This document shows, piece by piece, positions 1-36,076 of a stretch of 36,076 nucleotides of DNA. The translations under genes and the position numbers were made by a program. The stretch covers positions 1-36,076 of the forward strand of contig JAMBEQ010000103.1 in NCBI GenBank assembly GCA_024506175.1, given 5' to 3'. The stretch comes from Methylocystis sp. Its GTDB lineage: Bacteria; Pseudomonadota; Alphaproteobacteria; Rhizobiales; Beijerinckiaceae. The notes below the pieces were generated by a model. The model was not told the origin of the DNA and did no database searches. It saw only the letters and a program-made list of their open reading frames with translations. How positions within the stretch are numbered: the stretch's first letter is position 1; the number at the start of each line of letters is the position of its first letter.

Positions 1-780
1 TCCTCTTTCGTCCGTTCCTGTCCAGACCGCGGCGCGCCCGCGCGGATCGATTTCGACGAGCTTCACATCGGCGGGCGTGGCGGCGCCGTCCCGGGCGATC
101 CCGCGCAAAAAGCCGTCCATGGGCGACCTCACCGGCAGGGCGTCGAGATGGCCGAGCACGAAGCCTTTGAACACCTGGGCGCCGACGTCGAGCGGCGTGC
201 GCCATACGCCCTCGCGCGCCGAGTAGACGAAGCGCTCCTTGCCGACCCCGCCGAGCGCGCGCGCGACGCCATCGGGGGCCCGAGTCTGGCCGGCATCGAG
301 AAGCTCGCCCGTCTGGGCGGGATGCGTCTCGACGGCGACGTCGCAGTTTTTCCCCACGACGAAGTTCGGCCCGACGCCGATCGCGAGCCGGGAGACGCCG
401 CGCAGATCAGGCGTGACGCGGTGCTTCTGAATCCTCGCATCAATGACAGTCGCAGGCGTGCGCAGCGTGATCAGGTCGGTCAGCTGGAGATGTGTCACCG
501 CCACTCGCCCGTGAGCGGAGAGAGCGTTTATGATTTCGGCAGCGTTTTCCGCGCGCCGCCCGATGACGCCGTCTACCCCGGCCCGATCTTCGAATAGCGC
601 ATCGTGGAAAGCCATCCCGCGGCGGATAACCGGCGGAAAGGGGTCGTGGCTGAGGACGACGCGGAAACGCTCCCAACAAAGGCGGACGGCTATCGCCGAG
701 GCGATCTCGTTTGTGCCAAGGATAATAGCGTATGGATCGGCTTGACGTTGGAGAAAGCTGCGCGGTTGGAGATCGTCCAT
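1..780 (-). CDS. YqeB-like molybdenum hydroxylase accessory protein (3' end cut by window edge)
   Basis: An open frame runs from an ATG at 780 down to base 1 with no stop, giving 260 residues of an incomplete protein. AAGAAGGGG lies just upstream of the ATG as a ribosome-binding site. The N-terminus (YAIILGTNEIASAIAVRL, about residues 17-34) is a degenerate nucleotide-binding loop where YqeB/EF2563 proteins have GAGDLATGxAxRL. It is followed by FRVVLSH, IRRGMAFHDALFE and then VIDARI and AIGVGPNFVVGKNCDVAVET. All of these match the order of that family, which is linked to selenium-dependent or other molybdenum hydroxylases. Its biochemical role in such systems is not well established. From memory of the family length, perhaps a few tens of residues are missing at the C-terminus. 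The next gene, which would show the partner enzyme, lies outside the window. Confidence 0.72.
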   Translation of the reverse strand, partial: MDDLQPRSFLQRQADPYAIILGTNEIASAIAVRLCWERFRVVLSHDPFPPVIRRGMAFHDALFEDRAGVDGVIGRRAENAAEIINALSAHGRVAVTHLQLTDLITLRTPATVIDARIQKHRVTPDLRGVSRLAIGVGPNFVVGKNCDVAVETHPAQTGELLDAGQTRAPDGVARALGGVGKERFVYSAREGVWRTPLDVGAQVFKGFVLGHLDALPVRSPMDGFLRGIARDGAATPADVKLVEIDPRGRAAVWTGTDERG

Positions 781-865
781 TGCTTAAACCCCTTCTTCAG
801 AACGGATCACAGCAAAGGGCGGGCCAACAGGGAGTCGGCGCGGCAGTCGATGTAAATATATTATA

Positions 866-877
866 TATAGCGCTATA
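866..877. promoter_or_regulatory. Perfect 12-bp palindrome in an AT-rich stretch, candidate operator
   Basis: TATAGCGCTATA is an exact palindrome inside the most AT-rich stretch of the left edge (about 852-880). It lies about 90 bases upstream of the YqeB-like start at 780 and on the other side precedes the small membrane protein gene. This is a natural place for a shared operator or promoter between divergent genes. No regulator gene is nearby, so the binding protein is unknown. Confidence 0.35.
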
Positions 878-961
878 CTATGGGGAGCGCGGCGTGGGCC
901 TTGAAGCCCGATAGGGCAAAATCCGAAATCTAACGCGGTTGTGAGAAAGCCGACAGGCGAT

Positions 962-1207
962 ATGTTCAAGCGACTCTTGCCCAGAAAGAGAGACTCTACC
1001 ATGGGGTGGCGGAGCAAGCTTCAGGGAGGACAGCCTGAGCGGGAGCCGGCGCCGCTTTATGTCGCGGCGGCCGGCTTGCTGATGTCGATCGCCAGTTATG
1101 CGCTCCCCGACGGCTGGGCCTCTGGCACGCTCTTCGGCTCGGGCTTGATAACCGCTGGTTTCTGCGTGGTCTATTGGTTTGCAAACCCTGGCGGCGACAA
1201 CAGATGA
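962..1207 (+). CDS. Small hypothetical two-helix membrane protein
   Basis: This is an 81-residue frame. The N-terminal stretch is short, basic and arginine-rich (MFKRLLPRKR). Two hydrophobic segments follow: about residues 34-50 (LYVAAAGLLMSIASYAL) and about 56-74 (SGTLFGSGLITAGFCVVYW), separated by a short PDGWA turn. I do not recognise a family. Possible starts are GTG 941, ATG 962 and ATG 1001. The 962 start has AGGCG upstream, and 1001 follows a GAGAGAC stretch, so the start is uncertain. It lies between two unrelated genes and is followed at 1344 by csp1. A role in membrane stress or metal handling is conceivable, but nothing in the sequence shows it. Confidence 0.45.
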   Translation: MFKRLLPRKRDSTMGWRSKLQGGQPEREPAPLYVAAAGLLMSIASYALPDGWASGTLFGSGLITAGFCVVYWFANPGGDNR

Positions 1208-1301
1208 GTTGGGCCTTCAATTGGGCCGCCGCCTCGTGCTCGAGCGCGGGCCGGTATTTTCGTCGCTAATCCGCCGCCCAAAATATGCTAGCCATTCAAG
1301 C

Positions 1302-1318
1302 GTGGCCCGAACGGCCAC
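1302..1318. promoter_or_regulatory. Inverted repeat upstream of csp1
   Basis: GTGGCC and GGCCAC form perfect 6-base arms around a 5-base spacer, ending 25 bases before the csp1 ATG. It lies just downstream of a TATGCT element (1284-1289) that could be a -10 box. It could be an operator or a 5'-leader hairpin. A copper-responsive regulator would fit the gene, but no such regulator is visible here. Confidence 0.3.
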
Positions 1319-1343
1319 AGATTCGTTGACGAGGAGCTTGATC

Positions 1344-1784
1344 ATGGAACGTCGCGATTTCATTGCTACGATTGGCGCCGCTGTTGCGGCGGCTGCATCT
1401 GTTTCGCCTGTGTTGGCCGAAGAGAAGGCGAAGCCCGTTCCGCATCATCACCCTGCGAAATACAAAGCCGTGTCGGACGCCGCAGCCAAGTGCGTGCTGG
1501 ACGGCAACAACTGCCTCCGCCATTGCTTCGGCATGCTGTCGATGAATGACTCCAGCATGGCGGAGTGCACAAAGGCGACTTTCGACACCATCGCCGCATG
1601 CGGAGCCTTGGAGAGCCTGGCTTCCGTGAACTCGGACTTCACGCCGGTGATGGCAAAAACCGTGGCGGCCATCTGTGAAGCCTGCAAGAAGGAGTGCGAT
1701 AAATTCCCGGACGTCGCCGAGTGCAACGCGATGGGCGCGGCTTGCAAGACCTGCGCCGACGAATGCCACAAGGTCGCGGCCTGA
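1344..1784 (+). CDS. csp1: Tat-exported copper storage protein (Csp1-type four-helix bundle)
   Basis: The 146-residue product starts at the ATG behind GAGGAG (1331-1336). It begins with a twin-arginine signal (ERRDFIA, then an Ala-rich hydrophobic stretch) with probable cleavage after VLA near residue 25. The mature part opens with HHHP and carries 12 cysteines at 50, 57, 61, 75, 86, 111, 114, 118, 127, 134, 137 and 141. Most sit at helix-like spacings of 3, 4 or 7, as in Csp proteins, whose four-helix bundle is lined with thiols that hold many Cu(I) ions. In Methylosinus the family member stores copper for particulate methane monooxygenase. The strong resemblance, including the signal peptide, is the main reason to suspect a methanotroph host. 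A strong terminator follows at once, so the gene is probably monocistronic. Confidence 0.88.
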   Translation: MERRDFIATIGAAVAAAASVSPVLAEEKAKPVPHHHPAKYKAVSDAAAKCVLDGNNCLRHCFGMLSMNDSSMAECTKATFDTIAACGALESLASVNSDFTPVMAKTVAAICEACKKECDKFPDVAECNAMGAACKTCADECHKVAA

Positions 1785-1816
1785 CGAGCCCTCCCTGAAC
1801 GCCGATGCAATGCAAG

Positions 1817-1847
1817 ACGCCCCACGCCCTCAGCGCGGGGCGTTTTT
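1817..1847 (+). terminator. Rho-independent terminator after csp1
   Basis: ACGCCCC (1817-1823) pairs with GGGGCGT (1837-1843) around a 13-base loop and runs straight into five T residues. It sits 32 bases after the csp1 stop. On the minus strand the same hairpin lies just beyond the E2 gene end at 1866, but only a few interrupted T residues follow there. Confidence 0.8.
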
Positions 1848-1865
1848 CTTGTCGCTTCCGCTGCT

Positions 1866-2966
1866 CTACGACGCCAGCGCGAGGTCCGATATCGCGGCCG
1901 CAAGAAACCGCCCGGCTTCGCCGCCGGAGATGACGCGATGGTCGAAAGTCAGGCTAAGGGGCAAAATACGCGAAATTACTGGCGCGCCGTCTTTTGCCTT
2001 CACCTCGCTTCTGATGCGGCCCGCCCCGAGGATCGCCACGGTCGGGGGCAATACGACCGGCGCCGCATAGCGTCCGCCGATGGTTCCGAAATTCGACAGG
2101 GTGATCGTCGCGCCGCGCAATTCTTCCGGTGGAATGCGCCTCTCGACGATCGCCGCGCGCATCCGGTCGAGTCCCTGACGCAGGTCGGCGGTATCGCGGG
2201 CGCCGACGTCCCGCAGGACCGGGACAAAAAGTCCATCGGGGGTATCGACGGCGATTCCGAGATCGATTTTTCGGATTACTCGGCGAGAGAGAGTCGCGCT
2301 TTCAAACCAGCAGTTGAGGCCGGGCTCAACTTGGCAAGCTTTGGCGATCGCACGGATCAGGCGGATGGTGGCGTCCGCGCCCGGCTCCCAGGCGTCGACG
2401 TCTGCGTCTTCCATGATGGTGGCCGGAGCCACCTCGGCCTGGGCGAAGGCCATATTCTGCGCCATGGCGCGCCGAGGGCCGCGCAGAGGCTCGGCCGGCT
2501 CCGTCTCGCTCAGAATCCTCGCAACGCGTTGCACATCCTCGGGGGTGATGACGCCGTCCGCCCCGGAGGGCGTGACCATTGTAAGATCCACGTCGAGCTT
2601 TCTTGCGAGCGCGCGCGCCGCCGGGACGACGCGCACAGAGCCGCCCGCGCGTCCAAGCGCCATCGGCGCCTCGCGCAATATGTTGCCGCCGCTTTCGACC
2701 GCGCCGACGACCGTGCCAGCGTCATCCGCTGCTTGCCCCTCGAATTCGACGAGTGGCGCGCCGACGCGAATAATGTCGCCCGCGCCGGCAAAAAGCCGTT
2801 CGATGCGGCCCGCGTAGGGTGAGGGAATCTCCACCACGGCCTTTGCGGTTTCAACGGCCGCAAGCGGCTGGTCGACGGCGACTTCTTCACCCGCCTTCAC
2901 GCGCCATTCCACTAATTCGGCTTCCTGCAAGCCCTCGCCGAGGTCGGGCAATCGGAACGTCCTCAT
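1866..2966 (-). CDS. Branched-chain 2-oxoacid dehydrogenase-type E2, dihydrolipoyl acyltransferase
   Basis: The 366-residue protein has one lipoyl domain (about 1-78; lipoyl lysine K42 in ETAKAVVE). A peripheral subunit-binding domain follows (about 110-148, VPAARALARKL to TPEDVQ), then a catalytic acyltransferase domain (about 160-366). It moves the acyl group from E1 to CoA on the swinging lipoyl arm. The catalytic motif reads DHRVISG near the C-terminus, so His343 is present but the aspartate of the usual HxxxDG is serine 347. Its ATG overlaps the E1beta stop in an ATGA, so the three subunits are translationally coupled. Specificity for branched-chain rather than pyruvate substrates is inferred from the neighbouring leucine and valine pathway genes. 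No E3 gene is in the window. Confidence 0.88.
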   Translation of the reverse strand: MRTFRLPDLGEGLQEAELVEWRVKAGEEVAVDQPLAAVETAKAVVEIPSPYAGRIERLFAGAGDIIRVGAPLVEFEGQAADDAGTVVGAVESGGNILREAPMALGRAGGSVRVVPAARALARKLDVDLTMVTPSGADGVITPEDVQRVARILSETEPAEPLRGPRRAMAQNMAFAQAEVAPATIMEDADVDAWEPGADATIRLIRAIAKACQVEPGLNCWFESATLSRRVIRKIDLGIAVDTPDGLFVPVLRDVGARDTADLRQGLDRMRAAIVERRIPPEELRGATITLSNFGTIGGRYAAPVVLPPTVAILGAGRIRSEVKAKDGAPVISRILPLSLTFDHRVISGGEAGRFLAAAISDLALAS

Positions 2967-3943
2967 GACCCCTCCATGACGCTGCGCACGGCGTCTGCAA
3001 TGCGGTCGAGGCTCGGGATGTATTGGCGTTCGAGGCGGTAAAGCGGCACGACGACGTCATAGGCGGCGACGCGCTTGACCGGCGCAAGCAATGAAAAAAG
3101 CGCGCGCTCGGCGATCTCCGCCGCGATCTCGGCGCCAAACCCCGCTGTTCGCGGCGCTTCGTGGATAATGACGCAGCGGCCGGTTTTTTCGACAGAACGT
3201 AAAATCGTTTCGACGTCGAGCGGCTTGATGGTCGCGACATCGATGACCTCAACATCGACGCCTTCCCGTTCGAGCGCATCGGCGGCTGCAAGCGTCTCTT
3301 GCATCATCGCACCCCAGGCGACGAGCGTCGCGTCCTTTCCTTCCCGCGAGACAAAACAGGCGTCGAGCGGCAGGCTCTCCCCGTCGTCTGCGACCTCCTG
3401 CTTGAACAGGCGATAGAGGCGCGTGGGCTCGAGGAAGACGACAGGGTCGGGGTCGCGCATGGCCGCAAGCAGCAAGCCATAGGCGCGCGCGGGCGAGGAT
3501 GGGATCACGACCCGCAGGCCAGGCATATGCGCGAAGAGCGCTTCGGGACTCTCGGAATGATGCTCCGGCGCGTGAATGCCCGCCCCATAGGGCGATCGCA
3601 GCACCATGGGGCAGGTCAGCCGCCCGCGCGTGCGATTGCGCAACCGCGAGGCGTGATTGATCATCTGATCGATCGTTGGATAGATGAATCCGGTAAACTG
3701 GATCTCCGCCACAGGCTTCAGGCCCATCGCAGCCATGCCGACGGCGACGCCAGCGATGCCGCCTTCGGCGAGCGGCGTATCGACGACCCTGTCTTTCCCG
3801 AAGCGCGCTTGAAGGCCATTGGTCGCCCGAAACACGCCGCCATTGGCGCCGATGTCTTCGCCGATCAAAAGCACGCTCTCGTCAATGGCCATCTCGCAAG
3901 CGAGGGCGCGATTGACTGCCTCGACGAGGCTCAGTTCAGCCAT
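2963..3943 (-). CDS. Branched-chain 2-oxoacid (or pyruvate) dehydrogenase E1 beta subunit
   Basis: The 326-residue product starts at the ATG at 3943 (MAELSLVEAVNRAL), which has GGGAGG close upstream and overlaps the last 8 bases of the E1alpha gene. A longer in-frame start at 3985 is less likely. Family landmarks are LIGEDIGANGGVFRATNGL, DTPLAEGGIAGVAVGMA, EIQFTGFIYPTIDQMINHA and the ILEPT/FLEPTRLYR region. With E1alpha it forms the thiamine diphosphate-dependent tetramer that decarboxylates 2-oxoacids and reductively acylates the E2 lipoyl group. Its position beside an amino-acid dehydrogenase and a leucine operon argues for 2-oxoisovalerate, 2-oxoisocaproate and related substrates. A plain pyruvate dehydrogenase cannot be excluded from sequence alone. 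Confidence 0.9.
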   Translation of the reverse strand: MAELSLVEAVNRALACEMAIDESVLLIGEDIGANGGVFRATNGLQARFGKDRVVDTPLAEGGIAGVAVGMAAMGLKPVAEIQFTGFIYPTIDQMINHASRLRNRTRGRLTCPMVLRSPYGAGIHAPEHHSESPEALFAHMPGLRVVIPSSPARAYGLLLAAMRDPDPVVFLEPTRLYRLFKQEVADDGESLPLDACFVSREGKDATLVAWGAMMQETLAAADALEREGVDVEVIDVATIKPLDVETILRSVEKTGRCVIIHEAPRTAGFGAEIAAEIAERALFSLLAPVKRVAAYDVVVPLYRLERQYIPSLDRIADAVRSVMEGS

Positions 3944-5027
3944 GCCCGCCTCCCGCGCTGGGCGCAAAGCGGCGCGCGATTTCACGCTGCGGAACGTAAG
4001 CAGGCGGGAGCGTGGCGTAGAGATAGTCGAACATCGCGTCGCTGCTTGCGGGCTGAGTGGCCTGATAGGCGCTCACCGCCTGATTGACCTCTTCCAGACA
4101 TTGCTGCTGCAGTGCGGCTTCACTGTCCGCGCTCCAAACGCCCTTGCCGATAAGGTAGGCGCGCAGCCGAGCGATCGGCTCCCGCGACCATTCGCGTCTG
4201 ACCTGATCCGGATCACGGTAACGCGTGGCGTCGTCGGCGGTCGTGTGGTCGCCTAAACGGTAAGTGAGCGCCTCGATTACAGTTGGCCCTTGACCGCCGC
4301 GCGCCTTGTCGACCGCCTGGCGGACAGTGTCGTAAACGGCCGCCACATCATTGCCGTCGACCTGCAGCCCCTCGACGCCGACCGCCACACCCTTTTGCGC
4401 GAGCGTCGTCGCCGCGCATTCGAGCGCGCGCGGCGTGGAAATCGCCCACCCATTGTTGTTGATGACAAAGACGACAGGCGTCTTCCAGACGCCGGCCATG
4501 TTGAGCGCTTCGTAAAATCCGCCGTTCGCGGTCCCGCCGTCTCCAATGAAGGTGACGACGACTCGGTCTTCGCGGCGCAACTTGAACGCATATGCAGCCC
4601 CGACCGCATGCGCGATTTGTGTCGCGACCGGAACGCAATTGGGGAAATCCAACCGCGAGTGAGCGAAGTCGCTGCCTCGCTCGTCGCCGCCCCAGTAGAG
4701 CAGACATTCGGCCATGGACATGCCGCGAACGAATTGCGCGCCATGATCCCGGTAGGATGGCGCAAGCACGTCGCGCGCCGCCATCGCAGCAGCGGCGCCG
4801 ACGCCGACAGCCTCCTGGCCAAGAGCCGAGGCGAAGGTGCCAAGCTGCCCGGTGCGTTGCAAGGCGATTGCCTTGCCATCGAAAGTCCGCGTGCGCGTCA
4901 TTGACCGGTAGAGCGACAAAAGCAATTCGTCGCTCACCGATGGTGGCATCGGCCGGCATAAAACGCCTTCCGGCGTAAGAAAACGTATCGTGGCGATGTC
5001 AGGCTCAACGCTGGTATGTATGCCCAT
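3936..5027 (-). CDS. Branched-chain 2-oxoacid (or pyruvate) dehydrogenase E1 alpha subunit
   Basis: The 363-residue product carries the thiamine diphosphate motif GDGGTANGGFYEALNMAG and the later VFVINNN, the standard GDG...NN signature of E1alpha. Other family landmarks are TRTRTFDGKAIALQRTGQLG, SYRDHGAQFVRGM and the phosphorylation-loop-like YRLGDHTTADDATRYR. The N-terminus (IATIRFLTPEGV) resembles that of Gram-positive-type PDH/BCKDH E1alpha proteins. It is the first gene of a three-gene minus-strand operon (E1alpha, E1beta, E2). It diverges from the amino-acid dehydrogenase gene at 5221 across 193 bases. That arrangement pairs deamination of branched-chain amino acids with oxidative decarboxylation of the resulting 2-oxoacids. 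Confidence 0.9.
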   Translation of the reverse strand: MGIHTSVEPDIATIRFLTPEGVLCRPMPPSVSDELLLSLYRSMTRTRTFDGKAIALQRTGQLGTFASALGQEAVGVGAAAAMAARDVLAPSYRDHGAQFVRGMSMAECLLYWGGDERGSDFAHSRLDFPNCVPVATQIAHAVGAAYAFKLRREDRVVVTFIGDGGTANGGFYEALNMAGVWKTPVVFVINNNGWAISTPRALECAATTLAQKGVAVGVEGLQVDGNDVAAVYDTVRQAVDKARGGQGPTVIEALTYRLGDHTTADDATRYRDPDQVRREWSREPIARLRAYLIGKGVWSADSEAALQQQCLEEVNQAVSAYQATQPASSDAMFDYLYATLPPAYVPQREIARRFAPSAGGGHG

Positions 5028-5220
5028 GAGAGACTCTTGGCGTTCAAGTAACGGCGTCTGGGGCGACGTCAGCGCTTCGATGCAGGCTGAATTAGTGCGC
5101 GGACGGGGGAAATCACCTTGCGCCTACCTTAATTTTCGAGCGCGCCCCTCCCGCGCCGCACAATAGCGGCTCGCGAAGGGGCCTCTTGACCAAGGCCTTT
5201 TCGGCTCCAAGCTAGTCGTT

Positions 5221-6342
5221 ATGTCGAAGAACACAGCTGCGGATGTTTTCGCTTTCGGCGACGAGTTCGGCCCCGCAAAAATTGTCCACCTGCATACGCC
5301 GTCGGTTGGTCTGCGCGCGGTCGTCGTGATCGACAATGTCGCCGCCGGCCCGGCAATCGGCGGCACGCGAATGGCGCCGGATGTCTCGGTCTCAGAATGT
5401 TTTCGTCTCGCCCGCGCAATGACGCTGAAGAACGCCGCCTGTCGCTTACGACACGGCGGCGCCAAGTCGGTCATTTTTGGCGATCCTGCAATGCCGCGCG
5501 ATCAGAAGGAGCAACTGATCCGCGCTTTTGCGTGCGCCATCGCGCCGCTCGTCGAATATATTCCGGGGCCAGACATGGGCACCGACGAATTCGCGATGGC
5601 GTGGATTCACGATGAAATCGGGCGCGCCGTCGGCCTTCCAGCGGAAATCGGCGGAATTCCGCTCAACGAAATTGGCGCGACGGGCTTCGGAGCTGCGGTC
5701 GCTGCAGAAGTGGCTGCGCCTTTCGCCGATCTTTCGCTGGATGGCGCATCCGTCGTCGTCCAGGGTTTTGGGGCGGTCGGCGAGCATGTGTCGCGCTTTC
5801 TGGCGAAGAAGGGCGCCCGCCTTGTCGGCGTTGCGGATATTGCAGGGGCAATCTCGAACCCCGACGGCCTCGACATCGAGACGCTGGCGGAATTGAAACG
5901 CGCGGGCAAAAGCGTCGCCGCCTACCGCCATGCGACGGCGATCCCCGGGGACGCCCTCGTCGCTCTGCCTTGCGATATCTGGATCCCCGCCGCCCGGCCG
6001 GATGCGCTACGCGCCGACAACGTCGACCGCCTCGCCTGCAAGCTTGTCGTTCAGGGCGCAAACGTTCCGGTTACCAAAGACGCCGAAAGGCGCATGTTCG
6101 AACGCGGCATCGTCAGCGTTCCTGATTTCATCGCCAATGCGGGCGGCGTGATTTGCGGCGCCGTCGAATATAGCGGCGGCTCCGAGGCGGTCGCCCTGGC
6201 GACCATCGAGGAGAAAGTTGGCCTCAATACGCAGCTCACGCTCGAGAGCGCCCGTGCGATGAACGTCCCGCCCGCCGAGGCCGCGACAAAGCTCGCTCTG
6301 GATCGACTTCGCAAGATGAGCCACTTCAAACGCTGGCGTTAG
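5221..6342 (+). CDS. Leucine/valine/phenylalanine-type amino acid dehydrogenase (Glu/Leu/Phe/Val dehydrogenase family)
   Basis: The 373-residue enzyme is of the length expected for bacterial Leu/Phe/Val dehydrogenases and shorter than glutamate dehydrogenases. The N-terminal domain has GPAIGGTRM, and LRHGGAKSVIFGDP holds the catalytic lysine K82. PGPDMGTDE carries the acidic catalytic region. The NAD-binding domain has VVVQGFGAVGEHVSRFL (GxGxxG) and VVQGANVPVT. It would reversibly deaminate branched-chain or aromatic amino acids to 2-oxoacids with NAD+. It lies between the E1/E2 operon and the leucine operon, so leucine and valine are the likely substrates. The ATG has no strong Shine-Dalgarno. 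Its stop codon overlaps the stop of the convergent thiolase gene (6339-6342). Confidence 0.88.
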   Translation: MSKNTAADVFAFGDEFGPAKIVHLHTPSVGLRAVVVIDNVAAGPAIGGTRMAPDVSVSECFRLARAMTLKNAACRLRHGGAKSVIFGDPAMPRDQKEQLIRAFACAIAPLVEYIPGPDMGTDEFAMAWIHDEIGRAVGLPAEIGGIPLNEIGATGFGAAVAAEVAAPFADLSLDGASVVVQGFGAVGEHVSRFLAKKGARLVGVADIAGAISNPDGLDIETLAELKRAGKSVAAYRHATAIPGDALVALPCDIWIPAARPDALRADNVDRLACKLVVQGANVPVTKDAERRMFERGIVSVPDFIANAGGVICGAVEYSGGSEAVALATIEEKVGLNTQLTLESARAMNVPPAEAATKLALDRLRKMSHFKRWR

Positions 6343-7520
6343 ACGCCCCGTTCAATCGCGATAGCCGTCGCCTCGCCGCCGCCGATGCAGAGCGCCGCGA
6401 CGCCTCGTCGAAGATCGTAACGCTCGAGCGCCGAAAGCAAAGTCACGACGATGCGGGCGCCCGATGCGCCGATCGGGTGACCGAGCGCGCAGGCGCCTCC
6501 GTGGATGTTGACCTTGTCGTGGGGAAGGCCAAGGTCGCGCATCGCCGCCATGGTGACGACCGCGAATGCTTCGTTGATCTCGTAGAGATCGACGTCCTCG
6601 ACGCGCCAAGAAAGCTTCTCCAATAATTTTCGTATCGCGGCGATCGGCGCGGTCGAGAATTTCGCTGGAAGTGCTGCATGGGTGACGTGGCCCAAAATTC
6701 TGGCGCGCGGGATCAGTCCCTTGCGCTCAGCATTTGTCATTCGCGTCAGTACGAGGGCTGCGGCGCCGTCGGAAATCGCGCTCGAATTTGCAGCGGTCAA
6801 GGAGCCGTCCGGGCGGAAGGCGGGACGAAGACGCCCGATTGCTTCGGGCTTTGCTTTTCTCGGCAGCTCATCCTGGGTGACGGCCGCTTCGCCAACAGGT
6901 TCGAAGGGCGCGATCTCGTCGTCGAAAGCGCCCTCCCGCGTGGCCTTCTGCGCGCGGGAAAGCGAGGCGCGCGCAAATTCATCCTGCATCTCGCGCGTGA
7001 ACTGATAGGCCGTCGCACAATCTTCGGCAAAGGAACCCATCAGCCGGTCTTTTTCATAGGCGTCTTCGAGGCCGTCCAGAAACATATGATCGCGCGCGCG
7101 AAAATCTCCAACGCCAAAGCCGGTTCGCGCGCGGTCGAGCAGATGGGGCGCATTGCTCATGCTCTCCATGCCGCCTGCGACAATAAGATCGACGCTCTCG
7201 GCGACGAGCTGATCATGCGCGGTCATGATGGCCTGCATGCCGGAGCCGCACATCTTGTTGACGGTGACGCATCCCGACTCGACGCTGAGCCCCGCGCCGA
7301 GAGCGGCCTGTCGCGCCGGCGCCTGGCCCAGCCCGGCTGTCAAAACGCAGCCCATCACGCATTCGTCGATCTGATCGACCGGCGCTTTTGTGCGCGCCAC
7401 AGCGGCTTCGATCGCACGCGCGCCGAGCTGCGGGGCGGCGACAGGCGCCAACTCGCCCAGAAAGGCGCCGATCGGAGTCCGGGCGGCGCCGACGATGACG
7501 ACCTGGTCTTTCGCGCTCAA
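6339..7520 (-). CDS. Acetyl-CoA C-acetyltransferase (thiolase II)
   Basis: The 393-residue thiolase has the acyl-accepting cysteine C91 in NKMCGSGMQA, the NEAFAV motif, GGACALGHPIGASGAR with the catalytic histidine, and CIGGGEATA with the second cysteine. It starts with TTG (7518-7520) preceded by a strong GGGAAGGAGG seven bases upstream. It is the last gene of the minus-strand leucine/valine operon, 74 bases after the hydrolase gene. It could cleave acetoacetyl-CoA formed from the acetoacetate released by leucine and tyrosine breakdown. In the other direction it could feed acetoacetyl-CoA into polyhydroxybutyrate synthesis, which is typical of type II methanotrophs. No CoA-transferase or acetoacetyl-CoA synthetase to activate acetoacetate is in the window. 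Confidence 0.92.
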   Translation of the reverse strand: MSAKDQVVIVGAARTPIGAFLGELAPVAAPQLGARAIEAAVARTKAPVDQIDECVMGCVLTAGLGQAPARQAALGAGLSVESGCVTVNKMCGSGMQAIMTAHDQLVAESVDLIVAGGMESMSNAPHLLDRARTGFGVGDFRARDHMFLDGLEDAYEKDRLMGSFAEDCATAYQFTREMQDEFARASLSRAQKATREGAFDDEIAPFEPVGEAAVTQDELPRKAKPEAIGRLRPAFRPDGSLTAANSSAISDGAAALVLTRMTNAERKGLIPRARILGHVTHAALPAKFSTAPIAAIRKLLEKLSWRVEDVDLYEINEAFAVVTMAAMRDLGLPHDKVNIHGGACALGHPIGASGARIVVTLLSALERYDLRRGVAALCIGGGEATAIAIERGV

Positions 7521-7594
7521 TTCGCCGCCTCCTTCCCACGTTCAAACGGTCAAGTGGGGCAGGGCGGCCGTCAGGGAAGCGCAATGGGTTTTTG

Positions 7595-8650
7595 TCACAG
7601 CGCGCCGAAAGCCGGCTCGGGGTCGCCACGCCCTTCGAGAATCTTCAAGACAGCGGCCTGGTCGACATCCTCGAGCGAGGCGGGACGCCATTTCGGCGTT
7701 CTGTCCTTGTCGATCAGCGCCGCGCGTATGCCTTCGTAAAGATCGTGCCCCTCCAGCAAGCTGCACGCTGCGCGATATTCGTTGATGAGACACGTCTCCA
7801 AGCGGTCGGCCGTCATGGCGCGCTTCAAGAGCGCATGCGTGACTTTCAAGCTCGTGGGCGAGTTGCGGGAGATTTCGTCCGCCGCCTTGCGTCCGAAGGT
7901 CGAACCGCTCACGCGCAAACCGTCGATGATCCGCTCGACGCTGTCCGCGCTCATCGCGCGATTGAACTCGTCCTTGTGTTGCTGCAGCTCTCCCGGCAGT
8001 TGAGCGACCGCGAAAGCATCAAGTGCCGAGTGGACGTCATCGACAGTGGTCACAAAACTCAATCGCTCCGACAAATCTGGTATTTGCTGCGAATTAATTG
8101 TCACATCCGCCAGACCGACATGCACCGCGTCGGTTGCCCCAATTGTAACGCCCGAGAGCGCCATATAGACGCCGGCGCCGTTTTTTCGCGTCAAGAGCCA
8201 TGTGCCGCCGACATCCGGGGTGAAGCCGATCCGCGTTTCCGGCATGGCGAGCTGCGTGCGCTCGGTCACGACCCGGCGATTGCCATGCGCGGAAACGCCC
8301 ACGCCGCCCCCCATGACGACGCCGTCCATCAGCACGACATAAGGCTTGGGAAAGGCGGCGATGCGCGCGTTGAGCGCATATTCTTCACGCCAAAAAGTCT
8401 TATAGCCATCCCCCGCGCCGTTGCGGCATTCATAAAGCGTGCGAATGTCGCCGCCAGCGCAAAGCCCGCGCTCGCCTTCCCCCGTCACCAGCACGGCGAC
8501 GATATCGGGATTGGCGGCGAACTCCACGAGCGCTTGCGTGAAGCGTCGCACCATATCCAAGGTCAGGCTGTTCAGCGCCTTCGGCCGATTGAGGCGAATG
8601 CGCCCGAGCCGGCGTTCGCGCGAAACCAGGAGCTCCTCCTCCTGGCTCAT
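7595..8650 (-). CDS. 3-hydroxyisobutyryl-CoA hydrolase (enoyl-CoA hydratase/isomerase family)
   Basis: The 351-residue protein has the length of HIBCH, not of the 260-residue hydratases. Landmarks include RPKALNSLTLDMV, GLCAGGDIRTLYE, MDGVVMGGGVGVSAHGN and AMPETRIGFTPDVGG, the last two being characteristic of HIBCH. It hydrolyses 3-hydroxyisobutyryl-CoA to free 3-hydroxyisobutyrate in valine breakdown, and the product is the substrate of mmsB at 22133. The chosen ATG at 8650 has GAGAGG upstream. That ATG overlaps a TGA in the reading frame of the upstream dehydrogenase (ATGA at 8650-8647), which indicates that the two genes were once translationally coupled. A longer in-frame start at 9193 lies inside the upstream gene and is not credible. 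Confidence 0.88.
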   Translation of the reverse strand: MSQEEELLVSRERRLGRIRLNRPKALNSLTLDMVRRFTQALVEFAANPDIVAVLVTGEGERGLCAGGDIRTLYECRNGAGDGYKTFWREEYALNARIAAFPKPYVVLMDGVVMGGGVGVSAHGNRRVVTERTQLAMPETRIGFTPDVGGTWLLTRKNGAGVYMALSGVTIGATDAVHVGLADVTINSQQIPDLSERLSFVTTVDDVHSALDAFAVAQLPGELQQHKDEFNRAMSADSVERIIDGLRVSGSTFGRKAADEISRNSPTSLKVTHALLKRAMTADRLETCLINEYRAACSLLEGHDLYEGIRAALIDKDRTPKWRPASLEDVDQAAVLKILEGRGDPEPAFGAL

Positions 8651-8697
8651 TTCAGCCTCTCTTCGAGGAGCTCGCGGGCTACGATCAGGCGCATGAT

Positions 8698-9858
8698 TTA
8701 GTTCGTGCCCTCCAATATTCGGTGGACGCGCAGGTCTCGCACGATCTTCTCGAGCCCATAGTCGCAGAGATAGCCATAGCCGCCGAGCAACTGCAAAGCG
8801 TCGTCTGCGACGCTGAAGCCCACATCCGTGGCGACCCGTTTCGCCATGGCGCAAAGCCTCCCGGCATCCTCGGCCCCGGCGTCGAGCGCCGATGCGGCGC
8901 GCCACAAGAGCGCGCGCGCGGCTTCGAGCTCGGTCGCCATGTCTGCGAGACGAAACTGAAGCGCCTGGAATTTGTCGAGGCGCCGGCCAAAGGCTTTGCG
9001 CTCTTTCGTATAGGCAAGCGCCCCATCGAGCGCGGCCTGGGCGCCGCCGAGCGAGCAGGCGCCGATGTTCAGTCGGCCGCCGTCGAGGGCCGCCATCGCC
9101 ATGGCGAAGCCGCGCCCTTCCGGTCCCAGCATGCTTTCGGCCGGCGCTTTGCAATCGTCGAAAATCACGGCGCGCGTAGGCTGGGCGTTCCAACCCATCT
9201 TTCGCTCATTTTGCCCGAACTTCAATCCAGCGCTTCCGCCCTCGATCAGAAAGGCGGAAATCCCAGATGGTCCCTCCGCCCCCGTCCGCGCCATCACGAG
9301 GTAGAGATGCTCATCGCCGCCGGCGCCGGCGCCCGAGATGAATTGCTTCTCGCCTGTCAGAAAATACGAGTCGCCGCGTGTGACTGCCCTGGTGCGCAAC
9401 GCGGCCGCGTCGGAACCGCAGCCGGGCTCCGTCAGACAATAGCTTGTCAAAAACTGCATCCTGGCGAGCCGAGGCAGCCATCGCTCGCGCTGGGCGTCGG
9501 AGCCGAAAGCGTCGATCATCCAGGCGCACATGTTGTGGATGGAGAGATAAGCGGCGACCGTAGGGCAACCGGTCGCCAGCGCCTCGAAAATAAGAGCCGC
9601 GTCCAATCGAGAGAGGCCCGCGCCGCCGGATTCTTCGCGAACATATATGGCCGCGAGCCCGAGCGCCGCGGCGGCCCGCAGGGTTTCGACCGGAAAGAAT
9701 TTGTCCTTGTCCCAGTCGAGGGCGAAAGGCGTGATCTCATTTTTCGCAAAGGCTGTCGCCATCTCGCGAATGGCGAGCTGCTCGGCGGTCAGTCCCGTAG
9801 TCGAATACGTGGACAATGCAAGTTTCCGGGCTAGGCTGACGAGGCATTTGGCGCGCAT
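8698..9858 (-). CDS. Isobutyryl-CoA dehydrogenase-like acyl-CoA dehydrogenase with premature stop
   Basis: The 386-residue flavoprotein resembles ACAD8. It has YCLTEPGCGSDAAAL, KQFISGAG, ALDGGRLNIGACSLGGAQ, ERKAFGRRLDKFQ, LLGGYGYL and finally HRILEGTN, where E383 is the expected catalytic base. It would oxidise isobutyryl-CoA to methacrylyl-CoA. The frame stops with TAA at 8700-8698 directly after GTN, where relatives continue with Glu-Ile-Met-Arg. The next codons in the same frame read IMRLIVARELLEERLK and end at a TGA overlapping the ATG of the next gene. The original end was therefore almost certainly 8647. The missing tail is the C-terminal helix near FAD and the tetramer interface, so activity is doubtful. 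The start may be TTG at 9816 rather than ATG 9858, which overlaps the HMG-CoA lyase gene by 28 bases. Confidence 0.85.
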   Translation of the reverse strand: MRAKCLVSLARKLALSTYSTTGLTAEQLAIREMATAFAKNEITPFALDWDKDKFFPVETLRAAAALGLAAIYVREESGGAGLSRLDAALIFEALATGCPTVAAYLSIHNMCAWMIDAFGSDAQRERWLPRLARMQFLTSYCLTEPGCGSDAAALRTRAVTRGDSYFLTGEKQFISGAGAGGDEHLYLVMARTGAEGPSGISAFLIEGGSAGLKFGQNERKMGWNAQPTRAVIFDDCKAPAESMLGPEGRGFAMAMAALDGGRLNIGACSLGGAQAALDGALAYTKERKAFGRRLDKFQALQFRLADMATELEAARALLWRAASALDAGAEDAGRLCAMAKRVATDVGFSVADDALQLLGGYGYLCDYGLEKIVRDLRVHRILEGTN

Positions 9859-10775
9859 GGCCGCCGAGACAAGGCCTCGCTCCCAAGGCGGGCGCGCGCC
9901 ACCTTGCTTTCGGGCGGCCGGTCCAGGATCGCAGAAATGAAGCGGGTCGCCTCGAGCAGTCTGCCCTCATCGACGCCCGTCTCGACGCCACAACCATGGA
10001 GCATGTAGACGACGTCTTCGGTTGCGACATTCCCCGCCGCGCCAGGCGCAAAGGGGCAACCGCCAAGGCCCGCGACGGAACTGTCGACCACCGAAATCCC
10101 TACCTCCAGGCAGGCGAAGATATTCGCCAAAGCCTGGCCGTAGGTGTCGTGAAAATGGACTGCGATGCGCTCGATCGGGATCGATTGCGCCACGCGTTCC
10201 ACCAGGCGGCGCGCAGCAAGCGGCGTTCCGACGCCGATCGTGTCCCCGAGAGAGGTTTCGTAGCAGCCAAGATCGTTCAAGCGCCGCGCAACATCGGTCA
10301 CGCGACCAAGTTCGATCTCGCCCTCGTAGGGGCAGCCCAGCGCGCAGGAAACATAGCCGCGCAGCGGAAGCCCCGCATGTTTCGCAGCCGCCGCCACGCC
10401 AGCGAATCTGCCGAGACTCTCCTCTATGCCACAGCCGAGATTGCGGCGAGAAAAGCTTTCCGAAGCGGCGGCGAAGATGGCGATTTCATCAACGCCGGCC
10501 GCCGCCGCGGCGTCGAAACCGCGCACATTCGGAACGAGCGCCGCGAGTCTCGGCTTTTGCAAGAGCCGTATCGAAGCCAGCACGCCCGCCGCGCCGGCCA
10601 TTTGAGGGACGGCTTTTTCAGAGACGAAACTTCCCGCTTCGATGCGGCGGAGCCCGGCGTGCGCGAGAAGCTCGATCAGCCGCGCGCGCGTCTCGACCGG
10701 GAGGATAACCGCTTCATTTTGGAGGCCGTCGCGCGGCCCGACCTCGACGATTTGAACCTGCGCCGGCAGCGTCAT
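9831..10775 (-). CDS. Hydroxymethylglutaryl-CoA lyase
   Basis: The 314-residue TIM-barrel enzyme has VEVGPRDGLQNE at the N-terminus, SFVSEKAVPQMAG, FAAASESFSRRN, the metal-binding HFHDTYGQALAN, and the active-site cysteine loop AGLGGCPFAPGAAGN. It cleaves HMG-CoA to acetyl-CoA and acetoacetate, the last step of the leucine route. Its ATG overlaps the stop of the methylcrotonyl-CoA carboxylase alpha gene (ATGA at 10775-10772). Its 3' end overlaps the start region of the next dehydrogenase. The tail (about residues 296-314) is arginine- and serine-rich and not conserved in relatives I know. Confidence 0.94.
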   Translation of the reverse strand: MTLPAQVQIVEVGPRDGLQNEAVILPVETRARLIELLAHAGLRRIEAGSFVSEKAVPQMAGAAGVLASIRLLQKPRLAALVPNVRGFDAAAAAGVDEIAIFAAASESFSRRNLGCGIEESLGRFAGVAAAAKHAGLPLRGYVSCALGCPYEGEIELGRVTDVARRLNDLGCYETSLGDTIGVGTPLAARRLVERVAQSIPIERIAVHFHDTYGQALANIFACLEVGISVVDSSVAGLGGCPFAPGAAGNVATEDVVYMLHGCGVETGVDEGRLLEATRFISAILDRPPESKVARARLGSEALSRRPCAPNASSA

Positions 10776-12760
10776 GACGCCTCCGCAAGGCGCAGGAGAA
10801 CCGCGCCCTCTCGAACCGCCTCGCCCTCTGCGCAGGAGACGATCTCGACATCTCCGTCACGCGGGGCCGTGATCGTGATTTCCATCTTCATCGCCTCCAG
10901 CACGAGAAGGTGCTCGCCCTTCAGGACGCGATCCCCCGGTTGAACAAAAGTGCGGACCACTCGCGCCGGCAACGGCGCCGTGAGTATCTCTTCCCTTGCG
11001 AGGCTGGGCGTTCTCGGCATGAGCGGGTCCAGGCGCTCAAGATCGTAATTCTTGCCCGCGCGGACGACCGTGTATCCTTTTTCCGCCGGAATGATTGCTA
11101 CCTGGCGTCCCACGCCGTTAACGAAAAGCAGGGTTTTGCCGCCGTTCGCGCTGACTCGCACATCGGCCGTCTCCGAGGGCGTTTCGAGCTGAAACGCGTC
11201 CTGAGCAACCGGGCGAAGGCGCGCCGAAAGCGTTCGGCCCTCGAAAAGAAAAGAGATTGCGCAAGAGGCTTTGCCAAAGAGACGCCATCCATCCGCGACC
11301 TTCCATGGGCCGCCGCAGCTTCCGGCGCCGCCTCCCAAATTTTGAACGGCGTCTCTGAACCAGCCGGCCGCCGCCGCGGCTAAAAGCCAGGAATCATCTT
11401 CTGGAGCGACAGCCCGCGCGGAATAGTTGAAAGCATCGACAAAGCCCGTGTCATATTCGCCCGCCGCGAAACATGTGTCTCCAACAAGCGCGCACAGGAA
11501 ATCCAGATTTGTGGCGAAGCCGATGAACTCGCAGCTCTCGAGCGCCGTGCGCAACCTGGAAACAGCTTCCTCTCGATCTGCGCCCCAAACGATGAGCTTG
11601 GCGAGAAGAGAGTCATAGTAGGATGAAATTGGATCGCCTTCAGCGACGCCGGAGTCTATGCGCAAATGCGTGCTCTGTTGCGGCCATCTGAGATGCGCAA
11701 TGCGGCCGGTCGCCGGGATGAAGCCCTCGGCTGGGTTCTCCGCGCAAATCCGCGCTTCGATCGCCGCGCCTCGGGTCTCAATCTCCTCCTGCGCCAAGGG
11801 TAGCGGCTCCCCCGCGGCCACGCGGAATTGCCAGTCCACAAGATCGAGCCCCGAAATCATTTCGGTTACTGGATGCTCGACTTGGAGGCGCGTATTCATC
11901 TCTAAGAAATAAAAAGCGTTGTCCTGAACGAGAAATTCAACGGTGCCGGCGCCGGCGTAGCCCGACGCGAGGGCGGCTTTCTTCGCGGCTGTGCGCATGG
12001 CGGACCGAAGCTCGGGGTCGAGCGCAGACGCTGGCGTCTCTTCGATGATCTTTTGACGCCTGCGCTGCAAGGAGCAGTCGCGCTCTGGAAAGGCAACCAC
12101 ATTGCCGAGCGAGTCGGCGAAGATCTGGACCTCCACATGTCTGGGCCGGTCCAAAAACTTTTCGATCAGTAATCGGTCGTCACCGAAGGCGCCAAGCGCT
12201 TCTCGCCGGGCGCTCTCCAATGCGCCTTGGAGCTCATGCGGCTCCGACACAACCCGCATGCCGCGCCCGCCACCTCCCGCCGACGCTTTGATGAGAACTG
12301 GGAATCCAATCCGCTTGGCGGCCTGCGTCAGCGTCGCCGTGTCTTGCGCCTCGCTATGATACCCTGGCAGAACCGGCGTCCCGATCTGCGCCATCAATTC
12401 CTTGGCTTGGGCCTTCGAGCCCATCAGGCGCATGGCGTGGGCAGGCGGCCCAATAAATGTGATCCCTGCATCGACGCAGCGCTCGGCGAATTCCGCATTC
12501 TCCGAAAGAAATCCATAGCCGGGGTGAATGGCGTTGGCTTCGGTTCTTCGCGCGGCCTCGAGGATCCGCTCTATGGACAAATAACTTTCCCGCGCCGGCG
12601 CGGAGCCAATTCGAAAGGCTTCGTCCGCGGACGAGACATGCAGAGCATTCTCATCGGCGTCCGAGTAGACGGCGACAGTCGCGATCCCCATGGCGCGTGC
12701 TGTCCGCGCAATGCGGCACGCGATCTCGCCGCGGTTGGCGATGAGGACCTTACGGAACAT
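10772..12760 (-). CDS. Methylcrotonyl-CoA carboxylase alpha (biotin carboxylase/biotin carrier) subunit
   Basis: The 662-residue protein has the biotin carboxylase N-domain (FRKVLIANRGEIACRI), HPGYGFLSENAEFAE, and the ATP-grasp loop KASAGGGGRGMRVV. EMNTRLQVEHPVTEM and the C-terminal biotinyl domain follow, with EAMKME carrying biotin on K625. It carboxylates biotin with bicarbonate and ATP, and the beta subunit at 13560-15164 passes the carboxyl group to 3-methylcrotonyl-CoA. Size and domain order fit MccA. Acyl-CoA carboxylases for propionyl- or geranyl-CoA look similar, but the leucine operon context settles the choice. Its start overlaps the end of the preceding hydratase gene by 11 bases. 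Confidence 0.92.
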   Translation of the reverse strand: MFRKVLIANRGEIACRIARTARAMGIATVAVYSDADENALHVSSADEAFRIGSAPARESYLSIERILEAARRTEANAIHPGYGFLSENAEFAERCVDAGITFIGPPAHAMRLMGSKAQAKELMAQIGTPVLPGYHSEAQDTATLTQAAKRIGFPVLIKASAGGGGRGMRVVSEPHELQGALESARREALGAFGDDRLLIEKFLDRPRHVEVQIFADSLGNVVAFPERDCSLQRRRQKIIEETPASALDPELRSAMRTAAKKAALASGYAGAGTVEFLVQDNAFYFLEMNTRLQVEHPVTEMISGLDLVDWQFRVAAGEPLPLAQEEIETRGAAIEARICAENPAEGFIPATGRIAHLRWPQQSTHLRIDSGVAEGDPISSYYDSLLAKLIVWGADREEAVSRLRTALESCEFIGFATNLDFLCALVGDTCFAAGEYDTGFVDAFNYSARAVAPEDDSWLLAAAAAGWFRDAVQNLGGGAGSCGGPWKVADGWRLFGKASCAISFLFEGRTLSARLRPVAQDAFQLETPSETADVRVSANGGKTLLFVNGVGRQVAIIPAEKGYTVVRAGKNYDLERLDPLMPRTPSLAREEILTAPLPARVVRTFVQPGDRVLKGEHLLVLEAMKMEITITAPRDGDVEIVSCAEGEAVREGAVLLRLAEAS

Positions 12761-13553
12761 CGGCGGCTTTCCGGCGCGGGCGCCAATTCGGCGCGCGCCT
12801 CTCCAGGAAGCATCTCAAGCCTTCAGCCCCTTCCGAAGAGGCCCACCGCGCCGAAATCAGACGGGCCATTTCCTTTCTGAGCGAGGCGTCGATGGGCCGC
12901 CGTTCGCAAAGCTGGACAAGGCCCTTGGCCTGCGCCTGCGCGCCAGGGGCGCCGAGGAGCAGGGCCTCGATGATCCTATCGCCGGCGGCGTCGACTTCAC
13001 GCTCTGCAGAAAGCTCGTGAACGAGCCCGATTTGCAGGGCCTGATCGGCGCCTATGGGCTCGGCGGTCAAAAACAAGGCGCGCGACGCCCGAGGACCGAT
13101 GGCTTTGACAAGATACGGCCCGACGACGGCGGGGACGAGCCCGAGCCGAACCTCGCTCATGGCGAATTTCGACCCCTTGTCCGAGATGGCGATGTCGCAG
13201 CAGGCGACGAGACCAACGCCCCCGCCGTAGGCGACGCCCTCGATGACCGCAATCGTTGGTTTCGACAGGCTATCGAGCGCATGGAACATTTGGGAAAGCT
13301 CCAACGCCTGCTCTTCTTGCGCTTGCGGCGAAGCGTCGGCGAGACTGCGCATCCACTCGATGTCGCCTCCGGCGCAAAAATTTCCGCCTGCGCCGGATAA
13401 AGCAACCACGCGCACGCTCGGGTCGGCGTCGAGGCGTCGCAGCGTTGATGTGAGGTCTAGAATGAGCGCGCGGCCGAAGGCGTTGCGCCGATGCGGGCGA
13501 TTGAAGGTCAAAAAGGCGACGCCGCGCTCATCGATCGATTCGAGAAGATTCAT
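12750..13553 (-). CDS. Methylglutaconyl-CoA hydratase (enoyl-CoA hydratase family)
   Basis: The 267-residue crotonase-fold protein has FNRPHRRNAFGRALI, the oxyanion-hole segment GNFCAGGDIEWMRSL, EGVAYGGGVGLVACCDIAIS and FAMSEVRLGLVPAVVGPYL. The pair CAGGDIEWM and LVPAVVGPYL matches LiuC/AUH-type methylglutaconyl-CoA hydratases. It hydrates 3-methylglutaconyl-CoA to HMG-CoA. It sits between the two methylcrotonyl-CoA carboxylase subunit genes, 6 bases after the beta gene and overlapping alpha by 11 bases. This is a common arrangement in proteobacterial leucine operons. Because no separate methacrylyl-CoA hydratase is present, it might also serve the valine branch, though that is speculation. 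Confidence 0.9.
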   Translation of the reverse strand: MNLLESIDERGVAFLTFNRPHRRNAFGRALILDLTSTLRRLDADPSVRVVALSGAGGNFCAGGDIEWMRSLADASPQAQEEQALELSQMFHALDSLSKPTIAVIEGVAYGGGVGLVACCDIAISDKGSKFAMSEVRLGLVPAVVGPYLVKAIGPRASRALFLTAEPIGADQALQIGLVHELSAEREVDAAGDRIIEALLLGAPGAQAQAKGLVQLCERRPIDASLRKEMARLISARWASSEGAEGLRCFLERRAPNWRPRRKAADVP

Positions 13554-13559
13554 CTGACC

Positions 13560-15164
13560 TCACATGCGGAAAAGACCAAATTGCGTTTTTCCAATCGGCG
13601 CAGCGGCGCTTGCCGAAAGCGCCAAGGCGAGAACGCGGCGGGTCTCCGCCGGGTCGATGATCCCATCGTCCCAGAGTCTCGCGCTCGAATAGAGCGGGTC
13701 GGCTTGCCGTTCGTAATCCGCCTGGATCGGGGCCGCGAACTTCTGCTCCTCTTCGGGGGACCATTCTTCGCCGCGGGCTTCCAAGGCTTTGCGCCGAACG
13801 CGTGAAAGCACGGACGCAGCCTGCGCGCCTCCCATGACGCCGATCCGGGCGTTTGGCCACATCCAGAGGAAATTCGGAGAATAGGCACGCCCGCACATCG
13901 CATAGTTTCCGGCGCCGAAGCTGGCGCCGATGACGATGGTGAATTTCGGAACGGCCGCCGTCGCCACCGCCGTCACCATCTTTGCCCCTTCCTTGGCGAC
14001 GCCTTCCGCCTCGACCTTGCTTCCGACCATGAAGCCGGTCGTGTTCTGCAAGAAGACAAGCGGCGTTTGGCGCTGCGCGCATAGCTCGATGAAATGCGCA
14101 GCCTTGAGCGCGCTCTCGGGAAAAAGGATTCCGTTGTTTGCGATGATGCCGACGGCATAACCCCAGATGCGGGCAAAACCTGTGACGAGGGTTGGGCCAT
14201 AGAGGGCCTTGAACTCGTCGAATTCCGAAGCGTCGACGATGCGCGCGATCACCTCACGGACGTCGAACTGCTTGCGCAGATCAGATGGAGCGACGCCGTA
14301 AAGTTCCTTGGGATCGTAGCGCGGCGCGGCAGTTGTGGTCGCGCTGCGCGAAGCGCGGGGGCGCGCGACATTTGCGACCGCTCGGCGAGCGAGCGCAATG
14401 GCGTGGGCGTCGTTCTCGGCAAGGTAATCGGCGACGCCCGAGCGGCGGCAGTGCACCTCCGCGCCGCCCAATTCTTCTGCGCTGATCACTTCGCCGGTGG
14501 CGGCTTCGACAAGGGGCGGGCCCGCGAGAAAGATCGTTCCCTCGTTTCGCACGATGATGGTTTCGTCGCACATGGCGGGCACGTAGGCGCCGCCCGCCGT
14601 GCAGGAGCCCATCACCACGGCGATCTGCGCGACGCCTTGCGCCGACATTTTCGCCTGATTGTAAAAGATGCGGCCGAAATGCTCGCGATCCGGAAAGACC
14701 TCATCCTGCATCGGGAGATTGGCTCCGCCTGAGTCGACGAGATAAATGCACGGCAGGCAATTTTGCGCGGCGATCTCCTGCGCGCGAAGGTGTTTTTTTA
14801 CGGTCATCGGAAAATAGGCGCCGCCCTTCACGGTGGCGTCATTGGCGACGATCATGCACTCGCGGCCGTTTACCCTTCCGACGCCCGCGACCACGCCGGC
14901 GCAGGCGAGCTTTCCGTCGTACATGCCATGCGCTGCGAATTGCCCAATCTCCAGGAAAGGCGAAAGAGGGTCGATCAAGGCGTCGATGCGCTCGCGCGCC
15001 AGCATTTTGCCACGGCGGCGCTGTCGCTCTCGGGATTCTTCACCACCGCCTTCTTGGATCTTTTCGAAGATCGCGTGCAAGCGTTCGACTTGCGCAGCCA
15101 TGGCGTCACGATTGAGGGCGAAATCCGCCGAGCGCACATCGATCGACGTTTCGAGCGCCGCCAT
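13560..15164 (-). CDS. Methylcrotonyl-CoA carboxylase beta (carboxyltransferase) subunit
   Basis: The 534-residue protein shows the two crotonase-like carboxyltransferase halves. The N-half has [39 protein letters not shown] and [17 protein letters not shown]. The C-half has [57 protein letters not shown] and [10 protein letters not shown]. The C-terminus FGLFRM is typical of MccB. It transfers carboxyl from biotin to 3-methylcrotonyl-CoA. An AAAGGAG lies upstream of the ATG, between the isovaleryl-CoA dehydrogenase stop and this start (12 bases apart). It is the second gene of the operon, and its partner alpha subunit is encoded two genes downstream. Confidence 0.95.
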
Positions 15165-15176
15165 TATTCGCTCCTT

Positions 15177-16346
15177 TCAGATGGTCTCCTGATACAATTC
15201 GCGGCCGATCAACATGCGGCGGATTTCGCTGGTGCCTGCGCCGATTTCGTAGAGCTTCGCGTCTCGAAGAAGGCGGCCGGCGGGATAATCGTTTGTGTAT
15301 CCATTGCCGCCGAGACATTGAATCGTCTCGAGCGCCATCCATGTCGCCCTTTCGGCGGCAAAAAGGATGGCGGCGGCCGCATCCTTGCGAGTGACCTTTC
15401 CGAGATCGCAGGCTTTGGCGACCGCGTAGACATGGGCTCTCGCTGCGCTCAGCGCCGTATACATGTCTGCGAGCTTGCCCTGCATGAGCTCGAATTCGCC
15501 GATGGGCTGGCCGAATTGCTTGCGCTCGTGAACATAGGGAAGGACAACGTCCATGCAGGCGCGCATGATGCCGAGCGGTCCGCCGGAAAGAACCGCTCGC
15601 TCATAATCCAGGCCGCTCATCAACACCGAGAGTCCTTGCTCCGGCTGCCCGAGCACATTTTCAGCCGGGACGACGCAGTCGTCGAAAGCAAGCTCACAGG
15701 TATTGGAGCCGCGCATGCCCAGCTTGTCGATCTTCGCCAAGGCTTGAAATCCCGTGAAGATCTTTTCGACGATGAAGGCGGTTACGCCCCGCGCACCCGC
15801 GGACGGGACAGTCTTCGCGTAAACCACCAGAACGTCCGCGTCCGGCCCATTCGTCACCCACATCTTGGCGCCGTTGAGAACATAAGCGTCGCCGAGTTTT
15901 TCCGCGCGTAGGCACATATTTGCGACATCCGACCCGGCGCCCGGCTCGGACATGGCGAGCGCGCCGACATGCTCGCCGGCGACGAGCTTCGGCAAATAAC
16001 GCCGCCTCTGCTCAGGCGACCCGTTGCGCTGAATTTGATTGACGCAAAGATTGGAGTGCGCGCCATAAGAGAGCCCGACCGACGCGGATGCGCGGCTGAT
16101 CTCCTCCATGACCACAACGTGTTCGAGATAGCCGAGGCCTGCGCCCCCATATTCCTCGGGGACGGTTACGCCAAGAACGCCGAGCGCGCCGAGCTTTCGC
16201 CAAAGCTGGCTCGGGAAGGCGTTTTCGGAGTCGATGCTCGCGGCGAGCGGCGCGATCTCGCGAGCGGCGAAGGTTTCCACCTGCTGTCGCAAAAGGTCGA
16301 TCGTCTCTCCGAGATCAAAATCAAGCACTCTGGGAAAGTGGCGCAT
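15177..16346 (-). CDS. Isovaleryl-CoA dehydrogenase
   Basis: The 389-residue FAD enzyme has [50 protein letters not shown] and [17 protein letters not shown]. The catalytic glutamate is at position 249 in helix G, as in isovaleryl-CoA dehydrogenases. Correspondingly the C-terminal motif is [10 protein letters not shown], lacking the glutamate used by most other acyl-CoA dehydrogenases. It oxidises isovaleryl-CoA to 3-methylcrotonyl-CoA. It is the first gene of the eight-gene minus-strand operon, with AAGGAG nine bases before the ATG and a candidate promoter at 16385-16414. Unlike the second dehydrogenase in this operon, its C-terminus is intact ([14 protein letters not shown]). Confidence 0.94.
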
Positions 16347-16384
16347 CGCGCCCCGCTCCTTTACCGTCGCACTGCGGCATGAGG

Positions 16385-16414
16385 GCTATATTTGCCCGCG
16401 CCGAGGCGTTTCAA
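16385..16414 (-). promoter_or_regulatory. Candidate sigma-70-type promoter for the leucine operon
   Basis: On the minus strand TTGAAA (16414-16409) and TATAGC (16390-16385) are separated by 18 bases. They lie about 40 bases upstream of the isovaleryl-CoA dehydrogenase ATG in an 84-base gap after maiA. It is the most promoter-like site in that gap, but a six-base match pair in a GC-rich genome is weak evidence alone. Confidence 0.4.
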
Positions 16415-16430
16415 GGCGCCGGCCGCGCCT

Positions 16431-17066
16431 TTACTCGGCGTCAGGTTGCGCGGAAGGGTGCGCAGCCTGAAAGGCGGGATGCGCGTCGCAGACCGCTCCC
16501 ACGGCGCGCACTCTCGGAAAAGCTTCGAGCGAGATCGAGAAGCGCGCCGCGTAGAAAAGCTGCGGCGCCAGGCAGACGTCGGCGATCGTCGGTCGAGCGC
16601 CGAAACAGAAGGGCGCGGGCGCGATCAATTGCTCGACCGCGCGGAGGCCTTCTTGAACCCAATGCATGCGCCAGCGGGTGATGGCGTCCTCGCTCTCGCC
16701 GAGCTCGTCTTTCAGATATGAGAGAACCCGCAAATTGCCGAGCGGATGGATGTCGCAAGCAATGGCGAGAGCGACGGCGCGCGCCTTTGCGGCAAGCACG
16801 GCCTCTGCGGGCACAAGCCTAGGCTCCGGCTGCAAGGCGTCCAAATATTCGATGATGGCGAGCGACTGCGTAAGCGTCTCCCCGTTGTCGAGCTCCAGCG
16901 TCGGAACCAGGCCTTGGGGATTTTTCAGACGGTATCCGTCCGTGTTCTGCTCGCCGCCGGCTTTCAGTAGATGAATGAAGCGGCGCTCCGCCGAAAGCCC
17001 CTTCAAGGCCAGGGCGATGCGCACGCGGAAGGCCGCAGACGAACGAAAATAGTCATAAAGCAGCAT
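16431..17066 (-). CDS. maiA: Maleylacetoacetate isomerase (zeta-class glutathione transferase)
   Basis: The 211-residue protein begins LLYDYFRSSAAFRVRIAL, the glutathione-binding serine region of zeta-class GSTs, and continues with NPQGLVPTLELDNGETLTQSLAIIEYLD. DIHPLGNLRVLSYL and FCFGARPTIADVCLAPQ complete the family pattern. It isomerises maleylacetoacetate to fumarylacetoacetate with glutathione. The ATG at 17066 has GGAG upstream and matches the family start. An in-frame ATG at 17132, with AAGGGTGA upstream, would add 22 residues and cannot be excluded. It is divergent from the tyrosine operon starting at 17178 and lies 84 bases upstream of the leucine operon, so it may be co-transcribed with that operon. 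Confidence 0.9.
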   Translation of the reverse strand: MLLYDYFRSSAAFRVRIALALKGLSAERRFIHLLKAGGEQNTDGYRLKNPQGLVPTLELDNGETLTQSLAIIEYLDALQPEPRLVPAEAVLAAKARAVALAIACDIHPLGNLRVLSYLKDELGESEDAITRWRMHWVQEGLRAVEQLIAPAPFCFGARPTIADVCLAPQLFYAARFSISLEAFPRVRAVGAVCDAHPAFQAAHPSAQPDAE

Positions 17067-17177
17067 CCCAGGCTCCTGCAAAAACGTCACGACAGGCTCG
17101 AGATAGGGCTTCAAGCGGGCCTGTGCCGCCATATTTCACCCTTGTTCGTCTCGCCTCTCGAAGATGAAAGCTCAACG

Positions 17178-18290
17178 ATGGACCCGCAAGCGCGACACGA
17201 CGAGAGCGACGCTCTCTCCATCGACAATCCGATGGGAACGGATGGGTTCGAATTCGTCGAATATGCGCATCCCGACCCCGCGGCGCTCGCCACGTTATTC
17301 GAGACGATGGGTTTTGCCGCAGTTGCGCGGCATCGTTCCAAGGACGTGACGCTCTTTCGGCAGGGCGACATCAATTACGTCCTGAACGCCGAGCCGGATA
17401 GTTTCGCCGCGCGCTTCGCGCGAGACCATGGCCCCTCCGTTTGCGCGATGGGCTTTCGCGTGCAGGACGCCGGCCATGCGTTGCGGCGGGCCGCCTCCTT
17501 CAACGCCAAGGTCATCCCTACCCATCCCGGGCCCATGGAGTTGCACATTCCGGCAATCGAAGGCGTCGGCGGCAGCCTCATTTATCTTGTCGATCGCTAC
17601 GGCGACCGCGGGTCGATCTGGGACGTGGACTTCCGCTGGACGGGGTTTGCCGAGCCGAGGCCACAGGGAGTTGGCCTTCTGGAGATCGACCATCTGACGC
17701 ATAACGTCCGGCGCGGGCGAATGAACGAGCTGGCGGACTGGTATGAGCGCATTTTTAATTTTCACCAGATCCGTTACTTCGACATAGAGGGGCGCTTTAC
17801 CGGCCTCCATTCGCGGGCGATGACGAGTCCTTGCGGCAAGATCCGCATCCCCATCAACGAGAGCGCGGATGAGACGAGCCAGATCGAAGAATTCATCCAC
17901 GCTTATAAGGGCGAAGGCATCCAGCACATCGCCTGCTTGTGTGGGGACATTTACGATACGGTAGAGAGGCTGAGCGCGCGCGGGCTGGACTTCATGCCGA
18001 CGCCGCCGGCCACCTATTATGAAGACATAGATAAACGGCTTCCTGGCCATGGCGAGCCGGTGGAACGGTTGCAGGAGCTCGGAATTCTTATCGACGGAGT
18101 CGGCGCCGTCGAGGGGCGCGCGCCGCAGGTGCTTCTTCAGATTTTCTCCAAGACCGTGATCGGCCCGATCTTCTTCGAGTTCATCCAACGAAAGGGCGAT
18201 GAAGGCTTCGGCGAAGGGAATTTTCGCGCGCTCTTCGAGTCGATCGAAGAAGACCAGCTTCGGCGCGGCGCGCTGAAGCCGAGGGAGTAA
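17178..18290 (+). CDS. hpd: 4-hydroxyphenylpyruvate dioxygenase
   Basis: The 370-residue product has the two vicinal-oxygen-chelate halves of HPPD. Iron ligands are visible in the C-terminal half: H172 in IDHLTHNV, H250 in GIQHIACLC and E334 in [10 protein letters not shown]. Further landmarks are [38 protein letters not shown] and the closing [15 protein letters not shown]. It converts 4-hydroxyphenylpyruvate to homogentisate. The ATG at 17178 is chosen because relatives begin shortly before [14 protein letters not shown]. The frame is open further upstream, but that part runs antisense through maiA. It is the first gene of a five-gene plus-strand operon. No tyrosine aminotransferase is in the window, though the dehydrogenase at 5221 might also act on aromatic amino acids. 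Confidence 0.95.
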
Positions 18291-18294
18291 GGCG

Positions 18295-19593
18295 ATGGCG
18301 GGCTATCTGAGCGGCTTCGGCAATGAGTTCGAGTCTGAAGCCCTGCCAGGCGCCTTGCCAAAAGGGCAAAACTCGCCCCAGCGCTGTCCTTACGGGCTTT
18401 ACGCCGAGCAGCTTACCGGCTCGGCCTTCACCGCGCCGCAAGGCGCGAACCGGCGGTCATGGCTTTACCGCATTCGTCCGTCGGTCCTGCATGCGCGAAA
18501 CTTCCTTGCGACGGATCTGCCTCTCTGGGTGAGCGCGCCACATCGTACCGAAGGCGGACATGCATTCGGGCAGATGAGATGGGGCCCTATTGCTCTGCCC
18601 GACGTCCCCTTAACTTTCGTCGAGGGCGTGCGGTCCATGACGACCGCGGGCGACGCTGACGCGCGAACAGGAATGGCGGCGGGCGTCTATGTTTCCACGC
18701 GGTCGATGGTCGACGAATATTTCTATAACGCAGACGGCGAGCTTTTGATCGCGCCGCAACAGGGGGGTCTCGTTCTGGACGCCGAATTCGGCCGCATGGG
18801 TGTTGAGCCAGGCGAAATCGGCGTGGTCCCCCGTGGCGTTAAATTTCGTGTCGCGCTCCAAAACGGGCCTGCGCGCGGCTATCTGTGCGAAAACTACGGC
18901 GCCCCTTTCGCTTTGCCGAGCCGTGGCGTCATCGGCGCAAATTGCCTCGCCAACTCCCGCGACTTTCAGACGCCCGTCGCCTCATTCGAGGACTCGGAGC
19001 GCCCGTGCGTGCTGACGGTGAAGTGGGGAGGGCGCTTCTATGCCTGTGAGCTTAACCATTCGCCGCTCGACGTTGTCGCCTGGCATGGCAATTACGCGCC
19101 TTACAAATACGACCTCCGTCTGTTCTGCCCCGTCGGCGCCTTGCTCTTCGACCATCCGGATCCCTCGATTTTCTGCGTGCTGACGTCGCCATCCCTCCAA
19201 CCGGGCGTCGGCGACATCGATTTCGTCATTTTCCCCGAGCGCTGGCAAGTGGCCGAACATACGTTCCGCCCGCCATGGTTCCATTTGAATCTAATGAGCG
19301 AATTCATGGGTCTTATCTTCGGGGCTTATGATGCGAAACCGGAGGGGTTTTCCCCGGGCGGCGTTTCTTTGCACAACGCCATGCTGCCGCACGGCCCCGA
19401 CGCTGCGGCTTTTGCCGCCGCGACGAGCTCGACGGTCGAGCCCTCGAAGCTCGAGAACACGCTTGCCTTCATGTTCGAGACGCGCCTGCCGCAGCACCCT
19501 ACGGATTTCGCCCTGACGCTCGACACGCTGCAGGAAGATTATCCGGCTTGCTGGGATGGCCTTCCAAAGATGTTCGAGGGGGGGCGCCCATGA
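18295..19593 (+). CDS. hmgA: Homogentisate 1,2-dioxygenase
   Basis: The 432-residue protein starts [19 protein letters not shown] and continues [17 protein letters not shown]. It has [34 protein letters not shown] and the iron-binding region [18 protein letters not shown], followed by HGPDAAAF. It opens the homogentisate ring to give 4-maleylacetoacetate with Fe(II) and oxygen. It starts 4 bases after the hpd stop with GGGAG upstream. It ends in an ATGA overlap with the fumarylacetoacetase gene. Confidence 0.96.
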
Positions 19594-20597
19594 AGCTGGC
19601 TTCGCTGAAAGATGGTCGCGACGGCAGGCTTGCTGTCGTGTCGCGCGATCTCACCCGCGCGGCCTTCGCCGAAGACATTGCGGCGACGCTGCAGGCGGCG
19701 CTCGATGATTGGGTTAGAGTTGAGCCTCTGCTCGCGGGGCTTTCAGAAAAGGTGGAGGCTGAGAAAACCAGCACGTTTCGTTTTCGAGAGCGTGATTGTG
19801 CGTCGCCTTTGCCGCGCGCCTACCAATGGGCTGATGGGTCGGCTTATCTCAATCACGTGGAGCTCGCCCGCAAGGCGCGAGGCGCTGATATGCCCCAACG
19901 CTTTTGGGCCGAGCCGCTGATGTATCAGGGAGGCTCCGACGCTTTCCTGGGACCGCGCGATCCGATCCCTCTCCTCGATGAAGGATACGGTCTGGATCTC
20001 GAGGCGGAAATCGCCGTCGTCACGGACGATGTGCCGATGGGCGTAGCGCCCGCCGCCGCGCGCGAGCGCATCCGGCTCGTCATGCTCGTCAACGACGTCA
20101 CGCTGCGCGGTCTGGTTCAGGATGAAATCGCCAAGGGCTTCGGCTTTTTTCAATCCAAGCCCAGCTCCGCCTTCTCTCCGGTCGCCGTGACCCCGGATGA
20201 ACTTGGCGCGGCCTGGGATGGCGGAAGGCTTTCGCTGCCGCTGCTCTCGTCGGTCGACGGCGCGCCGCTCGGGCGGCCCAACGCCGGCGTCGATATGGCG
20301 TTCGATTTCGGCCAGCTGATCGCGCATGCGGCTCGGACACGCCCTTTGTCTGCTGGAAGCATTATTGGTTCGGGCACTGTTTCCAACCGCGGCGCCGATG
20401 GCGGGCCCGGACTTCCGATTGCAAAGGGCGGCCTCGGCTATTCGTGCCTCGTCGAGCAACGCGCCGTGGAGGCGCTCACGGACGGGGGCCCGCGCACGCC
20501 ATTCCTCAAAGCCGGCAAGGTTGTGCGGATCGAGGTGTTGGACCAACAACGCCACTCGATCTTCGGCGCCATCGAGCAGCTTGTGGAGGCAAGATAA
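19590..20597 (+). CDS. Fumarylacetoacetate hydrolase
   Basis: The 335-residue protein starts [21 protein letters not shown], as short bacterial fumarylacetoacetases do. It contains [18 protein letters not shown], the metal-ligand pair region [35 protein letters not shown] and GSGTVSNRG. It splits fumarylacetoacetate into fumarate and acetoacetate, closing the tyrosine pathway. The start is fixed by the ATGA overlap with hmgA (19590-19593). An open frame reaching back to 19548 is only an extension into hmgA. Confidence 0.93.
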
Positions 20598-20619
20598 TGA
20601 GCGTTTTGGGGGATTTGTG

Positions 20620-22116
20620 ATGCAGGATTTGGCGCATTTTATCGGCGGCCGCCGCGTTCCCGGACGCTCGGGCCGCTTCGTCGATGTCTATGAGCCGATG
20701 ACGGGCGCCGTTAGAGCGCGCGCGCCGCTTGCTTCGAGCGACGAGGTTCGGGAGGCCGTCGCCAATGCAGTTGCCGCGCAGCCCGAATGGGCCGCGGTAA
20801 ATCCCCAGCGCCGCGCGCGCGTCATGATGCGTTTTGTCGAGATCGTCACGCGGGAAATTGAGGCGCTCGCCAAGCTGCTCGCCTGCGAGCATGGCAAGAC
20901 GATCGCCGATGCGCGCGGCGATATACAACGCGGCCTCGAAGTCGTGGAATTCTGCATCGGCGCGCCGCAGCTCCTCAAGGGCGGCTACACGAATTCGGCC
21001 AGCGCCGGGATCGACATATGGTCCATGCGGCAGCCGCTCGGCGTGGCGGCGGGGATCACGCCTTTCAATTTTCCGGCGATGATCCCGATGTGGATGTTCG
21101 CGCCGGCGATCGCCTGTGGCGACGCCTTCATCCTCAAGCCGTCCGAGCGCGATCCAAGCGTGCCGCTGCGTCTCGCAGAGCTCATGATTGAAGCTGGCTT
21201 GCCGCCGGGCGTGCTCAATGTGGTCATCGGCGACAAGGAGGCGGTCGACGCACTTTTGGATGACGCCGGCGTCGAGGCCATTGCCTTCGTCGGCTCGACC
21301 GGCATCGCCGAATATGTCTATACGCGCGCAACGGCCAACGGCAAAAGAGCGCAATGCTTCGGCGCGGGGAAGAACCATATGGTGATCATGCCCGACGCCG
21401 ACATGGATCAGGCCGTCGACGCGCTTGTCGGCGCGGGCTATGGCTCGGCAGGCGAACGCTGCATGGCGATCTCTGTCGCCGTGCCAGTCGGCCAATCGAC
21501 AGCGCAGGAATTGCTGCAGCGGCTTGGGCCGCGCGTCGAGAACTTGAAGGTCGGCCTCTCGACGGATGACACAGCGGATTTCGGGCCGCTGATCTCGAAG
21601 CAGCATCTCGATCGTGTGCGAAACTACGTTGCGCTCGGCGTATCGGAAGGCGCTAAGCTTCTCGTCGATGGCCGAGACTTCAAGATGCAGGGCTACGAGC
21701 AAGGCTTCTTCATCGGTCCCTCTCTTTTCGACGAGGTCGAGCCGCAGATGCGGATTTACCGGGAAGAGATTTTCGGCCCGGTCGTCTCGGTCGTGCGAGC
21801 CGATAACTACAAAGACGCGCTCGCGCTCGTCGATGCCCACGAATATGGCAACGGCGCCGCTATTTTTACCCGGGCGGGCGATGCAGCGCGCGATTTCGCG
21901 TCGCGCGTCAAGGCGGGAATGGTCGGCGTCAATGTGCCGACGCCGACGCCACTCGCCTATTACACATTCGGCGGCTGGAAACGCTCGGTCTTCGGCGATC
22001 TCAATCAGCACGGCGAAGACGCCTTCCGTTTCTTTACCCGAACGAAAACAGTCACCTCGCGCTGGCCGAGCAATGTGAGGGAGGGGGCCAATTTCGCGTT
22101 TCCCACCATGTCCTGA
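20620..22116 (+). CDS. mmsA: CoA-acylating methylmalonate-semialdehyde dehydrogenase
   Basis: The 498-residue aldehyde dehydrogenase has GITPFNFPAMIPMWMFAPAI (typical of MmsA), ILKPSERDPSVPLRLAELM, AFVGSTGIAEYVY, GAGKNHMVIMPDAD and the catalytic cysteine C281 in GSAGERCMAIS. The tail GWKRSVFGDLNQHGEDAFRFFT also fits. It oxidises methylmalonate semialdehyde to propionyl-CoA (or malonate semialdehyde to acetyl-CoA) with NAD+ and CoA. The ATG at 20620 has GGGGGA upstream, 22 bases after the fumarylacetoacetase stop. The frame is open further upstream inside that gene. Its presence in a tyrosine operon completes the valine route whose early steps lie on the other strand. Confidence 0.95.
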   Translation: MQDLAHFIGGRRVPGRSGRFVDVYEPMTGAVRARAPLASSDEVREAVANAVAAQPEWAAVNPQRRARVMMRFVEIVTREIEALAKLLACEHGKTIADARGDIQRGLEVVEFCIGAPQLLKGGYTNSASAGIDIWSMRQPLGVAAGITPFNFPAMIPMWMFAPAIACGDAFILKPSERDPSVPLRLAELMIEAGLPPGVLNVVIGDKEAVDALLDDAGVEAIAFVGSTGIAEYVYTRATANGKRAQCFGAGKNHMVIMPDADMDQAVDALVGAGYGSAGERCMAISVAVPVGQSTAQELLQRLGPRVENLKVGLSTDDTADFGPLISKQHLDRVRNYVALGVSEGAKLLVDGRDFKMQGYEQGFFIGPSLFDEVEPQMRIYREEIFGPVVSVVRADNYKDALALVDAHEYGNGAAIFTRAGDAARDFASRVKAGMVGVNVPTPTPLAYYTFGGWKRSVFGDLNQHGEDAFRFFTRTKTVTSRWPSNVREGANFAFPTMS

Positions 22117-22132
22117 GGAAGGGAGAACCAAG

Positions 22133-23017
22133 TTGTCTCGCGTCGCTTTCATCGGGTTGGGCGCAATGGGCGCGCCGATGGCCGTCAACCTAGCGGCCGC
22201 GGGCTATCAGATCGCCGGCTTCGACGCCTCGGCCTCCGCGCGTGAAAACGTCGCGGGGCAGGGGATGAAGGTTTGCCCAACGGCGGAGCACGCGACGGAA
22301 GGCGCCGATGTCGTCGTGACGATGCTGCAAACCGGCGCGCAAGTTCTTTCCGTTTGGGAGGCGCTCCTTCCGCGCGCCGTCGCCGCGCTTTTCATCGACT
22401 GCTCCACGATCGATATGGCGAGCGCCCGGCGCGCTCATGGTCTGGCGCAAGAGTCGGGAGCGCTTTCGGTTGATGCGCCGGTGTCCGGCGGGGTCGTCGG
22501 GGCGAAGGCTGCGAAGCTCACTTTCATGTGCGGGGCTGAGCCGAAGGCTTTCGAGAGAGCGCAGCCAATCCTAAAAGCAATGGGCGCGCGCATCATTCAT
22601 TGCGGCGGCCCAGGTCTCGGACAGGCGGCGAAAATCTGCAACAATCTCATGCTCGGTGCCGCCATGGCCGCGACCGCCGAGGCCTTTACGCTCGCGGAGA
22701 CGTTGGGCCTTTCCAACCAGGCGCTTTTCGACGTCGCTTCCGTCTCCTCCGGACAATCCTGGTCGCTGACGAGTTATTGCCCAGTTCCCGGATTGGTCGC
22801 GGATTCCCCGGCAAACAACGATTATCGGGCGGGATTCCAGACCAAGCTCATGCTCAAGGATTTGAGGCTCGCCGAAACGGCGGCGGCGGACTCGGGGCTC
22901 GCAACGCCGATAGCGTCAGCGGCGGCTCGGCTCTACTCCGACTATGCAATCCAAGGTGGAGAAGAAAAGGATTTCTCCGGCGTCATCCAGGCGATGCGGC
23001 GACGCAAGGGCAGCTGA
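22133..23017 (+). CDS. mmsB: 3-hydroxyisobutyrate dehydrogenase
   Basis: The 294-residue enzyme starts with TTG at 22133 behind GGAAGGGAG. It begins with the NAD-binding VAFIGLGAMGAPMAVNLAAAG. Then come FIDCSTIDMASAR, DAPVSGGVVGAKAAKLTFMCG (substrate-binding loop) and GLGQAAKICNNLMLG, with the catalytic lysine in KICNN. The C-terminal GFQTKLMLKDLRLAE fits too. It oxidises 3-hydroxyisobutyrate, the product of the hydrolase at 7595-8650, to methylmalonate semialdehyde for mmsA. It is the last gene of the plus-strand operon, and only two bases separate its stop from the end of the convergent atpG gene. Confidence 0.94.
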   Translation: MSRVAFIGLGAMGAPMAVNLAAAGYQIAGFDASASARENVAGQGMKVCPTAEHATEGADVVVTMLQTGAQVLSVWEALLPRAVAALFIDCSTIDMASARRAHGLAQESGALSVDAPVSGGVVGAKAAKLTFMCGAEPKAFERAQPILKAMGARIIHCGGPGLGQAAKICNNLMLGAAMAATAEAFTLAETLGLSNQALFDVASVSSGQSWSLTSYCPVPGLVADSPANNDYRAGFQTKLMLKDLRLAETAAADSGLATPIASAAARLYSDYAIQGGEEKDFSGVIQAMRRRKGS

Positions 23018-23019
23018 TT

Positions 23020-23871
23020 TTATCTCGTCGGCGTCAATGCGCCGCCAGGGCGCGAGAGCTCGAGCAATTCCTCGGTGATCTGTTCCTGACGCAGCCGGCG
23101 GTGGCGGGCCGTCAGCTCATCGAGAGTCTTGCGCACATTGCTTCGGGCCGCAGTCATAGCCTGCATGCGGGCGAGATTCTCGGAAGCGACAGAGAGCAGC
23201 GCCGCTTCGCAGAGTTCGGCAAAGACATATTCTTCCGTGAGAGTCGACAAGAGCAGCGGCGGCGCGAGATTGACGAGCGGCGGCGCGCGATCGCTCACTC
23301 GCGGAAATCGCGCGAGATCGAGCGGCACGATCGGCTTCGATATGACTCCGATTTCGGAAGGCGAGGCAGGAGCCATATGGACGAGCTCCACCTGAATCCT
23401 CTCGCCGGAAGAGACTTGGTCGTAGAGCGCATCGGCGATGCGTTCCGCGACGGCCGGCGCGTCGACGGCATGCGCCGCCATCGGCGTCGACCAGGCGACA
23501 GTCAGACCGCGTTCGGTCGCGCTTGTCTTTCCCTTCTGCCCGACCACATAGAGCGATGCTTGCGGCGACGAGAGCGCGGCGGCGCGCAGCACACGATCGT
23601 CGAAGCCGCCGACAAATCCCTGCTCCGAGCAAAAAGCCAGAACAATTCGCTTCGAGGCGGAGGGCGGCGCCGTCGGCTCGCTGGGCGCGAGAGACAACGC
23701 GATTTGAATCGCTTCGCCAACCGCGCTTGCATAGGATCGCACGCCGTCGAGACTTTTCTGCGCGTCATGACTGCGGGCCGCCGCAAGGCCGCGCATGGCG
23801 GTAAAGACTGTTTCGAGCTGGCGCGTGGCGGCGATGCGCTTGCGAATGTCGGAGAGATGTTCGCTGCTCAC
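23020..23871 (-). CDS. atpG: N-type ATPase gamma subunit
   Basis: The 283-residue protein has the gamma pattern. The N-terminal helix is [30 protein letters not shown]. The centre resembles [16 protein letters not shown] (housekeeping gamma: SDRGLCGGFN). The C-terminal helix contains [30 protein letters not shown]. It is the central rotor stalk between the alpha3beta3 head and the c-ring. It starts with GTG, and the GTGA overlaps the alpha stop (23871-23868). It is the last gene of the operon, as in the known order atpDCQRBEFAG. The sequence diverges strongly from housekeeping gamma subunits, as expected for this lineage. Confidence 0.9.
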
Positions 23872-25439
23872 GCGGGCGCCTCGGAGCCTGCTTCGCCGAT
23901 CTCCGCCGCGAGAGCTCTCGTCACGTCTATCAAATTGCCGCGGCTTGTTTCGTCCAGCGCCGCCCTCGACTGACAGGCGGCGACCGCCATCGGCGCGTCT
24001 CTGTCAAGACGATCGGGGAGGCGCTCGCGCAACAATCCGATCGCCTCGGTCGCCAAACCATCCAGAACCCCGGCTTCGAGCGCCAGAAGAAGCGCGACCT
24101 GGTCGACCTGCCGCAGCAGCGCAAATGTTGGTTGCGTCAACAAAGCGCGTATTTTCTGACCACGCGTGATTTGGCCATGAACATGGGTTGTCGAAACCCC
24201 GCCGAAACGGCTGAAAAGCTCCAGTTCGAGAAACTGGGAATATTGCAGTCGCAATCGCGCGGAAGCCTGTTTGAGCGCCGGGGGCTGCGCCTTGCCGCCC
24301 ACGCGGCTGACGCTGAGCCCGACATCCACGGCCGGCCGCTGGTTGGCCGCGAAGAGGCGCGAGTCGAAAACGATCTGCCCGTCGGTGATCGAAATAAGGT
24401 TCGTCGGGATATAGGCCGAGAGATTGCCCGCCTCCGTCTCGGCAATGGGCAAGGCGGTCAATGAGCCGCCTCCCTTCGACTGGGAAAGCTTCGCCGCGCG
24501 TTCGAGCAACCTTGCATGCAGATAGAAGACGTCGCCGGGATAGGCTTCGCGTCCCGGCGGCTCGCGCGTGAGCAGCGCAAGCTCTCGATGGGTGGCCGCA
24601 TGTTTGGTCAGATCGTCTACAACGACAAGCGCATGGCCGCCACGATCGCGAAAATACTCCGCCATGGTGAAGCTCGCGAACGGCGCGATCCATTGCAGCC
24701 CCGGCGCGCTGGAGGCGGCCGCCACGACGAATATCGTCCGCTCGGGCGCGCCGCGCGTGCGCACCGCCTCGATCGCGCGCTCGACGGCCGACGCTCTTTG
24801 TCCGATCGCGACATAGATGCAGATCACATCGGACTGCTTTTGATTGAGGATCGCGTCTATGGCGACGGAGGTTTTTCCCGTCGCGCGATCTCCGAGGATA
24901 AGCTCGCGTTGCCCTCGGCCGATCGAGAACATCGAATCGACGACCAGCAGGCCCGTCTCGAGCGGCTCCGTCACCAGATCACGGTCAAATATGCCCGGCG
25001 CGTCCCGCTCCACGGGGTGAAAGCTTTCGGCGTCGACTGGACCCGCATCGTCGAGCGGCCGCCCGAGCGGATCGATGACGCGGCCGAGCAGGCCCGGCCC
25101 AACCGGCGCGCTTGCCGTTTCGCCGAGGCCCGCCACCTTGTCGCCGGCTTCGATGTTCTCCGCGTCGTCCAGCAGCACCACGCCGATCCGGTCGACATCG
25201 AGGGTCGTCGCAAATCCGAGGCTGCCGTTTTCGAAACGGAGCAGCTCGTTGAGCCGGGTCTGCGGCAGACCGGAAACCAGGGCGACCCCGTCGGCAAAAC
25301 TTTCCACGCGACCAATCTGCGCAACGGCGGGCCCGAGCTGAACCTGTGAGACACGCTTTCGCCGCTCGTCCAGCCAAGCCCCCCAGGGATCGACCCCGTT
25401 GGACGCTGGCGACGGAGGGCCCGGCCTATTCTGCGTCAT
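23868..25439 (-). CDS. atpA: N-type ATPase alpha subunit
   Basis: The 523-residue protein has the P-loop GDRATGKT at 183-190, where housekeeping alpha has [35 protein letters not shown] and [18 protein letters not shown] complete the alpha signature. It is the non-catalytic nucleotide-binding head subunit. The N-terminus ([17 protein letters not shown]) differs from the helix that in ordinary alpha subunits docks delta, which is relevant because no delta gene exists here. The ATG at 25439 overlaps the end of the b gene by 14 bases. A longer frame to 25502 is antisense-like and unnecessary. Confidence 0.93.
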
Positions 25440-26166
25440 GACCGTCGAGCGCCGCCGCCATTCTTGCGAGATCGGCGCGCAAGCTGTTGTGGACGGTGGC
25501 ATGCCGGTTCTCGAGCTCGAGCCCGGCGATGACCGACGGGTCTATCTCGACCGAGAAGGCGACCGGTCGCCCGAAGCCGATTTCGAGCGCATGGCGGCAA
25601 TCGGCCTCCTCCTGGGCCGTCAGCGGTCTCGGCGCCTTGAGGCGCGCATCGCCATCCTGCTCGAAATCCGCCTTCGCTTCGGGCGGAAGGGCGGCGGCCG
25701 CCGCGGCCAGGCCGGCGATAAATCCGGAAACGAGGCTCGATTGCGGGAAGCGGTCGACCAACCGTTTTGTCATGCCGACGGCAAGGGCGCTCGCATGTTT
25801 CATCTGTGCTTCAAGGCCGAGCGTCGCCTGGCGCGCGAGTTCCGCTCGCGCCTCTTCGCGCATTCGCTCGGCCTCGGCGCGCGCGGTGGCGAGCAGCGCC
25901 TCCCTTTGGGCCTCCGCTTCCTGCTTCGCCGCGTTCAGGGCGGCTGATCGGCGCTCGGCCATCTCGGCGAGGGTGGCTTGTTCGTTTTCGCGCGCCGCCT
26001 GAGCGTCGGATTTCGCCTGCTCGGCCTCATCGAGAAGACGACCCGCCGCCGCTTTGCGTTCGGCGATGACATTGGCGACGGGTTTGAACAGGAAATAGGC
26101 CAACAGCCAAATGAGCACCACCGCATTGATGGTTTGCAGTGAAAGCGTCCACCAATCGATGCGCAT
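25426..26166 (-). CDS. atpF: N-type ATPase b subunit with delta-like C-terminal domain
   Basis: The 246-residue protein is about 90 residues longer than ordinary b subunits. Residues 1-30 hold the membrane anchor ([23 protein letters not shown]). Residues 33-130 form a long Ala/Glu/Arg-rich coiled coil. Residues 178-240 read like the C-terminal domain of F-ATPase delta: [19 protein letters not shown], then [20 protein letters not shown] and [10 protein letters not shown]. In E. coli delta the matching stretch is IDKSVMAGVIIR...DGSVRGRLERL. The protein therefore appears to combine the peripheral stalk with the head-capping function, explaining the absence of a separate atpH gene. The ATG follows the c gene by 6 bases. 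Confidence 0.9.
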
Positions 26167-26172
26167 GCGCGC

Positions 26173-26418
26173 CTATCTCACGAAAGGATTTGCGAAAAGA
26201 AGCAGCAAGGCGACGACGAGGCAGTAGATCGCCATCGTCTCGATCATAGCCAGGCCGACGAAAAGCGTGCGTGACAGAACGCCGGCAGCCTCGGGCTGCC
26301 GCGCGATCGCCTCCATGGCGGCGGCGACCGCCTTGCCTTCGGCAAGCGCGGGTCCGATGGCCCCGAAGGAGACGGCGATCGCGGCGGCGATGACGCTTAT
26401 GTTCTCAATCTGATCCAT
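26173..26418 (-). CDS. atpE: N-type ATPase c subunit (rotor ring)
   Basis: The 81-residue hairpin has two helices joined by the ARQPE loop. Helix 1 contains [11 protein letters not shown] with E27. Helix 2 contains [20 protein letters not shown] with E60, T61 and Y65, ending in FANPFV. Aligned by eye to the sodium-binding c subunit of Ilyobacter, E27 takes the place of Gln32, and E60, T61, Y65 match Glu65, Ser66, Tyr70. The site thus has two carboxylates. Whether it binds Na+ or H+ cannot be decided from this alone. The ATG at 26418 overlaps the end of the a-subunit gene by 14 bases. A 10-residue longer start at 26448 would lie inside that gene. Confidence 0.95.
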
Positions 26419-27112
26419 GTCGAGCTCCGTCAGAGCCTGGCGCGGCATCCTTCTCGGGGGCGACGGCGGCCCCCGTAAATACCATTGCGAGTGTTGCGAA
26501 AATATAAGCCTGCACCGCTCCAGTCAGCAGATCGAGCGCCATCAGCGGGATCGGCACGAGAAGGCCGGCGAGCGACAGAACGATGCCGACGACGAAGACG
26601 CCGCTCATCACATTGCCGAACAAGCGCACGAACAAGGAAAAGGTGCGCGTGATCTGCTCCACGAGATTGAGCGGAACCATGAAGAGGCTCGGCTCCGCGA
26701 AGGTCTTCAGATAGCCCCAGAGTCCTTGCGTCCTCAGCCCGTGATAGATGGTCGCGACAAAAACCACGAGGGCGAGCGCCGCATCCGTCTCCAAACGCGC
26801 CGTCGGCGGCTCAACGCCGGGAATGACGGCGGACCAATTCGCGAGAAGGATGAAGAGGAAGAGAGTCCCGAACAGCGCGCGGTAGGGGCGGGGGTCGACC
26901 CGCATCGTGTCGCGCACCTGGGAATCGAGCGTGTCGACGATCAGTTCGAGGAAGGCTTGAACAATGCCTGGGCGCAATGCCAGTCGGCGCGTCGCCAGCG
27001 CGCTCCCGACGATCAGGAAGCCCATCAGCGCCCACGTGGTCGCCACCGGCTTGGCTATGGGAACGGGGCCGATATGGAAAGCGATCTCGAGCTCGAGCGG
27101 CGAGCTGATCAT
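26405..27112 (-). CDS. atpB: N-type ATPase a subunit
   Basis: The 235-residue membrane protein has about five to six hydrophobic segments. The stator motif is [13 protein letters not shown], with the essential arginine at R163 facing the c-ring. [21 protein letters not shown] and [16 protein letters not shown] are further a-subunit landmarks. It forms the ion half-channels with the c-ring. The ATG at 27112 overlaps the atpR stop in ATGA (27112-27109). A longer in-frame start at 27301 runs through atpR and is rejected. Confidence 0.94.
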
Positions 27113-27393
27113 CGCCCGTCTCCGATGCGTTTGATAAGCAGGCGGCGCGCCGCCAAAAGGCCCCCCGCGCCCGAAAGGAGCGCGAGCGCCCCAAGCTTGA
27201 CGAGCGCAAACAGGGTGAGCGCCAGTACCGTGACCCTCGCCGCAAACAGCAGCAGGGCGCGCGCCGCAGCGCGGCGGTCGATCAGCAAAACATTCCACCA
27301 AAGGGCCGAAAAATAACCATAGCCGACGATGGCGCCGATGACGGCGCCGGCGCAGAGCTGGAGCGCCGGCGAGACGGCAAGGGATACGGTCAT
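27109..27393 (-). CDS. atpR: N-type ATPase subunit AtpR
   Basis: The 94-residue membrane protein has about three hydrophobic segments: residues 10-30, 44-66 and 68-82. The central one carries an arginine (AARVTVLALTLFALVK). AtpR is found only in N-type ATPase operons between atpQ and atpB. Its membrane arginine has been proposed to interact with the extra c-subunit carboxylate during ring assembly. The start at 27393 is chosen because its ATG overlaps the atpQ stop as ATGA. A start at 27423 would add 10 residues inside atpQ. Confidence 0.85.
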   Translation of the reverse strand: MTVSLAVSPALQLCAGAVIGAIVGYGYFSALWWNVLLIDRRAAARALLLFAARVTVLALTLFALVKLGALALLSGAGGLLAARRLLIKRIGDGR

Positions 27394-27680
27394 TGGCGGG
27401 ACATCCATTTCCAGGCGAGCCATAGTCCGAGCGCCGCTCCCAGCATGACGAGCGGCGCGGAGAAGAAGACGCCGGAATGCATCGTCTTGTCCAGCCAGCG
27501 GCCGACGAAAAGCCCGAGCAGGGTGGGCGTGACGATGGTCCAGCCCAGGACGCCGATCTGCCCGAGCCGGCGCCCGAGAGAGGGTTCCGGGTCGCGGCGC
27601 CCCTCGCGCTCGCGGTCTGCGGCCGTGCGGGCGGCGTCAGCCAGCCGTTCGGTCGAGTGAGAGCGGGGCGGCTCGCTCAT
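27390..27680 (-). CDS. atpQ: N-type ATPase subunit AtpQ (AtpI-like)
   Basis: The 96-residue protein has a charged N-terminus (residues 1-40) and two hydrophobic segments (about 42-60 and 72-92) with LGLFVGRWLDKTMHSG between them. This AtpI/AtpQ-like pattern is thought to help c-ring assembly or Mg2+ handling. Its ATG overlaps the epsilon stop as ATGA (27680-27677). Its position between epsilon and AtpR matches the standard N-type operon. The frame is open further upstream to 28205, but that part overlaps epsilon and is not credible. Confidence 0.87.
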   Translation of the reverse strand: MSEPPRSHSTERLADAARTAADREREGRRDPEPSLGRRLGQIGVLGWTIVTPTLLGLFVGRWLDKTMHSGVFFSAPLVMLGAALGLWLAWKWMSRQ

Positions 27681-28125
27681 TGGCCGTCCTCCTGGCCATC
27701 CGCCAGGATCGACTCCGACAAGCCGGCCGGCCGCAAATAGCGGATAAGCTGGCGCACGGCGCGCGCATGCAGCCGAGCCTGCTCCACGCGAGCGTGGCTT
27801 TCCATCTTTGCCTGAGCGGCGGCGGCGGCGCGGACGTCGGCTTCCAGCTTTTCCAGCTGGTCTCCGAGCACGCCGTGCCGGCACGCGACGCGCACCTGCA
27901 ACCCATCCTTGACGCTCATGACGCCACCACGCACGGCGCAGTAATGCTCTTTCTCGTCGCGCCGCCAGCGAAGAACGCAGGCGGAAAGCGCGGTGACAAA
28001 ATCCGCGTGGCCCGGCAGAACGCCGAAGCCGCCGCTCGCGTCCTCTCCACGCAGCGATGCGACGTCGGGCTCGTCGACAAGCAGCCTTGTCGGCGTCGAG
28101 ATGACGAGCCTGAGGCTTTTGGCCA

Positions 28126-28126
<1 letters not shown>
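27677..28126 (-). CDS. atpC: N-type ATPase epsilon subunit
   Basis: The 149-residue protein has the epsilon beta-sandwich landmarks RLVISTPTRLLVDEPDVASLRGEDASG (about 6-32), FGVLPGHADFVTAL and YCAVRGGVMSV. A C-terminal helical region rich in Ala, Arg and Glu follows (about 90-130). It couples gamma to the c-ring and in housekeeping enzymes its C-terminal helices can inhibit ATP hydrolysis. The ATG at 28126 shares its A with the TGA of the beta gene (TGATG). Confidence 0.9.
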
Positions 28127-29628
<1,502 letters not shown>

Positions 29629-29731
29629 TTACCGCCAGCCGCGCTAAGAAACGGGCGGCGCGTGCTTCCAGATAAGAGGGCGCCGGTCCAGCTTCTCCCG
29701 CGACCCGTGGACCTATATGCTCGCAAGGGAC

Positions 29732-29761
29732 ATTATGACCCAAAGACGTGGCCTTCGTTAA
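29732..29761 (-). promoter_or_regulatory. Candidate promoter for the N-type ATPase operon
   Basis: On the minus strand TTAACG (29761-29756) and CATAAT (29737-29732) are 18 bases apart, in the 219-base region shared with the divergent ftsH gene. If used, the transcript would have a leader of roughly 120 bases before the beta start. The match is fair (4/6 and 5/6) but untested. Confidence 0.35.
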
Positions 29762-29826
29762 GAGCGACGCAGCCGTCTGTGCGCGTCGCGGGCCGCGTAA
29801 CCCGGTGGCTTCAAATGAGAGCGCCC

Positions 29827-31710
29827 ATGGATCAGTCCGGCGAAAAATCCAAGTCTCATTTCGACATTAGTTATTTTCTTCTCGCGTTCATACTGATTCT
29901 CGTGCTCCAGCAATTGCTGACGACCTACAGCCGGACGGATGTCGTCGCCTACAGCGAATTCTACGACATGCTGCGCGAGGGAAAAATCGCCGAAGTCGAG
30001 GTTGGCGAAAAGCTCGTGCGCGCCACGCTGAAGAAGCCGATGCCCGATGGCCGCAAGGAGGTCGTCGCCGTTCGCGTCGAGCCCAATTTCGCCCAGGAGC
30101 TCGAAGCCGCAAAGGTGAAATACACCGGGGCCACAGAAAACACGTGGATTTCCACGCTGCTCTCATGGGTCGTCCCGGCGACCATCTTTTTTATGATCTG
30201 GAGCTACTTCTCGCGTCGCGTGGGTCAAGGTCTCGGCTCCATCATGTCGGTCGGCCAGAGCAAGGCGAAGATATTCGTCGAAAAGGACACCAAAGTCGGA
30301 TTCCGCGACGTCGCCGGCGTCGACGAGGCCAAGGAAGAGCTTCTGGAAGTCGTCGCCTTTCTCAAGGACCCGATTACTTATGGCCGGCTGGGCGCGCATG
30401 TCCCAAAAGGCATTCTTCTCGTCGGCCCGCCGGGCACGGGCAAGACGTTGCTCGCCCGCGCGATCGCCGGCGAAGCCGGCGTTCCGTTCTTTTCGATCAA
30501 TGGATCGGAATTCGTCGAGATGTTCGTGGGCGTCGGGGCCGCGCGTGTTCGTGACCTTTTCATGCAAGCGCGCGCCACTGCGCCGTGCATCATTTTTATC
30601 GACGAGCTCGATGCGCTTGGGCGGGCGAGAGGGATTTCCGGCTTGAGCGGCGGCCACGACGAAAAAGAGCAGACGCTGAACCAGCTCTTAAGCGAGCTCG
30701 ACGGCTTCGACCCGACCGTCGGCGTGGTGCTGCTCGCCGCCACTAACCGGCCGGAAGTGCTCGATCCCGCGCTTTTGCGCGCCGGACGGTTCGACCGGCA
30801 GATCTCTGTCGACCGGCCGGACAAGATCGGCCGGGCCGCCATTCTCGGGATCTACCTGGCCAAAATCAAACTGGCCTCTGACGTCGATCCCGCGCAGATC
30901 GCCGCCATGACTCCGGGCTTCACCGGCGCCGATCTCGCCAACCTCGCCAATGAGGCGGCGATGCTGGCGACGCGCCGCAAGGCGGATTCGGTTTCGGCCG
31001 CTGATTTTCTAGCCGCGATCGAGCGCGTTCTCGCTGGACCGGAGAAGCGCAAACGCATTCTCATCCCGCGAGAGCGCCGCATGGTCGCCTATCATGAAAT
31101 GGGTCACGCCATCGTCGCCATGGCGCTGCCGGATGTCGATCCGATCAAGAAAGTCTCAATCATTCCGCGCGGTCTCGGCGCGCTCGGCTATACGATGCAA
31201 ATGCCTGCCGAAGACCGCTATCTGATGACGCGCACGGAACTCCTCGACCGCATGACCGTGCTGCTCGGCGGCAGGGCGGCCGAGCTGCTCATTTTCCAGG
31301 AGGCGACCACGGGCGCGGCGGACGATCTGCAGCGGGCGACGGAAATGGCGCGCGCCATGGCGACGCGCTACGGGATGGCGGAGGAGATCGGGCAAGCCTC
31401 CTTTGTCACGGAACGCCCGCGCTATCTCGATCTTCAGGGCCTGGGCCCTCAGCAATCGGAAATGAGCGATCAGACCAGCGCGCGGATAGACGATGTCGTC
31501 GGTCGTCTGATCGAGGAGGCCTTCCAGCGAGCAACCGCGGTCCTTCGCGCCTGCGCCTCGTTGCATCGAGAAGCGGCGGAGCGCCTGTTGAGCGAGGAAA
31601 CCTTTGGCGAAGCCGATCTCGATTTGATACGCGCCAAGGTGAGGGCTGCCCTCCCGGCAAAGAGCGAAGCTGGCCTTGCGGTCACAAGCGCGGATGGCTC
31701 CCGCGCATAA
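29827..31710 (+). CDS. ftsH: FtsH-type membrane-anchored AAA+ zinc metalloprotease
   Basis: The 627-residue protein has an N-terminal membrane helix (about 16-33), a small periplasmic domain and a second helix (about 105-123). The AAA domain has Walker A GPPGTGKT at 200-207, [12 protein letters not shown] as Walker B and [21 protein letters not shown] as the second region of homology. The protease domain has the zinc motif HEMGH starting at H423 and the third-ligand region [16 protein letters not shown]. It extracts and degrades unassembled membrane proteins, and in E. coli the ATPase a subunit is a substrate. It is divergent from the N-type ATPase operon. The ATG at 29827 is preferred (GAGAG upstream), but ATG 29815 is in frame. 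It is likely a second, non-housekeeping FtsH, but that needs the full genome. Confidence 0.93.
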
Positions 31711-31745
31711 GACTCGGACGCCAAAACCTTGGGACTATCTCCGAG

Positions 31746-31771
31746 GGAACGGTTGACCGTCGCAGGGCGTT
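31746..31771 (+). promoter_or_regulatory. EcfG-type general stress promoter
   Basis: GGAAC (31746-31750) and CGTT (31768-31771) are separated by exactly 17 bases. This is a full match to the GGAAC-N16/17-CGTT consensus of the alphaproteobacterial general stress sigma factor EcfG. It lies 33 bases upstream of the DUF5335 ATG in a 94-base intergenic gap, which is ideal spacing. Confidence 0.7.
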
Positions 31772-31804
31772 TGCGGGAAACGGCAGCAACCTCGGAGAGC
31801 CGCA

Positions 31805-32149
31805 ATGACCGTCAAAAAGCTCGACAAGACCGAGTGGCGCACATTTTTTGACATGCTGTCGAGGACGCTGAAAGACGCCCGTGCGGAAGTCGATGTCGTG
31901 GGGGCTTCGCTTGGAGCCCAGGTCGAGGCGGATTGGCGGCCTCTTTTTGGCGTCGCTTATGACGACAAGGATGATGTCGTGGAAGTCGCGTTGGAGGGGG
32001 TGGATGATCTAATCAGCGCACCGAGCGACGTTTTCGTCGACGAGGACTCCGGGACGATCTCTTCGATGGAGATCATCGGCGGGGACAAGCTCTCCCGGAT
32101 CATCAAATTCAAGGAGCCCGCGCCAGCTCCAACTGCGACGCGACGCTAA
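31805..32149 (+). CDS. DUF5335 family protein
   Basis: The 114-residue soluble protein reads MTVKKLDKTEWRTFFDMLSR at the start. It then shows GASLGAQVEADWRPLFGVAYDDKDDVVEVALEG and a closing FVDEDSGTISSMEII, which I recognise as the DUF5335 pattern. No biochemical function is known to me. It is acidic, lacks a signal peptide, and has GGAGAG before the ATG. The perfect EcfG-type promoter upstream suggests induction in the general stress response. It ends 11 bases before the convergent radical SAM gene. Confidence 0.85.
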   Translation: MTVKKLDKTEWRTFFDMLSRTLKDARAEVDVVGASLGAQVEADWRPLFGVAYDDKDDVVEVALEGVDDLISAPSDVFVDEDSGTISSMEIIGGDKLSRIIKFKEPAPAPTATRR

Positions 32150-32160
32150 AGCACTCAACG

Positions 32161-33054
32161 CTATAGCCCACGCGCCCAGGCAGGCCTCAGCGGCGCGGCC
32201 TCGGGTTCGGCGATGGCCGCGCGCAATTGTTGCAAGAGCCCTGACTTGTCCGCCCCGAGCGTGCCCTTCAGCACGAGCCAGTTGGAGGCGTGATCACTGC
32301 GAAAGACGGTCCGTTCGAGTTCCAGGGCGGAAAGGAAGAGCTCCATTTCCCGCAAGAGATCCGGCACGTCGAGCGGCTCCCATTCAGGAAACTTCTCGCG
32401 CAGCCGCCCATCGCCAAAGGGGAAGCTCACGACGAGCGTCGCCAGAAATTCAGGTTGCGCCGCGTTCATCAGCGCCGCCGAATTCAGCGCGTGCTGCCGA
32501 GAGAAGGCTCGGCCGCCGAGACCGTTCAGGATCATCACCGAGCGTTTGATTCCGGCCTCGCGCAATTTGTCGAGCGCGTCCCGTGAGGTCTCGAACGTTT
32601 CGCCCTTGTCGACGCGGGAGAGCACATCGTCGTCGCCGGATTCCGCTCCGACATAGACGAGGGACAGGCCGAGATCCTTCAGCTCGCGCAGTTCCGCAAC
32701 GGACTTCTTGCGCACATTGCGCGGCAGGCAATAGCTCGCTATCCGCCGAACCCCCGGGAGGTCGCGGCGGATGGCCTGCAGCACGGCGACAAGGCGACGC
32801 GTGGAAAGCGTCATCGCGTCGCCATCCGCCAGGAAGACGCGCTTGATGCTCTCGCCGAAGGCCTCGCCGCAGCGTCTTATGCTTTCGAGGACTTCCTCTT
32901 CGTCTCGGGGACGGAAACGCTTCTGCGGGGCGGTGTACATCTCGCAGAAGGCGCAGCGGTTCCACGAGCAGCCGTTGGTCACGGGGAGGATCAGCGACTC
33001 GGCTTCGCTCGGCGGGCGATAGACCGGCTCGACATAACGGATCGGGAAGCTCAT
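32161..33054 (-). CDS. Radical SAM protein of unknown specificity
   Basis: The 297-residue protein has the iron-sulfur motif GCSWNRCAFCEMY with cysteines 29, 34 and 37 (CX4CX2C). It is followed by FRPRDEEEVLESIRRC, the pattern of a COG1032-like radical SAM family with CSxNxCxFCxMY. FLADGDAMTLSTRRL and LVYVGAESGDDDVLSRVDKG are the SAM-binding and barrel motifs. The substrate cannot be inferred. It has no auxiliary cluster motif that I can see and no obvious substrate gene nearby. It is a single gene, convergent with DUF5335 and possibly downstream of the DUF883-like gene on the same strand (118-base gap with a hairpin). Confidence 0.9.
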   Translation of the reverse strand: MSFPIRYVEPVYRPPSEAESLILPVTNGCSWNRCAFCEMYTAPQKRFRPRDEEEVLESIRRCGEAFGESIKRVFLADGDAMTLSTRRLVAVLQAIRRDLPGVRRIASYCLPRNVRKKSVAELRELKDLGLSLVYVGAESGDDDVLSRVDKGETFETSRDALDKLREAGIKRSVMILNGLGGRAFSRQHALNSAALMNAAQPEFLATLVVSFPFGDGRLREKFPEWEPLDVPDLLREMELFLSALELERTVFRSDHASNWLVLKGTLGADKSGLLQQLRAAIAEPEAAPLRPAWARGL

Positions 33055-33126
33055 GCGAGTCTGAATCTCAAAAGAGGAGTCTCGCGGAGCTTAACTCAAT
33101 AAAGGCGCTGGCCGGAGTCCCTCGCA

Positions 33127-33150
33127 CGCAGCCTCGAAATCGGGGCTGCG
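33127..33150. other. Hairpin between the DUF883-like and radical SAM genes
   Basis: CGCAGCC (33127-33133) pairs with GGCTGCG (33144-33150) around a 10-base loop that can itself partly pair. No T-run follows on either strand, so it may be a weak or Rho-assisted terminator for the minus-strand gene ending at 33173, or a leader structure for the radical SAM gene. Confidence 0.4.
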
Positions 33151-33172
33151 CGCATTGGGCGCGAGGAAAAAC

Positions 33173-33466
33173 CTACTTATTTCCGGACCGCAAGAAGGCC
33201 CCGAACGCCGCGCCGGCGATTGCGGCAATAAAGAGAGCGGTCATCGGCTGCTCTCTAATCGAGGTTTCGATCGTCGAGCGCAAGTCAGCAAAGCTCTCGC
33301 TGGCGGTTTCAGCCGCCTCTCGGCCCTGCTCACGGACGTTCGCGAGGGTTGCAGTGGCCTGGTCGGCCCCTTTTTGCGCGATGCGGCCGAGCTGGTCCGA
33401 GGCGGAAATCGCCCGCTGCGCCGCTTCGCTGACAGCCGTGTCCTTGTTCCGTCTAAAGAGCTGCAT
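33173..33466 (-). CDS. DUF883-like (ElaB-type) membrane-anchored stress protein
   Basis: The 97-residue protein has a long amphipathic helix rich in Ala, Gln and Glu (about residues 10-72). A short C-terminal hydrophobic segment with small residues follows (PMTALFIAAIAGAAFGAFLR, about 74-93), ending in a charged tail. That architecture, including the REQPMTA turn before the membrane segment, is like DUF883/ElaB proteins that tail-anchor in the inner membrane and are stress-induced in enterobacteria. A near-consensus EcfG promoter lies 42 bases upstream on the same strand, which fits that role. The assignment is by architecture, so confidence in the family name is moderate. Confidence 0.75.
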   Translation of the reverse strand: MQLFRRNKDTAVSEAAQRAISASDQLGRIAQKGADQATATLANVREQGREAAETASESFADLRSTIETSIREQPMTALFIAAIAGAAFGAFLRSGNK

Positions 33467-33807
33467 CTATAGACCCTCGGTTGGCGCCCCCTTTACCGTG
33501 GACGTTCAACCGGAGGCGTCCGAGGTTGTTCCGCATTTGCTGACAAAAAGGGGTTGCCGTGCAAGCCAAAACCGTGGGGCTAAAGCGGCTCGCGACATGA
33601 GGCGGGGCCGAGCTCGCCGGCGCGACTGCAAGGGCGGCCGCTTCCTTTCCGGTCATCAAATTACTGCGCAGGTCCGAGCCCCTCACCCGCTTTTTGCCGC
33701 GATTGCGGGGATAACTGGACGCAGGTCGCCGCCCCAGCCCACGCACGCAAGCGCCGCGGTGGAAAACCGAGGGCGGGGCAGATCCTGTAACCCTTATCGA
33801 GCTGTCA
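33467..33807. other. 341-base intergenic region between divergent genes
   Basis: It separates the DUF883-like gene (minus) from the L,D-transpeptidase (plus). It holds the near-consensus EcfG site at 33508-33532. Open frames exist here on both strands, but they have arginine- and cysteine-rich compositions, no family resemblance and no convincing ribosome-binding sites. I see no RNA gene, repeat or terminator in the rest. Confidence 0.6.
33508..33532 (-). promoter_or_regulatory. Near-consensus EcfG-type promoter for the DUF883-like gene
   Basis: On the minus strand GGAAC (33532-33528) is followed after 16 bases by GGTT (33511-33508), one mismatch from the GGAAC-N16/17-CGTT consensus. The -10 element ends 41 bases before the ATG at 33466. 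It is weaker than the site at 31746-31771 but sits before a typical stress-gene type. Confidence 0.45.
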
Positions 33808-34644
33808 ATGACGGGTAGGAACTTGAGCCGCTGCAACTCACGTCTTCTGGTGCTCGCTGCTTTTTCGCTTCTCCTCAGCGGGAGCCACAGCGCAATCGCG
33901 CAATATTATTCTCGGGAGCCCGGCTATTCCAATGGCTATGAGCGAGGGGCTTGGGGCGATTATTACGGCGAGCCCGACCCCTATGGCGATTTTGACCGGC
34001 CGAAGCGCGCGCTTCCCAGGCGCGGGCTCTTGCCGGGCGAGCGTGATTATGGGGCCGACGAACTGGAGCAGCGGCCAGCGCCGCGGTCCTCGCGCGGGGC
34101 GCGGCGCTCCACCGCGCGCCTTGCCGCGCTGCCGCCCGACGCCGACCCAGCCTATTCGACGCCGCTCGACTACGACGCCGAGGTCGACCCGAGCGTCTCC
34201 ACGAAAAATCTGGTCGACGATCCGACGGGCCAGCCGGCCGGCACGATCACCATCGACACCAGGGCGCGAAAGTTGTTTCTGTCGATTGGCCGTGGCCAAG
34301 CCTATGAATATGGCGTGGGCGTGGGGCGTCAGGGCTTCGCATGGAAAGGCTCGGCGCAGGTTGGCCGCAAGGCCTACTGGCCTGGATGGACGCCGCCCAA
34401 GGAAATGCTGCTGCGCCGTCCCGACCTTCCCGACCATATGGACGGCGGCATCGAGAACCCGCTGGGCGCGCGGGCGCTTTACCTGTTCAAGGGAAGCAAG
34501 GACACGCTTTTCCGCATTCACGGCACCAACGAGCCGGATACGATCGGACAGGCGGTGTCGTCTGGATGCATCCGCATGCTCAACGCTGATGTGATCGACC
34601 TCTATGGGCGCGTCTTCAGAGGAACACGCGTGGTCGTGCTTTAG
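33808..34644 (+). CDS. L,D-transpeptidase (YkuD domain), exported
   Basis: The 278-residue protein has a signal peptide (LLVLAAFSLLLSGSHSAIA, cleavage near residue 31). A low-complexity Tyr/Gly/Pro/Arg-rich linker follows (about 32-110), then a C-terminal YkuD domain (about 143-278). The active-site motif is HGTNEPDTIG (H238), then SSGCIRM with catalytic C254. Such enzymes make 3-3 peptidoglycan crosslinks or attach outer-membrane proteins to peptidoglycan in Rhizobiales. The chain also has GRQGFAWKG and GARALYLFKG, typical of the ErfK/YbiS group. It ends 10 bases before a convergent small gene. Confidence 0.93.
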   Translation: MTGRNLSRCNSRLLVLAAFSLLLSGSHSAIAQYYSREPGYSNGYERGAWGDYYGEPDPYGDFDRPKRALPRRGLLPGERDYGADELEQRPAPRSSRGARRSTARLAALPPDADPAYSTPLDYDAEVDPSVSTKNLVDDPTGQPAGTITIDTRARKLFLSIGRGQAYEYGVGVGRQGFAWKGSAQVGRKAYWPGWTPPKEMLLRRPDLPDHMDGGIENPLGARALYLFKGSKDTLFRIHGTNEPDTIGQAVSSGCIRMLNADVIDLYGRVFRGTRVVVL

Positions 34645-34654
34645 TTTTGGCGGC

Positions 34655-34948
34655 TCAGCCCTTGGCGGCGAGCGCCTCGACGAGGGCGATCAGACGCTCC
34701 GGAACCGGCTCGCGCAGCTTGCTCGAGTAGAACTCGCGCAATAGGACGCCGATCCGGTCCTCCCAAAGATTCCTGCGCCGGGTCGAGAGAAGCGCCGCTC
34801 TCTGATCGCCGCTGAGGGTTGAGCCAATCGTCGCCTTCCCGACGCGCCGCAGCAGCGCTGAGCCGGCGAGGTCGTCATAGGCGCTTCGCGCGCCTCTGGC
34901 GCCGGCGAGGTCGGGACCGAGCAAAGATGGGATTTCCGAGCGATTCAT
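34655..34948 (-). CDS. Small protein with NepR-like C-terminal motif
   Basis: The 97-residue protein ends with IGVLLREFYSSKLREPVPER followed by LIALVEAL (about residues 66-93). The pattern LRxxYxxxLxEPVPERLxxLLxxL is that of NepR, the anti-sigma factor that holds EcfG until phosphorylated PhyR removes it. The N-terminal 60 residues are Ala/Arg-rich and have no match I can name. They make the protein longer than typical NepR (about 60). The ATG at 34948 has GAGG upstream. An in-frame start at 35086 is rejected for lack of a credible ribosome site. No phyR or ecfG is in the window, so it would be an orphan copy. The NepR call is by motif only. Confidence 0.6.
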   Translation of the reverse strand: MNRSEIPSLLGPDLAGARGARSAYDDLAGSALLRRVGKATIGSTLSGDQRAALLSTRRRNLWEDRIGVLLREFYSSKLREPVPERLIALVEALAAKG

Positions 34949-35128
34949 GGGAGCCTCGCCGAACCTCGCGGGCATTCGGGGGAGGGGGAAACGAATGCTC
35001 GCGCGATTCGAGTAAAGACGAAAAGGATTAATTAACCGTAAATGTTCCATCCTTTCGTTTGACTCAGCGCCCCGCCTCGGACTCAATCAGGCTTTGCCTT
35101 GGTCTGCCATTTTGTGAGGAGAGAGGGC

Positions 35129-35902
35129 TTGTTGCTCTTCTTGTGTTCGCTCCCCCTTTGGCTCGGGGCCTTCTTCACGGTGCTGCTGCCGACCATGGTC
35201 GCCATGGCGGGGCCGGCGCTCGTTCGCAAGCGTTATCCGCTGTCGATCCTGGCCAAGAACAACGAAATCGCCGGCTTCAAATTCGCGACCGTCGGCGCGA
35301 TCTACGGCGTCATCCTCGCTTTTGCGATCGTCACCGTTTGGGAGAAATTCAGCGAGGCTGAGCTTTTCGTTCTGCAGGAGGCCGGATCGTCGGCCACGAT
35401 CTATCGCCTTGCGGCTGGCGAGAATGCAGACGCTATCGCGACCCGCGCTGCGCTGGAGGCTTACCTGGGTGCGGTCATCGAAGACGAGTGGCTGCGCATG
35501 GCGGAAGGAAAGGAGAGTCGCGAAGCCGCCACGGCGCTCGACGACCTTTATACAGCCGCTATGCGTCTGGGCGATGGCAAGCCGGGGGCTGTAGGCGTCG
35601 AAATCATGAGGGAGCTGGGCAACCTAACTCAGGCCCGGCGGGGGCGGCTGCATCTCGCAATGGGGGTTGTGCCGCCTGCGCTTTGGACCATGCTCCTCTT
35701 CGGGGCGCTTTTGACGATCAGCTTCACCTATTTTTTCGGGCACGAAAACCTGCGCTCGCAAGTGACGATGACGGGCGGCCTCGCCTCCATTGTCTTTCTC
35801 GGCCTCTTCGTCATCGTTTCTTACGACCACCCGTTTACCGGCGAGGTTTCGATCGAACCGCATCCGCTGACGGCAGTGAGGAATAACTTCCACCACGAAT
35901 GA
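35129..35902 (+). CDS. DUF4239 family membrane protein (bestrophin-like)
   Basis: The 257-residue protein has membrane segments at about 2-27 (LLFLCSLPLWLGAFFTVLLP), 46-66, 183-203 and 213-231. The motif KNNEIAGFKFATVGAIYGVI followed by LAFAIVTVWEKF is the hallmark of DUF4239 proteins, distantly related to bestrophin channels. Function is unknown. TTG at 35129 is preferred as start because GGAGAGAGG lies directly before it. TTG 35132, GTG 35114 and TTG 35099 are in-frame alternatives. No ATG start is available before the first membrane segment. It is a single gene divergent from the NepR-like gene. Confidence 0.88.
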   Translation: MLLFLCSLPLWLGAFFTVLLPTMVAMAGPALVRKRYPLSILAKNNEIAGFKFATVGAIYGVILAFAIVTVWEKFSEAELFVLQEAGSSATIYRLAAGENADAIATRAALEAYLGAVIEDEWLRMAEGKESREAATALDDLYTAAMRLGDGKPGAVGVEIMRELGNLTQARRGRLHLAMGVVPPALWTMLLFGALLTISFTYFFGHENLRSQVTMTGGLASIVFLGLFVIVSYDHPFTGEVSIEPHPLTAVRNNFHHE

Positions 35903-35920
35903 TTTTCGATTGCCTTTCCG

Positions 35921-35940
35921 CGAACGTCATTGTGCGTTCG
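35921..35940 (+). terminator. Weak hairpin after the DUF4239 gene
   Basis: CGAACG (35921-35926) pairs with CGTTCG (35935-35940) around an 8-base loop, 19 bases after the stop codon. There is no T-run after it, so termination here would be inefficient or Rho-dependent. The rest of the window to 36076 contains no gene I can support. Confidence 0.35.
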
Positions 35941-36076
35941 AGCATAGCCAACGAGACGATGGACAGTCATCTTGCGGCACGAGGAAAAAACAATCCATCG
36001 CGTCGGAGAGCTGGCAGTGATAAGCCATTGGTTACAAGGCGAAAGCCGGATGGGTCGGTGGCCGCTCATTGGAGGG

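Follow-up and report, generated by a model that had tools for sequence, protein, structure and literature searches.

A premature stop codon private to one Methylocystis-like lineage shortens its isobutyryl-CoA dehydrogenase gene: recent nonsense mutation or base error

The isobutyryl-CoA dehydrogenase (IBD) gene in a 36,076-nucleotide stretch of Methylocystis sp. DNA (hereafter the window) ends at an in-frame TAA (8700-8698, minus strand), which raises the question of whether the gene has just been broken or only appears so in the assembly. A reading of the sequence alone had placed this stop directly after the motif LEGTN. The minus strand (...GAG GGC ACG AAC TAA ATC ATG CGC...) and its translation bear this out; the body is free of stops up to ...RVHRILEGTN. 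The same reading described a lost tail that can still be read and an undamaged overlap with the next gene, and both are present. After the TAA the frame continues for 16 codons, IMRLIVARELLEERLK, to a TGA (8649-8647, minus strand), and the A preceding that TGA makes the ATGA (8650-8647) with which the hydrolase gene starts. The stop thus removes 17 residues (the one at the TAA and the 16 of the tail). The tail is readable beyond chance, because the match to the Pfam Acyl-CoA_dh_1 profile crosses the TAA without a break and covers the whole profile (positions 1-150 of 150; 8665-9117, flagged '1 TAA'), and the protein of an intact relative aligns across it over residues 3-389 of 391. Translation likely begins at a TTG, although the open frame extends back to an ATG at 9858. 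The features are collected in Table 1.

Table 1. Positions of the IBD gene, its stop and related features in the window
Feature	Positions	Strand	Description and basis
IBD body	8701..9816	-	372 codons, likely TTG start (9816) to LEGTN; PF02771, PF02770, PF00441; best PDB match human ACAD8
Premature TAA, Glu codon in relatives	8698..8700	-	Sequence; Glu in 109/109 other loci
Readable tail, 16 codons IMRLIVARELLEERLK	8650..8697	-	Continues acyl-CoA dehydrogenase profile
Downstream TGA, end point in closest relatives	8647..8649	-	Overlaps hydrolase start; overlap common to L006, L007, L008
Candidate mini-ORF for re-initiation, 15 codons MRLIVARELLEERLK	8647..8694	-	In-frame ATG three bases past TAA
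3-hydroxyisobutyryl-CoA hydrolase, next gene downstream of IBD	7595..8650	-	NF004127, 401.9 bits, cut-off 274
Isovaleryl-CoA dehydrogenase (IVD) paralogue, same cluster	15177..16346	-	35% identity to IBD body; best PDB matches isovaleryl-CoA dehydrogenases 4o5m, 4kto

By its three acyl-CoA dehydrogenase domains and its nearest characterised relative, the body is assigned to the isobutyryl-CoA dehydrogenases of the ACAD family. The best match among solved structures was human ACAD8 isobutyryl-CoA dehydrogenase (PDB 1rx0; E = 1.4e-124, query residues 15-382). No NCBIfam model was passed at its cut-off (the best score was 330.5 bits against 640, for acryloyl-CoA reductase), and the list of models shows none for IBD. 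The C-terminal segment of the truncated protein is incomplete and lacks the acidic residue that contacts FAD: the TAA stands at that codon, and the profile is completed only through the stop. Nearby genes score above their own NCBIfam cut-offs as HMG-CoA lyase, methylmalonate-semialdehyde dehydrogenase, 3-hydroxyisobutyrate dehydrogenase and acetyl-CoA C-acyltransferase. Judged from its translations, and for IVD from the PDB matches, the cluster reads as a leucine/valine/tyrosine catabolic island on both strands. Beside it (23020-29607, minus strand) the translations suggest a second ATP synthase operon of an unusual kind. A literature search found no paper on the IBD stop or on leucine degradation in Methylocystis.

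The sequence-only reading proposed that one change of GAA to TAA explains the stop, and the TAA does differ by a single base from the Glu codon of the closest relatives. The codon following LEGTN (or its variant) was read at 110 loci and is TAA in the window, GAG in 69 and GAA in 40; the 109 other loci represent 108 distinct ones (L006 and L047 are the same contig), with the genome's own paralogues (L002-L005) and neighbourhood pieces (L035-L046) excluded. The TAA recurs in none of these other loci. The nearest named relative, Methylocystis sp. Sn-Cys (L047), is 87% identical, and the three closest relatives (L006, L007 and L008; 85-87%) have GAA together with the same ATGA overlap. An order-wide search with the intact relative's protein gave a match at 1e-120 in 167 of 397 genomes. 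Among the matches listed, 11 rows carried a stop flag, namely the window, nine ordinary ends 13-14 residues past the motif (in one of which, G039, Asp replaces Glu) and one stop elsewhere in the gene (G153). Neither the 109 loci read nor the ten further stop-flagged rows among the order-wide matches listed have another stop at the site, and the residue is acidic (Glu or Asp) in every relative read. The stop is private to the window lineage, and orthologues elsewhere are intact (one TAA against 109 Glu codons). Tails of relatives run for 13 to 29 residues after the Asn, and none of the loci read ends earlier than 13. Compared with that of L006, the window tail is identical over IMRLIVAR; the four differences fall in the last eight residues, a stretch that varies among relatives. 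The stop in G153 (C92:1-1400), a draft genome in the same order, is a lone internal TAA at a different place in the IBD body.

The age of the stop was approached through selection on the codons before it. Between the window and the relative G030, the IBD body has a dN of 0.088 and a dS of 0.83 (ratio 0.106), and the ratio between G030 and a further relative, G002, is 0.107. On the window branch, where changes were counted with three outgroups, amino-acid changes in the body number 6 and silent ones 21, and only one of the 18 genes compared has a lower ratio. The corresponding counts on that branch are 41 and 25 for the carboxylase alpha subunit and 16 and 12 for the thiolase. The body is thus under strong purifying selection. 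Relaxed constraint was looked for in these ratios and branch counts and none was seen; a genuine stop must therefore be very recent. In comparison with G030 or G002, the frames of the other 17 cluster genes are free of internal stops. By their coordinates relative to the open frames, the stop flags in these genes sit upstream of the gene starts or at natural gene ends, and the window's remaining genes lie mostly outside the stretches of the relatives that were compared.

To a genuine, recent nonsense mutation in the only IBD gene found in the genome we assign an even chance. Somewhat short of even are the chances that the TAA is a base error, or a minority-strain base, in a draft assembly and that the organism's real IBD gene is intact. 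The genome is a draft of 266 contigs (3.37 Mb, 97.1% complete), and an intact tail and overlap behind an unrelaxed body are what an error gives. The assembly holds other single-base oddities (a short tRNA-Lys and, among 43 response-regulator matches, one that is split), and G153 shows that a lone internal TAA occurs elsewhere in IBD in another draft of the order. Against this, no internal stop was present in the 39 ABC-transporter and 43 response-regulator matches of the genome, and most random errors would be missense, whereas the IBD body has no excess of amino-acid changes. A scan for lesions can be read both ways. In its stricter form it gave 10 lesions with G002 as reference and 13 with G030, more than the 2 and 4 in two controls. 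From their positions, those other than the IBD stop were taken to be located before gene starts, at natural ends or in wrong or antisense frames, a judgement that leaves the excess over the controls without a formal explanation. In the comparison with G002 (45 genes, 11,883 codons) no lesion other than the IBD stop was convincing by its position, and a high error rate is therefore improbable. In an earlier version of the scan, which was rejected, antisense and upstream frames dominated the output (16 and 11 lesions, against 5 and 10 in the controls).

The sequence-only reading had offered three accounts of the stop: a very recent change, an assembly error or read-through. The first two stand, the unrelaxed body making the change very recent if it is genuine; read-through or recoding of the TAA, with full-length IBD still made, we consider highly unlikely. 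The frame and tail are kept and the profile match runs to its end, as read-through would have it, but the stop is unconserved: the 109 other loci have none at the site, and the stop-flagged rows among the order-wide matches listed are the window itself, nine ordinary ends and one stop elsewhere. TAA also ends five other genes of the cluster. ARAGORN called no tRNA with a UUA anticodon among 37 tRNA matches of the genome, a set that is short of the 47 of G002 and the 43 of G030 and includes one tRNA without a clear anticodon. Least credible of all, and exceedingly improbable in our estimation, is a naturally split enzyme, in which ribosomes would stop at the TAA and restart at the ATG three bases on, the 15-residue last-helix peptide would bind the 372-residue body in trans, and the ATGA would keep the hydrolase coupled. 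No new mechanism is called for; in all likelihood the stop is either a very recent mutation of an ordinary kind or a sequencing error.

The tRNA without a clear ARAGORN anticodon, which has a six-base anticodon loop, was considered as a suppressor and rejected; it is a tRNA-Lys(CTT) one base short and not a UUA tRNA. This gene (L155 1501-1575; C56:6369-6443) lacks one anticodon-loop base that 15 loci in other genomes of the genus possess; its flanks match relatives. A second, diverged tRNA-Lys(CTT) copy (L152; C257:17433-17508) has G in place of U33, the usual base at that position. Base errors, decay after duplication and foreign DNA are possible explanations of these oddities. A response regulator near C112:3981-4315 (L249; C112:2500-6000) has its two halves in different frames, through an error or as a pseudogene.

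The consequence of the stop for the enzyme depends on the residues removed. The first of them aligns with E374 of the window's own IVD and with E411 of human IVD, the latter equivalence being counted along the alignment of query residues 14-383 to chain residues 47-420 of 8sgr. According to a study of the human enzyme (PMC12369846), E411 hydrogen-bonds FAD, T409 and E411 come from bordering monomers, and the E411K variant has no more than 20% activity and reduced FAD binding. By analogy with this paralogue, the truncated IBD is probably inactive because the lost Glu aligns with an FAD ligand. It is very unlikely that the 372-residue protein works and that the stop is a harmless shortening. The variable length of the relatives' tails (13 to 29 residues) would allow some shortening, but no relative among the loci read ends as early as the window IBD. 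In all of these loci the residue lost first is acidic, and in human IVD it is a ligand of FAD. AlphaFold monomers, predicted from a shallow alignment, gave a mean pLDDT of 86.0 for the truncated protein and 71.2 for that of an intact relative. The truncated model is confident, as a harmless shortening would have it, and shows no sign that the fold is harmed, yet such monomers are of no use for or against the effect of the truncation. A further point in favour of a working protein is that the Glu of LEGTN, the catalytic base of the acyl-CoA dehydrogenase family, is retained.

Whether another enzyme could take over was addressed with an acyl-CoA dehydrogenase family search, a check that the sequence-only reading had suggested; no second IBD was found in the 97.1% complete draft. 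The genome has four acyl-CoA dehydrogenase C-terminal domains, those of the window IBD, IVD, a protein on contig C120 and a larger protein on C95. The best solved match of the C120 protein is 6es9, presumably a methylsuccinyl-CoA dehydrogenase, and its third match, 8ciw, bears that name. The C95 protein we label FadE-like. A fifth acyl-CoA dehydrogenase is a contig-edge fragment on C101 with only the N-terminal and middle domains. None of these (IVD, the C120 and C95 proteins and the C101 fragment) looks like a second IBD. Through overlapping specificity, the IVD of the same cluster is a possible partial substitute; dual valine/isoleucine activity has been proposed for two Micrococcus luteus dehydrogenases (PMC5857589).

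The gene itself can be dispensed with in the genus. An IBD match at E<=1e-60 is present in 32 of 39 genus genomes, the window's own included (28 of the 30 of good quality), and absent from 7 (2 of the 30). In three genomes without a match (L157, L158 and L159) the 16-18 kb read contain a relative of the hydrolase but none of the other cluster genes. In G016 (L160, C70:6000-19000), a draft of about 140 contigs, both the hydrolase frame and, towards its 3' end, the IBD frame are broken, which may be decay or draft errors.

Translation of the hydrolase could suffer from the early stop upstream. GAGAGG lies five bases before the hydrolase ATG, and re-initiation could use an in-frame ATG three bases past the TAA, so hydrolase translation may drop but need not. 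A search of 8400-8900 turned up nothing resembling a promoter or terminator. A coupling hairpin at the hydrolase start was seen in the window (z -1.69, with 9 of 200 shuffles at least as good) but was dropped, since the folds predicted for eight relatives differ around this start, although an outer stem recurs in the three closest.

Should the stop be a genuine mutation, we propose that it hit, very recently, the sole IBD gene found, in a Methylocystis-like bacterium whose leucine/valine/tyrosine cluster is otherwise intact. The protein would end at LEGTN, losing the FAD-contacting residue and the rest of its last helix, and would bind FAD poorly and so be inactive or nearly so. Isobutyryl-CoA oxidation would stop or rely on a weak side activity of the neighbouring IVD, and the downstream hydrolase would still be translated, either by re-initiation or from its own start codon. 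The loss of a catabolic step that can be spared is ordinary, and here it would be seen at an early stage. It would show how gene loss begins in a pathway of amino-acid breakdown for which a methane-eater may have little use, and it would be a case in which annotation could call the valine pathway complete despite one shortened enzyme. If the stop is an error, it is a caution for reading draft assemblies. Neither outcome alters general understanding, the event being of an ordinary kind.

Three known systems place the gene. Like human ACAD8 (1rx0), its best solved match, it belongs by sequence with isobutyryl-CoA dehydrogenases, and it sits beside the valine-pathway hydrolase in a cluster with the MmsA and 3-hydroxyisobutyrate dehydrogenase genes, both on the opposite strand; it differs in ending at LEGTN, where its relatives go on for 13-29 residues. 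With the isovaleric acidemia variant E411K of human IVD (PMC12369846) it shares the aligned residue affected, but the human change is a missense in a paralogous enzyme, whereas in the window IBD that residue and all after it are absent. The third comparison is with bacterial pseudogenes that carry a single nonsense mutation, which likewise have one in-frame stop in a gene otherwise intact and constrained, with intact orthologues in relatives. Nothing tested separates the window IBD from these; if real, it is merely unusually young.
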